IMG/VR virus record: IMGVR_UViG_3300027138_000006
Span: 1 to 44,637 of that record
Length of the DNA stretch: 44,637 nucleotides
Reading direction: 5' to 3' (one strand)
From: a virus
Shown here: positions 1-44,637 of the stretch, one piece after another
Numbering within the stretch: the first letter of the stretch is position 1
Layout: every line of letters begins with the position of its first letter
The notes under the pieces: model-generated
Databases searched by the model: none
Seen by the model: the letters and a program-made list of their open reading frames with translations, nothing else
Told to the model about the DNA's origin: nothing
Program-made: the position numbers and the translations under genes

Positions 1-2
1 TG

Positions 3-212
3 ACATTATTAACAAACGCAGATAAGTTAAACCTTATAGATCAACACATTAAGAGTATTGATTATCAAGCATATAATCTAGAACTAGATCTAATTGAAGC
101 AAATGCTGAATCACCAGTAAATTCAGATTCTGTTGCAACGCTTAATACTAGAATGAATGCTTTAACGGCAAAAAGAACTGCTCTGGAATCAGAAGCAGCA
201 ACACTAGAATAG
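3..212 (+). CDS. Small helical protein, start just outside the window
   Basis: Open from the window edge to a TAG at 210-212, with 69 codons visible. Bases 1-2 are TG, so the in-frame codon straddling the edge could be ATG or GTG and only one base of the gene may be missing. The product is charged, rich in Ala, Leu and Glu and probably helical, without a recognisable domain. It precedes another short helical protein and two fibre-like genes, so a tail-associated role is only a positional guess. Confidence 0.5.
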   Translation, partial: TLLTNADKLNLIDQHIKSIDYQAYNLELDLIEANAESPVNSDSVATLNTRMNALTAKRTALESEAATLE

Positions 213-223
213 TAGGAATATAA

Positions 224-409
224 GTGGCAGAAAAAGCAGAACTAATTATCACTGCATTACAGCAACGTATAGGAGAAATTGTCTCTAACTATGAAACGCA
301 GATTGCAGTTTTTCGAGCAGAAATTACCCAACTTGTGGAAGAGAAAGAGGCAAAGAGTGCGGCTATTCAAGACTACTCAGAGCATCTTAACGATATCACA
401 GCCGACTAA
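224..409 (+). CDS. Small coiled-coil protein (tail region)
   Basis: 61 residues from a GTG start preceded by AGGAA. The sequence is a nearly continuous amphipathic helix with Glu/Lys/Gln pairs (about residues 8-50), suggesting a coiled coil. It follows the truncated helical gene by 11 nt and overlaps the likely start of the next gene, so the three are probably co-translated. Function unknown; small coiled-coil proteins in tail regions are often fibre or baseplate accessories, but nothing here proves that. Confidence 0.5.
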   Translation: MAEKAELIITALQQRIGEIVSNYETQIAVFRAEITQLVEEKEAKSAAIQDYSEHLNDITAD

Positions 410-755
410 TTTCCCTTCAGGTATTGCTGTAAAAACAGACAAAGATACCTACTGGATCAAAGACGGCAAAAGGTATAAATTAATTTCTAATAGGGCCGCT
501 GAGTCTTGGAGCTTTACTACTGTATTGGCAACTGAAGCAGCATTATCAGGAATTAAGCTGGTAGGAAAGCTTGGATTCAGAGATGGATCCTTGATAAAAA
601 ACCTGGCAGATGGTAAAATGTATTTAGTATCACAGAATAAGTTAAGGCATATAGTTAGTCCAGACTCGTTTGGGCTGTATGGTTTAGATAGATCTAAGGT
701 AATAGAAGTGTCTGATAAAGAAATTGCAGCACACGATTTAGGAGAAAATTTATAA
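357..755 (+). CDS. Putative tail-fibre protein with KRxI-type surface motifs
   Basis: 132 residues if the GTG at 357 is used; it has an AAAGAGG ribosome site 6 nt upstream. An upstream ATG at 279 would add a basic stretch read over the preceding gene and is less likely. The body has two motifs of the type D-G-K-x-Y-x-(I/L/V)-x(3-5)-K-x-R-(H/Y)-x-I/L (around IKDGKRYKL and ADGKMYLVSQNKLRHI), known from bacterial cell-surface and phage fibre proteins. Its place directly before a fibre-like gene supports a virion-surface role. The start is uncertain because it overlaps the previous gene. Confidence 0.55.
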   Translation: MRLFKTTQSILTISQPTNFPSGIAVKTDKDTYWIKDGKRYKLISNRAAESWSFTTVLATEAALSGIKLVGKLGFRDGSLIKNLADGKMYLVSQNKLRHIVSPDSFGLYGLDRSKVIEVSDKEIAAHDLGENL

Positions 756-1168
756 TGGCTAGTACATTTAATGACGGCGACCCAATTGATGCAGCATCAC
801 TACAGCAGTTGCTGGAGAGACTTGCAAAGGTTGAATCTATTGCCCTACAAGGTGCATCTGCTGGCTCAACTATAAATCTTGCTCCAAAAACAGGCGCAGA
901 TGCCAGAGTTGCAAAGTTTTTTGGAGGATCTTCTGATCAAATAACTTTTACACCAGGGACATATGTTGACTTTACAATTGAACACAATCTTGGGGTAAAG
1001 CCAACAGCAATTGCCTTTGGTCAAGTGTACACTAGCAGCAATGATGCTTTAATTTATATGCCACAGGTAAGATCTATGGATGCAACCTCTGCTAAATGCA
1101 GAGTGAAGTGTCCTGCTACAGGTAAGGCTGGCAAGGGAAGAGTTTATTTCGTAGCAGTATATAGCTAA
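755..1168 (+). CDS. Putative tail fibre / receptor-binding protein
   Basis: 137 residues, ATG overlapping the preceding stop by one base. Residues 1-45 form an Ala/Leu-rich helical part. Residues 60-137 alternate short hydrophobic strands (ITFTPGTYVDFTIEHNLG, PTAIAFGQVY, VYFVAVYS) as in a beta-sandwich carbohydrate-binding tip; the pattern resembles H-type-lectin-like or fibre C-terminal domains. It is the last gene before a strong promoter, so it closes the structural transcription unit. The exact function is inferred. Confidence 0.55.
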   Translation: MASTFNDGDPIDAASLQQLLERLAKVESIALQGASAGSTINLAPKTGADARVAKFFGGSSDQITFTPGTYVDFTIEHNLGVKPTAIAFGQVYTSSNDALIYMPQVRSMDATSAKCRVKCPATGKAGKGRVYFVAVYS

Positions 1169-1172
1169 ACTC

Positions 1173-1200
1173 TTGACACCGTAGCTCAATATGCTACAAT
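1173..1200 (+). promoter_or_regulatory. Strong promoter for the replication region
   Basis: TTGACA at 1173-1178, 16-nt spacer, extended -10 TGCTACAAT at 1192-1200. The predicted start, near 1207, is about 48 nt upstream of the metallophosphoesterase ATG. It lies directly after the structural genes and is the most consensus-like promoter at the left end of the replication cluster. Confidence 0.8.
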
Positions 1201-1214
1201 TTAGATAATATTAA

Positions 1215-1232
1215 GGCCACAATTCTGTGGCC
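1215..1232 (+). promoter_or_regulatory. 5' leader hairpin
   Basis: GGCCACA (1215-1221) pairs perfectly with TGTGGCC (1226-1232) around an ATTC loop. It lies downstream of the 1195-1200 -10 element, so it would be in the 5' leader of the following mRNA. It could also act as a weak terminator for read-through from the tail genes, although the following bases (CTATCTTTA) are not a clean T tract. Confidence 0.5.
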
Positions 1233-1254
1233 CTATCTTTACGCAGGGACATTA

Positions 1255-2055
1255 ATGACAAACGATTTAAAATGGATGCTGTCATCTGATCAGCAATTTC
1301 CGTATCAAGACGATAAGATGATTGCCCTGTGGTTTAAGGTAATGAAATGGTTTAAGCCAGACGTAGTTGATTACCTTGGCGATACAGACGATCAAGCATG
1401 TTACAGCAAATATACTGAGGGACGATCAGCTGAGTTTTTAAACTATCATAAAAATGATAGCAAAGATCTAATTGTTCCGATGATGCGCCACGAGGCAAAG
1501 GGTGCAAGAGATTTTTATGCTAAAACAAGAGAGATGTTGCCAGATGCACAGCTGTTCTCAGCACTAGGAAACCACGACATTAGAGTATTTAATTACGTTG
1601 ATGCAAAGCTTCCAGATTACATTTCTGAGGTAACACCAGAGGCACTATGGAGTTTAGATTCTTTAGGTTATGATTATATCTATTATGACTCTTTACCAAA
1701 ACGTCGCTTTGGCGATGTGCACGTACACCACGGAATTTCGATATCGGCAACTGGGTCAGTCAGAAAAGATATGGAAGACCTACAAGTATCTTTAATCAGA
1801 GGACACTCACATAGAATTGCTTCACATATGGTAACATATGAATTAAGAAACGATGGCGAAGGAGAAACCCTTCGTGGATATGAGATTGGTCACATGTGTG
1901 ACGAAAAGGGGCCAGGTATGAAATATACTCAGCACCACGACTGGCAAAAAGGTTTTGCTGTGGCTCACATCGTAAATGATTATCCACACATTCAAATGAT
2001 CCACATTGCTCCAGACTACTCATGCGTTGTAGATGGAAAAACATTCTCGCTATGA
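1255..2055 (+). CDS. Calcineurin-like metallophosphoesterase
   Basis: 266 residues. The metallophosphoesterase motifs are in order: SDQQ at 11-14 (in place of the usual DxH), GDTDD at 42-46, GNHD at 105-108, HHG at 158-160 and GHSHR at 183-187, giving a di-metal phosphodiesterase/phosphatase site. Phage members of this superfamily act on nucleic acid ends or nucleotides; the substrate cannot be read from sequence. It is the first gene behind the 1173 promoter (CAGGG site 4 nt before ATG) and overlaps the next gene by ATGA, so it opens the replication operon. Confidence 0.85.
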   Translation: MTNDLKWMLSSDQQFPYQDDKMIALWFKVMKWFKPDVVDYLGDTDDQACYSKYTEGRSAEFLNYHKNDSKDLIVPMMRHEAKGARDFYAKTREMLPDAQLFSALGNHDIRVFNYVDAKLPDYISEVTPEALWSLDSLGYDYIYYDSLPKRRFGDVHVHHGISISATGSVRKDMEDLQVSLIRGHSHRIASHMVTYELRNDGEGETLRGYEIGHMCDEKGPGMKYTQHHDWQKGFAVAHIVNDYPHIQMIHIAPDYSCVVDGKTFSL

Positions 2056-2240
2056 TGAAATGCCAAAAATGTTCAGGTAGGGTTTTTGTAGATAGAGTAT
2101 TTTCTCAAAAGCTGCACACAGAGTTGTTTTGCATTCTTTGCGGTAAGCGATGGATGATCAATAAAGAAACGAGTGCCTTCGGAAAATGGCTAGAGAAAAC
2201 AGACAAAGACTACGCAAAAGATTCGTCTATTTCTTCTTAA
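2052..2240 (+). CDS. Small zinc-ribbon protein
   Basis: 62 residues if the ATG at 2052, overlapping the previous TGA, is used. Cys pairs CQKC near the N-terminus and CILC about 30 residues later make a four-Cys zinc ribbon; the remainder is basic and polar. Probably a nucleic-acid-binding or protein-protein adaptor. Its function is not recognised. Confidence 0.6.
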   Translation: MMKCQKCSGRVFVDRVFSQKLHTELFCILCGKRWMINKETSAFGKWLEKTDKDYAKDSSISS

Positions 2241-2668
2241 ATGGTAAAATCCATAAGGTGCTAAGGCTATCTAGGGCTAAAGACGAAGTTGTAGCATGGT
2301 CCTATTTAGATAAAAAAAGAATGATGTATTCCTATTCTCAAGTAGATAAAAATATGGAGAAGGCATACACCATAACAGAAGTTGGCAAAATTTTAGGAAG
2401 GCATAAGGTGACTATAGAGGAATATATTTTGCAGGGCAAAATCAAGCAGCCCCAAAAAGTATATCCAATTAGTAATCCAGAAAGTGCTTGGTCTAAGTAT
2501 ATGCTTAGCGAATCGGACATTCTGGACATTCATGAGTTTATTATTGATGCAGGTCATATTAGGGACCTGCCTTCAAGATCAGAATTGCAGGCTCTTCTCA
2601 AACACAATTTAATAATGTATACTAAGACAGAAGACGGAAAATTTGTACCTGTATGGAAGGCGGAGTAA
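2186..2668 (+). CDS. Helix-turn-helix (MerR/excisionase-like) DNA-binding protein
   Basis: Up to 160 residues from ATG 2186; the N-terminus overlaps the previous gene by 55 nt, so a later start is possible. Residues about 60-95 (AYTITEVGKILGRHKVTIEEYI) match a winged-helix MerR/excisionase DNA-binding motif. The N-terminal part with FFLNGKIHKVLRL and KRMMYSYSQV resembles a conserved phage domain of unknown role. Located just upstream of helicase and primase, it could be a replication-region regulator or origin-binding protein; that is inference. Confidence 0.65.
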   Translation: MARENRQRLRKRFVYFFLNGKIHKVLRLSRAKDEVVAWSYLDKKRMMYSYSQVDKNMEKAYTITEVGKILGRHKVTIEEYILQGKIKQPQKVYPISNPESAWSKYMLSESDILDIHEFIIDAGHIRDLPSRSELQALLKHNLIMYTKTEDGKFVPVWKAE

Positions 2669-2874
2669 TGTCAGAAACAAGAGTAAAGGTGGATTTGTCA
2701 TTCACACGCAATCTAGGAAACTACGAGAGCATTAGAATAAACATAGGCGTAGAAGATGATGTCCGTAGTGGAGAGAACGTAGACTCTGCTACAGAGAGAG
2801 TGTATGCGTTTGTAGAAAATAAATTAATAGAGAAGACTCGTGAAGTAGAGAAAGAGCTAAGCAGTGGCAAATGA
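2668..2874 (+). CDS. Conserved small phage protein of unknown function
   Basis: 68 residues from ATG 2668 (the stop of the previous gene overlaps as TAATG), with GGCGGAG just upstream; the alternative ATG at 2653 lacks such a site. The composition (VDLSFTRNLGNYESIRINIG followed by an acidic helix) suggests a beta-hairpin plus coiled-coil C-terminus. It sits in the replication operon ahead of the helicase gene. Confidence 0.65.
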   Translation: MSETRVKVDLSFTRNLGNYESIRINIGVEDDVRSGENVDSATERVYAFVENKLIEKTREVEKELSSGK

Positions 2875-3184
2875 AAAACTGCCATATGTTCTAATTGGAC
2901 TATACGAGAACCTCTATCTTGAAAGATATAATAAAAAGCCTAGGATAAATAAATTTCGTGAAAAGTGGGCAATGCAAGATGTTATAGATAGCGTTGGTAT
3001 GGACAAAGCAAAGGAACTTTTGGTATACTACTTCAAGACAACCAAGTCAGGCCACCCTCTTAGTTTCTTCTTTTATAACTTTGATAAGCTAGACTATTTA
3101 AAAACAGAACGAGAAAAAGATGCAATGCATCGTAAATTGCTACTACAGGCAACGAAAGAACTAGTTGAAGGCGGGAATGAATGA
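2864..3184 (+). CDS. Putative helicase-loader-like protein
   Basis: 106 residues, GTG start overlapping the previous gene. Predicted all-helical, aromatic and basic (for example INKFREKWAMQDVID, YYFKTTKSGHPLSFFFYNFD). No catalytic motif. The gene ends in a GGCGGGA site and directly abuts the DnaB-like helicase ATG. In many phages a small helical protein at this place loads the helicase, so that role is suggested by position only. Confidence 0.5.
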   Translation: MANEKLPYVLIGLYENLYLERYNKKPRINKFREKWAMQDVIDSVGMDKAKELLVYYFKTTKSGHPLSFFFYNFDKLDYLKTEREKDAMHRKLLLQATKELVEGGNE

Positions 3185-4425
3185 ATACAGAAGCCGAGTT
3201 AATCTCAGCAGTATGTAAGAATAAAGACATCAGCACCCTGCTTGCAGACAATGTAGATGAGATATTTACTTCACATAAAGATATCTGGGATTCATTAAAG
3301 TCTTATTATTATAAGTTCAAGGCAGTTCCAGAAGCTGGAATCCTTATGGAAAGATTCAAGGACTTTGAGCCAGTAGAAACAAAAGCAGAGACTGGCTATT
3401 ATTTAGATAAACTAAAGAATGAATACCTAACTGGCAGACTAAAAAATATTATTATTCAGAGTGGCTCTGCTTTAAAAGAAGATGCAGCCTCTAGAGTATT
3501 GGGAGATCTTCAGGCTAAGTTGTCTCAGCTTTCTAAGTTTACAAATCATGTTCGTGACGTAGACGTAACAGACATTGAGTTAGCAGAAAAACATTTCCTA
3601 GCAGTCAAGGAGCGCTCAGTAATTATGGGAGGGGCTCCAGGAATTCTTACAGGCTTTGATGCTATAGACAAAGCGTATCCTACTGGTATGGCTCCAGGGC
3701 ACCTCATAGTGGCTATTGGCTGGCCAGGACGTGGTAAGACATGGTTTACATCCTACCTTGCTTGTAAGGCGTGGGAGCAGGGCTTTAAGCCTATGATTGT
3801 ATCCCTTGAAATGTCTCCAGAAAATATGCGTGATCGTATTTATACAATGATGGGCTCAGGATTATTTCGTGCTTCAGACTTTGCAAGAGGTGACGTAAAT
3901 GTAGACACATTCCGTTCATGGGGTCAGAAGAGATTTGAGAATAAAAACGGATTCATTCTGGTATCTAATGAAGGTATGGGAGAAGTTAACGCTAATACTA
4001 TTCAGTCTAAGATAGATCAGCATAAACCAGACTTAGTTATTTTAGATTATCACCAATTGTTTTCTGATAATAAGCGGAGTTCAGGTGCAACAGAGCGTAA
4101 CATGAACGTATCTCGTGAATTTAAAATGCTTGCTATGACAAACAATATTCCAGTTATTGATATCACTGCAGCAACTATGGATGATATTACAGATCAAGAT
4201 GCACCACCTATGCTTAGCCAAGTTGCTTGGTCTAAGGCTATTGAGTATGATGCAGATATGGCTATTGCTATTCACAAGTACACTGATACCAATATGATTG
4301 AGGTTGTTAGCAGAAAGAATCGTCACGGAATGGATTTCAATGTCTTTTTAGATTGGGAAATTAACAGAGGTATTATCAAAGAAATTTACGAGAACCCATT
4401 TGCAAATGACGCATCGAAGAATTAA
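3181..4425 (+). CDS. dnaB: DnaB-like replicative DNA helicase
   Basis: 414 residues. RecA-fold helicase core with Walker A GWPGRGKT at 180-187, Walker B DLVILDYHQL at about 284-293 and the downstream helicase motif around QVAWSKAIEYDADMAI. Residues 1-130 form a helical N-terminal part as in DnaB primase-interaction domains. This is the hexameric fork helicase of the phage replisome, working with the adjacent primase and DnaE-type polymerase. The ATG follows GGCGGGA at 3170-3176. Slightly shorter than cellular DnaB (about 450-470), as usual for phages. Confidence 0.92.
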   Translation: MNTEAELISAVCKNKDISTLLADNVDEIFTSHKDIWDSLKSYYYKFKAVPEAGILMERFKDFEPVETKAETGYYLDKLKNEYLTGRLKNIIIQSGSALKEDAASRVLGDLQAKLSQLSKFTNHVRDVDVTDIELAEKHFLAVKERSVIMGGAPGILTGFDAIDKAYPTGMAPGHLIVAIGWPGRGKTWFTSYLACKAWEQGFKPMIVSLEMSPENMRDRIYTMMGSGLFRASDFARGDVNVDTFRSWGQKRFENKNGFILVSNEGMGEVNANTIQSKIDQHKPDLVILDYHQLFSDNKRSSGATERNMNVSREFKMLAMTNNIPVIDITAATMDDITDQDAPPMLSQVAWSKAIEYDADMAIAIHKYTDTNMIEVVSRKNRHGMDFNVFLDWEINRGIIKEIYENPFANDASKN

Positions 4426-4708
4426 AAGATTTCAAATAGATGTAGAGTTTCATGACAACTCTCAGCTAATAAGTTTAAGGCCTCAGTACGAAAACCTTTT
4501 GGTTCAGGATATGAGGGGTAAAGGATACGTAAGAGTGCTTGACATAGATCCAGCATTTTCGGTAGAATTTACTGGCGAGACGTGGAAGTTCTTAATGAGC
4601 ATTCACGGAGTATATGTGGGAAAGAAGAAGGCATGGCAATCAGAGGGTATAACGCAAGGGAAGTCGATACCACGCACTACACGCCAAACCATATTAAATC
4701 TATCCTAA
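4406..4708 (+). CDS. Conserved hypothetical protein between helicase and primase
   Basis: 100 residues from ATG 4406, overlapping the helicase end by 20 nt; a TTG at 4400 is an alternative. It reads as alternating short strands with a basic N-terminus, and its C-terminal 25 codons overlap the primase start by 76 nt in another frame. No domain recognised. Conserved placement between the two replisome genes suggests a replication accessory. Confidence 0.55.
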   Translation: MTHRRIKRFQIDVEFHDNSQLISLRPQYENLLVQDMRGKGYVRVLDIDPAFSVEFTGETWKFLMSIHGVYVGKKKAWQSEGITQGKSIPRTTRQTILNLS

Positions 4709-5631
4709 GATCTATAGGTCTTGAGTTAGTTGGCGAAACTGGTAATGACTTTCTATGCTACTGCCCATTTCACTCTAACAGACATACTTCAAGCTTTAGC
4801 GTTAGCCGTGAGAAGGGTGCATTCATATGCTTTAACCCATCTTGCGGGGAAGCTGGAACCCTACAAGAACTTGTTAAGCGAGTACTAAACAAAAATGATT
4901 TTCAGGCTATGAGGTTTATATCTTCAAAAGAGGCAGAGTCACTAGAAAACTTTGATGAAATGCTTTCAGAAGCAATGGAAGACAAGCCATTGTTTAAAGA
5001 GTTTTCAGAAGAGACTTTAAAAAAACTATATACTGATTTAATTACAACAAGCCCTGGTAAAGAATACTTTCTTTCTAGGGGAATAAATCAACAATCAATA
5101 ATTGATTTCGGTCTTGGATATTCTAGTAATATGAATATGGTTACTGTTCCAGTACATAGCCCTGACGGAATGGCAATAGGAATAGTTGGAAGATCAATTG
5201 AGGGTAAGTCTTTTAAGAACAGTACAAACTTACCTAAGAGCAAGACGTTATTCAACATTCATCGTGCCAAGAAAATTGGTGACCACGTAATAGTGGTAGA
5301 GTCTAGCTTTGATGCAATTCGTGTCCATCAAGCTGGGTTTCCTAATGTAGTGGCTACCCTAGGAGGATTTCTTTCTAAGGAACAGCACAGCCTACTAAAC
5401 AGACACTTTAACAAGATAACTGTTATGACTGATGCCGATCAGGCTGGAAGAGACCTAGGCAAAAGTATTGTTACTAAATTAAAGTTCAAGGACCTCTTGT
5501 GGGCTTCGTGTGAATATGGTAAGATATATCCACATGATGCAAAAGATGCTGGTGATTTAACGGACGAAGAAATTAAGGCATGCATTAAAAATTCTGTACC
5601 CGATATGGAATACAGATCTTGGAACTCGTGA
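4633..5631 (+). CDS. dnaG: DnaG-like DNA primase
   Basis: 332 residues from ATG 4633, which has AAGAAGG 5 nt upstream; an ATG at 4582 would add a tail with no ribosome site. CHC2-type zinc finger C44-x2-H47 with C66 and C71, then a TOPRIM domain with E223 (VVESSFDAIR) and DADQAG at 267-272. Synthesises RNA primers for the phage fork. It overlaps the previous gene, so coupled translation is likely. It is truncated relative to cellular DnaG (no C-terminal helicase-binding domain visible). Confidence 0.92.
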   Translation: MAIRGYNAREVDTTHYTPNHIKSILRSIGLELVGETGNDFLCYCPFHSNRHTSSFSVSREKGAFICFNPSCGEAGTLQELVKRVLNKNDFQAMRFISSKEAESLENFDEMLSEAMEDKPLFKEFSEETLKKLYTDLITTSPGKEYFLSRGINQQSIIDFGLGYSSNMNMVTVPVHSPDGMAIGIVGRSIEGKSFKNSTNLPKSKTLFNIHRAKKIGDHVIVVESSFDAIRVHQAGFPNVVATLGGFLSKEQHSLLNRHFNKITVMTDADQAGRDLGKSIVTKLKFKDLLWASCEYGKIYPHDAKDAGDLTDEEIKACIKNSVPDMEYRSWNS

Positions 5632-5637
5632 TATAAT
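5629..5637 (+). promoter_or_regulatory. Extended -10 promoter for the SSB gene
   Basis: TGATATAAT (TG-n-TATAAT) spanning the primase stop codon; no good -35 is visible. It predicts a start near 5644, about 39 nt upstream of the SSB ATG, giving an independent transcript for a protein needed in large amounts. Confidence 0.7.
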
Positions 5638-5646
5638 AAAAATACA

Positions 5647-5663
5647 GATGGATTTATACCATC
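5647..5663 (+). promoter_or_regulatory. Short leader hairpin before SSB
   Basis: GATGG (5647-5651) and CCATC (5659-5663) form a 5-bp stem with a 7-nt loop in the leader, followed by AAAGGAG at 5670-5676. A similar GATGG/CCATC hairpin is found in the leader at 36113-36136. Confidence 0.4.
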
Positions 5664-5682
5664 AACTATAAAGGAGAAATAT

Positions 5683-6354
5683 ATGAGTATAGTAAAGGGT
5701 CTAAAAGACCTAAACAAGGCACTAGATAAGCCTACCTACAGTGGTGGGGACGAAAACAAAGGCCGTTGGCTAAAGATTGAAGACGGCGAAAGCGTAAAGA
5801 TTAGGTTCTTGCAAGAACTTGATCCAGATTCACCAACATACAACGACAAGCTAGGTTGCGGTTTTATTGCGTTAGAGCACACGAATCCAAAAGATTATCG
5901 TCGCAAGGCTCTAGACACAATGGAAACAGAAGGACGTGACTGGGCTAATGAACAGCATCGCAAGGATCCAAAGGCTGGCTGGAAAGCCAGGACCCGCCTA
6001 TATATCAACGTCTTAGTAGACGATGGTAAAGAAGAGCCATATGTTGCAATTCTTTCACAAGGTACTAGCGGTAAAACAATTACTCCTACCCTAATTGAAT
6101 ACGCTGGCGAGATGGGAAGCATCACTAACCTGATGTGGAGAATTAAGCGCAATGGTTCAAAGACAGACACAAGTTATACAATTATTCCATTAGCAAAAGA
6201 CGAAACCCCATTTGATTTCACTTCGCTAGAATTGTATGACCTAGAAAAAACAGCAGTGCGTCACGTTACATATGCGGAACAAGAAGGCTTCTATATGGGC
6301 GAAGGTGGACAGCAAGAAGAGTCTTCTGCTTCAAGTAGCAGCGTAGACTGGTAA
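5683..6354 (+). CDS. ssb: Single-stranded DNA-binding protein (gp32-like)
   Basis: 223 residues. The opening DLNKALDKPTYSGGDENKGR followed by WLKIEDGESVKIRFLQEL matches the start of T4-gp32-type or related phage SSB folds. The C-terminus is acidic and Ser-rich and ends in W (EESSASSSSVDW), like the SSB protein-interaction tail. It coats ssDNA and probably contacts polymerase, primase and RecA. Strong SD AAAGGAG, own promoter and a position between primase and polymerase fit that role. Confidence 0.8.
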   Translation: MSIVKGLKDLNKALDKPTYSGGDENKGRWLKIEDGESVKIRFLQELDPDSPTYNDKLGCGFIALEHTNPKDYRRKALDTMETEGRDWANEQHRKDPKAGWKARTRLYINVLVDDGKEEPYVAILSQGTSGKTITPTLIEYAGEMGSITNLMWRIKRNGSKTDTSYTIIPLAKDETPFDFTSLELYDLEKTAVRHVTYAEQEGFYMGEGGQQEESSASSSSVDW

Positions 6355-6378
6355 CACAAGGTTAAAGGCGGAGAATTA

Positions 6379-9300
6379 ATGTCATTCACACATCTTCATG
6401 TGCATTCATACTATTCATTAATGGATGGCCTTAATTCTCCTGCCGACCTAGTGGCAGCAGCAAAAAAATCTGGGCAGGTTGCAATGGCAATCACGGACCA
6501 CGGAACCTTATCCTCACATAGAGAATTTCAAGTTGCCTGCAAAGAAAATGGAATCAAACCGATCCTTGGAGTAGAAGCTTACATTTCTCCAACAGACAGA
6601 TTTGATAGATCCTCTAAAACAGATAAAACAATTCAAAACTATAACCACATTACTTTACTAGCCAAAAATAAAAAGGGCTTAGAGAATATTGGAATACTTC
6701 AAGAGTTGGCTTGGAACGAAGGGTTTTACCACAAGCCTAGAATTGATAGAGAGATTTTATTTAAATATAGCGAAGGCGTGATAGCCCTGTCTGGGTGCAT
6801 GAACGGATTAATGTCTAAGCTAATTGAAAAAAATAATTTTGAAGAAGCAGAATCTGTATTTACAAAGTTTAAAGAAGTTTTTGGCAATGATTTTTATATA
6901 GAAGTTCAAGCTCATAATCCACCAGAGCTAAATGCAAAACTATTAGAGTTAGCAGATAAATTAAATATTAAACCAGCAGCAACTGGGGACTGCCACTTTG
7001 CCCACGAAGAAGACAAAGTTCTTGTAGAAGCAATGTTAGTCTTATCCACCTCTCCTAAATCTAGCAAGGATGCAGATTTTGAAATGTCTAAAGAAATTAA
7101 AGACATAAAAGAAAGATTAAATTATTTATATCCTGATAGGAAAATGACCTTTGAGGGACAGAATTTGTGGGTTCAATCCAGAGAAGAAATAGAAAATGAT
7201 TTTAATCTGGTTGGTATTTCTAGAAAAGATATTTATGAAAATACTATGGATATATCCAAAAAAATTGAGGAATACGACTTTAACAGGGGTCTAGACCTCC
7301 TGCCAGTCCCTAAGACCAATGCCGACCAGAAACTGTCTGAGATGGCCCTAGAAGGCCTTAAAAGGCTAGGTCTGCTAGAAGACAAGGTCTATTATGACAG
7401 AATTCAGGAAGAGTTATCTATAATTAAAGATAAGTCTTTTGCCTCATATTTCTTGGTTGTAGCCGATATGGTTAACTGGGCAAAAGAAAATAATATTATG
7501 GTTGGCCCAGGCCGAGGCTCGGCAGCTGGCTCCCTGGTATGCTATTCGTTAGGGATTACAAGCGTAGACCCAATTAAATATGACTTGCTCTTCTTCCGAT
7601 TTATTAACCCTGAGCGCAATGACTTCCCAGATATTGATACCGACTTTGAAGATCGTCGTCGTAAAGAGGTTAAAGATTATTTAAAGAAGAAGTTTAAGTT
7701 TGTTGCTTCTATTTCTACATACACTTATTTCAAAGATAAGGGTGGAATTAGAGATGCTGCTCGTGTGTTTATGGTTCCACTTTCAGAAGTAAACCGTGCA
7801 TTAAAATCAATCGACACGTTCGAGGACTTTGTAAGTTCTCCCAACACAAAAGAATTTAGAACAAAGTATCCAGAGGTATTTTGGTTGGCTGATAGATTAC
7901 GTGGCAAGATTCGGTCAGTTGGAGTGCATGCTGCTGGTGTAGTTGTTGCTAAAGATGATTTAAGAAAATATGCTCCAGTTGAATCTAGAGCAGACGCAAA
8001 CGATGAGGTTTCTGGAAGAATTCCAGTTGTGGCATACGATATGGATACAATTGCGGACATTGGTCTTATTAAGCTAGATGCTTTGGGATTAAAAACTTTG
8101 TCTGTAATTTCTGATACTGTAAAGTCTATTAAAGATCGTCACGGTAAAGATATAGATCTTGCAAAGCTTACTTTAGATGACCCGTCTGTTTATAAAACTT
8201 TAAGCGAGGGATATACAAAAGGTGTATTCCAAGCAGAAGCAACCCCTTACACTAATCTTTTAATTAAGATGGGTGTAGATAAGTTTGAAGACTTGGCTGC
8301 ATCTAACGCATTGGTTCGACCTGGAGCCATGAATACTGTAGGCGCCTCTTATATTAAACGTAAGCACGGAGATGAAGCAGTTCAATTTATTCACCCAATT
8401 ATGAAGCCTTTTACAGAAAATACATATGGGGTTATTATTTATCAGGAACAGGTTATGCAGGCTTGCGTACACTTGGGAGGTATGACTTGGTCAGAAGCTG
8501 ATAAAGTTCGTAAAATTATTGGAAAGAAAAAGGATGCAAAAGAATTTGATGAGTTTAAAGATAGGTTTATTGAAGGTGCTTCAAAACATATTTCTAAGAA
8601 GCAAGCAGAAACACTTTGGCACACATTTGAGGCGCATGCTGGGTATTCGTTCAATCGTTCCCACGCTGTTGCTTACTCTATGCTTTCTTATTATACTGCT
8701 TGGCTCAAAACTTATTACCCACTGGAATTCATGTTCTCCATCCTTAAAAACGAAAACGACAAAGATGCTAGAACGGGATATTTAATTGAAGCAAAAAGAC
8801 TGGGTCTGAGAGTATCTCTTCCTCACATTAATGAGTCTGAATTGTATTTTTCTTTAAAGGAAGATAGGATTCAGTTTGGATTAGCAGAGATAAAGTTTAT
8901 TTCAGATAGCATTGCAAATAAAATTATAAGCAAAAGGCCTTATGATAGTTACACCGATTTTATACAGAAAGCTTCTGCAAAGGGAAGCGGGATTAATAGT
9001 CGGGCAGTTGCTGCATTAAATTCAATTGGCGGAGCGGCATTTGAAGACAATCCACGTAGCGGTAAAGAAAAAGAATCTTACTATGAATACTTGGGTATCC
9101 CTACGTTTAACCTTGAAGGAATACCGCCAAGGATTAAAGCGCAAGCAAAACCAATTGAAGAGTTTGATGATTTAGGTTCCTTTGTAATGTTTGGAATGGC
9201 AAAGTCAATTAAAAGAGGAAATGGATGGGCAAGAATTGAATTGGTAGATGAGACAGGATCTATTGGTCTATTTCATAATGAGCAGACTCCAATTGAAACT

Positions 9301-9648
9301 AATCAAATGTATTTTATATTAGTAGGAGATAATAGAATTGCAAGATATGTAAAGGTTCAAGATATTAATCCGCAGTCTAAAGATTCTTTTGTAGACTTCC
9401 TGTATCGAAAAGAATACGACCTTGAAGAGAATCAATACTTCGTAGTAGACTTTACTCCATATAAGACAAAGGCTGGGAAGACTATGGCTCATATAGTAAT
9501 GTCAGATAAAGATAAGAATTTAACTAGAGCTATTGTTTTCTCTAGTATGTATAAAATTGCCCTAGCAAAAATGCGTGAGGGTATGGTATGTCAGGTAGTT
9601 TTATCTAAACTAGACGACGGTACTTTAATGGTAAAGGAGATAAAGTGA
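6379..9648 (+). CDS. dnaE: DnaE-type DNA polymerase III alpha subunit
   Basis: 1089 residues, close to cellular DnaE. N-terminal PHP domain with HLHVHS (H5, H7, H9) and the TDHGTLS motif; polymerase core with PGRGSAAGS at about 377-385 and the catalytic DIDTD at 418-422; the third acidic position lies near KLDALGL (about 567). The C-terminal OB-fold and tau-binding region continues to the end. Family C replicative polymerase, so the phage brings its own replisome polymerase; a proofreading subunit, beta clamp and clamp loader are not visible in the window and may come from the host or the PHP domain. SD AAAGGCGGAG. Confidence 0.95.
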   Translation: MSFTHLHVHSYYSLMDGLNSPADLVAAAKKSGQVAMAITDHGTLSSHREFQVACKENGIKPILGVEAYISPTDRFDRSSKTDKTIQNYNHITLLAKNKKGLENIGILQELAWNEGFYHKPRIDREILFKYSEGVIALSGCMNGLMSKLIEKNNFEEAESVFTKFKEVFGNDFYIEVQAHNPPELNAKLLELADKLNIKPAATGDCHFAHEEDKVLVEAMLVLSTSPKSSKDADFEMSKEIKDIKERLNYLYPDRKMTFEGQNLWVQSREEIENDFNLVGISRKDIYENTMDISKKIEEYDFNRGLDLLPVPKTNADQKLSEMALEGLKRLGLLEDKVYYDRIQEELSIIKDKSFASYFLVVADMVNWAKENNIMVGPGRGSAAGSLVCYSLGITSVDPIKYDLLFFRFINPERNDFPDIDTDFEDRRRKEVKDYLKKKFKFVASISTYTYFKDKGGIRDAARVFMVPLSEVNRALKSIDTFEDFVSSPNTKEFRTKYPEVFWLADRLRGKIRSVGVHAAGVVVAKDDLRKYAPVESRADANDEVSGRIPVVAYDMDTIADIGLIKLDALGLKTLSVISDTVKSIKDRHGKDIDLAKLTLDDPSVYKTLSEGYTKGVFQAEATPYTNLLIKMGVDKFEDLAASNALVRPGAMNTVGASYIKRKHGDEAVQFIHPIMKPFTENTYGVIIYQEQVMQACVHLGGMTWSEADKVRKIIGKKKDAKEFDEFKDRFIEGASKHISKKQAETLWHTFEAHAGYSFNRSHAVAYSMLSYYTAWLKTYYPLEFMFSILKNENDKDARTGYLIEAKRLGLRVSLPHINESELYFSLKEDRIQFGLAEIKFISDSIANKIISKRPYDSYTDFIQKASAKGSGINSRAVAALNSIGGAAFEDNPRSGKEKESYYEYLGIPTFNLEGIPPRIKAQAKPIEEFDDLGSFVMFGMAKSIKRGNGWARIELVDETGSIGLFHNEQTPIETNQMYFILVGDNRIARYVKVQDINPQSKDSFVDFLYRKEYDLEENQYFVVDFTPYKTKAGKTMAHIVMSDKDKNLTRAIVFSSMYKIALAKMREGMVCQVVLSKLDDGTLMVKEIK

Positions 9649-9881
9649 CAGACGATATCGAAGGTCTAGTAACATCTATAAGTATCAATCAGGTTTTGGT
9701 TGCCATTCTAGAAGAGTACGGCAAATTAACAGTTCCTACTTTAAGATTTTTAGATGCGGGAAATTCAGAAAAAGAATTAGTTATTGACTATGATGAAAAG
9801 GACCCATCATTTACATTTAGTTTAAGAGAGACAAAAACTAATTTAAATGCTACAATAGATGAAGAGAGAATAGAGCAATAA
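9645..9881 (+). CDS. Small acidic phage protein of unknown function
   Basis: 78 residues, GTG start overlapping the polymerase stop, preceded by AAAGGAG. Contains the strand-rich segment LTVPTLRFLDAGNSEKELVI and an acidic tail. It lies between DnaE and RecA with ATGA-type coupling to RecA, so it is a likely replication accessory, but no fold is recognised. Confidence 0.6.
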   Translation: MTDDIEGLVTSISINQVLVAILEEYGKLTVPTLRFLDAGNSEKELVIDYDEKDPSFTFSLRETKTNLNATIDEERIEQ

Positions 9882-10885
9882 TGAAAATTTCACTAGACGA
9901 TATACTAGCAAAACTAGATCCAAAAACAAGAGCAAGAGTTCAGTCAGCACAAAATGTTGTTGTTGAAAAACAAAAGACCCCAAGCATTGGATTAAACATG
10001 GCTCTTCGTGGGGGCCTAGGTTATGGCAGACAGGTCCTTGTATGGGGTAATAAGTCTGCTGGGAAATCTTCTTTTTGTTTGCAGATGATAGCAATTGCCC
10101 AGAAAGAAGGCAAAACTTGTGCATGGATTGATTCTGAAGCTTCTTACGATCAGGCATGGGCAGAGTCTTTAGGCGTAGACTCATCTAAGTTAATTTATTC
10201 TTCGGCAAAAACAGTTAACGATATGGTTGATGTTGGAGTAAAACTTATGGAGGCTGGAGTAGATATGATCGTTGTCGATTCTATATCTGCATTATTGCCA
10301 GGAATTTATTTTGAAAAAGATGGAAATGAAATGAAAGATCTGCAAGACACTAAGCAGATCGGCGCTGAAGCAAAGGATATGACCCACGCAGTCAAGATGT
10401 TAAACTATGCAAACAAAAACACACTACTTGTACTCATCTCACAACAGCGAAATCAATTTGGATCTATGCATGCTAGTCACATCCCCACAGGTGGCATGGC
10501 AGTCAAGTTCTTTTCTTCCACGGTCATTAAGCTCTGGTCGTCTGAGGCTGAGGCGAATGCTATTAAGGCTGGCGTTAAAGTTGGCGACAAGATCATTGAA
10601 CAAAGAGTTGGCAGGCCAGTTAACTGGATTATTGATTACAACAAACTCGGTCCCCCAAATCTATCGGGACAGTACGACTTTTATTACCAAGGGGAAACTC
10701 TTGGTGTAGATGGTGTAGGCGAAACTCTAGACGTTGCAGAAATGTGTGGTGTTGTAGAAAAGGGTGGAGCATGGTATACAGTAAATGGAGAAAGACTTCA
10801 AGGTAGAGCTAAAGCAGTTCAATATCTTAAAGACAATCCGAAGGTTGTGGATGAACTTCGTGAGGCAATTAATGCCAAATCTTAA
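9881..10885 (+). CDS. recA: RecA/UvsX-like recombinase
   Basis: 334 residues. Walker A GNKSAGKS at 56-63 (variant of GPESSGKT), Walker B DMIVVDSIS at 128-136 and the region around LISQQRNQFGSM matching the RecA L2 loop. Forms filaments on ssDNA for strand exchange and recombination-dependent replication, with the nearby SSB, Cas4-like nuclease and RuvC. ATG overlaps the previous gene stop by one base. Confidence 0.93.
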   Translation: MKISLDDILAKLDPKTRARVQSAQNVVVEKQKTPSIGLNMALRGGLGYGRQVLVWGNKSAGKSSFCLQMIAIAQKEGKTCAWIDSEASYDQAWAESLGVDSSKLIYSSAKTVNDMVDVGVKLMEAGVDMIVVDSISALLPGIYFEKDGNEMKDLQDTKQIGAEAKDMTHAVKMLNYANKNTLLVLISQQRNQFGSMHASHIPTGGMAVKFFSSTVIKLWSSEAEANAIKAGVKVGDKIIEQRVGRPVNWIIDYNKLGPPNLSGQYDFYYQGETLGVDGVGETLDVAEMCGVVEKGGAWYTVNGERLQGRAKAVQYLKDNPKVVDELREAINAKS

Positions 10886-11057
10886 TGAGTTTATATACTC
10901 AGAAAAAATTTATCCTCCAGAACTGGAAAAGATTGGTGGGAAGAAGCCTTGCTCCCAGTGCGATAAAGATGCAGACGAATATTTTTGGAATGCATCTTTA
11001 TTGACAATGACTTGGGAGTGTCCAGATGGGCACAAGAATTCATTCAAGGTTAATTGA
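10872..11057 (+). CDS. Small zinc-binding protein
   Basis: 61 residues from ATG 10872 (GTGAGGC upstream), overlapping the RecA end by 14 nt; a long upstream extension in this frame is unlikely. C-S-Q-C and C-P-D-G-H provide a Cys/His zinc site. Function not recognised; operon position suggests recombination accessory. Confidence 0.6.
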   Translation: MPNLNEFIYSEKIYPPELEKIGGKKPCSQCDKDADEYFWNASLLTMTWECPDGHKNSFKVN

Positions 11058-11371
11058 TGTCTGAAAGATCAGAAGTAAAAAGAGACAGGGCTAGGGCCCA
11101 AAAGAATAGCGGACGTGGAGACTATCAAAAGGGTGATGCTCAATGGAAACAGTTTCTTGTTGATTATAAAGAAGCAGGGTCATCATTTAATTTAAATAAA
11201 GATAACTGGGCAAAAATTTGCACAGACACATTTAAAGTAAATAGAGATATGCACCCAGCATTAAAAATTATTATAGGAAAAGATTCTAAGGTACGACTTG
11301 GAATTATTGAATGGGCAGTTTTAGAAGAGCTGATCCAGTTTTGGGAGGATAACAATGGCGAACAAGCGTAG
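11057..11371 (+). CDS. PD-(D/E)XK nuclease, Holliday-junction-resolvase-like
   Basis: 104 residues from ATG 11057, whose first base overlaps the previous TGA. A basic N-terminus (KRDRARAQKNSGRG) precedes KGDA and then FLVDYKEA, giving a GD...D-x-K arrangement like the phage resolvase/PD-(D/E)XK family (with Asp where ExK is usual). Size matches phage Hjc-like enzymes. It would resolve branched DNA before packaging. The variant residue and the lack of a structural comparison keep this tentative; a second resolvase candidate (RuvC-like) lies 1.6 kb downstream. Confidence 0.55.
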   Translation: MSERSEVKRDRARAQKNSGRGDYQKGDAQWKQFLVDYKEAGSSFNLNKDNWAKICTDTFKVNRDMHPALKIIIGKDSKVRLGIIEWAVLEELIQFWEDNNGEQA

Positions 11372-11483
11372 GTTTAATGATACTATTATTAAAAACGGTA
11401 TGATTATAAAGATTCGCAAAGACGGCACAATAAAATCAGTAGTTGGTCCATACACACCAAAACACAAGCAGGTAAAAAAGTGA
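11355..11483 (+). CDS. Small basic protein
   Basis: 42 residues, ATG 11355 with GGGAGG upstream; overlaps the previous gene by 17 nt and the next by four. Basic (R/K-rich) with a short Ile-rich stretch (NGMIIKIRKDGTIKSV) like a small beta hairpin. No homologous family recognised. Confidence 0.55.
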   Translation: MANKRRFNDTIIKNGMIIKIRKDGTIKSVVGPYTPKHKQVKK

Positions 11484-11584
11484 CCGCTATTCTACTAAGC
11501 TCATTAGTTTGTTTTGTAATTGGTTACGGGCTAGGCCTGTTTATAGATAGATGGGATAGGAAGATTAAAAATGGCGGAAGATAA
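11480..11584 (+). CDS. Single-pass small membrane protein
   Basis: 34 residues from GTG 11480, which overlaps the preceding stop. One hydrophobic segment (about residues 3-22, ILLSSLVCFVIGYGLGLFI) followed by basic/polar residues suggests an N-out or N-in single-pass membrane peptide. The RBS is weak (GCAGG). Function unknown. Confidence 0.45.
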   Translation: MTAILLSSLVCFVIGYGLGLFIDRWDRKIKNGGR

Positions 11585-11909
11585 AAACACCCTTGAATTA
11601 ATAAGTCAGATCACAGAGTTTAATGATCTACACGAGTTTATGAAGGATGAACACCTAGATAAGGCCTTGGCTATTGTAGTAAAGCTATTATTAAATCCAG
11701 ATGTTCCGTCCGCTAAATCCCCTATGCTTATTATGGAGTTACAGGCAATGTCAACAAAGTTTGCTGTTATGGCTTCGTACTATTCAACCATTGCAAAAGA
11801 TAAAGCTGGAACCACAAATAACAATAAAAAGAATGTTTATTACTCACTAAAGGAGTCCATAGACAAACTTGTAGATGCACTTAAGTATGTCGTTAGGTAT
11901 AATTCATAA
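11571..11909 (+). CDS. Conserved helical phage protein
   Basis: 112 residues, preceded by AGGAAG. All-helical pattern with MELQAMSTKFAVMASYYSTI and a C-terminal YYSLKESIDKLVDALKY. I recognise the pattern as one repeated in phage replication neighbourhoods, but have no function for it. It immediately precedes the Cas4-like nuclease. Confidence 0.6.
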   Translation: MAEDKNTLELISQITEFNDLHEFMKDEHLDKALAIVVKLLLNPDVPSAKSPMLIMELQAMSTKFAVMASYYSTIAKDKAGTTNNNKKNVYYSLKESIDKLVDALKYVVRYNS

Positions 11910-12697
11910 TGGGCAGAGACATAGTAAAGAATCTTAAATTTAAAAAGCATACAGGAAAGTTTTTTGATCCAGAAAAGTTTGCCACACTGCTTGATGAAGC
12001 ATACAGAAATACAAAGCGTCCTGATGGAGACATGACCAAGAAGTCATTTAGTCCTAGCTCTTTAGGGTATGGCCATGGAACTTGCCCTAGATATTGGTAT
12101 ATGGCATTTAGCGGGGCAATGTTTATTGATGACAACGATGCCGTTGCGGTTGCTAATATGGCACAAGGAACACAGGCTCACGAGAGATTACAAAATTTAA
12201 TTAAAACTATGCCAGAATGGAAAGCAGAGGAAGAGGAAATTGTTAATGAATACCCTCCTATTCGTGGCTTTATAGATCTAATTATGGAATACGATGGTGA
12301 AACAGTAATTGGTGAAATTAAAACTGCTAAACAAGAAGTTTGGGATGTTCGTCAATCTGAGATGAAGCCAACACCAAATCATATGCTTCAGCTTTTAACT
12401 TATATGAAATTAAAAAAAGCAAAAGAAGGATTCTTTTTATACGAGAATAAAAATACTCAAGAGATTATAGTTATTCCAATTTCAATGAACGAAAAAAATA
12501 CTAAGATAATTGAAGACACATTTACTTGGATGATGGAAGTGTGGGACAACTTTAAAGACGGAGATCTTCCAATGAAGCCAGCGGGAGCGTCTAAGTACAA
12601 ACTTCCCTGCACATACTGTCCAGTAAAGAAAGAGTGCTACTCAAAAGAAACTCCAACAGGAACAGTTCAAATAGAATTGTTTGAGATACCAAAATAA
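11909..12697 (+). CDS. Cas4/RecB-like Fe-S exonuclease
   Basis: 262 residues. PD-(D/E)XK core with H91, GFID (D123), GEIK (E136, K138) and QLLTY (Q161). Four Cys (C59, C234, C237, C243; CPRYWY and CTYCPVKKEC) match the [4Fe-4S] cluster of Cas4/AddB-type 5'-3' exonucleases. No CRISPR locus is nearby, so this is a stand-alone phage recombination nuclease, probably providing ssDNA ends for RecA. Start shares one base with the previous stop. Confidence 0.85.
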   Translation: MGRDIVKNLKFKKHTGKFFDPEKFATLLDEAYRNTKRPDGDMTKKSFSPSSLGYGHGTCPRYWYMAFSGAMFIDDNDAVAVANMAQGTQAHERLQNLIKTMPEWKAEEEEIVNEYPPIRGFIDLIMEYDGETVIGEIKTAKQEVWDVRQSEMKPTPNHMLQLLTYMKLKKAKEGFFLYENKNTQEIIVIPISMNEKNTKIIEDTFTWMMEVWDNFKDGDLPMKPAGASKYKLPCTYCPVKKECYSKETPTGTVQIELFEIPK

Positions 12698-12975
12698 TGA
12701 TATGCTCTAATAAAGAATGCGGCATAGAGTTTGAGCCTAAAACACATAACCAAAAGTATCATAACGATGAATGCTGCAGAGTTGCTACAAACAGACGCAT
12801 TATGGAAAAGTATTATGAGAAAAAAGCTATTAGGCAAGGTGCGGACCGTGGTTGTAAAAAATGTGGTTTTCAGCTAAGCAGATACAATGACACTCTTTTG
12901 TGTGCTTCATGTCAAAAAAAGACAGATGTCGGCAAAAGATCTAGCATATTGGATAGAATAAATGAAATTAGCTGA
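12697..12975 (+). CDS. Zinc-finger protein
   Basis: 92 residues. Two Cys clusters: CSNKECGIEF with H and C near HNDECC, then CKKCG and CASC. Between them is a basic helical segment (TNRRIMEKYYEKKAIRQGA). This arrangement suggests two zinc ribbons binding nucleic acid or a protein partner. It ends overlapping the RuvC gene start. Function not known. Confidence 0.7.
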   Translation: MICSNKECGIEFEPKTHNQKYHNDECCRVATNRRIMEKYYEKKAIRQGADRGCKKCGFQLSRYNDTLLCASCQKKTDVGKRSSILDRINEIS

Positions 12976-13528
12976 GCTAATAAAAACTAAAGCTAATAGG
13001 GTTTTAGGTATAGATGCCTCAACAAACTCGATAGCTTTTTGCCTCATGGAGAATAATGTCCCGATTAAATGGGGCAAAATAGAACTTAGCGGTGCCGACA
13101 TTTATGAAAAAATATATGATGCTAAGGTTAAAATGCATGCTATGCTAAATGAATTGGAGAGTGACTATATAGCAGTAGAGGGTGCCATACTTGTCAGATC
13201 CCCCGATGCTGTGATAAAATTGTCTTATGTCTATGGAGTTGTTATTGCTGAGCTTATGTCTACTGGTGCTAAGGTTATTACTATTAGTCCATCCTCGTGG
13301 CAGGCGTACATTGGCAACAAAAATCCGACAAAGGATGAAAAGTCTGCAATAAGATTAGCAAACCCAGGATATGCAGACTCCTGGTATAAAAATCAACTAC
13401 GCAATATGCGTAAACAAAGAACTGCAAATTATTTTAATGATAAGTATAATATTGTGGTAAACGATTTTGATGTGGCAGATTCATTTGGAATTGCTCACTA
13501 TGCCAATAAGGTGTTGACAGAACGATGA
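12962..13528 (+). CDS. ruvC: RuvC-like Holliday junction resolvase
   Basis: 188 residues. RNase-H-fold resolvase motifs: D18 in VLGIDASTN, E73 in DYIAVEGA, and the D170/D173 pair in FDVADSFGIAHYA; the YGVVIAELM and SPSSWQ segments also match RuvC-type proteins. It resolves four-way junctions produced by recombination before packaging. Overlaps both neighbours (ATGA junction downstream). Confidence 0.85.
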   Translation: MKLAELIKTKANRVLGIDASTNSIAFCLMENNVPIKWGKIELSGADIYEKIYDAKVKMHAMLNELESDYIAVEGAILVRSPDAVIKLSYVYGVVIAELMSTGAKVITISPSSWQAYIGNKNPTKDEKSAIRLANPGYADSWYKNQLRNMRKQRTANYFNDKYNIVVNDFDVADSFGIAHYANKVLTER

Positions 13529-13671
13529 AACTATATCAAAGCCAGACCTGGATGTATAGAAGATATGTTGTTCAAAAGAAAACGGTAACTGAAATTGCCG
13601 AAGAGTGTAAGGTTTCTGCTATGACTATACAGAGAGCATTAGACAAGTTTGGGTTGGTTAAAAAACGATGA
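13525..13671 (+). CDS. Small helix-turn-helix protein
   Basis: 48 residues, ATG overlapping the RuvC stop. TVTEIAEECKVSAMTIQRAL (about residues 21-40) is a canonical helix-turn-helix, like the recognition module of resolvases or sigma-70 region 4. A basic C-terminus follows. Likely a transcription factor or DNA-binding accessory. It ends overlapping the methyltransferase ATG. Confidence 0.7.
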   Translation: MKLYQSQTWMYRRYVVQKKTVTEIAEECKVSAMTIQRALDKFGLVKKR

Positions 13672-14213
13672 GCAAGGACATATGGTTAGAGGCTAACGAA
13701 GAAACTGCTGGAGACCTTATTCTTACTGGATATGTTGGTCCGTTTAAAGACATGCCAGTGTACAATGAAGTTAAGTCTTTATTTGGAAACGGATCTATTG
13801 CTCTAGACTTTGGTTGTGGTGTTGGAAGAAACTCGGTAGCACTTGCAGAGACATACGGCAAGGTAATATCCTTTGATCTTCCCAGCATGATTGATTTAGT
13901 TCCACAAGAAAATAAACTAAGTAACATATCATATACAACAGACTGGGAGTATGTTAAAGAATTTAAATTTGATATAGTACTGGCAAGTCTTGTATTTCAG
14001 CATATTGAAGATTCAGAGTTAGATTCATACCTAAATGACTTGTCTCAGATAGTGGACAGATTAGTTCTTCATAGCAGAACATGGATTGATCATTCAGCTT
14101 CACAGGTATTGCCAATTGTAGAAAAATATTTTATAATTGATACGATAGAATATTCAAGAGATCCCAATAGCCCTATTGATGATCATTTTATTGCAACACT
14201 AAATAAGAGGTAA
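13668..14213 (+). CDS. SAM-dependent methyltransferase (class I)
   Basis: 181 residues. Motif I ALDFGCGVGRNS at 45-56 binds SAM, and FDIVLASLVFQHIED is motif-IV-like. It lacks the NPPY or DPPY of DNA amino-methyltransferases, so the substrate is open: small molecule, nucleotide or protein. It lies next to a DUF1599 (nucleotide-modification associated) gene, which hints at nucleotide chemistry but does not prove it. Confidence 0.8.
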   Translation: MSKDIWLEANEETAGDLILTGYVGPFKDMPVYNEVKSLFGNGSIALDFGCGVGRNSVALAETYGKVISFDLPSMIDLVPQENKLSNISYTTDWEYVKEFKFDIVLASLVFQHIEDSELDSYLNDLSQIVDRLVLHSRTWIDHSASQVLPIVEKYFIIDTIEYSRDPNSPIDDHFIATLNKR

Positions 14214-14218
14214 ACATA

Positions 14219-14560
14219 ATGGCGGGATATCCAGAAAAAGATAAAGGCTATCAGATGTGGGTTACAGACTTACAGCTAATAGCAACAAAGGCACCATCTG
14301 GTCAAAAGATTATTACAGAGTGCCTTGAAATAGCAGGAATGTTAATTGAAAAGAATATATCATACGGAAACTCTGCGCTAGAGCCAATCCGTATATTTTC
14401 AAAGGCGGATTCAACAGAGCAGATCCGTGTAAGAATTGATGATAAGCTAAATAGGATTCAAAATGATCAGGCATTTCCAGGAGACAATGATATTGATGAT
14501 TTAATTGGCTACCTAATATTGCTTAAAATAGCCAACAAAGTTGCACTTTCAGTCGACTGA
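14219..14560 (+). CDS. DUF1599 / nucleotide modification associated domain 1 protein
   Basis: 113 residues. The run YGNSALEPIRIFSKAD, then RVRIDDKLNRI and DLIGYLILLKIA matches the DUF1599 (Nmad1) family, which is found in phages and linked to modified nucleotides. It may act in nucleotide metabolism or DNA hypermodification. It is the last gene before a leaderless promoter that begins the packaging segment. Confidence 0.75.
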   Translation: MAGYPEKDKGYQMWVTDLQLIATKAPSGQKIITECLEIAGMLIEKNISYGNSALEPIRIFSKADSTEQIRVRIDDKLNRIQNDQAFPGDNDIDDLIGYLILLKIANKVALSVD

Positions 14561-14569
14561 GAGTATACT
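14541..14569 (+). promoter_or_regulatory. Leaderless promoter for the terminase segment
   Basis: TTGCAC (14541-14546), 17-nt spacer, TATACT (14564-14569), then 7 nt and the ATG at 14577. No Shine-Dalgarno lies between, so the transcript would start on or next to the ATG. Confidence 0.65.
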
Positions 14570-14576
14570 CTAGTAT

Positions 14577-15125
14577 ATGTCTGAGATAGAGTTAACTAAT
14601 CATTTTGACCGTATGAATACCGTTGTATCAGAATTACTTAAAGGAAACAACCCCACCCAAATAGCAACCATTACAGGCTTTAAAAGAGCCGAAGTAGTTG
14701 AGCTAGTAGAAGAGTGGAAGAGTGTTGTCCACAACGACACAGCGGCCCGTGACAGGGCAAAAGAGGCTATCTCTGGGGCAGACCGTCATTACGCAATGCT
14801 TATTAAAGAAGCCTGGAAAACAGTAGAAGATGCAGACGCACAAGGACAACTAAATGTTAAATCAACAGCATTAAAGCTTATTGCAGATATTGAAGGAAAA
14901 AGAATCGGCATGCTGCAAGAAATAGGATTGCTGGATAACGCTGAGCTAGCTAACCAGATTGCAGAGACAGAAAGAAAGCAAGACATACTTGTCAAAATAC
15001 TAAAAGAGGTTACCGCAAGCTGCTCAAAATGTAAAATGGATGTAGCAAAAAGATTGTCTCAGGTTACTGGCATAGTAGAGCCAGTATTTATAGAGGCGGA
15101 TGTCATAGAAACGGAAGTGTCATGA
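14577..15125 (+). CDS. Putative terminase small subunit
   Basis: 182 residues. An N-terminal helix-turn-helix (GNNPTQIATITGFKRAEVVE, residues 23-42) is followed by long helices and a CSKCKMDVAKRL segment. Small terminase subunits have such an HTH plus coiled coil, and the large subunit lies 3.7 kb downstream on the same strand with a cassette in between. No other small-subunit candidate is visible. Leaderless translation is predicted from the upstream promoter. It could alternatively be another DNA-binding protein. Confidence 0.5.
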   Translation: MSEIELTNHFDRMNTVVSELLKGNNPTQIATITGFKRAEVVELVEEWKSVVHNDTAARDRAKEAISGADRHYAMLIKEAWKTVEDADAQGQLNVKSTALKLIADIEGKRIGMLQEIGLLDNAELANQIAETERKQDILVKILKEVTASCSKCKMDVAKRLSQVTGIVEPVFIEADVIETEVS

Positions 15126-17674
15126 GCAACAGGCTTTTCGTATTTGATTTAGATGGCGTTCTTGTAGACAGCAAACAAATACATTTTGATTCATTAAACC
15201 TTGCCCTAAAAGAGATAGATGAAAAATATGTTATATCAGAAGAAGATCATGCACAAATTTTTGAAGGATTAAGTACAAATCAAAAACTAAAAATATTAAG
15301 CGAAACTCGTGGTCTACCAGAAGAAGATCATGAAAAAATATGGGGTCTAAAACAAAAAAAATCAATTCAGTTTTTTCAAGATTTGCCTGAAGACGATGAA
15401 CTAATTCAAATATTTAAAATGATTAAATCCTACGGTGTAGATATTGCCGTAGCAAGTAACTGTATTAGAGACACGGTTGAGACCTGCCTTAAATCTTTAG
15501 GCATTTACAATGAAGTAAATTTTTATTTAGGAAATCAAGATGTTGCTTACCCAAAGCCTAGTCCAGAAATATATTTGAGGTGTATGGATGAATTAGGTAG
15601 TGATAAATGGAGCACTGTTATTTTTGAGGACAGCTTGATTGGGCGCACTGCAGCCTTAGCAAGTGGTGCTACATTAGCAAGTATTAACAGCAGAATTGAT
15701 TTGACATCTAAACTTGTTTTAGAATATTTAAACCCAAAAAGAAAAAAAATAAATGTTCTTATCCCAATGGCTGGTGAAGGCTCTAGATTTACTGAAGCGG
15801 GATATGCTATACCGAAGCCCTTGATTGAAATTCATGGGAAATCAATGATTAATTTAGTTTACGACTCTATAGATTTAGACGCCCATTATATTTTTATTGC
15901 AAAATCAGAGCATATAGAAGAATTTAATTTACAAAAACATATAAGCGAATTCTGTAAAGATTTTACTATTATTCCACAGGATAACAAGTTGGATGGAGCT
16001 GCACTATCATCTCTTTTGGCAAAAGATCTTATTAATAATGATTCCCATTTAATAATTGCTAATTCAGATCAGTATGTTAGATGGAATTCTAAAAAAGAAT
16101 TGGACTCCTGGATTCAATCAGGGATAGATGGATCCGTACTAACCTTTTTATCTAATGAAAATAAATGGTCATATGCAGAAATAAAAGATTATTTTGTTAA
16201 GCAGGTTCATGAAAAAATAGTAGTTGGCCAAGAAGCAACTTGCGGCATATATTACTGGAAGTCTGGATCTGATTTTGTAAAGTACGCTGAAATGATGATT
16301 GAAAAAGGAATAAAAACTAATAATGAATTTTATGTAGCTCCAGTTTATAACCAAGCAATAGGAGATGGTAAGATTATATCTTATTCAAGGGTAAAAGAGA
16401 TGCGTGGCCTTGGAACCCCAGAGGATCTAGAAAAGTTTGTCCTGGGCAGCCTTCCATCATTTAAACCTGAAGATAAAAATAAATATTTTTTTAACAACTC
16501 AGATAATTTGCCAAAAAACAATGACTCCTATGTTGAAAATATATTTAGGATGACTCCTTCAGAAATTTGTATATCTTACAAAAATGCTAAATACGAAGTT
16601 TTTGATCAGGATGAAGAGGGCAAATTTGTCAACGCCTTAAATTTAATAAAAGGCTACAGGCATCCTTCTTTTAACCCAGTAATCACTTCAATAGACAACG
16701 ATTACGTTAAAAAAGAAAATGAAAAATCTGTTTTTTTAATAGTTTATACTACAAGATTTTATCACATATACTTAGAAGTTCTTCCAAAACTATTTTTCTT
16801 AAAAAAAATAGACCCTGATTTTAAAGTAATTCTTTTAGGAGACCACAAACTTGACAAAAATAAAAATTTTATTGGGATGGACCTTAAAAATTTAAATATA
16901 CTTCCAAGCAGAGAAGAAGAGTGTGCCTCTTTAAAGTTCTGGCTTGATGCTTTAGACATAGAATTTGAATGCCTTGACAAGAAAAGTTTTGCAGGAACCA
17001 ATTTAACATTTGAAAAGTCATATGTGTTCTATGAAAAAATGGAAACAGTAGCTCCGACTTTAGAACTAGACAAAACAATTCTAGATTCTAAAAAAGCATA
17101 TTGTGAAAAATGGTTAAACCCCAGCATTAAATTAAATTCAATAGAATATATTCCTACTTGGATTTATCATAGAAGCACTGGCGCACCTGAAATAGATGCA
17201 ATAACTTATACAAGAAATGAAATAGAGTTATTTTTTAAAAATAAAAAAAATATAAGAAAAAAAATATATTTCTCTAGGAAAAACTACGAAAGAGTACACC
17301 CTAGCGAAGTAGCTATTGAAAATTTTTATCGCAGGAAGGGTTTTGAGGCTATATGCATGGAAGATTTTACTCCAGAAGAACAGATAAATATCTGCAGATC
17401 AGCATCAGACATAGTTTGTTATGTAGGATCAGGAATGGTTAATTTGTATTATTTGGACCCACTAGATGATCGTGAAGTTAACATTACAGTATTAGCTTTA
17501 GATGATCCTAACCAAGCAGGATTTGTTGAACAAATGTATAACCACTATTCAGATCTGATTACATCGGAAAGTAGACAGTTTGGAGATCACATAAAGATTA
17601 AATTATTAAATATTCCTGCAGATATGGAGTACAGGCATACTAACCCAACTTTATCGAAATTGTTGCAGGAATAA
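15122..17674 (+). CDS. HAD + sugar nucleotidyltransferase + GT61-like glycosyltransferase fusion
   Basis: 850 residues in three parts. Residues 1-205: HAD-IA phosphatase/mutase with FDLDGVLVDS (D9, D11), VASNCIRDT, YPKPSPE and FEDSLIG, resembling beta-phosphoglucomutase-like enzymes. Residues about 209-440: nucleotidyltransferase with PMAGEGSRF and KPLIEI, the fold of NDP-sugar pyrophosphorylases. Residues about 520-850: GT61/DUF563-like region with SRKNYERVHP, then TPEEQ and VGSGMVN. Together they could dephosphorylate or isomerise a sugar phosphate, activate it as NDP-sugar and transfer it. Its ATG overlaps the terminase-small-like stop (ATGA). The order is unusual and the substrate unknown. 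Confidence 0.82.
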   Translation: MSNRLFVFDLDGVLVDSKQIHFDSLNLALKEIDEKYVISEEDHAQIFEGLSTNQKLKILSETRGLPEEDHEKIWGLKQKKSIQFFQDLPEDDELIQIFKMIKSYGVDIAVASNCIRDTVETCLKSLGIYNEVNFYLGNQDVAYPKPSPEIYLRCMDELGSDKWSTVIFEDSLIGRTAALASGATLASINSRIDLTSKLVLEYLNPKRKKINVLIPMAGEGSRFTEAGYAIPKPLIEIHGKSMINLVYDSIDLDAHYIFIAKSEHIEEFNLQKHISEFCKDFTIIPQDNKLDGAALSSLLAKDLINNDSHLIIANSDQYVRWNSKKELDSWIQSGIDGSVLTFLSNENKWSYAEIKDYFVKQVHEKIVVGQEATCGIYYWKSGSDFVKYAEMMIEKGIKTNNEFYVAPVYNQAIGDGKIISYSRVKEMRGLGTPEDLEKFVLGSLPSFKPEDKNKYFFNNSDNLPKNNDSYVENIFRMTPSEICISYKNAKYEVFDQDEEGKFVNALNLIKGYRHPSFNPVITSIDNDYVKKENEKSVFLIVYTTRFYHIYLEVLPKLFFLKKIDPDFKVILLGDHKLDKNKNFIGMDLKNLNILPSREEECASLKFWLDALDIEFECLDKKSFAGTNLTFEKSYVFYEKMETVAPTLELDKTILDSKKAYCEKWLNPSIKLNSIEYIPTWIYHRSTGAPEIDAITYTRNEIELFFKNKKNIRKKIYFSRKNYERVHPSEVAIENFYRRKGFEAICMEDFTPEEQINICRSASDIVCYVGSGMVNLYYLDPLDDREVNITVLALDDPNQAGFVEQMYNHYSDLITSESRQFGDHIKIKLLNIPADMEYRHTNPTLSKLLQE

Positions 17675-17675
17675 A

Positions 17676-18818
17676 ATGAATGTGAACCTTAAGGGCGTAG
17701 TTGACGTATACAAAATGAATGACGACGAAGTTTGTTTAAAGTATAAAAACCCGTCGTTTAAGTTTTATGAATTAATGCACAGGAGGCCTAATTCTCCTAC
17801 CAGGTGGGACAAAGCAAATAAAGCAATGAGTTTGCCTGAAAGTATTAAAGATCCACTTTGCCCAACTTCCCCCATGATCAATCCAATTGTCGACAAAATA
17901 CACGACAATCCTAAAAAATCTTTTGATGGAAGATCAGTATATTTAATTGCTTATACTCCTAGATTTTTTCATTTCATGCTAGAGCATCTGCCTAAAATAT
18001 TTTTCTTAAAAGAAAAAGACCCAAACTTTAAGTTACTTCTTTTTTCTAACGAAGATAAAGATACAGATGGAATATTTTTAGGGTTAAAGGGAAATGCAGA
18101 GCACGGCAGGGAAGAAGATGGATCTTCATTTAAATTTTGGCTTGATTTACTAGAGATTGACTATGTGTGCTTTAATTTAAAAGATTTAGAATCTATGAAT
18201 TTAGATTTTGAATACGCATATGTTTTTTACGAAAATTCCTTTATGAAACAGAGAAGTGGTAGCGATGCATATGATTCAGTAATGCTTAATGGCTCGCCCG
18301 TGCAGGTGGACGGGAAAGAATATTTTGTTTCAATTACTTTAGATAGAGGCAGTTCAGATATAGACGGGAAAACAGTTGACTGGGTGCGTCCGTATATAAC
18401 TAAACAGGTAGAGTCAAAGTCCATAGTTTCTGATGCTGACAAAAAAATATACATATCTAGAAAAAATTACTCAAGGGTTCACCCTAATGAAAAAGAAATA
18501 GAAAGTCATTTTTTGTCTAAAGGTTATCAGTCGGTATGCATGGAAGATATGAATCCGATAGAACAAATAAAGCTTGTCAGGGAGTGCACTGATATAGCCT
18601 GTCATGTAGGATCATCTATAGTTAATCTGTATTATGGTAAACCAAATACAAAGGTAACAGTCCTGGCAACTAAAAAAGAAAATGATCTTCTAAGCTACTA
18701 TAATGTTATTTTAACAAACAATGGAATAGAAGTTGATAATGTATTGTTACCAGAAATTATTGATGGAAGTGTATCTGAGGCTATGACAAAGTATGTATTG
18801 GAGTACCATGGAATTTGA
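17676..18818 (+). CDS. Stand-alone GT61-like glycosyltransferase, paralogue of the upstream fusion
   Basis: 380 residues, ATG preceded by AGGA. It has the same signature as the C-terminal third of the upstream fusion: LIAYTPRFFHFMLEHLPKIF, then ISRKNYSRVHPNE, NPIEQIKL and VGSSIVNLYY. It therefore is a GT61-like (DUF563) enzyme lacking the HAD and nucleotidyltransferase domains, and the pair look like a tandem duplication. It may use the sugar donor made by the upstream enzyme. The acceptor could be cell wall, virion or DNA; not determinable here. It overlaps the terminase start by 11 nt. Confidence 0.75.
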   Translation: MNVNLKGVVDVYKMNDDEVCLKYKNPSFKFYELMHRRPNSPTRWDKANKAMSLPESIKDPLCPTSPMINPIVDKIHDNPKKSFDGRSVYLIAYTPRFFHFMLEHLPKIFFLKEKDPNFKLLLFSNEDKDTDGIFLGLKGNAEHGREEDGSSFKFWLDLLEIDYVCFNLKDLESMNLDFEYAYVFYENSFMKQRSGSDAYDSVMLNGSPVQVDGKEYFVSITLDRGSSDIDGKTVDWVRPYITKQVESKSIVSDADKKIYISRKNYSRVHPNEKEIESHFLSKGYQSVCMEDMNPIEQIKLVRECTDIACHVGSSIVNLYYGKPNTKVTVLATKKENDLLSYYNVILTNNGIEVDNVLLPEIIDGSVSEAMTKYVLEYHGI

Positions 18819-20598
18819 TTTTAGCAATCTAATTGATATATTAGATGGAGAAGAGTTTGAAGAAAGACCAGTAGACCTAAGAACTTTTGTGCAGAGTCCA
18901 GAATATTTAGGTCTCCCACCATTGTCTGAATATCAGCATACCCTCATTGAAAAAAGTTCACAGATTTATAAAGAGTCTACACTGATTAAGCTTTTTGGTG
19001 AAGATGAAGGCGTCAGAATGTTTAAGCAAACAGCTAACGAAGTTGTTGCCCAGCTTGGCAAGGGTTCTGGAAAAGATTACTGCTCTACAATATCAGTAGC
19101 GTATATAGTATATTTACTGTTGTGCCTTAAAGATCCAGCAACCTATTATGGCAAGCCTCCTGGGGACTCAATTGATATTATTAATATTGCTATTAACTCT
19201 CAGCAAGCAAACAATGTTTTCTTTAAGGGATTTAAAACACGAATAGATAAGTCTCCATGGTTTACTGGAAAATACGAAGCAAAAGCTTCTGAAATGAAGT
19301 TTGATAAGGCCATAACAGTACACTCAGGACACTCAGAGCGTGAAGCGTGGGAAGGTTATAACGTTATCGTAATCATTCTCGATGAAATTTCAGGCTTTGC
19401 TACAGAGAATACAACTGGTCATGAGCAAGCTAAAACTGGTGGAGCTATATATGATATGTATAGAGCATCGGTAGACTCACGTTTTCCAGACTTTGGTAAA
19501 GTTATTCTTCTGTCATTTCCTAGATATAAAAATGATTATATTCAGCAAAGATATAATGATGTTGTGGCGGAAAAAGAAGTTGTAACTAGAACTCATCATT
19601 TTAAGCTAGACGATGATCTTCCAGATGGAACAGAAGGTAACGAATTTGATATTGAGTGGGAAGAAGACCACATCATCTCGTACAAGTATCCTAAAATGTA
19701 TGCGCTTAAAAGACCCACATGGGAAGTAAATCCAGTAAGAAAGATTGAAGACTTTAAGGTTGCGTTCTACAAGAATGCACCAGATGCCTTGGGAAGATTT
19801 GCCTGCATGCCAACAGATGCAGTAGATGCATTTTTTAAATCCAGAGAAAAAATTGAGAATGCATTTAAGAACACAGCCTTAGCTGTGGATAACTTTGGAA
19901 GATTTGAAGACTGGTTTGCACCAGACCCAGATAAAGAATATTTTATACACGTCGACCTTGCACAAAAGCATGACCATTGTGCAGTAGCAATGTCACACGT
20001 AAAAAAGTGGGTTAATGTTAAGGTGACAGATACATATTCTCAGCCAGCACCTATTGTTGAAGTAGACGTTGTAAGATATTGGACACCAACTCCAGATAAG
20101 TCTGTAGATTTTACAGAAGTAAAAGATTACATATTGTCTTTAAGGTCTAAAGGGTTTAAGGTAAAAGTTTGTACATTTGACAGGTGGAACTCACACGATA
20201 TGATGCAGCAACTAAAGCAGTATGGAATTAATACAGAAACGCTATCTGTTGCCAAAAAACATTACGACGATATGGCAATGGTTGTGGCAGAAGATAGGCT
20301 GGATGGCCCACACATTCCTCTGCTTATAGATGAATTGCTTCAACTTAAAATTATGAGAGATAGAGTTGATCACCCTAGAAAAGGATCTAAAGACTTAGCT
20401 GACGCTGTATGCGGATCTATATTTAATGCAATTAAAAGAAGTAGGCCCGACAACAATGAAGAAATAGATATTCACACCTACAGTTCCTTGAAATGGGATA
20501 GGCAGGATGAAGACGACACAACTGTTTTAAATATGATAAGAGCACCAAGAATGCCTCAAAACTTATCAAATGCACTAGAAGGAATGGAAATAATATGA
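18808..20598 (+). CDS. terL: Terminase large subunit
   Basis: 596 residues from ATG 18808 (TTGGAG upstream; ATG at 18793 is also possible). ATPase Walker A GKGSGKD at 84-90, Walker B VIVIILDE at 186-193, and a nuclease domain with HVDLAQKHDH (D383) and KDLADAVCGS near the end. Motor that cuts and packages phage DNA into heads. The Walker A is of the G-K-G-S-G-K type, as in many actinophage large terminases. It sits behind the GT61 cassette that separates it from the probable small subunit. Confidence 0.92.
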   Translation: MEFDFSNLIDILDGEEFEERPVDLRTFVQSPEYLGLPPLSEYQHTLIEKSSQIYKESTLIKLFGEDEGVRMFKQTANEVVAQLGKGSGKDYCSTISVAYIVYLLLCLKDPATYYGKPPGDSIDIINIAINSQQANNVFFKGFKTRIDKSPWFTGKYEAKASEMKFDKAITVHSGHSEREAWEGYNVIVIILDEISGFATENTTGHEQAKTGGAIYDMYRASVDSRFPDFGKVILLSFPRYKNDYIQQRYNDVVAEKEVVTRTHHFKLDDDLPDGTEGNEFDIEWEEDHIISYKYPKMYALKRPTWEVNPVRKIEDFKVAFYKNAPDALGRFACMPTDAVDAFFKSREKIENAFKNTALAVDNFGRFEDWFAPDPDKEYFIHVDLAQKHDHCAVAMSHVKKWVNVKVTDTYSQPAPIVEVDVVRYWTPTPDKSVDFTEVKDYILSLRSKGFKVKVCTFDRWNSHDMMQQLKQYGINTETLSVAKKHYDDMAMVVAEDRLDGPHIPLLIDELLQLKIMRDRVDHPRKGSKDLADAVCGSIFNAIKRSRPDNNEEIDIHTYSSLKWDRQDEDDTTVLNMIRAPRMPQNLSNALEGMEII

Positions 20599-20843
20599 GT
20601 ATATATCAAGAGCAAGCTAAAGAGTGTAAGTGCTGTGGTAAGCACGTTCCTCTACCAACCACATTAAAAGAGTATCAGGGGGTTATTTTGTGCCCAACAA
20701 GCTTTGCAAATGTTCTTGAATATAAAAGAATTTGGAAATCTATTGGTGGCCGACCAAGCGGAAGCATAAGAAAACATTTTTCTGATTATGTTCAGCAAGT
20801 AGTAGAGAACACTATTGACAAAACTGAAAACGTTCAGTTATAA
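20595..20843 (+). CDS. Small Cys-containing protein
   Basis: 82 residues overlapping the terminase stop. CKCCGKH near the N-terminus and a Cys at LCPTS suggest a zinc knuckle. The rest contains a short basic segment (RRPSGSIRKHFSDYV-like). Downstream of the terminase it could be a packaging accessory, but nothing more can be said. Confidence 0.55.
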   Translation: MSIYQEQAKECKCCGKHVPLPTTLKEYQGVILCPTSFANVLEYKRIWKSIGGRPSGSIRKHFSDYVQQVVENTIDKTENVQL

Positions 20844-20844
20844 T
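20815..20844 (+). promoter_or_regulatory. Promoter for the tRNA gene
   Basis: TTGACA at 20815-20820, 18-nt spacer, TATAAT at 20839-20844; the tRNA 5' end is 9 nt further. The -35 lies inside the end of the preceding gene, so the tRNA has its own consensus promoter. Confidence 0.7.
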
Positions 20845-20852
20845 AAAACTAG

Positions 20853-20926
20853 GCAACAATAGCTTAGTTGGTTAAAGCCCCGAACTCATAATTCGGTAAT
20901 CGTAGGTTCAAGTCCTACTTGTTGCA
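20853..20926 (+). tRNA. tRNA with CAU anticodon (Met, possibly Ile2)
   Basis: 74 nt. Acceptor stem GCAACAA/TTGTTGC (7 bp), D stem GCTT/AAGC, anticodon stem CCGAA/TTCGG with loop CTCATAA (anticodon CAT), T stem GTAGG/CCTAC with loop TTCAAGT, discriminator A; the 3' CCA is not encoded. CAU may be elongator Met or, if lysidine-modified, Ile for AUA, a codon that is frequent in these AT-rich genes. The fold is complete, so it is not degenerate. Confidence 0.9.
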
Positions 20927-20939
20927 CAGGGGAGGCAAT

Positions 20940-21266
20940 ATGACAGAAGAAGAAGATCAGCATGACTCAGATAGACTGGCGTATTATATAGAAATAGGTG
21001 CCGTTAGTTTAGAGGGCGTAGATGAAAGCGGAGAGCTTATTTATTCTATTAGCGAAGACGCAGAGACTTTAGCTCCAGAATTGTGGCAATCTCATACTGA
21101 ATATGTAGATAGGTCTTTGATTGAACTGTATGAGCAGGGCTTGGTTGAAGTTGAATACGATGAGAACCTAGAGGCAACTTTTCATATTAGTCCAGAAGGT
21201 CAAAAAATAGCTAAAGAAAAAGGTTTAATCGAAATGGAATTTAATAAAGATATTCCAAACGACTAG
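20940..21266 (+). CDS. Winged-helix-like acidic protein
   Basis: 108 residues from ATG 20940 (GGGGAGG upstream; a more upstream ATG at 20919 lies inside the tRNA and is not used). Acidic N-terminus, then SLIELYEQGLVEVEYDENLE and FHISPEGQKIA, which look like the recognition helix and wing of a winged-helix DNA-binding fold. It is possibly a regulator; function inferred. Confidence 0.6.
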   Translation: MTEEEDQHDSDRLAYYIEIGAVSLEGVDESGELIYSISEDAETLAPELWQSHTEYVDRSLIELYEQGLVEVEYDENLEATFHISPEGQKIAKEKGLIEMEFNKDIPND

Positions 21267-21270
21267 AATA

Positions 21271-21279
21271 TGGTATAAT
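21271..21279 (+). promoter_or_regulatory. Extended -10 promoter for hsp20
   Basis: TGGTATAAT; no convincing -35. About 60 nt of leader follow to the Hsp20 ATG, whose SD is GAAGGAGG. Confidence 0.65.
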
Positions 21280-21338
21280 TACACTAGGTCGCCAATAGGG
21301 GCCTATAAATTAACTTATTCGCTTGAAGGAGGAATAAA

Positions 21339-21758
21339 ATGGTAACAACATATACATGGGATCTTTTCAAGGATCCTTTTTTTATTGGCTTTAATCGTGA
21401 ACTTGAAAGAATGTCTAACGTGCACAGTGCTGCATCTCGTCAGTCATATCCACCATACGATGTATTAAAGCTAGATGAGGATACATTCTTAGTATCTCTT
21501 GCAGTGGCAGGATTCACAAAAGAAGACATTAATCTATCTGTAGATAACGGTACATTAGTTATTTCTGGAGAAATTACTGAAGTTACAGATGCAGAAGTTT
21601 TACATAAAGGAATTGCTGCACGTAAATTTACAAGGTCTTTTGCCCTCGGAGAGTACATGGAAGTATCTAGCGCTTCTCTAAAGGACGGCATGCTTAATAT
21701 CAGTATTAGCCGCTTAGTCCCAGAAGACAAGAAGCCAAAGACCATAAAAATTAAATAA
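21339..21758 (+). CDS. Hsp20-family small heat-shock protein
   Basis: 139 residues. Alpha-crystallin domain with VLKLDEDTFLVSLAVAGF, LVISGE, IAARKFTRSFALGEYMEV and the C-terminal IKIK tail, with an N-terminal region of about 35 residues. Oligomeric holdase chaperone; phage homologues are known from other phages and are thought to help virion protein folding or host stress. Own promoter (21271) and strong SD imply high expression. Confidence 0.9.
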   Translation: MVTTYTWDLFKDPFFIGFNRELERMSNVHSAASRQSYPPYDVLKLDEDTFLVSLAVAGFTKEDINLSVDNGTLVISGEITEVTDAEVLHKGIAARKFTRSFALGEYMEVSSASLKDGMLNISISRLVPEDKKPKTIKIK

Positions 21759-21761
21759 TAG

Positions 21762-21767
21762 TATAAT
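21762..21767 (+). promoter_or_regulatory. Promoter -10 element for SNase transcript
   Basis: TATAAT directly after the hsp20 stop, followed by a 100-nt structured leader; no clear -35. It predicts a start near 21774. Confidence 0.5.
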
Positions 21768-21772
21768 GGAGA

Positions 21773-21853
21773 TCTGCACCCCGTCACTGGGGAGTCGCAG
21801 ACTATTCGGGTCGCTACCCGAAAGATGGACCTGAGCACGTCCGCAAACTGCTC
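21773..21853 (+). ncRNA. Structured 5' leader RNA with predicted pseudoknot
   Basis: About 80 nt between the 21762 promoter and the SNase SD. Helix 1: TCTGC 21773-21777 with GCAGA 21797-21801 around an inner CCCC/GGGG (79-82/89-92). Helix 2: TTCGGGT 21805-21811 with ACCCGAA 21816-21822, tetraloop CGCT. Then GGAC 21827-21830 pairs with GTCC 21839-21842, while GAGCA 21833-21837 can pair with TGCTC 21849-21853; this order is the topology of an H-type pseudoknot. It ends about 11 nt before TAGGAG. Could be a cis-regulatory element; no known class recognised. Confidence 0.55.
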
Positions 21854-21873
21854 TTTAATATTTTAGGAGAATA

Positions 21874-22281
21874 ATGTTTGAGTACAGAATTAAGCAAGTA
21901 ACAAAAATTGTAGATGGAGACACAGTAGATGTCGACATAGATTTAGGATTTAGCATTTCATATGCTCAAAGACTTAGACTGGCAGGAATTGATACCCCAG
22001 AGTCTAGAACTACCGATAAACTTGAAAAGACATTAGGTCTCGAATCAAAAGAATATCTTAAGTCTAAGTTTAAAGACGCAAATGTTATTGTTGTAAAAAC
22101 AGAAAAGCCAGACAGCACAGAAAAGTATGGTCGCATACTTGGCTGGATTTACATAGACGGCAACACAAAGTCTATTAACGAACAGATGATTGAAGATGGA
22201 TACGCTTGGGGATACATGGGCGAAACTAAGGTTAAAGATTTTGTAGCCTTAGCAGAGAAGAGAAAAAAGAGCGGTAAGTGA
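21874..22281 (+). CDS. SNase-like (thermonuclease) domain protein
   Basis: 135 residues. The motif VDGDTVDVDIDLGF, then RLRLAGIDTPES, and EKYGRILGWIY contain the conserved Asp, Arg and Glu of staphylococcal-nuclease-fold enzymes. It has no signal peptide, so it acts in the host cytoplasm or with the virion. SD TAGGAGA; overlaps the next gene by one base. May degrade host DNA or act in DNA metabolism. Confidence 0.85.
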   Translation: MFEYRIKQVTKIVDGDTVDVDIDLGFSISYAQRLRLAGIDTPESRTTDKLEKTLGLESKEYLKSKFKDANVIVVKTEKPDSTEKYGRILGWIYIDGNTKSINEQMIEDGYAWGYMGETKVKDFVALAEKRKKSGK

Positions 22282-23084
22282 TGGCTGTAAATGGCAAGCC
22301 AAATATTCATTGGATGCAGAGGTTTGATGGGGGTAGCCCAGAAGAACTCAAAACTTTATCTAACGTACTAGAGTTTGCTGGATATTACTCTACTTTAACC
22401 GTATATCACTCACAAATTCCTGACTATTGGATCAAGATAGCCAATATAATTAATCCAGACCATAAATTAAAGTATATGATTGCAATGAGAACATATGCAA
22501 TAAGCCCAGAATACTGTGCAATGATGTGTGAAGCGTTTAATGAGCTGTCCCCCAACAGGCTGATATTAAATATTGCTGCTGGAGATATACAGTCTGACGA
22601 AACTAGCGTATCTGATGTTGTTGCAATATCAAATCTTTTAACAACGCATGAGGATAGGGTAAAATATACTTCTGAGTGGTTAGAAAAATTTACAAACCTG
22701 ACCTTGCTAAAAAATAAACCAGAAATAGTTATAAGCGGAACATCTAAAGAAACTATTGTAAATGCCAATAATTATGCCGATGCACACCTATCTATGTACT
22801 CTAGCTATAAAGATGGGTTAAAAGATTTAATTAAAACAAACAAAAAAATAGTCTCTGGGCCAATAATAATACGTGATACTAAAGAAGAGGCAGAGGATAT
22901 ATATAATCAATTGCCAAACAATATGATTAAAGGGTCTTGCCTTTTTGGTACAGAAAATGAGATAATAGAACAGATAAAAAATATGGGAAAAGAAGGAATA
23001 ACGGATATTTTAGCAAGCAGAGCTCAGATGGATGATGAGCACTATCGAATACACAGAATGGTAAAAAAAATAAATGATATCTAA
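22281..23084 (+). CDS. Luciferase-like (LLM) flavin/F420-dependent monooxygenase
   Basis: 267 residues from ATG 22281. TIM-barrel pattern of the bacterial luciferase-like superfamily: WMQRFDGGSPEELKTLS followed by a GYYS segment, then LILNIAAGD and LFGTENEIIEQIKNMGKEG, the last being the G-T-x-x-x-I-x-(E/D)-x-(I/L) strand of these enzymes. Substrate and cofactor (FMN or F420, the latter common in actinobacteria) are unknown. It follows SNase and precedes a JmjC/cupin-like oxygenase, so the three may act in one modification pathway. Phage examples are rare. Confidence 0.75.
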   Translation: MAVNGKPNIHWMQRFDGGSPEELKTLSNVLEFAGYYSTLTVYHSQIPDYWIKIANIINPDHKLKYMIAMRTYAISPEYCAMMCEAFNELSPNRLILNIAAGDIQSDETSVSDVVAISNLLTTHEDRVKYTSEWLEKFTNLTLLKNKPEIVISGTSKETIVNANNYADAHLSMYSSYKDGLKDLIKTNKKIVSGPIIIRDTKEEAEDIYNQLPNNMIKGSCLFGTENEIIEQIKNMGKEGITDILASRAQMDDEHYRIHRMVKKINDI

Positions 23085-23664
23085 AGATGAAGTAAGTCAA
23101 ATGATTGAGCAGGCCAGGTCTGACAAGAAGATCCTGCAGATAAAATCGATGTTTATTAATGTGCCAAAGTGGGATCAATTCATTAATCATTTAGATTATC
23201 ATTTTAACACTACGCCAGAAGGCCCTCAAGAAGAGTCTGATGAATGGCACACAATACATAATGGGACTGTTGCTAAAACTGGTTATTATTTCCATGTCAG
23301 AGAAGCAACATCAAAGGGTGAGTTTACTTTTTTCCCAGAATGTAAAGATGTGGTTAATTTTTTCAACGAAGTGTATGACGAAAAAACTAACGGAGGTGGA
23401 ACATTCTTGAATATAGTTGGCAACGGCATGATGGTTCCAACGCATGTAGATGATGTAGACAGCGTGTTTTGGCAATGTCAAGGATCAACAATTTGGCAAG
23501 TATTTTTAAACAAAGATGATCAGGGTAGAGGGATAGAACCAATACAGACAGTAACAGTGGAACCAGGAGATATAATCGTTGTTCCCAGGGGAGTATTCCA
23601 TGGATTAAACCCACATGTTTCAAGAGCAGCTATAGCATTCAGATATAAAGAGGTGCGGGAATAG
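23074..23664 (+). CDS. JmjC/cupin-like Fe(II)-2-oxoglutarate oxygenase
   Basis: 196 residues. Double-stranded beta-helix with PTHVDDVDS (H124, D126) and VFHGLNPH (H176), plus the strand VEPGDIIVVPRG typical of cupin-4/JmjC proteins. This HxD...H triad binds Fe(II) for 2OG-dependent hydroxylation. The target is unknown. Translation is coupled to the LLM gene (10-nt overlap), supporting a shared pathway. Confidence 0.75.
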   Translation: MISKDEVSQMIEQARSDKKILQIKSMFINVPKWDQFINHLDYHFNTTPEGPQEESDEWHTIHNGTVAKTGYYFHVREATSKGEFTFFPECKDVVNFFNEVYDEKTNGGGTFLNIVGNGMMVPTHVDDVDSVFWQCQGSTIWQVFLNKDDQGRGIEPIQTVTVEPGDIIVVPRGVFHGLNPHVSRAAIAFRYKEVRE

Positions 23665-23850
23665 ATGCCAATCTATGAATACAAATGCGAATGTTCTCCA
23701 GAAGATATTGTATCAAAAGAAAGATCTATAAATTCTGTTGAGCCAAACTACTTGTGTAACCTATGTGGTAAAAAAATGCAGAGACATTACGGTTCTTTTG
23801 GTATACAGTTTAAAGGCAATGGCTTCTACAAAACAGATAATATTAAATAA
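23665..23850 (+). CDS. FmdB-type zinc-ribbon protein
   Basis: 61 residues opening MPIYEYKCE with C-x-C, CNLCG and the end FKGNGFYKTDN, the signature of the FmdB-type zinc-ribbon regulators common in phages and bacteria. Probably an adaptor or regulator. It begins directly after the oxygenase stop and is the last gene of the unit. Confidence 0.85.
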   Translation: MPIYEYKCECSPEDIVSKERSINSVEPNYLCNLCGKKMQRHYGSFGIQFKGNGFYKTDNIK

Positions 23851-23855
23851 CAACA

Positions 23856-23864
23856 TGGTATAAT
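23856..23864 (+). promoter_or_regulatory. Extended -10 promoter for the surface-protein gene
   Basis: TGGTATAAT without a recognisable -35. It predicts a start near 23871, within the following hairpin. Confidence 0.65.
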
Positions 23865-23867
23865 TAA

Positions 23868-23908
23868 CTAAGTAAGCAAAGATATTGCATTACTTAGGAG
23901 ATACCTAG
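23868..23908 (+). promoter_or_regulatory. Leader hairpin overlapping the Shine-Dalgarno
   Basis: CTAAGTAAGCAA (23868-23879) pairs with TTGC and TTACTTAG (23885-23897, one bulged A), giving 12 bp. The 3' arm's TTAG is the start of TTAGGAG, the SD of the TTG-initiated gene. A short alternative pairing TAGG/CCTA (23895-23907) competes. This suggests that SD access may be regulated. Confidence 0.5.
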
Positions 23909-26584
23909 TTGACTAGAAAGTTAAAGTATTTTTTAACCAGCCTTTTTATAATCGGCTGGCTTTTCCTTTTTAGTCCTAACTTTGCTAATGCTAATGAGCC
24001 ACCAGCCCCCTCAGAGCAAGTTGTTGTAAGCCCTGCACAGCAGGCAGTAAATACAGCCATTGCAACCGCAACTACAGAAGTTGCACAGGCCATAGCAGCA
24101 TCAGATACGTCCACTGTCACAACAGCAACAGCTGTACAGGCAGTAACAGCATCTAATGCCGCAGTAACTGCCGCAACAACGGCTGTGACTGCAGCAACTA
24201 CAGCAGTGGCGGAAGTGTCTAATGTGTCCACAGCCGTAGAAACAGCGACAGCGGTTGTTCAAACAATTACTTCAACGGTAGCATCCGTTACACAAGCGGT
24301 AGCAGCAATTCCAGTAAGTGCTACAACTCAAACACCAGAAGTTGCTACAGCACAAGTAGCTGTTACAGCAGCGGTTCCCGTTATTGAATCTGCAACTGCA
24401 ACGGTTATAGCAACAGCATCCCCTTTAATGCCTGAAACCCCCACTACAGTTACTCAAGTAGCAACCGCAATTACAACAGAAGTAGCACAGGCTGCAACAG
24501 CTTCTACTGCAATACAGGTAGCTCAGGCGGCAATAGATACCGCAACGGCCACAGTAGCAACAGCAACTACGGCTGTAGCAGCAGTAACTCCTGCACGGAC
24601 AGAGGCTCAAACACAATTAACTCAAGCAAACGTAGCAATTAATAATGCTCAAGATGCAGTCAATGCCCTTGCTGCAACTATTGGTACAACCACAAATGTT
24701 TTATCTAATGTAGATGATGCTGGTGTTCGCATGAATCTTCCATTTAATTTACAGATGGGCGGAGTCACATATAATAATGTTTTTGTAGGATCTAATGCGA
24801 CAATCACCTTTGGAGTAAATGAGGGTGCAAATTATTATTCTACACCTAATGCACCTTCCATTTCTATAGCAGGGTATGACTGGACTACTTGGAGTAATGG
24901 ATCTGGAATTACATACTCAACAACTACCAATACACTTAGCGTTGCTTGGGATCTTAGAGTTTATCCTTTGCAAACAGCAGAAACACAAATGACTCAAGTT
25001 AGATTTAATGCGGATGTTAATCCTTCAGATGGTGCCTGGCAGGCAGATGTAAGCGTGACTGGACCAATCCCAAATGGTGCTAGATTTAACGTAAGAGAAA
25101 CTACAAATGGTCCCGTAACAAATATTAGTAATACAAGCACTACTACGGGATTTACTGGAACAATTAGTCAAGGCGCTGCATTTACTCCCACCCCTGATCC
25201 AGACAATTCAACAGTCTTGGCAGCAATTGATACAGCAAATGCACAAATTGCTACATTAAACTCAGCAGTTACTGCTATTGTTGCAACAAATACAGCAAAT
25301 ACAAATACAGTTATTGCACCAATTGCAACTGTTTCACAAAATACTGTAACGGCATTATCAACAGCAAGCACAACATTGACTGAAAAGGTGGCAGACCTTG
25401 CAATTGTTTCTACAGCCGTAGAAAAAGTAACTACAGCACCTACAATAGTGGCAGCAGCTCAAACAGTAATTGATGCAGTTCCTGCACCAGCGCCCTTGCC
25501 AGCCCCTGCTCCACCTGCACCAGTTGAACCACCCGTAGTCGTGCCACCTGTAGACACTACACCCGTAGTCGTGCCACCTGTAGACACTACACCCGTAGTC
25601 GTGCCACCTGTAGACACTACACCCGTAGTCGTGCCACCTGTAGACACTACACCAGTAACTACCACACCAGTTGATACCACACCTGTGGAAACAGAACCAG
25701 TAGACACAGAGCCTGTGGAAACAGAACCAGTAGACACAGAGCCTGTGGAAACAGAACCAGTAGACACAGAGCCTGTGGAAACAGAACCAGTTGATACCAC
25801 ACCTGTGGAAACAGAACCAGTAGACACAGAGCCTGTGACGGGATCAGAAGAAGATGTAACAAATACAGTTGATGATGCATTGGAAGATGGTAAAATTGAT
25901 AGTACAGAAGTTGAAGCAATTGCAGAAGCTATGTCTGCAGATGGTGAAATTGATGCAGAAGAAACTAATCAGTTAATTGAAGCATTGGCAGAAGATGGAA
26001 AAGTTTCTGTAGCAGATCAAGAAGCAGTTCTGGAAGCACTTGCGTCAGACGGCGAAGTTTCAAAAGAGGATGTTGCAGCCATTGTTGAATTAGCTAACTC
26101 AGATGGTAAATTATCTGAAGCAGAAAAAGATATTGTTGCCGATGCATTAATTCAATCTGTTCCAGAAGGTGAAAATCTTACTAAAGAACAGGTAGCGGAA
26201 GCTGGAATTAAGTTATCAGATTTGCCAGCAAGCACACCAGTTGATGTTAGAACATCTGAAAATGGTGACTCGGTTGTAATTACTGCAGAAGTTGCAGTAC
26301 AAGTAGAATTAATATCTGACCCAGCGGCATTTGCACAAGAGTTATTTAATGACCCAGGAGCAGCCCTACAGGCCTTGGGAAGCATAGGTGCAGATATGAC
26401 AGAAGGCGAAAGAGAAGAGGCAACTGAAATGGTTGTAGCAACAGTTGTAGCAGCAGGTGCAGCAATTAACGCAGCAGCAGTTGCAACAGGAGGAGCCACA
26501 GGGGGTAGCACAGGAGGCGGAGGAAATTCTGGTGGAGGCTCAGGAGCTAATTCACCAGGTCGAGGAGGAAGAAGAAAATGGTAA
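23909..26584 (+). CDS. Giant secreted repeat-containing surface protein
   Basis: 891 residues, TTG start after TAGGAG. Signal peptide (residues 1-28, hydrophobic core then ANA). Residues about 45-265 are A/T/V-rich and helical, about 265-425 a beta-rich domain (PFNLQMGGVTYNNVFVG and ITFG), about 540-643 Pro/Val/Thr tandem repeats, and about 645-750 EF-hand-like D-G-x-I/V-x3-E loops. The C-terminus is Ala/Gly-rich and ends in RRKW. It looks like an actinobacterial surface protein. Signal peptides are unusual for phage fibres, so it is probably displayed by the infected cell, perhaps blocking superinfection. Confidence 0.8.
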   Translation: MTRKLKYFLTSLFIIGWLFLFSPNFANANEPPAPSEQVVVSPAQQAVNTAIATATTEVAQAIAASDTSTVTTATAVQAVTASNAAVTAATTAVTAATTAVAEVSNVSTAVETATAVVQTITSTVASVTQAVAAIPVSATTQTPEVATAQVAVTAAVPVIESATATVIATASPLMPETPTTVTQVATAITTEVAQAATASTAIQVAQAAIDTATATVATATTAVAAVTPARTEAQTQLTQANVAINNAQDAVNALAATIGTTTNVLSNVDDAGVRMNLPFNLQMGGVTYNNVFVGSNATITFGVNEGANYYSTPNAPSISIAGYDWTTWSNGSGITYSTTTNTLSVAWDLRVYPLQTAETQMTQVRFNADVNPSDGAWQADVSVTGPIPNGARFNVRETTNGPVTNISNTSTTTGFTGTISQGAAFTPTPDPDNSTVLAAIDTANAQIATLNSAVTAIVATNTANTNTVIAPIATVSQNTVTALSTASTTLTEKVADLAIVSTAVEKVTTAPTIVAAAQTVIDAVPAPAPLPAPAPPAPVEPPVVVPPVDTTPVVVPPVDTTPVVVPPVDTTPVVVPPVDTTPVTTTPVDTTPVETEPVDTEPVETEPVDTEPVETEPVDTEPVETEPVDTTPVETEPVDTEPVTGSEEDVTNTVDDALEDGKIDSTEVEAIAEAMSADGEIDAEETNQLIEALAEDGKVSVADQEAVLEALASDGEVSKEDVAAIVELANSDGKLSEAEKDIVADALIQSVPEGENLTKEQVAEAGIKLSDLPASTPVDVRTSENGDSVVITAEVAVQVELISDPAAFAQELFNDPGAALQALGSIGADMTEGEREEATEMVVATVVAAGAAINAAAVATGGATGGSTGGGGNSGGGSGANSPGRGGRRKW
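25531..25650 (+). repeat. Four perfect 30-bp tandem repeats in the surface-protein gene
   Basis: Units at 25531, 25561, 25591 and 25621 are identical over 30 bp and encode a 10-residue P-V-V-V-P-P-V-D-T-T period in frame. Perfect identity at the nucleotide level suggests a recent expansion or slipped-strand hot spot. Confidence 0.9.
25651..25830 (+). repeat. Six further 30-bp tandem units, slightly diverged
   Basis: Continues the same 10-residue period (P-V-E-T-E-P-V-D-T-E type) as degenerate copies at 25651, 25681, 25711, 25741, 25771 and 25801, with 25711 and 25741 identical. It forms the end of the Pro-rich stalk. Confidence 0.85.
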
Positions 26585-26760
26585 GAATAATAAAGAATAT
26601 CCTAAAAGATATGGTAGACCAAGCATGGACCCTTCTTGGTATGTTTATTGCTTGGGTTGTTTTGGACGGAAGTGCTAAAGATATAGTCGGTTATGGCATT
26701 ATAGCTACTACTGCTCTATGGATAGTAACTAGTCCTATCAGAAATAGAAACTCAGAATAG
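26578..26760 (+). CDS. Small membrane protein, holin-like
   Basis: 60 residues with two hydrophobic stretches (about WTLLGMFIAWVVL at 17-29 and YGIIATTALWIVTS at 39-52) flanked by charged ends. Its size, topology and position a few genes upstream of the endolysin suit a holin. The ATG overlaps the previous gene end. Assignment by position and topology only. Confidence 0.5.
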   Translation: MVRIIKNILKDMVDQAWTLLGMFIAWVVLDGSAKDIVGYGIIATTALWIVTSPIRNRNSE

Positions 26761-26762
26761 GG

Positions 26763-26768
26763 TATAAT
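26763..26768 (+). promoter_or_regulatory. Leaderless promoter for the lipoprotein
   Basis: TATAAT (26763-26768), AGTAGT (6 nt), then ATG at 26775; no SD. The -35 is weak. Confidence 0.65.
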
Positions 26769-26774
26769 AGTAGT

Positions 26775-26990
26775 ATGAAGAAAATAACTGCTATTGCTTT
26801 AGCTGGACTATTAATGGTATCATTGAGTTCATGTGGCTATAGTGGATTCTATAGATACCCATGTCAAGATCCTAAAAATTGGGAAATTGCAGAATGTAAT
26901 CCTCCAGTATGTGAAGCTTCACAGACTTGCACAAATGATGTAATAAAAATTACACCTACAACACCAGAACAGGAAATAACAAATGGCTAA
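26775..26990 (+). CDS. Lipoprotein
   Basis: 71 residues. Signal peptide ending with lipobox LSSC (Cys at about 20); the mature part carries further Cys residues (CQDP, CNPP, CEASQTC) that may form disulfides. Lysis-gene position suggests a spanin- or exclusion-type surface lipoprotein. Predicted leaderless translation; it overlaps the next gene. Confidence 0.8.
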   Translation: MKKITAIALAGLLMVSLSSCGYSGFYRYPCQDPKNWEIAECNPPVCEASQTCTNDVIKITPTTPEQEITNG

Positions 26991-27393
26991 ACAAAAGCTA
27001 ACCCCAGCAGACTTAGATGCTCGTTTAAAGTTTATTCTAGGAATAACTCTTGGAAGCATCCTGTTTCTAACAGCAGTCGGAATTATTTACGGACTATTGT
27101 TTGTAACACAGCCCATAGGAGCTCAGTCAGAAAATGACAAGATGTTCTTTAATGTTCTAGGTAGTATTGCAACATTTATTACAGGCACACTTGCAGGAAT
27201 TTTGATTGGCAATTCAGGTGCCAAGGATATTATGGCGGCCCAAATACAAAATAAAGAAGTAGATGCAAAGAATACACAGGCAGACAAGAAGCTTGAAGCA
27301 GAAATTGATGCAACTGCAGCACGTTTAGCGGCAAAGCCAGACGGAGAGATGCCAGCAGAACAACCAGTTGATACAGATTGGGACAAAGAATAA
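26983..27393 (+). CDS. Membrane protein with two TM segments and coiled-coil tail
   Basis: 136 residues: two hydrophobic stretches (about 18-42 and 56-76), then a charged coiled-coil region and an acidic Pro-rich end. Between the lipoprotein and the CHAP enzyme, it is a lysis accessory or holin candidate. SD AGGAAAT; it ends in TAATG overlap with the endolysin. Confidence 0.6.
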   Translation: MAKQKLTPADLDARLKFILGITLGSILFLTAVGIIYGLLFVTQPIGAQSENDKMFFNVLGSIATFITGTLAGILIGNSGAKDIMAAQIQNKEVDAKNTQADKKLEAEIDATAARLAAKPDGEMPAEQPVDTDWDKE

Positions 27394-27962
27394 TGGCAGA
27401 CCAAGGCACAGCAGCACGTTTAATCGAAGTTGCTACAGCAGAGATTGGGACTATTGAAGGTCCAAAGGATAACGAAACAAAGTATGGTGCTTACACTAAA
27501 GCTAATTTCCAACCATGGTGCGGAAGTTTCGTAAATTGGTGCGGGAACGAATCTGGCGTAAAGATTCCTAATACAGTTTATACTCCAGCAGGAGTAACAG
27601 CATTTAAAAAAGCTAACGCATGGATTGATGGAGATATTGCAGATCCAGAACCAGGAGATATAGCCTATTTTGATTTCCCTTCAGATGGCGTCGATAGGGT
27701 TTCTCACGTAGGTATTGTTGTTAAAGACAATGAAGACGGAACCGTTTGGTGTATTGAAGGAAACACATCTTCAAAGAAGTCTGGGAGCCAAAGAAATGGC
27801 GGAGAAGTTTGCAAACAACTCCGTGCCTACAAGAAAAACAAAGCAGGAGTTTTAATATCTATTGTTGGATTTGGTCGTCCAAAGTTTAAAGCAGCAGCAC
27901 CAATTGCAGAACAAAAGCCTGCTAAAGCTAAAACAAAAGTATGCCCAACCTGCGGTAAGTAA
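27393..27962 (+). CDS. CHAP-domain endolysin
   Basis: 189 residues from ATG 27393. Active-site Cys at C43 (PWCGSFVNWC), HVGIV with H105 and the acidic/Asn position near EGN at 122-124 form a CHAP peptidase. No signal peptide, so it needs the holin to reach the wall. The tail ends in a CPTCGK zinc-like motif. It cleaves host peptidoglycan at lysis. Confidence 0.88.
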   Translation: MADQGTAARLIEVATAEIGTIEGPKDNETKYGAYTKANFQPWCGSFVNWCGNESGVKIPNTVYTPAGVTAFKKANAWIDGDIADPEPGDIAYFDFPSDGVDRVSHVGIVVKDNEDGTVWCIEGNTSSKKSGSQRNGGEVCKQLRAYKKNKAGVLISIVGFGRPKFKAAAPIAEQKPAKAKTKVCPTCGK

Positions 27963-28106
27963 ATGAACACATACAAAGTTAAGCTTGAAGTAACGGCAGA
28001 AGTAGAAGCCTTTGATGAAAGCGATGCTCTAGATTATGCTAATGATATATTTGGCGTAGACGATGAAATTAAAAACGTTAAAGTAGTTAGCGTTAAGGAG
28101 AAATAA
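27963..28106 (+). CDS. Small acidic protein
   Basis: 47 residues, ATG overlapping the endolysin stop, ending in TAATG with the next gene. Alternating Val/Glu/Asp pattern (TYKVKLEVTAEVEAFDESD) suggests a small beta-alpha fold. Function unknown. Confidence 0.5.
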   Translation: MNTYKVKLEVTAEVEAFDESDALDYANDIFGVDDEIKNVKVVSVKEK

Positions 28107-28870
28107 TGGCAACTGAAGGATACAAACCAACTTCAGGAATGCAATCTGCAGCCCGCCGTGCAATTAAATTAAAAGAAGAAGGCAAGGCTAAGGGTGCGGG
28201 AACGGCAGTAGGCTGGACTCGTGCAGGACAGCTAGCAAGAGGAGAGACTTTAAGTTTATCAACAGTTAAAAGAATGTATTCTTTTTTTTCACGCCATGAG
28301 GTAGATAAAAAAGGAAAAGACTTTAATAATGCAGAAAACCCATCTAATGGCAAAATTATGTGGTTGGCTTGGGGTGGGGACGCAGGGTTCTCATGGTCTA
28401 GAAAAATAGTAACAAGGGAGAAAAACATGAAAAAGAATTTAGAAATGCAGGAAATGGTAGAAGAAATTAAAGGCATCTTAGAAGATGTAGTAAATCCAAT
28501 AGAGGCAGTGGTTGAAATTACAGAGGATGATTTAGCAAAATCAATAGATCCTAAGCCAGAAGATGAAATGGAAAAATCTGAAGACTGTGACTGTGAAGAA
28601 TGCAAAGCAAACGGAACAAAATGCGAAGATTGCCCTAAATGCTCAGAAGAAATGAGCAAGTCCTATGAGTCAGATAATGAAGACGAAGACAAATGGAATA
28701 ATATGGAAAAAGCTTGTTGGTCAGGATATGAGCAGCAAGGAATGAAAGACAAGGGTGGACGCAAAGTCCCTAACTGTGTTCCTATTAAAAAGTCTGCAGA
28801 TGAAGATCCAATTAACGAAGCAGAAAAAGAAGTAAATAAGTCCATATGGGGTGGAGCTTTTCTTAAATAG
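28106..28870 (+). CDS. Phage protein with two conserved modules of unknown function
   Basis: 254 residues. The N-terminal module (SGMQSAARRAIKLKEEGKAK, then TLSLSTVKRMYSFFSRHEVD and WGGDAGFSW) and the C-terminal module (CWSGYEQQGMKDKGGRKVPN) are patterns I recognise from many phages but cannot name. The middle is acidic with a CEEC/CEDCPKC cluster. It could be a capsid- or DNA-associated factor; uncertain. Confidence 0.6.
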   Translation: MATEGYKPTSGMQSAARRAIKLKEEGKAKGAGTAVGWTRAGQLARGETLSLSTVKRMYSFFSRHEVDKKGKDFNNAENPSNGKIMWLAWGGDAGFSWSRKIVTREKNMKKNLEMQEMVEEIKGILEDVVNPIEAVVEITEDDLAKSIDPKPEDEMEKSEDCDCEECKANGTKCEDCPKCSEEMSKSYESDNEDEDKWNNMEKACWSGYEQQGMKDKGGRKVPNCVPIKKSADEDPINEAEKEVNKSIWGGAFLK

Positions 28871-28873
28871 TCA

Positions 28874-28903
28874 TTGACAGAGCCGCAGTTTCTACTGTAT
28901 AAT
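28874..28903 (+). promoter_or_regulatory. Strong promoter of the WhiB unit
   Basis: TTGACA at 28874-28879, 18-nt spacer, TATAAT at 28898-28903, followed by about 39 nt before the first ATG at 28943 (GAGGG SD). Confidence 0.75.
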
Positions 28904-28942
28904 ATATATCAGTGGGATGCTGCGGTTTATGTTTGAGGGACA

Positions 28943-29170
28943 ATGTTAAATCTAACAGAACTAGGTGTCGAAGTCTTTATTAAAAAGGCTAAGAGTGTAA
29001 CCCCGTACTGGGACAATTACGATCTTATCATTTGGAAGAAAGATAGTGGCGGGTTTACCAGCATAAGAGGAATGTTCAAAGAGAACACCTGGGGAACAGC
29101 AGAACGAATTGCAGTTGCCAACAATGGAATATGGAAGCTGCCCACAAAGTATGTCAGACATTTTAAGTAG
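28943..29170 (+). CDS. Small conserved protein
   Basis: 75 residues, preceded by GAGGG. Contains short strands with aromatic residues (YWDNYDLIIWKK, GIWKLPTKYV) as in small beta-sheet proteins. It ends overlapping the WhiB gene by 20 nt. Function unknown. Confidence 0.6.
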   Translation: MLNLTELGVEVFIKKAKSVTPYWDNYDLIIWKKDSGGFTSIRGMFKENTWGTAERIAVANNGIWKLPTKYVRHFK

Positions 29171-29462
29171 TTTAGGAATAGATCAAGATTCTTTAGATTG
29201 GTTTCATCTTGCTATATGCAGAGGAATGAATACTGATTTGTTTTATGAGAAGTATGAATCCGATTCTAACATAGCAAAGAACATAGACGAGATGTGTTTA
29301 AGTTGTCCAGTGATTAGCATGTGCTATGAATCTGGAGTTGAAGGAAATGAATACGGTGTATGGGGTGGTGTATACTTGACATCTGGATCAATTGATAAGT
29401 CTAAGAATCTGCATAAAGATCAAGACCTATGGAAGAAGTTAAAGAAGAAAAATGTTTATTGA
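29151..29462 (+). CDS. whiB: WhiB-family Fe-S protein
   Basis: 103 residues from ATG 29151; a longer ORF from 29109 exists but begins inside the previous gene. Four Cys at C23, C49, C52 and C58 (CRGMNTDLF, CLSC, C) would hold a [4Fe-4S] cluster, followed by GVWGG at 69-73, the WhiB signature. WhiB proteins are essentially restricted to Actinobacteria and their phages, so this is the main host marker. Phage WhiBs such as TM4 gp49 repress host whiB2 and can cause superinfection exclusion; the same is possible here. Confidence 0.9.
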   Translation: MSDILSSLGIDQDSLDWFHLAICRGMNTDLFYEKYESDSNIAKNIDEMCLSCPVISMCYESGVEGNEYGVWGGVYLTSGSIDKSKNLHKDQDLWKKLKKKNVY

Positions 29463-29778
29463 TAAGAGCCAGGACAGGCTAAAAGAGCATTTTAAATACG
29501 GAGTCAACGAATGGACTGGCGAACCAAATAAGCCAGTATTCTATACCCCAGAGATGAAAAAGGCTGTTCATCAAATAAAGAAGCCTTCTATGCTCTTAAT
29601 GGACATAGTAATGTATCCACAGTTTTTAGCACTACGACTATATGAAGACAATTTTTTACAGTTTGAGGGAACCAAGAAAGAAATGGTTATTGATTATGTA
29701 ACAAAGGTCAAGCGACTGCTTGAGTCATATGGAGTAAGATGCGAGCTGGAGGGCAAGCCTAGTGAAAGAGTACTATGA
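29452..29778 (+). CDS. Conserved hypothetical protein
   Basis: 108 residues, helical, overlapping WhiB by 11 nt. The segments YGVNEWTGEP and EGTKKEMVIDYVTKVK look conserved. No catalytic motif. In the WhiB-led operon. Confidence 0.55.
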   Translation: MFIDKSQDRLKEHFKYGVNEWTGEPNKPVFYTPEMKKAVHQIKKPSMLLMDIVMYPQFLALRLYEDNFLQFEGTKKEMVIDYVTKVKRLLESYGVRCELEGKPSERVL

Positions 29779-29959
29779 TATCACCCATGTTGTTTTTATT
29801 CACGCAGAAGATCTTCATGGAACAGTTGAGAAACTTGGTGCATACGCATCAATTGTTAATTATAACAAAAACGGAATAGAGTATAACGAACTTATGGAAA
29901 ATGAAGATTTTACAATTGTAGATGAAATAGTATTTACGCATATTGAGGACTCAAACTAA
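29762..29959 (+). CDS. Small hypothetical protein
   Basis: 65 residues, GTG start, overlapping the previous gene. Acidic, mixed alpha/beta pattern; no motif recognised. The stop overlaps the next ATG. Confidence 0.5.
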   Translation: MKEYYDITHVVFIHAEDLHGTVEKLGAYASIVNYNKNGIEYNELMENEDFTIVDEIVFTHIEDSN

Positions 29960-30195
29960 TGGAAAAGATATTGTGTTATAGCTGTAATAAATCCAAGAAT
30001 AAACTAGAGGCAAAGAAGTCGGCCTTACTACCAATTAATCTATTGATATGCGAAACCTGCATATCGTCTAAGCTTGAGCCTAGATGGGTAGTTATATTGG
30101 CTGGGAGATCTAATGGGTCAGATTATGTTAAGGAATTTATTATTAAACGCCGATATATTGGCAATGAAATATCTGCATCAGAGCTATTAGTTTAA
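29959..30195 (+). CDS. Cys-pair small protein
   Basis: 78 residues with CYSCNK near the start and CETC about 25 residues later, i.e. a four-Cys zinc site, then the basic Arg/Lys stretch SDYVKEFIIKRRYIG. Possible nucleic-acid-binding or regulatory role. Last gene of the WhiB unit. Confidence 0.55.
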   Translation: MEKILCYSCNKSKNKLEAKKSALLPINLLICETCISSKLEPRWVVILAGRSNGSDYVKEFIIKRRYIGNEISASELLV

Positions 30196-30209
30196 AATTA
30201 ATTTTAGGG

Positions 30210-30215
30210 TATAAT
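30210..30215 (+). promoter_or_regulatory. Near-leaderless promoter
   Basis: TATAAT (30210-30215) with 9 nt before the ATG at 30225; at most 3 nt of leader and no SD. Candidate -35 TTAGTT 17 nt upstream. Confidence 0.55.
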
Positions 30216-30224
30216 TAGTTTATT

Positions 30225-30539
30225 ATGGATTATACTACCGCTATTATTGCTATTTCTGCTGCTATATTAAGCGGTGCAGCAACCTCCTTTATTGCTGGAA
30301 TCAGGGATAATGTTAAAGAAAAAAATAGGCGTCATGAGCGTGAGCAGGATCACCTTAAATTAGATTTAAAAGACCTTAAAATTGAATTGTATAAAATTGA
30401 AAAAGAATTGACTGAATGGAAAGATAAATATTATAATACCATTCAGGAGCTTATATCCGTAAAGGCTGAGCTTGAAGATGCTTTAATTAGAGTAAGCCAT
30501 GCAGAGCATCATTTAGACGAACTGGACACGGAATTTTAA
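30225..30539 (+). CDS. Membrane-anchored coiled-coil protein
   Basis: 104 residues: one N-terminal TM segment (about 4-24, AIIAISAAILSGAATSFIAG) followed by a long charged coiled coil (about 35-100). Such a topology could be a spanin-like or exclusion protein. Translation is predicted to be leaderless. Confidence 0.6.
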   Translation: MDYTTAIIAISAAILSGAATSFIAGIRDNVKEKNRRHEREQDHLKLDLKDLKIELYKIEKELTEWKDKYYNTIQELISVKAELEDALIRVSHAEHHLDELDTEF

Positions 30540-30551
30540 ATTTAGTATACT
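30523..30551 (+). promoter_or_regulatory. Leaderless promoter for the proteasome-like gene
   Basis: TGGACA (30523-30528), 17-nt spacer, TATACT (30546-30551), six nt (AGAGGC), ATG at 30558. AGAGG overlaps these six nt but is too close to the ATG to serve as an SD. Confidence 0.7.
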
Positions 30552-30557
30552 AGAGGC

Positions 30558-31115
30558 ATGACCTGTATAGTAGCAATAGCCCAGAATGGTGTCGTTTATA
30601 TGGGGTCCGACCATGCCGCTTCGGATGACAAGACTGGCTGGATTCTTGCAAGAAAAGAACCCAAGGTGTTTAAGAATGGTCAATACGGAATTGCATTTAC
30701 AGACTCATTCCGTATGGGACAAATCCTTCAATACATGTGGACTCCTCCAAAATATACACCAACTAAAACAAACTCTGGCTTAGATAAGTTTATGAGAACC
30801 AAGTTTATTGATTCTGTCAAGGTTGCATTTAAAGATCATGGTTATGGAAGCGTTGGTTCGGCATCAGAAGAAGATACAGGTGGAATTTTTATTGTTGGAG
30901 TGTGCGGTAGGCTTTTTACAGTAGACGAAGACTTTCATGTTGGAGAAAACATAGTTAACTATATGGCGGAAGGCAGTGGTGGAATGCTAGCGCTAGGAGC
31001 ACTGCATGCAACAAAGAAGCAAAGAAACCCTAGACTTAGACTTAAAGCTGCATTAGAAGCAGCAACTGAGTTCAATATGAGCGTGTCTGCTCCCTATACA
31101 TATATTCAAGTTTAG
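30558..31115 (+). CDS. Proteasome-beta/HslV-like Ntn-hydrolase peptidase
   Basis: 185 residues. MTCIVAIAQNGVVYMGSDHA, with Thr2 as nucleophile after Met removal, D18 and K33/K36 region (RKEPKVFKN), plus GIAFTDSFRMG, is the N-terminal-nucleophile fold of HslV/proteasome beta subunits. Phage homologues exist in other actinophages. It probably self-assembles into a ring; target unknown. Actinobacterial hosts have a Pup-proteasome, so interference or use of host tagging is possible but speculative. Confidence 0.8.
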   Translation: MTCIVAIAQNGVVYMGSDHAASDDKTGWILARKEPKVFKNGQYGIAFTDSFRMGQILQYMWTPPKYTPTKTNSGLDKFMRTKFIDSVKVAFKDHGYGSVGSASEEDTGGIFIVGVCGRLFTVDEDFHVGENIVNYMAEGSGGMLALGALHATKKQRNPRLRLKAALEAATEFNMSVSAPYTYIQV

Positions 31116-31117
31116 TG

Positions 31118-31123
31118 TATAAT
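31118..31123 (+). promoter_or_regulatory. Leaderless promoter
   Basis: TATAAT (31118-31123), then AGATTT and ATG at 31130. The GTG at 31115 lies inside the -10 region and is therefore not the start. Confidence 0.7.
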
Positions 31124-31129
31124 AGATTT

Positions 31130-31489
31130 ATGAAATGGTTTTCCCGCTTCTCTGCCCTCATGTTTGGATTACTTACTTTAGGAGTAATCAAAGATTTGCT
31201 TGAAAGAAACAGAATCCTTGTTGTTAACGATGAAGATGAACACGATGAAGATTGTGAAGAAAACGGCCCTAAAGATATAAATAGTTTAAGACCTAACGAT
31301 TATCATAATGCAATGGATCTTCGTGGCACACCAACCCACGTGTGTCCTTGCGGAAGTATTGTTTGGGACCTAAAAGCAATTTTTAAAGACGGAGAGATTG
31401 CAACTTATTTTTTAGATATGGAATGTGCAAACTGCGGTAGTTTAGCAACAGCCCCTACCCCTATAGATATAAATGGAATGGAAGAATGA
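31130..31489 (+). CDS. Membrane-anchored protein with zinc-ribbon end
   Basis: 119 residues from the leaderless ATG 31130. N-terminal hydrophobic stretch (about 3-20, FSRFSALMFGLLTLGVI) anchors it in the membrane; an acidic linker follows (DEHDEDCEENG) and then CPCGS and CANCGS, a Cys-Cys zinc site. Function unknown. Confidence 0.65.
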   Translation: MKWFSRFSALMFGLLTLGVIKDLLERNRILVVNDEDEHDEDCEENGPKDINSLRPNDYHNAMDLRGTPTHVCPCGSIVWDLKAIFKDGEIATYFLDMECANCGSLATAPTPIDINGMEE

Positions 31490-31656
31490 GAAAATCTGAA
31501 AGAATCAGGCTCCTTGAAATGGAAATGCTTAGAATGCAATTCCAGATTGAATACTTAAACGCAGCAATTGGATTATTATTAGATAAAAATAATCTGGCTG
31601 GCCCAGATATGGACGCTGGTAAATGGTACAACTCTAAACTAAATAAAGACAAGTAG
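31486..31656 (+). CDS. Small coiled-coil protein
   Basis: 56 residues, ATG overlapping the previous stop. Basic/hydrophobic heptads (ERIRLLEMEMLRMQFQIEYL) suggest a helical bundle partner of the upstream membrane protein. Function unknown. Confidence 0.5.
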   Translation: MRKSERIRLLEMEMLRMQFQIEYLNAAIGLLLDKNNLAGPDMDAGKWYNSKLNKDK

Positions 31657-31661
31657 ACCCC

Positions 31662-31690
31662 TTGACAGGATTTAACATATTTAGTATTAT
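31662..31690 (+). promoter_or_regulatory. Leaderless promoter for the subtilase
   Basis: TTGACA (31662-31667), 17-nt spacer, TATTAT (31685-31690), six nt (GTACAT), ATG at 31697. One of the clearest leaderless promoters here. Confidence 0.85.
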
Positions 31691-31696
31691 GTACAT

Positions 31697-32632
31697 ATGA
31701 ATAAAAAAATAGTAGTGGGCATATTAGCCCTAGCATTAACCGTACCAGCAACATCACACGCTAACATAAAGAATAGGACTGTTACAACCCCTACTCTTGC
31801 AATTCTTGACACAGCTTTGGATACATCTATCCCATCTATTAAAGAAAAACTCATATACGAAGTTTGTATATTAGAGTGGACAACTTGCCCAAACGGACAA
31901 TCTTTTATGGAAGGTCCAGGATCCTCAACGCTTCCACTGGCATCTATTACAAAAAATGGATTTGATCACGGAACTCAAATGGCTTCAGTAGCAATTGCTG
32001 CAAACCCTAACATGAATATTGTTTTTGTTAGAGTTATCGGACAGAACATCAATCTTGATCGACAAATTACTGGTGAAAAAACAGTATACTCTGCTTTAGA
32101 TTGGGTTTATGCCAACAAGGATAGATTCAATATCCAAGCAGTTTCTATGTCTTTAGGCGACAGCAATATTTCAGGTGCAGGACATTACTGCCCATCTACC
32201 CCAAATACACAAAAATCAATTAATAACCTGCTGTCTTCTGGCATTCCATCTTTTTTCCCAACAGGAAATGGTCGTAATTACAATAGAATTGATTGGCCTT
32301 CTTGTATCCCAGAATCATTTGCAATTGGGTCTGGTTCTAAGAATGGCATAGACTTAATCAGTAACTCTGATCAATTGTTAACAGATTTTTATTCTTTAGG
32401 CAACACTAAAGCTATATATCCAGGCAATGTAATTAAAAATGCTGCTGGAACTTCTGTATCTGCTCAAATTGCTGCATCCCAATGGATTGCGTTGAAGCAG
32501 TCTAAGCCAGGATATACAGTTAAACAGTTAACTGATTTAATACACTCAACATCTACAAAAATTAATAGAGGTAAAAAGTTTCCAGCTTCCTTTGGAAACT
32601 TGTTTGATTTAACAAAGGCGATTAATGGATAA
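31697..32632 (+). CDS. Secreted subtilisin-like serine protease
   Basis: 311 residues with a signal peptide (cleavage after SHA, residue 22). Catalytic triad D38 (ILDTALD), H91 (DHGTQMAS), S253 (GTSVSA), with N181 (PTGNGRN) as oxyanion residue. This S8-family protease would act outside the cell, perhaps trimming host surface proteins or competing phage receptors. No propeptide of usual length is evident. Unusual gene for a phage. Confidence 0.9.
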   Translation: MNKKIVVGILALALTVPATSHANIKNRTVTTPTLAILDTALDTSIPSIKEKLIYEVCILEWTTCPNGQSFMEGPGSSTLPLASITKNGFDHGTQMASVAIAANPNMNIVFVRVIGQNINLDRQITGEKTVYSALDWVYANKDRFNIQAVSMSLGDSNISGAGHYCPSTPNTQKSINNLLSSGIPSFFPTGNGRNYNRIDWPSCIPESFAIGSGSKNGIDLISNSDQLLTDFYSLGNTKAIYPGNVIKNAAGTSVSAQIAASQWIALKQSKPGYTVKQLTDLIHSTSTKINRGKKFPASFGNLFDLTKAING

Positions 32633-32837
32633 GAGAATGACAGTCCTTGAATCAATTATTCAGGACGTAGGCACAGCGTTATTCCAGAAGTGGTTTAACG
32701 CTATGCCTCAAGATCAGCAGTCGGAAGAAAGCATTGCTAACCTAAATAAAAATGCTACAGAAACTTCTTATTTTGTAGTTAAAATGTTTATGGATAAGTT
32801 CAACGAAGCAGCAGATGACCTTAAGGACAAAAATTGA
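32625..32837 (+). CDS. Small helical protein
   Basis: 70 residues, ATG 32625 with AAAGGCG upstream; overlaps the subtilase stop. Helical and polar, without motif. It sits between the protease and thioredoxin and is likely co-transcribed with both. Confidence 0.55.
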   Translation: MDKRMTVLESIIQDVGTALFQKWFNAMPQDQQSEESIANLNKNATETSYFVVKMFMDKFNEAADDLKDKN

Positions 32838-33139
32838 TAGTAACAGATGAATCCTTTGATTCTGTACTACAAAATCATAAGCTAGTTCTTATTGATTTTT
32901 GGGCTGAATGGTGTGGTCCATGCAAAATGGTATCGCCAATCTTAGACGAGATATCGAGTGAGCGTGGTCTATGGGTCGGAAAGTTAAATGTTGATGAGAA
33001 TCCTGAAAAAACACAGGAATACTCTGTACAATCAATTCCAACTATGGTACTATTTAAGAATGGAAAGCCAGTCCACAAAGTGCAAGGCGCAATGCCCAAG
33101 CATAAACTTTTAAAGGAGTTTGAAGAATGGCTGAACTAG
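32834..33139 (+). CDS. trxA: Thioredoxin
   Basis: 101 residues, TTG start after AAGGA. WCGPC active site at 26-30 and the cis-Pro SIPTM; classic thioredoxin fold and length. May keep phage enzymes reduced or serve as polymerase processivity-like partner; no evidence for the latter. Confidence 0.93.
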   Translation: MIVTDESFDSVLQNHKLVLIDFWAEWCGPCKMVSPILDEISSERGLWVGKLNVDENPEKTQEYSVQSIPTMVLFKNGKPVHKVQGAMPKHKLLKEFEEWLN

Positions 33140-33363
33140 AGTTTGATGAATGGATGTCATACGGGGTTAATAAAGGTTGGTGCGGACCTCCTGTATGCAC
33201 CACACACGATGGACTACCAATGTCAGAGCAAGAAGATACGGAATTTAACGAAGGTCAAGATCCATGTATCCACGTTGTTCGAATGTATGATGGCATTGAA
33301 ATGAAAAAAGAAATAGAAGAGTATCACTCTCCGTCACAATGGCGGAACTCATACATAAACTAG
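33127..33363 (+). CDS. Conserved actinophage hypothetical protein
   Basis: 78 residues overlapping the thioredoxin end. Contains GVNKGWCGPPVCTTHDG and HSPSQWR, patterns I recognise from actinophages. Cys/His arrangement (C-x4-C-x2-H, later C-x-H) suggests metal binding. Function unknown. Confidence 0.65.
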   Translation: MAELEFDEWMSYGVNKGWCGPPVCTTHDGLPMSEQEDTEFNEGQDPCIHVVRMYDGIEMKKEIEEYHSPSQWRNSYIN

Positions 33364-33366
33364 AAT

Positions 33367-33387
33367 TCTAATTCAGAAAGAATTAGA
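33367..33387 (+). promoter_or_regulatory. Leader stem-loop of the S-layer-like gene
   Basis: TCTAATTC (33367-33374) pairs perfectly with GAATTAGA (33380-33387) around AGAAA; the SD GAAGGAG follows. No TATAAT is seen nearby, so the gene may be read from further upstream. Confidence 0.5.
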
Positions 33388-33408
33388 GTAAGAAGGAGAA
33401 CAAATTAA

Positions 33409-34443
33409 ATGAACTCATTTAAGAAAGTATCGCTAATCATCGCTGCAGCCCTGACTAGCACAATGCTTGTATCGCCAGCAGCTCAGGCTAATGCTGGAAC
33501 TGTCACCCTAACGGTGGCGGGAACTGCAGCAACAGGTGGAACAGTAGTAACAACTCCTGTATCACTACCAGTACCAGCAGATAACAGTGTAGATGCAGCA
33601 GATGCATTGAAGATTGCCGTAACAGGCGTAGACACTGGAACAGCAGTAACAGCAGTTGCAGTAAATGCAACACTTGTTCCTGCTCTAGCAGCAACTGGTG
33701 CAGCAGTAACAGCATCATCTGGAACCTCAACGCTATCAATTGCAACAGGAACTGGAACATCAGCAGACTTTTATGTATATACTAAAAGTACAGCAGTAGG
33801 ATCAGTATCGATTACTCGTGCTGGAACTACAACAGTTTATTATGTACAAGGTACCGCAGGTGCTTTGAACTCAATTACACTAACCGCTCCTGCATCAGCA
33901 GCAGCAGGTACATCACAGGTGCTTAAGGTATCTGGATTTGACGTGTTCGGTAATGCAAAGGGTGGAGCCACAATTAATACTTTGGTTTCAAGTTCTGGAG
34001 CAGCACTGGCAACAGCGCTAACAACTGACACAGCAGTAGCAACTGTTGGAACAAAAGAGCAGACAGTAACAGTACCTGCAACTGGTTCAGTAACAGTAGT
34101 TGCGTATGCAACAGTAGCAACAGCCGTAACAGGTTTAGCAGCGCCAGTCGGTTCTGTAAGTGCTACAATTGTAGTGCGTGATGTTCTAGCAGAACTAGCA
34201 GCAAAGAATGCAGAATTAGCAACAGCTAATGCAGCACTCAAAGCAGCACAAGATGCTCTAGCAGCAGAAAAAGCTGGACGTGCATTAGATTCTGCTACAG
34301 CAACATCAAAAGCAGCAGCCGATGCAGTAACAGCAAAAGCAGCAGCAGATCTTGCTAAGGCTACATACAAGGCGGAATACAATGCCTTGGCAACAAAGTG
34401 GAACAAGAAGTTCCCTAAGCTAAAGGTTGCACTAAAGAAGTAA
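33409..34443 (+). CDS. Secreted S-layer-like surface protein
   Basis: 344 residues, ATG with AGAAGGAG upstream. Signal peptide (1-28, ending AQANA). Body is Ala/Thr/Val-rich with beta-type repeats (TVTLTVAGTAATGGTV), followed by a helical Ala-rich coiled coil and a basic end (WNKKFPKLKVALKK). It resembles exported surface proteins of small-genome actinobacteria. A phage copy might coat or modify the host surface. A strong terminator follows. The antisense ORFs here are composition artefacts. Confidence 0.75.
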   Translation: MNSFKKVSLIIAAALTSTMLVSPAAQANAGTVTLTVAGTAATGGTVVTTPVSLPVPADNSVDAADALKIAVTGVDTGTAVTAVAVNATLVPALAATGAAVTASSGTSTLSIATGTGTSADFYVYTKSTAVGSVSITRAGTTTVYYVQGTAGALNSITLTAPASAAAGTSQVLKVSGFDVFGNAKGGATINTLVSSSGAALATALTTDTAVATVGTKEQTVTVPATGSVTVVAYATVATAVTGLAAPVGSVSATIVVRDVLAELAAKNAELATANAALKAAQDALAAEKAGRALDSATATSKAAADAVTAKAAADLAKATYKAEYNALATKWNKKFPKLKVALKK

Positions 34444-34452
34444 ATAACTTAA

Positions 34453-34488
34453 TTAAAGGGGCGGGGCCCAAGGGTCTTGCCCCTTTAA
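34453..34488 (+). terminator. Intrinsic terminator after the S-layer-like gene
   Basis: TTAAAGGGGC (34453-34462) and GCCCCTTTAA (34479-34488) form a perfect 10-bp stem with a 16-nt loop. The T tract is the 3' arm itself, so it may be bidirectional. Confidence 0.75.
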
Positions 34489-34496
34489 CGTATAAA

Positions 34497-34505
34497 TGCT
34501 AAAAT
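34497..34505 (+). promoter_or_regulatory. Leaderless extended -10 promoter
   Basis: TGCTAAAAT with 5 nt to the ATG at 34511. The -35 region TTGCCC overlaps the terminator arm 17 nt upstream. No SD. Confidence 0.6.
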
Positions 34506-34510
34506 AAGAT

Positions 34511-34663
34511 ATGGCAGAAAATGAGACCTACAAACTAGAAGAATATTTTCAAAAAAAATATACTAAATCAATAGTAGATCAAATAAATAACTTTGAGTTT
34601 CCAGATGACTGGACACCAAAACAAGTAATAGACTATATTACTTACAAAATAGATAGGGATTAA
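34511..34663 (+). CDS. Small hypothetical protein (leaderless)
   Basis: 50 residues, charged and helical. First gene of a small unit with the H1-like and 2OG oxygenase genes. Its stop is followed directly by the next ATG. No motif. Confidence 0.6.
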   Translation: MAENETYKLEEYFQKKYTKSIVDQINNFEFPDDWTPKQVIDYITYKIDRD

Positions 34664-34819
34664 ATGTTTAATAAGCTAAGATTATGGTTGCTAGAGCAAC
34701 AAGTAAAGGCAATGCTTGGAGAAGAGCCTAAGAAGGCGCCAGCCAAGAAGAAAGCCCCAGTAAAGAAAAAGGCTACAGCAAAGAAAACTGCAGTCAAAAA
34801 TACTACTAAAAAGAAGTAA
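34664..34819 (+). CDS. Histone H1/HC1-like basic protein
   Basis: 51 residues: a short helix (1-20), then a Lys/Ala/Pro repeat tail (KKAPAKKKAPVKKK and further KKK). This is the composition of H1-like or HC1-like DNA-condensing proteins. It may package phage or host DNA. It ends overlapping the next gene by one base. Confidence 0.7.
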   Translation: MFNKLRLWLLEQQVKAMLGEEPKKAPAKKKAPVKKKATAKKTAVKNTTKKK

Positions 34820-34941
34820 TGTCTAAAGAACAAATTTGTGAGATAGCGGGGTGCAGCAACACTGCATCCCGAATAACAAACACAGAAAGTAAATACATTA
34901 TGATCTGTGAAGATTGTTGGCATGAAAAGTATAGAAAATGA
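34819..34941 (+). CDS. Small zinc-binding protein
   Basis: 40 residues with CEIAGC near the start and CEDC near the end, a four-Cys site. ATG overlaps the H1-like stop (TAATG); its stop overlaps the oxygenase ATG. Function unknown. Confidence 0.55.
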   Translation: MSKEQICEIAGCSNTASRITNTESKYIMICEDCWHEKYRK

Positions 34942-35462
34942 TAAATGTCTTAGAAAATTTTGTATCTACCCAAGAGTGTGATGATCTTTTTGACCATTAC
35001 AACAAGAAAATATGGGACGCAGCAGACCCTTTTGTAAAAACTGGATTCGGGATATCTGAAAAAGAAATTAAAGAGTTTTATGAAAAGGATACACTCCTCT
35101 TGCAAATTGTTAAACGAATGGGCAAAGAGATATCGGATCACTATGGGGAGCCAATGGAGCTTAAAACATTATTTCATAGCGTAATGGTTCCTGGAGCAGT
35201 AAACCCATTGCATTGGGACAACTATATTGAAAATGGGCAAGAAGATGTGTCAAGCTTGTTTTATATTAACGAAGAATATGAAGGCGGAGAGCTTAATTTT
35301 CCAGATCAAGATTTATTGATAAAGCCTAAAAAGGGAACCTTTATATTTTTTAGAGGAGAAGAATCATTGATGCACGAAGTAAAAGTTGTTAAGTCTGGCA
35401 GCAGAAATGCCTTTGTTGGATTTTTTTGGCCAACTAGAATAAGATTGTCTGTAATCGGATAA
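34938..35462 (+). CDS. 2-oxoglutarate/Fe(II) oxygenase A
   Basis: 174 residues. Prolyl-4-hydroxylase-type fold: HWD with H92 and D94, H146 in MHEV and R156 in SGSRNAF as the 2OG contact. An NEEYEGGELNFP strand matches this family. Substrate unknown; candidates are surface proteins, nucleotides or small molecules. It directly precedes a related oxygenase. Confidence 0.8.
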   Translation: MINVLENFVSTQECDDLFDHYNKKIWDAADPFVKTGFGISEKEIKEFYEKDTLLLQIVKRMGKEISDHYGEPMELKTLFHSVMVPGAVNPLHWDNYIENGQEDVSSLFYINEEYEGGELNFPDQDLLIKPKKGTFIFFRGEESLMHEVKVVKSGSRNAFVGFFWPTRIRLSVIG

Positions 35463-36080
35463 ATGCAAATACTATCTGATAAAGTTTTTGTTTTAGAAAA
35501 TTTTTTATCAGAACAAACATGTGATTTTTTAGCAGAAAGTTTTTCTAAAAACTTAGTAAATAGTCCTAGCTGGGAAGAAGGAAATGGCGACTATGGAGCT
35601 GGATCTAGTAAAGATTTTTGGAAAAAAGGAATGTCTGCGGGGCCAGCATACGCACATTCTTATCGGAAAGAAGAGCTTTCCGCAAATAATAAAATACTAC
35701 CTTATGATGGAGATAATGATCTGGCAAAAGATCTCTTGACTGGCGTAGCGCTTTTACAAGAAAAAGCAGTGTCTGATATATTTAAAAAAAATATATATAT
35801 GAAGCATATGATGTATTGTTTTATGGAAACTGGGGCAGCCAATGCTTTGCACCACGACAATTGGCTAGAAGATCAGGCTAATGACCATTCTGGGCTTTTG
35901 TATTTAAGCGATGAATATGAAGGCGGGCTCCTAGAGTTCCCACAACACAACATTTCAATAAAGCCTAAAAAGGGTACTTTTATCTGTTTTGTGGGAGACG
36001 ATACCCTACCCCATCAGGTAACAGAAATTACCTCTGGCAATAGAATAAATCTAATAACATTCTACTCAATTAGGACTTAG
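35463..36080 (+). CDS. 2-oxoglutarate/Fe(II) oxygenase B (tandem paralogue)
   Basis: 205 residues, starting at the base after the stop of A. Same family signatures: LHHDN with H130 and D132, LSDEYEGGLLEFP, H184 in PHQV and R194 in SGNR. Diverged from A, with about 30 extra residues, so an old duplication or functional pair. Ends before a promoter. Confidence 0.8.
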   Translation: MQILSDKVFVLENFLSEQTCDFLAESFSKNLVNSPSWEEGNGDYGAGSSKDFWKKGMSAGPAYAHSYRKEELSANNKILPYDGDNDLAKDLLTGVALLQEKAVSDIFKKNIYMKHMMYCFMETGAANALHHDNWLEDQANDHSGLLYLSDEYEGGLLEFPQHNISIKPKKGTFICFVGDDTLPHQVTEITSGNRINLITFYSIRT

Positions 36081-36096
36081 TCTATTAAAAAATAAA

Positions 36097-36105
36097 TGCT
36101 ATAAT
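36097..36105 (+). promoter_or_regulatory. Extended -10 promoter
   Basis: TGCTATAAT in the AAATGCTATAAT context also found at 34495-34505 and 38074-38084; weak -35 TTAGTC 17 nt upstream. Followed by a leader hairpin and AGGAG. Confidence 0.75.
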
Positions 36106-36112
36106 AGTCATA

Positions 36113-36136
36113 TAGATGGATTTCTAGACCCATCTA
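36113..36136 (+). promoter_or_regulatory. Leader hairpin
   Basis: TAGATGG (36113-36119) pairs with CCATCTA (36130-36136). The loop has an inner TCTAGA. It is the counterpart of the GATGG/CCATC leader before SSB at 5647. Confidence 0.45.
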
Positions 36137-36161
36137 AATAATAAACCTATAGGAGAATAAC

Positions 36162-36320
36162 ATGTCAGACGGAATTAACTTAACAGGCTTTAACGAAACA
36201 AAGCCAGGAGCGACAAACAACTTGGATCTAAATCCAACAGGACAGGCACCAGCATCAGCTTTCCCAGCAACAGACAAGTCATCACAAGATGGCGCAGGAC
36301 TTGGAAACAACGGTAAGTAA
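36162..36320 (+). CDS. Small disordered protein
   Basis: 52 residues, SD TAGGAG. Low complexity, Asn/Gly/Ala/Pro-rich without structure. Followed by overlapping short genes with Cys and Lys-rich sequences. Function unknown. Confidence 0.5.
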   Translation: MSDGINLTGFNETKPGATNNLDLNPTGQAPASAFPATDKSSQDGAGLGNNGK

Positions 36321-36322
36321 TA

Positions 36323-36472
36323 GTGTGCGTTGAATGTGGTTGCGAAGCATTGGGTAGCGAAACTGGTATTGTTCCAGTAACTATCAATGATGTTTCAAGA
36401 GATGGTGAATCAGGTTTAACATTAAACATGACTTCAACACCTGAGCAGACAAGACAATTCATTAATGAGTGA
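36323..36472 (+). CDS. Small Cys-rich protein
   Basis: 49 residues, GTG start. The start CVECGCEALG has three Cys within five residues; the rest is polar. Overlaps the next ATG by eight nt. Possibly metal binding. Confidence 0.45.
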   Translation: MCVECGCEALGSETGIVPVTINDVSRDGESGLTLNMTSTPEQTRQFINE

Positions 36473-36683
36473 AAACGGCACAGGTATGGCTACTCCGCCA
36501 AATAATCAACCATCTGGCGCAGTAACATCTCAAGAAGTAGAAAGAAAAAAGCCTACACAGGGTAAATTTAAATCTGGGTTTTCTGGTCCAAGACCACCAA
36601 CCAAGGTTGATACAAATAAGCACGGTATCAGAAGAGAAACCGTACTTGGTCAAAAGAAATCTGGTAGGCCGAAGAAAGTTTAA
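36465..36683 (+). CDS. Small basic disordered protein
   Basis: 72 residues, rich in Pro/Lys/Arg/Gly (KSGFSGPRPPTKVD and GQKKSGRPKKV), consistent with a disordered nucleic-acid or protein binding segment. The C-terminal RPKKV resembles an AT-hook-like patch. Ends before a strong terminator. Confidence 0.5.
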   Translation: MSENGTGMATPPNNQPSGAVTSQEVERKKPTQGKFKSGFSGPRPPTKVDTNKHGIRRETVLGQKKSGRPKKV

Positions 36684-36691
36684 TTAAGTAT

Positions 36692-36730
36692 TCCCCACTG
36701 CCCTGCAAACGCAGGGCTGGTGGGGATCTT
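36692..36730 (+). terminator. Intrinsic terminator
   Basis: TCCCCAC (36692-36698) with GTGGGGA (36720-36726) and an inner CCCTGC/GCAGGG stem (36701-36706/36711-36716, AAAC loop), then TCTTTATT. A two-part stem of 13 bp, the clearest plus-strand terminator here. Confidence 0.8.
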
Positions 36731-36742
36731 TATTGGAGTTTT

Positions 36743-36829
36743 ATGTGTAAAGAATGCGGTAATTGCTCAAAAGAGCACGACAAAACAATAGACGATGCTA
36801 TTGACAATGTCCTAGACAGTGTTATATAA
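36743..36829 (+). CDS. Tiny Cys-rich peptide
   Basis: 28 residues, ATG with TTGGAG upstream. CKECGNCSKEH is followed by an acidic helix. Its 3' end contains the next promoter. A real gene is plausible but not proven. Confidence 0.4.
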   Translation: MCKECGNCSKEHDKTIDDAIDNVLDSVI

Positions 36830-36830
36830 T
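36801..36830 (+). promoter_or_regulatory. Consensus promoter inside the tiny ORF
   Basis: TTGACA (36801-36806), 18-nt spacer, TATAAT (36825-36830). Drives the membrane peptide at 36859. Confidence 0.8.
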
Positions 36831-36858
36831 AGAATACTACAGGAAGAAGACTGTCACA

Positions 36859-36999
36859 ATGAATAACAAAACAATTAGCCTTTTGGCATTTGCAGCAGGT
36901 ATTGCTATTGTGGGATATCTAGCATATATTAGCTTTAATCAATTAAGGAATATCGATTATAATTTATTCGATATAGAAGAAGATATTGACCTAGAATAG
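36859..36999 (+). CDS. Small single-pass membrane protein
   Basis: 46 residues: one TM segment (about 5-26, TISLLAFAAGIAIVGYLAYI), then an acidic tail. SD AGGAAG about 12 nt upstream. Function unknown; small single-TM proteins are common exclusion or regulator candidates. Confidence 0.6.
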   Translation: MNNKTISLLAFAAGIAIVGYLAYISFNQLRNIDYNLFDIEEDIDLE

Positions 37000-37019
37000 T
37001 GAATAGAAAAGTGCGGCGG
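36994..37019 (+). repeat. Direct repeat A (GAATAGTGAA...GTGCGGCGG)
   Basis: Shares GAATAGTGAA and AAAAGTGCGGCGG with 38304-38325, apart from a 4-nt insertion. It follows a gene end and overlaps the RBS region of the next gene. Function unknown. Confidence 0.6.
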
Positions 37020-37030
37020 GAAGATAGAAA

Positions 37031-37306
37031 ATGTTAGTTAATTTTGTAGAAAAATACCTTATGCGTCCTAAGCGCCTCAGAGATGCAATTGAGGCGGTTG
37101 TTCATGACAATGATGAATTGCTACGCATCCTTAAACAACACGAAGAAGAAGGACCAACTAATCTAACTTGGGCGGAAGGCGATAGATGGTATGGCTGGAC
37201 ATACAACAGTAACGCCAAGCGTTATTACTTTGACGATATTGGAAACGAATCATTGATGGGATTATGGGAAGACCAGTGGGCAAGAGAAGAGGCTGAACCT
37301 AAATGA
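37031..37306 (+). CDS. Conserved hypothetical protein
   Basis: 91 residues. Helical start (KRLRDAIEAVVHDNDELLRI), then a Trp/Tyr-rich strand (WAEGDRWYGWTYNSNAKRYY) and an acidic end. ATG about 11 nt after GGCGGGAAG. Overlaps the next gene by four nt. Confidence 0.55.
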   Translation: MLVNFVEKYLMRPKRLRDAIEAVVHDNDELLRILKQHEEEGPTNLTWAEGDRWYGWTYNSNAKRYYFDDIGNESLMGLWEDQWAREEAEPK

Positions 37307-37560
37307 TGTGGTCATATGTATTAGCCGTTATTGGCGTAGCAGGCATATACTTTGTTGGTCGAAAGACAATATGGGGATGGTTTGTGCTTCTATTCAATGA
37401 AGTATTATGGATTGCATATGCTTTAATTACTGATCAATATGGATTCATATTCTCAGCTATAGCCTATGCCATAGTCTATATTAGATCTTACATACATTGG
37501 TCTAACGATAAAAAGTTAGACATAAATAAACTATTGGAAAACCAAAGGGACTTTGAGTGA
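37303..37560 (+). CDS. Membrane protein with three TM segments
   Basis: 85 residues, aromatic-rich TM stretches (about 4-22, 26-46 and 48-68). The YFVGRKTIWGWFVLLFNEVLW run is reminiscent of PnuC-like small transporters, but the match is weak. Function uncertain. Confidence 0.55.
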   Translation: MMWSYVLAVIGVAGIYFVGRKTIWGWFVLLFNEVLWIAYALITDQYGFIFSAIAYAIVYIRSYIHWSNDKKLDINKLLENQRDFE

Positions 37561-37697
37561 TTAATAGACTTAAATCTATTGTATGCCGATTTAAGGGCCA
37601 TAGACTAAAGCACATAGGGTCTTGCCCTTATACTGGCTCAGACTATGATGTATGCCTTTATTGTTTAGTTACCATACCAAGGCAACCAGCAGTGTGA
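37557..37697 (+). CDS. Small Cys-rich protein
   Basis: 46 residues, GTG start with AAAGGGA upstream, overlapping the previous TGA. Cys at CRF, SCPY and CLYC make a likely zinc site. Its TGA overlaps the next GTG (GTGTGA). Confidence 0.5.
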   Translation: MINRLKSIVCRFKGHRLKHIGSCPYTGSDYDVCLYCLVTIPRQPAV

Positions 37698-37897
37698 GAA
37701 AGCTTTTAAACGGAACAGAAGTTCCAGAAACCGATAAAGCAGTAGACCTAACAATACATACCAAGGCTCCAAGTAAATGGCTTCTAATTGATTTAGAGAC
37801 GGGTCAGGAGTATATAGGATCAGAAGAACCTAATCTTTATGGTAAATGGAAGCGGGTAAAGGATAGATCCGAATTCAATCCAGATGAGCTATGGTAG
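37694..37897 (+). CDS. Small conserved phage protein
   Basis: 67 residues from the GTG overlapping the preceding stop; a longer start at 37652 would overlap the Cys-rich gene in another frame. Contains TIHTKAPSKWLLIDLETGQEY, a pattern I recognise from phages. Function unknown. Confidence 0.55.
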   Translation: MRKLLNGTEVPETDKAVDLTIHTKAPSKWLLIDLETGQEYIGSEEPNLYGKWKRVKDRSEFNPDELW

Positions 37898-38070
37898 CAG
37901 GAGACTATACTTATTCCTTTATATGTAAATGTAAAGCCGAGTTGTATTTAGAATTATCACACGAAATAAGCTACATACCTAAATGTCTTAAATGTAGTTC
38001 TACTCAACTGAAATTAAGATATACCATTATCATAGGTGATCTATGGATGAGTCCAGATCTCCACGAATAA
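37891..38070 (+). CDS. Zinc-ribbon protein
   Basis: 59 residues: CKCKAEL and CLKCSS make a C-x-C...C-x2-C zinc ribbon in a small beta fold. ATG overlaps the previous gene. Function unknown. Confidence 0.6.
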   Translation: MVAGDYTYSFICKCKAELYLELSHEISYIPKCLKCSSTQLKLRYTIIIGDLWMSPDLHE

Positions 38071-38075
38071 ATAAA

Positions 38076-38084
38076 TGCTACAAT
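38076..38084 (+). promoter_or_regulatory. Extended -10 promoter
   Basis: TGCTACAAT in the AAATGC context, no clear -35; leader of about 25 nt with AAAGGGG before the ATG at 38115. Confidence 0.65.
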
Positions 38085-38114
38085 AGATATCTAATGTAAT
38101 AAAGGGGAACGATA

Positions 38115-38285
38115 ATGGGAATACTAGACAACCTTGAAGCCTATATGGATATTGATCCAAAGGACGAGAAATGCCATTACTGCACAAATAAGGCCAAGTA
38201 TACAGATGTGGCTGAAATAGCTAAACAAGGCTACGCAGTCATAGGGGTATGCCAATGCCACTATATTCAAGATTTAAGTAGTTAA
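38115..38285 (+). CDS. Small zinc-finger protein
   Basis: 56 residues: CHYC and CQCH form a C-x2-C...C-x-C-H site; the rest is helical. Function unknown. Confidence 0.6.
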   Translation: MGILDNLEAYMDIDPKDEKCHYCTNKAKYTDVAEIAKQGYAVIGVCQCHYIQDLSS

Positions 38286-38303
38286 ATAGTACTATATAGG
38301 CCC

Positions 38304-38325
38304 GAATAGTGAAAAAGTGCGGCGG
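38304..38325 (+). repeat. Direct repeat B (GAATAGTGAAAAAGTGCGGCGG)
   Basis: Second copy of the element at 36994-37019, 12 nt upstream of the next -35 sequence. Both copies stand between genes. Confidence 0.6.
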
Positions 38326-38336
38326 TAAGAACCCCC

Positions 38337-38365
38337 TTGTCAGTACCTGACAGATATAGTATAAT
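38337..38365 (+). promoter_or_regulatory. Leaderless promoter with palindrome over the -35
   Basis: TTGTCA (38337-38342), 17-nt spacer, TATAAT (38360-38365), TACTAT, ATG at 38372. The inverted repeat TGTCAG-TAC-CTGACA (38338-38352) covers the -35 and could be an operator. Confidence 0.8.
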
Positions 38366-38371
38366 TACTAT

Positions 38372-38581
38372 ATGATTCAGAACCTAGAGATACCTGATCC
38401 ATTTGCTACATTTGTAGCAATCAAGTATGCCAAATTCAAGGGCATGAAGTATGACTTCTTTGCCAGAGAATGGCATCTAAAAACTGCTTGCTGTGGGGAA
38501 GAGCTATATGCTCCTAGTAAGAAGATTATGAATAAGATCAGGCTATATCATACTCGTAATGAATGTATGGGAGGGTATTAA
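38372..38581 (+). CDS. Small protein with Cys cluster (leaderless)
   Basis: 69 residues. TACCGEE and a later Cys plus His (HTRNEC) may form a zinc site. Start fixed by the promoter rather than an SD. Function unknown. Confidence 0.6.
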   Translation: MIQNLEIPDPFATFVAIKYAKFKGMKYDFFAREWHLKTACCGEELYAPSKKIMNKIRLYHTRNECMGGY

Positions 38582-38803
38582 ATGAGCGATGCCATTTGTA
38601 CTAAATATGGATGTGACTATCAACTAGACCTTGATGGTCAAATTACATGCTTTAATTGTGGTGCTATGGGCGATGATATGCCCAATCCCCAACCAGATCT
38701 AAATAATGCAGGATATGGGTATGATGAACTAAAAGATTTTGATGACGGCTATAAGGGTAGTCGTAAAAGTAGAATAACCCCATTTATGGGACCAAATAGA
38801 TAA
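38582..38803 (+). CDS. Zinc-binding small protein
   Basis: 73 residues, ATG directly after the previous stop with GGAGGG upstream. CTKYGC and CFNCG form a zinc site; the tail is polar, ending with a basic segment. Function unknown. Confidence 0.6.
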   Translation: MSDAICTKYGCDYQLDLDGQITCFNCGAMGDDMPNPQPDLNNAGYGYDELKDFDDGYKGSRKSRITPFMGPNR

Positions 38804-38815
38804 GGGCGGGAACCG

Positions 38816-39004
38816 ATGATAGAACTACTACTAATAGCCATTACATGGTATATAACCAAGCTATACTATACAAGAAACCCAAAGGTCAATATACCCAAAA
38901 GAGAGACAGATTATATAGATGCTGTATGCTCTAAATGTGCTCAGACCCTTGTGATCCATAAAGATCATATGAGAAATCCTTTCTACTGTATGTTGTGTAA
39001 ATAA
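38816..39004 (+). CDS. Membrane-anchored zinc-ribbon protein
   Basis: 62 residues, SD GGGCGGG. N-terminal TM (about 1-17, IELLLIAITWYITKLYY), then CSKC and CMLC as a zinc ribbon. Overlaps the next ATG by one base. Confidence 0.65.
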   Translation: MIELLLIAITWYITKLYYTRNPKVNIPKRETDYIDAVCSKCAQTLVIHKDHMRNPFYCMLCK

Positions 39005-39117
39005 TGGCTATCTGGTACGTATACTGGATCTATCTAATGTTAGGTATATCAGCCATTGCCATAGTATCCTCACTAGTGGAGCTATATCGCTCAAGGAATT
39101 GCAGTATCTGCAAGTAG
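39004..39117 (+). CDS. Small membrane protein
   Basis: 37 residues: one TM segment (about 4-26, WYVYWIYLMLGISAIAIVSS) and a CSIC end. Last plus-strand gene before the convergent region. Confidence 0.55.
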   Translation: MAIWYVYWIYLMLGISAIAIVSSLVELYRSRNCSICK

Positions 39118-39274
39118 AGCACTCCTATATCCCCCCCGCATTTAAACACCTCTCATATAGCCTCCTAGAGCCTTATTTGGCATATTCTAGAGATGATCTA
39201 CCAGAATAATTACTACTAATTCTATAGCAATTACTATTATATTATATCTATTTAGTTATATGTGTAATTGGGCA

Positions 39275-39297
39275 GGGCTCCATAAGCCCCCATTTTA
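39275..39297 (+). terminator. Weak terminator of the plus-strand operon
   Basis: GGGCT (39275-39279) with AGCCC (39285-39289) around CCATA, followed by CCATTTTAA. A short 5-bp stem, so only a candidate; a termination signal is expected here between converging operons. Confidence 0.4.
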
Positions 39298-39335
39298 ATC
39301 CACTTTGCTCCACATAGACCCCATATGCCTATCAT

Positions 39336-39384
39336 ATTTCAGGGATCCTGTCAATAGCCTCGTAAATAGCATATTTGGCCCACA
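39336..39384 (+). repeat. 49-bp repeat 1
   Basis: Runs from ATTTCAGGGA through TCGTAAATAG to GGCCCACA. Conserved in copies 2 and 3, each exactly 49 bp. The reverse strand has TTGACA (from TGTCAA) nearby. Confidence 0.85.
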
Positions 39385-39503
39385 TTGTCAATAGATTTCT
39401 ATAGAAAAATTTTGACAGATTCTGGGTATATTATGCCAGATTCATTATATGTTCTCTATGATTCCATATACATTATATTAGATTAGATATACTTTTTCCT
39501 AGA

Positions 39504-39552
39504 ATTTGAGGGATTTTTTATAGCTCGTCGTAAATGGAATATATGGCCCACA
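39504..39552 (+). repeat. 49-bp repeat 2
   Basis: ATTTGAGGGA...TCGTAAATGG...GGCCCACA; directly abuts copy 3. The T-rich centre resembles the unwinding or iteron regions of plasmid and phage origins. Confidence 0.85.
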
Positions 39553-39601
39553 ATTTCAGGGACTTTTTTTCATGTGTCGTAAAGGGGAAATTCGGCCCAC
39601 A
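39553..39601 (+). repeat. 49-bp repeat 3
   Basis: ATTTCAGGGA...TCGTAAAGGG...GGCCCACA. Contiguous with copy 2 and followed within a few bases by the DnaA-box-like sites. Confidence 0.85.
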
Positions 39602-39603
39602 TT

Positions 39604-39648
39604 TTTTCCACAAAAAAATCCACAGGCTGTGGATAAACCTGTGGATAA
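39604..39648. other. DnaA-box cluster with palindrome
   Basis: TGTGGATAA occurs twice on the plus strand at 39628-39636 and 39640-39648, each a perfect reverse complement of the DnaA box TTATCCACA. TTTTCCACA (39604-39612) and AAATCCACA (39616-39624) are near-boxes in the other orientation. ATCCACAG-G-CTGTGGAT (39618-39634) is a 17-bp palindrome. Actinobacterial DnaA boxes are similar, so host DnaA could bind. Confidence 0.65.
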
Positions 39649-39676
39649 TTCTGGGCTATATTAGATCTATTTAGAT

Positions 39677-40087
39677 TTACATTCCCTGGTTTACAAATGT
39701 ATTAGATTGATTATTTGTTTCGTGTAGCCAAGAGTATCTATATGATTGTTCTTGTTCTTTAGGGAGACTCTTTATGAACGCCCGCCTTTGATTTGGAGTC
39801 ATAGGCAATTTGACATTCTTTAGTTCATTCTCCCGACTTATCTTATCTATAACTAAGTCTAACTTAGAAGCAATAGCAAGACCTTCTGATATCGCCCCAC
39901 CCGTTTCCAGTTCTCGGTCATATCGTCTTGCCTGCTTCTCTATAACCCACGCTACTACCTCCATAACACGGTCTAAGGTGTATGTCGGTTGGTCTGCTAG
40001 ATACCTGCCTAAAGCGGCAGGGTTGAAGAAATGGTCTTCTACTGAATTTGCTAGAAGTTCTCCGATTTGCTCTTCTTTGGTTTTCAT
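39677..40087 (-). CDS. Conserved actinophage protein, early-type
   Basis: 136 residues. Helical pattern with FFNPAALGRYLADQPTYTLD and VIEKQARRYDRELETG; I recognise the start as one seen in other actinophages without assigned function. SD GAGGCGGA before the ATG, with its own extended -10 promoter. It is the leftmost minus-strand gene and flanks the candidate origin. Confidence 0.65.
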   Translation of the reverse strand: MKTKEEQIGELLANSVEDHFFNPAALGRYLADQPTYTLDRVMEVVAWVIEKQARRYDRELETGGAISEGLAIASKLDLVIDKISRENELKNVKLPMTPNQRRAFIKSLPKEQEQSYRYSWLHETNNQSNTFVNQGM

Positions 40088-40113
40088 ATTCCGCCTCTTC
40101 TCTATGACCTTTG

Positions 40114-40122
40114 ATTATAGCA
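40114..40122 (-). promoter_or_regulatory. Extended -10 promoter (minus)
   Basis: Read on the minus strand TGCTATAAT, followed by about 27 nt and the ATG at 40087. No clear -35. Confidence 0.65.
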
Positions 40123-40170
40123 CGAAGGACTGACATTTAGCCAGCCCCTCGTGATCGTACAATAGATTAG

Positions 40171-40317
40171 TTACTTCTTTGCTGACTTTGTTTCCGCCTC
40201 GAATGTGATGCCCTTGGTCTGTGCATCTGATAGAGCTTTTACTGCTGCAGCTGAGAAGCGCCCACGTAGGCCAACTGTAATTCCTTGTGACTTTAGATAT
40301 TCACGCTTTGTTGCCAT
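40171..40317 (-). CDS. Lsr2-like small DNA-binding protein
   Basis: 48 residues, SD AAAGGGG. EYLKSQGITVGLRGRFSAAA resembles the C-terminal E3-binding-like DNA-binding motif (R-G-R) of actinobacterial Lsr2, a nucleoid bridging protein. Basic C-terminal end. The domain is isolated, so it might compete with or mimic host Lsr2. Its own promoter and operator-like dyad are just upstream. Confidence 0.6.
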   Translation of the reverse strand: MATKREYLKSQGITVGLRGRFSAAAVKALSDAQTKGITFEAETKSAKK

Positions 40318-40349
40318 TTTAGATCCCCTTTCAAGAGATGTTTATATTT

Positions 40350-40358
40350 ATTATATCA
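40350..40358 (-). promoter_or_regulatory. Extended -10 promoter of the Lsr2-like gene (minus)
   Basis: TGATATAAT on the minus strand, 33 nt upstream of the ATG at 40317. Confidence 0.7.
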
Positions 40359-40359
40359 A

Positions 40360-40381
40360 CTATTTACGAAATTGTAAATAG
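40360..40381. promoter_or_regulatory. Operator-like dyad
   Basis: CTATTTAC-GAAATT-GTAAATAG is a perfect 8-bp inverted repeat placed just upstream of the -10 at 40350-40358. It contains TCGTAAATAG in reverse complement, identical to a 10-mer in repeat 1 (39360-39369). Confidence 0.6.
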
Positions 40382-40389
40382 CTTTCCGC

Positions 40390-40590
40390 CTATATGTTGA
40401 GATTTAAATCTATCTCGGTATCTTCATCTAAGAATACGTCTGTCGCCTCAATGACGTCATCCGTAACAATTGCGTCCCAATCAGTTTCTGGACGCAGGTT
40501 TGCAATCTCCGCTGCTTGATATTCGTCGGCAGCCGAAACAATTGTGTAGTAGTTTTTATACTTGGTACCAAACACTCTATATAGAGGCAT
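40390..40590 (-). CDS. Small acidic protein
   Basis: 66 residues from the ATG at 40590 (GGAG upstream; a longer ORF from 40608 lacks it). Basic-aromatic start (MPLYRVFGTKYKNYYTIVSA), then an acidic half. Function unknown. Confidence 0.55.
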   Translation of the reverse strand: MPLYRVFGTKYKNYYTIVSAADEYQAAEIANLRPETDWDAIVTDDVIEATDVFLDEDTEIDLNLNI

Positions 40591-40810
40591 ACTCCAACTC
40601 CCTTTCATTCCATTCCGCTAATGTCCTGACAGTAAAGTCTTTACCTAAATTGTAACAGAATAGGACCGCATCGGTCAAGTTCTCTGTCTCATATATTGGG
40701 ACAGATAAAGGTATATCAGATTTATCATAGACTTCAAATAGATCAATTCCTCCTGGACTACAAGAATACTCAACTTCCAGGATTTCTAAGCTCGGCTCAT
40801 AATGAGTCAT
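40577..40810 (-). CDS. Conserved small protein
   Basis: 77 residues, SD AAGGAGGG. Mixed alpha/beta composition; no motif. Overlaps both neighbours as part of the minus-strand early operon. Confidence 0.55.
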   Translation of the reverse strand: MTHYEPSLEILEVEYSCSPGGIDLFEVYDKSDIPLSVPIYETENLTDAVLFCYNLGKDFTVRTLAEWNERELEYASI

Positions 40811-40974
40811 TTTTGCCCTCCTTCCTTTACCAACTTATCTTTAATTAGTTTTTGTTGTTCACGCCACCTCTGCCAATGATTAACCTGTTTAATCTCAACA
40901 TCTACTTCAGGTGGGCATTCAAGAACATATGGGACTCCCCCTACTATCTCTATCTTTACTTTATATTTACTCAT
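40807..40974 (-). CDS. Small hypothetical protein
   Basis: 55 residues; its stop overlaps the next ATG (four-base overlap). A strand-rich start (KYKVKIEIVGGVPYVLECPP) precedes a basic helix (HWQRWREQQKLIKDKL). Function unknown. Confidence 0.55.
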   Translation of the reverse strand: MSKYKVKIEIVGGVPYVLECPPEVDVEIKQVNHWQRWREQQKLIKDKLVKEGGQK

Positions 40975-41098
40975 TGCCCAACCTATCTTGTATTAGATTA
41001 GATACAATGTTATGTGCTTCGTCTACCTCGTGTAGAGATCCAGACCATAACAAAGCTTGGGCCTTACTTAACTGATCATTGATGTAGGTGTCACTCAT
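40967..41098 (-). CDS. Small hypothetical protein
   Basis: 43 residues from ATG 41098; upstream in-frame codons to 41155 encode a Lys-rich stretch over the acidic tail of the preceding gene, so that start is unlikely. Helical (DTYINDQLSKAQALL). Overlaps the next gene. Confidence 0.5.
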   Translation of the reverse strand: MSDTYINDQLSKAQALLWSGSLHEVDEAHNIVSNLIQDRLGNE

Positions 41099-41411
41099 CT
41101 TCATCTTCTTCCTCCTCTTCCTCTTCTTCAAACATTGAGTCAACAATGTAGTCACGGCTTAACATCCAGTCAAGGACGTCATCATTGTGCTGTTCTGCCC
41201 CGTACTCCAGAGAGAAGCCCTGGCCCGCCTCTACAGCCTCACAGAGGTGGTCCCACATCTCATCTATGGTGCAGTTCTGCCTGTACGTCTCATCCTCAAA
41301 TATGTTGTTAATGGTAGACCAAGTCCATAGCCAAACTAAGGATAGACCTAGGTCCGTCTTATCTAGAATAGCCAAACATTCGTTTAGTTTATCTTTATCT
41401 TCAGGCTTCAT
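41091..41411 (-). CDS. Acidic-tailed hypothetical protein
   Basis: 106 residues from ATG 41411 with TTGGAG upstream. Trp-rich helical middle (LSLVWLWTWSTINN) and a strongly acidic C-terminus of Glu/Asp. The acidic tail may mimic DNA or bind basic proteins. Function unknown. Confidence 0.55.
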   Translation of the reverse strand: MKPEDKDKLNECLAILDKTDLGLSLVWLWTWSTINNIFEDETYRQNCTIDEMWDHLCEAVEAGQGFSLEYGAEQHNDDVLDWMLSRDYIVDSMFEEEEEEEEDEDE

Positions 41412-41679
41412 TACGTGCTCCAATCGCAAATGATAAAGCATATGTTAGTTTATATAGTTCAACTAGAGTATCTAGTCGTCCTTCCGCCTCTGTACGTGCC
41501 ATTGAATCCATTGCCTCTTCGGTCTCATCTTCAATTGCCTGAGCCCAAGCCAATTGCTCTTCGGCAATCAACATTAGATTCTTTAGTTCGCCGTGCATTA
41601 TATCTAATCCATTAACACCTGCGTCAACTAAACGCTGGAGGTGCAAAGGAAGTTCATCATCCTTATATAGAGTTTCCAT
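41401..41679 (-). CDS. Helical hypothetical protein
   Basis: 92 residues from ATG 41679 (AAAGGG upstream); a start at 41700 is possible but has no site. Leu/Ala-rich helices with acidic patches. Function unknown. Confidence 0.55.
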   Translation of the reverse strand: METLYKDDELPLHLQRLVDAGVNGLDIMHGELKNLMLIAEEQLAWAQAIEDETEEAMDSMARTEAEGRLDTLVELYKLTYALSFAIGARNEA

Positions 41680-41680
41680 A

Positions 41681-41866
41681 TTAGACCCTTTCGTTTTCAT
41701 TCATTATATCAGTCGCCACTGACAATAAATGTTCGGTTGCCATAATTTGTCCCTGGATATTAATCTTAGATTGAACATTATAATCACCCTCTAAGTCCTG
41801 GTTAAGACTAATTAGATGTATCTTCATATACTCTATGAACTTACTAGATTTAGTTTGTGTAGTCAA
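41681..41866 (-). CDS. Small hypothetical protein (TTG start)
   Basis: 61 residues, TTG with GGCGGAGGG upstream; overlaps the gene before it. Helical, no motif. Confidence 0.5.
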   Translation of the reverse strand: MTTQTKSSKFIEYMKIHLISLNQDLEGDYNVQSKINIQGQIMATEHLLSVATDIMNENERV

Positions 41867-42032
41867 AGTAACCCTCCGCCCACAAACCTTGCAAGAAACT
41901 AACAGCGTCTTCCAAGTCTTTCCTCAAAGGCTCCTTGTCCATTAAATCTGACGGGGTCCTAAGATAGAAAAGCTTTGAATCGTGTATAGCATTAATCATC
42001 CTATTTAGATCAGATTCCGTATATCCTAACAT
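41850..42032 (-). CDS. Small hypothetical protein
   Basis: 60 residues from ATG 42032 with GGAGGAAG upstream; a longer ORF from 42053 is not needed. Mixed alpha/beta (MLGYTESDLNRMINAIHDS). Function unknown. Confidence 0.5.
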   Translation of the reverse strand: MLGYTESDLNRMINAIHDSKLFYLRTPSDLMDKEPLRKDLEDAVSFLQGLWAEGYFDYTN

Positions 42033-42214
42033 TATGCTTCCTCCAATTCCCAAAATGTCTCAGGCCAACCTAAGTCATACTTAATAATACTTTCAACATC
42101 ACCTAGGTCATCTAAGTGTCCATTGATTTTCTCAATTGCTTCTTGTTCGCTATTAGCGCCAACTGCACCGTGTAATCTAATTACAAAGTTATAGTATGTC
42201 AATGTAACCCTCAT
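42032..42214 (-). CDS. Small conserved protein, start uncertain
   Basis: 60 residues if the ATG at 42214 is used; a TTG 12 nt further downstream or a longer start are alternatives, since GAGGG lies directly against the ATG. Strands and a helix: VTLTYYNFVIRLHGAVG, then SEQEAIEKINGHL. Function unknown. Confidence 0.45.
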   Translation of the reverse strand: MRVTLTYYNFVIRLHGAVGANSEQEAIEKINGHLDDLGDVESIIKYDLGWPETFWELEEA

Positions 42215-42413
42215 CTCCCTCTTTAAGTTCATAGAACTTATTAAATTCAGATTGAACAAACTTATCTCCTGACATTTCAGCAAATTGCTTATCTGCATAA
42301 TATTGCCCTTCGTCAAGATTATTATTAATCCAATCTTCAAGTAATTGTTCTGCTATATCTTGATAGCAAGCGTCAATTACCATTTGATTTACATCTTCTA
42401 AGAAACTAGCCAT
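42189..42413 (-). CDS. Acidic hypothetical protein
   Basis: 74 residues, acidic helical (DACYQDIAEQLLEDWINNN). Overlaps the following gene by 26 nt and the preceding by eight. Function unknown. Confidence 0.5.
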   Translation of the reverse strand: MASFLEDVNQMVIDACYQDIAEQLLEDWINNNLDEGQYYADKQFAEMSGDKFVQSEFNKFYELKEGDEGYIDIL

Positions 42414-43197
42414 TTAGTGCCTCTTCCTGTGTGTAGGTCTTAATAGGTAATGTTAGCATATGGGTCTGACATTCTTTCATAGCCTCTTCGTCTCTCCAAG
42501 AGCCGTGCTCGCATTCAGAACAGAATTCACCGCAGTCATTCTCACAATAAGACAATGTGTCATATGAATCACATTCATTACAACGATTTTCATATTCAAC
42601 TAGTTCTTTTACTTCACCACGAACAATCTCATATTCCCCACCCCAACCTGTCTCTTCCTCAAACTCTAAAGTAAGCAGGCAGTTAGGAACAAGATTAGAT
42701 AGTTTAGTTAAGATAGTTACAGCAGGTGACCAAGCAGTCTCATACTTATAGATAACCCAGTTGTCATCACCTTCTGATTTATATTCAAGCAATTCTGTTT
42801 CAGGATATTCATCACCGTCACGGACGGCTACATCCCATTTAGTTCCCCAATTAGAATTATTCCAAGAATACCAATCCTTCTGAGTCTTAGCGAACTCAAC
42901 AGACTTGCGGAACCAATCAGGGTCATTTTGTATATCATAGTTACCACGAGAAGGCTGGCAGGCATATTCCTCATCAGTAATTCCCTCATCTTTATATGAG
43001 TGGATATTAAAGAAAGCAAAGACAGGATTAGAATAACTTACCTGTTCAATTTTGGTGGGGAATCCTGAAAGACTAATATCACCCATACCATATGTCTCTT
43101 GTGCTAATGTAAATGGTTTATTCAATCTATCTTTAATCATATCTACCTCAGACTTAGGTCCTTGGATAGTTAATGTGTTGTAACACCAATTTGGCAT
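42406..43197 (-). CDS. YubB/DUF1281-like ferredoxin-fold protein
   Basis: 263 residues from ATG 43197 (AAAGGA upstream; an earlier start at 43281 has no site). MPNWCYNTLTIQGP followed by the NWGTKWDV region is the signature of DUF1281/YubB-type ferredoxin-like proteins known from phages and plasmids. A Cys-rich C-terminal part (CNECDSYDTLSYC, then CGEFCSEC) suggests a zinc site. Function unknown; first gene of the minus-strand early operon. Confidence 0.8.
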   Translation of the reverse strand: MPNWCYNTLTIQGPKSEVDMIKDRLNKPFTLAQETYGMGDISLSGFPTKIEQVSYSNPVFAFFNIHSYKDEGITDEEYACQPSRGNYDIQNDPDWFRKSVEFAKTQKDWYSWNNSNWGTKWDVAVRDGDEYPETELLEYKSEGDDNWVIYKYETAWSPAVTILTKLSNLVPNCLLTLEFEEETGWGGEYEIVRGEVKELVEYENRCNECDSYDTLSYCENDCGEFCSECEHGSWRDEEAMKECQTHMLTLPIKTYTQEEALNG

Positions 43198-43224
43198 TTT
43201 ATATCCTTTCGTTGATATGTTCTT

Positions 43225-43230
43225 ATTATA
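43225..43230 (-). promoter_or_regulatory. Minus-strand promoter of the early operon
   Basis: TATAAT on the minus strand (preceded by TGATA), about 27 nt upstream of the ATG at 43197; no clear -35. The palindrome GTGTG-ATA-CACAC at 43264-43276 lies further upstream as a possible operator. Confidence 0.6.
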
Positions 43231-43309
43231 TATCAGACCACTGACATTTGGGAAGAGTATATCGTGTGATACACACCACATCCTCCAGCTTTGTGGTCAA
43301 GATCACAGA

Positions 43310-43358
43310 ATTTCAGGAGTTTTCATATTGACTTCGTAAAAGAGATATGTTACCCTCA
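43310..43358 (+). repeat. 49-bp repeat 4 (diverged copy)
   Basis: ATTTCAGGAG...TCGTAAAAGA...TTACCCTCA. TCGTAAA is at the same offset as in copies 1-3, but the GGCCCACA end has decayed. It lies about 110 nt upstream of the YubB-like gene, away from the origin candidate. Confidence 0.6.
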
Positions 43359-43369
43359 TGTCTTTGTGG

Positions 43370-43402
43370 GCAAAAAGAAACCCCCAGCTATAAGCTGGGG
43401 GG
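43370..43402 (-). terminator. Intrinsic terminator (minus strand)
   Basis: CCCCCAGCT (43381-43389) with AGCTGGGGG (43393-43401), loop ATA: a 9-bp perfect stem. On the minus strand it is followed by TTTCTTTTTG, a genuine U tract. Confidence 0.85.
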
Positions 43403-43520
43403 TATGAATATGGCTGCTGATTTCCAACGAAAGAAATAAACCGCTTTACTTAGCGCCTGGCCCGCAGACTAGTTAGACGCACCATTTCATTTCTATATTA
43501 AAACCAGGACCAAGGTCCTA
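43381..43520 (-). ncRNA. Candidate small RNA, about 140-150 nt
   Basis: The minus-strand extended -10 promoter at 43527-43535 should start transcription near 43520, and the terminator at 43370-43402 should stop it, with no convincing ORF between. The 5' part has a AGGAC-CTTG-GTCCT hairpin near 43503-43516 and a CGCT/AGCG stem further on. It lies between two coding operons on the same strand. It could also be a long leader or attenuator for the 42406 operon. Confidence 0.55.
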
Positions 43521-43526
43521 GGTCTA

Positions 43527-43535
43527 ATTATACCA
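43527..43535 (-). promoter_or_regulatory. Extended -10 promoter of the small-RNA unit (minus)
   Basis: TGGTATAAT on the minus strand, overlapping the stop region of the upstream gene. No good -35. Confidence 0.65.
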
Positions 43536-43896
43536 TACTTGGTTGACTGGAATACTTAGAGACGAATGCGTCTAGTGATTGACTGAAGACCTCTGTCTGC
43601 AGGTCCTCTTCCATTAATGTAAATGTTTTAGCGGCCCAGTTAATTACAGGTACCTTGTGCTCGTTATCGCCTAATTGATTGATGTAGAGGCCCCATCCAG
43701 TTTCGCTAGGCCATTCCTCATTTATCAATTGGCTAATGCATATACGTGTTGCATATGAGTGGTCGCTCCACCTGGGACGTGCCTGCTCTACAGCATTTGC
43801 TAAATTCTCTAGCATACGATGTCCAGCCCAGTGTCCGTATAGATATAGTACATCGCCCTTAGAATCTTTAAATCCAAAGTTTGCTCTGTCGCCCAT
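43528..43896 (-). CDS. Conserved actinophage protein, DRANFGF family
   Basis: 122 residues, SD GGCGGA. Starts MGDRANFGF and contains LYLYGHWAGHRMLENLA, then SETGWGLYINQL and DNEHKVPVI; I recognise this family from many actinophages. Function unknown. It overlaps the small-RNA promoter at its 3' end. Confidence 0.8.
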   Translation of the reverse strand: MGDRANFGFKDSKGDVLYLYGHWAGHRMLENLANAVEQARPRWSDHSYATRICISQLINEEWPSETGWGLYINQLGDNEHKVPVINWAAKTFTLMEEDLQTEVFSQSLDAFVSKYSSQPSMV

Positions 43897-43897
43897 T

Positions 43898-44107
43898 TTA
43901 TTCCGCCGTTTCTAGTATAGGTACTTCTGATTCGATTTTATTTAATTCTATCACTTCGTAGGCCTTTTCGTCAAGGGCCCCTTTGTATTTATTATAGTGG
44001 TGGTTACAGAAAGCTAACTCGCCATCTAATAGTTTAATTAGATATGAAGCACGAGCTACGCTGCATGCATCACAATAATAGATTAGATCAAGATCCTCAG
44101 AGGTCAT
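43898..44107 (-). CDS. DUF7455-like small zinc-binding protein
   Basis: 69 residues with CDAC and FCNHHYNKYK, a C-x2-C...C-x-H-H zinc site in the fold of the actinobacterial DUF7455 family. This is another clue to an actinobacterial host. ATGA overlap with the preceding gene. Confidence 0.7.
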   Translation of the reverse strand: MTSEDLDLIYYCDACSVARASYLIKLLDGELAFCNHHYNKYKGALDEKAYEVIELNKIESEVPILETAE

Positions 44108-44250
44108 AGTGTCCCACCTTCAATCATTTCGGAAAGACGGTCAAGAATCCAAGAGTCGATGTCAGCGATATCAATCTCTGCCAACTTCTCCATCATCTCT
44201 TCACGAGCAAACTTATACCCGTCTTGAAATCCATCTTTGTAATCTGACAT
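44104..44250 (-). CDS. Small acidic protein
   Basis: 48 residues, SD AAGGGGAAG before the ATG. Acidic helical (EEMMEKLAEIDIADI). The start base overlaps the previous stop codon. Function unknown. Confidence 0.55.
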   Translation of the reverse strand: MSDYKDGFQDGYKFAREEMMEKLAEIDIADIDSWILDRLSEMIEGGTL

Positions 44251-44462
44251 TACTTCCCCTTATATCCTGTCGCTTCTCTATCTGACCAATATGATTCTGA
44301 TAAATTATACTTGTCACGAATGCGACTTACTTTCTCAATACTACCAGTTCCGACATTGAATGTCAACGGTGGCATAAACTCAGGGTCGAGTCCAGTGATT
44401 TGTGCATCCCAATAAGCCATCTCAAGAGATAGCCTATCAGGAGCAGTCAACTCAAAATACAT
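44250..44462 (-). CDS. Small hypothetical protein
   Basis: 70 residues. A Tyr/Trp-containing N-terminal half (MYFELTAPDRLSLEMAYWDA) suggests a small globular domain. Start base overlaps the stop of the gene cut by the window edge. Function unknown. Confidence 0.55.
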   Translation of the reverse strand: MYFELTAPDRLSLEMAYWDAQITGLDPEFMPPLTFNVGTGSIEKVSRIRDKYNLSESYWSDREATGYKGK

Positions 44463-44637
44463 TAGTTCTCCCTAACGTTACATACTTCTTGGTCATTGAT
44501 TTCAATGTTCCCGTGATGTGAATCAGCAAAGATTGCATCTGTAATTTCTGATTCAAGGTCCATATCATAATCATTCTCAAGAATGTTGAAAGAATATGTT
44601 CCGCTAACTTCAATAGATGCAGACCATTCAACTTCCT
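44462..44637 (-). CDS. 5'-truncated small protein at the right edge
   Basis: At least 57 codons to a TAA at 44462-44464; the start is beyond the window. Beta-alternating (EWSASIEVSGTYSFNIL), acidic. Function unknown. Confidence 0.55.
   Translation of the reverse strand, partial: EVEWSASIEVSGTYSFNILENDYDMDLESEITDAIFADSHHGNIEINDQEVCNVREN

Follow-up and report, generated by a model that had tools for sequence, protein, structure and literature searches.

A HAD-nucleotidyltransferase-GT61 fusion inserted at the terminase junction of freshwater actinophages and exchanged at its GT61 end

Between the genes for a probable small terminase subunit (TerS) and the large terminase subunit (TerL) of an uncultivated virus, an ORF of 850 amino acids joins a HAD, a sugar nucleotidyltransferase (NT) and a GT61 glycosyltransferase domain (GTa) in one protein (positions 15122-17674 of the window, i.e., of the whole stretch of 44,637 nucleotides analysed here), followed by a second, stand-alone GT61 gene (GTb). 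This cassette is an insertion at an otherwise empty site and is absent from most relatives. Within it, HAD-NT forms a constant base, and exchange affects the C-terminal GT61 part. We consider a role as an accessory module for glycan tailoring rather likely, in which the cassette makes and transfers its own NDP-sugar; the insertion site and the exchange of the GT61 tips are its most interesting aspects. The features are listed in Table 1. The three-domain ORF described in the earlier note on this DNA was recovered with all three Pfam domains above the cut-off, and the three motif sets quoted there (FDLDGVLVDS, PMAGEGSRF and SRKNYERVHP) are all present.

Table 1. Genes and domains of the cassette and its surroundings (positions in the window)
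Feature	Position	Strand	Evidence and remarks
RuvC-like resolvase	12962..13528	+	phrog_159 2e-21; 78-89% in fusion relatives; conserved left edge of the variable locus
SAM methyltransferase in the RuvC-TerS slot	13668..14213	+	Pfam Methyltransf_25 5e-8; slot cluster c3
Probable TerS, 182 aa	14577..15125	+	44% to Streptomyces phage Francob gp86; phrog_9507, unknown function
Fusion domain 1, HAD-IA phosphatase/mutase, residues 1-205	15122..15736	+	Pfam HAD_2 3.7e-22 (residues 7-185)
Fusion domain 2, sugar nucleotidyltransferase (NT), residues 206-445	15737..16456	+	NTP_transferase 1.2e-7 (216-382); PDB 4evw 8.7e-12; phrog_3980 1.4e-57
Fusion domain 3, GT61 (GTa), residues 446-850	16457..17674	+	Pfam Glyco_transf_61 3.2e-10 (546-780); 57% to fused GT of L018; key residues R545, H548, R719, R724
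Stand-alone GT61 (GTb), 380 aa	17676..18818	+	Pfam Glyco_transf_61 8.4e-15; R96, H99, R262, R267
TerL	18808..20598	+	PHROG terminase large subunit 7e-13; 62% to Streptomyces phage terminases

The window derives from a 109.9-kb IMG/VR record (G001) which is syntenic with Streptomyces phage Francob and carries portal, protease, capsid and tail genes followed by genes for a helicase, DnaE, RecA, Cas4, RuvC, TerS and TerL. The record also encodes WhiB, a marker of actinophages (PMC10202952, PMC6802176), and no integrase was found in the three records searched for one (G001, G002 and G008). The window phage is a freshwater actinophage with relatives among the Streptomyces phages of the Francob group, and is probably lytic. 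The ORF upstream of the fusion was named by none of the libraries; it is a probable TerS because it abuts TerL in most relatives (65 of 73), and its Francob counterpart gp86 likewise lies directly upstream of TerL. The placement of the cassette between terminase subunits, as proposed previously, could thus be confirmed downstream, and upstream as a probable assignment. In the window phage and its relatives both terminase genes are located behind the replication genes and away from the capsid genes, so that little can be concluded about the virion from where the cassette lies. Coupling between the genes is tight: the stop codon of TerS and the start codon of the fusion share the sequence ATGA, GTb follows the fusion after a single base, and the end of GTb overlaps the TerL start by 11 nt if TerL begins at 18808, the codon favoured by homology, whose equivalent is used in relatives, instead of at 18793 as set by the ORF caller.

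A TerL scan yielded at least 552 relatives; 80 were kept, and 73 of these contained both TerS and TerL. In the 65 relatives mentioned above the two genes are contiguous, overlapping or at most 150 nt apart, most commonly with an overlap of 11 nt. The junction is filled in the other eight, with a HAD-NT-GT61 ORF in six and with an ORF resembling 2OG-Fe(II) oxygenases in two (L200 and L212). The cassette is missing even from a relative whose TerL is 96% identical to that of the window (L157). Comparison with such empty sites places the insertion point in the last codons of TerS, and the Gly-Ile/Val-stop with which the GT ORF ends in several cassette phages may be a remnant of the old TerS/TerL overlap. 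The GC content of the cassette is 25-33%, that of the flanks 35-41%, and DNA identity between pairs is about 85% in the flanks, about 70% in the HAD-NT part and 57-63% in the GT part. Rather than belonging integrally to the packaging region, the cassette is an insertion, and the majority of relatives do not have it.

Three other IMG/VR contigs (L001, L003 and L004) contain the entire fusion with 100% identity, and partial copies occur in two more (L002, 100%; L005, 94-98%). A single HAD-NT-GT61 ORF of 831-845 amino acids was also found in nine diverged phages (L008-L012, L018, which equals L019 and L235, L020, L021 and L022), as the search in other phages recommended by the earlier note had left to be seen. 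The fusion is thus known from ten distinct phages, always in the order TerS-[HAD-NT-GT61]-TerL. Values of dN/dS in the diverged comparisons are 0.19-0.28 for the HAD-NT and GT parts (GTa against L018, 0.28) and 0.04-0.07 for TerL, and the fusion is under purifying selection. That it is an assembly chimera or decaying junk has next to no probability: the low GC relative to the flanks would fit junk, as would a dN/dS of 0.68 for GTa against L005, a value with few changes underlying it, but the identical copies in several assemblies together with the ten distinct phages rule out chimerism, and the diverged dN/dS values lie well below 1.

All Pfam matches of the fusion and of GTb exceed the curated gathering cut-offs. 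In the HAD domain the HAD-IA motifs I-IV (DxD, S/T, K, D/E) are represented by D9, D11, S112, K145 and E169-D170, which are invariant in nine fusions. The closest solved structures are sugar-phosphate phosphatases and beta-phosphoglucomutases; the score for the beta-PGM equivalog TIGR01990 stays at 65.9 bits, below the cut-off of 189.4. Mutase, phosphatase and house-cleaning functions are all conceivable for the domain. The NT domain carries the signature of PF00483 with GxGxR (218-222), PKP (231-233) and the first Mg-binding Asp, D316, all invariant in the fusions. Of the catalytic Asp pair expected in the earlier note this first residue is kept, while a classical second Asp is not recognisable; its region holds the invariant E402 within NEFY (401-404), an N/G-E-F/L-Y motif common to 4evw, the nearest solved relative, which is named NDP-sugar pyrophosphorylase. 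An AF2 model of the whole fusion was poor (pLDDT 55) and was dropped as a guide to the domain arrangement.

The GT61-like identity assigned earlier to both transferases was borne out. PF04577 scores 40.8 bits for GTa and 55.7 bits for GTb, with a gathering threshold of 27. A search of PDB sequences with the GT61 parts gave no match, and the fold search alone succeeded: the AF2 model of GTb (pLDDT 74.5, pTM 0.80) was compared with the PDB by Foldseek, and 16 of 16 matches at E <= 0.001 were POMGNT2 (E 2e-8, probability 1.00, TMq 0.41-0.47); the top two matches in BFVD were phage proteins named 'Glycosyltransferase 61'. GTb is accordingly modelled with the GT-B fold of GT61, so that the absence of such a fold, which would have spoken against the assignment, is not what the model predicts; for GTa the fold is predicted only through homology (34%). 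According to a structure paper on EOGT from 2026, the UDP site of GT61 enzymes consists of an N-R-R constellation and a likely catalytic His, without a metal (PMC13123520). Matched by sequence to this published pattern, the R-R pair and the catalytic His are invariant in 12 of 12 GT sequences and are common to the phage enzymes and POMGNT2/EOGT. The phage proteins share only 12-16% identity with these eukaryotic secretory enzymes, would be cytoplasmic unlike them, and have Arg (Lys in L021) in place of the Asn. This Asn is no requirement for GT61 membership, since Proteobacterial GT61 enzymes also lack it (PMC13123520). A literature search on GT61 in phages returned no relevant paper, and the fusion and GTb proteins had no match in PADLOC.

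The two-domain HAD-NT unit itself is common in cyanophages and bacteria, and the fusion to GT61 is the unusual part. Pattern scans yielded at least 531 viral stretches with HAD-NT relatives as well as 49 bacterial and archaeal loci (Pelagibacter, Legionella, Methylophilaceae and others). Cyanophage proteins (Synechococcus phage B23 gp352, S-PRM1, S-CAM9; phrog_3980/phrog_8468) agree with the fusion in domain order and in the invariant catalytic residues and are 45-47% identical to it over residues 1-440. Unlike the fusion, they stop after the NT domain, and the GT61 part was unmatched in 25 of 25 matching phage records. Among the HAD-NT ORFs examined, 112 end after NT, and full-length ORFs with 390-410 additional amino acids occur only in the family of the window. 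The three-domain fusion was found in none of the 49 bacterial/archaeal loci and 25 phage records, counts bounded by the patterns and collections searched; as far as these sequences indicate, it is unusual and specific to this actinophage family.

It is the branch of HAD-NT nearest to the fusion that is linked to GT61. In the first scan a separate GT61 gene lay nearby in seven of 120 two-domain loci, exactly the seven that are at least 51% identical to the fusion, and in none of the 113 more distant ones; in a later scan, which shares some contigs with the first, this was the case in 12 of 15 loci with at least 50% identity and in none of 50 below. This distribution suggests a Rosetta-stone series in which the genes were neighbours first and then became fused. 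More distant HAD-NT loci keep other company. A gene of 143-150 codons with ISHRG, ENN and GHD motifs is located nearby in 88 fetched loci of phages, bacteria and archaea (e.g., L102:7374-7826, L107:5571-6002 and L015:7371-7823); its product is GDPD-like by motif, has no Pfam match and is possibly an unrecognised pathway partner of HAD-NT. Moreover, a LicD-family gene is found directly upstream of HAD-NT in nine Legionellales-type loci (L104, L109-L113, L115, L133 and L137). Because of these neighbours the NT product might be an NDP-alcohol instead of an NDP-sugar, and HAD-NT would then supply an activated alcohol such as a CDP-alcohol, with LicD belonging to a phospho-alcohol transferase family and with GT61 as a passenger or as a user of host NDP-sugar. 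We regard this as unlikely, as the branch that co-occurs with GT61 is the one that was then fused to it, and the GDPD-like gene was unmatched in G001 and G002 in a search run without a positive control. Two further domain arrangements were noticed among the viral relatives: a HAD-NT protein with a LAGLIDADG intein inside the NT domain (L271:8983-11484), and large contigs in which an NT domain is fused to a glutathione-peroxidase-like domain (PF00255; L278-L282).

Comparison of the GT and TerL trees demonstrated that the GT61 domain has been swapped between phages, with at least four types in circulation. GTa of the window groups with the GT of L018 (support 100/100) and GTb with the GTs fused in L008-L012 (100/100); the GT tree joins L020 with L022 (99/99), the TerL tree joins L020 with L010 (100/99). 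As GTa and GTb group with the fused GTs of different phages, GTb is no copy of GTa. A second GT61 gene is therefore present as reported earlier, and its reading as a tandem duplicate is ruled out; by tree position GTb is orthologous to the GT fused in L008-L012, and the window phage carries two tips that its relatives carry singly. The HAD-NT part of the window also goes with L018, whereas the phages with the most similar TerL (up to 96%) lack the cassette. GTb may have been added to an L018-like fusion, or GTa may have been inserted before a resident GTb.

The slot between RuvC and TerS next to the cassette (window 12962-14577) is variable as well and holds changing genes in 54 of 55 loci: GT32 (25), MobA-like NT of the NTP_transf_3 type (23), methyltransferases including FkbM types, GT25 (9) and GT2 (6) in varying combinations. 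The methyltransferase of the window (c3) is replaced in relatives by GT32, NT, GT25, GT2 or FkbM genes; its PADLOC match to mad2 is weak and looks like a generic match to a SAM domain. In Francob the same RuvC-TerL locus (gp76-gp82) is annotated with two glycosyltransferases, a nucleotidyltransferase and a phosphatase. These are separate genes, unlike the fusion, the NT belongs to the CTP_transf_like family, and homology to the cassette was ruled out by tblastn. Because the adjoining slot reshuffles GT, NT and methyltransferase genes and Francob carries unrelated genes of such functions there, the cassette represents a single insertion within a larger glycan locus of modular build.

From its domains the 850-aa fusion is probably a trifunctional cytoplasmic enzyme, and hydropathy analysis gave no transmembrane segments in the cassette proteins. 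The HAD domain would convert a sugar phosphate into a sugar-1-phosphate by dephosphorylation or isomerisation, the NT domain would turn this into an NDP-sugar, and the metal-independent GT-B domain of GT61 would transfer the sugar to an acceptor; GTb, drawing on the same pool of donor, would perform another transfer or contribute another specificity. The earlier proposal that one polypeptide activates and transfers a sugar is hence plausible from the domains and their conserved residues, from which we infer the activities, the donor sugar and the intramolecular hand-over.

For a virion protein as the acceptor we see nearly an even chance; this target is favored because of an actinophage precedent and because membrane parts and lysogeny genes are lacking. 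The precedent is the glycosylation of mycobacteriophage virions by Che8 gp110 and Corndog gp38 (Freeman et al. 2023, as cited in PMC12363180 and PMC11256854), actinophage-encoded glycosyltransferases that are likened to the cassette by function; fused sugar activation, as in the window, is not mentioned in the passages on this system. It is conceivable, at a rather low probability, that a fixed HAD-NT base with interchangeable GT61 tips acts as a glycotype switch. Each phage would then obtain virions with a different self-made sugar, independently of the host nucleotide-sugar metabolism, through recombination limited to the domain that recognises the acceptor or, like the window phage, through possession of two such domains.

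An acceptor in the cell envelope is doubtful. In this case the sugar would be added to a host surface polymer or a lipid-linked precursor, thereby blocking the adsorption of competing phages or adapting the surface while infection proceeds. Bacterial HAD-NT genes do occur among genes of surface-polysaccharide type (rhamnose-type and epimerase-like ORFs in L102, LicD in Legionella), the GT32, GT25 and FkbM families of the slot are typical of surface glycans, and domain swapping fits receptor competition. Lysogenic conversion is the usual context of serotype conversion, and without an integrase in the three records searched it is unlikely here; the cassette also encodes neither a membrane segment nor a flippase. 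Acceptors of other kinds are slightly less probable than the cell envelope.

DNA as the acceptor is improbable. A GT61 that glycosylates a modified base could shield the genome from host nucleases; cultivated Nanopelagicales phages have glycosyltransferases for which such a role has been suggested (PMC10202952), the cassette adjoins packaging and recombination genes, and the corresponding Francob region encodes a dNMP kinase. But G001 and G002, large fusion-bearing records whose completeness is not established, contain no member of the thymidylate-synthase/dCMP-hydroxymethylase family (PF00303), no Tet_JBP (PF12851) above the cut-off and no C5-cytosine methylase (PF00145). No route to a hydroxymethylated base was thus found in them, which argues against the known T4- or TET-type glycosylation of DNA, an acceptor that the earlier note left open. 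Moreover, 65 of the 73 close relatives live without the cassette, and the GT61 enzymes that have been characterised modify proteins or polysaccharides (PMC13123520).

Phage glycosyltransferases usually depend on host nucleotide sugars. One polypeptide that would activate and transfer its own sugar, and whose transferring domain is exchanged among phages that are otherwise alike, offers a compact example, open to testing, of how glycans are diversified by modules in freshwater actinophages and, if active, a convenient one-gene tool that makes and attaches a sugar. For the glycosyltransferases of freshwater actinophages, including those of the cultivated Nanopelagicales phages (PMC10202952), roles have so far only been proposed.

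Several other genes of the phage deserve mention. Oxygenases of the 2OG-Fe(II) type (PF13640) are encoded repeatedly, at window 34938-36080 and in the upstream part of G001 (L154), some of them near fibre or portal genes, and are possibly protein hydroxylases that create glycan acceptors. The window further encodes an Hsp20 small heat-shock protein (21339-21758), an adjoining pair of a luciferase-like monooxygenase and a JmjC_2/cupin protein (22278-23664), and an ORF of 891 amino acids (23909-26584) in which a stretch is rich in GC and in proline (extensin-like) and the GC skew is inverted. A ribonucleotide-reductase-like protein similar to domains of B12-dependent RNR is encoded elsewhere in G001 (L155:8547-10481).
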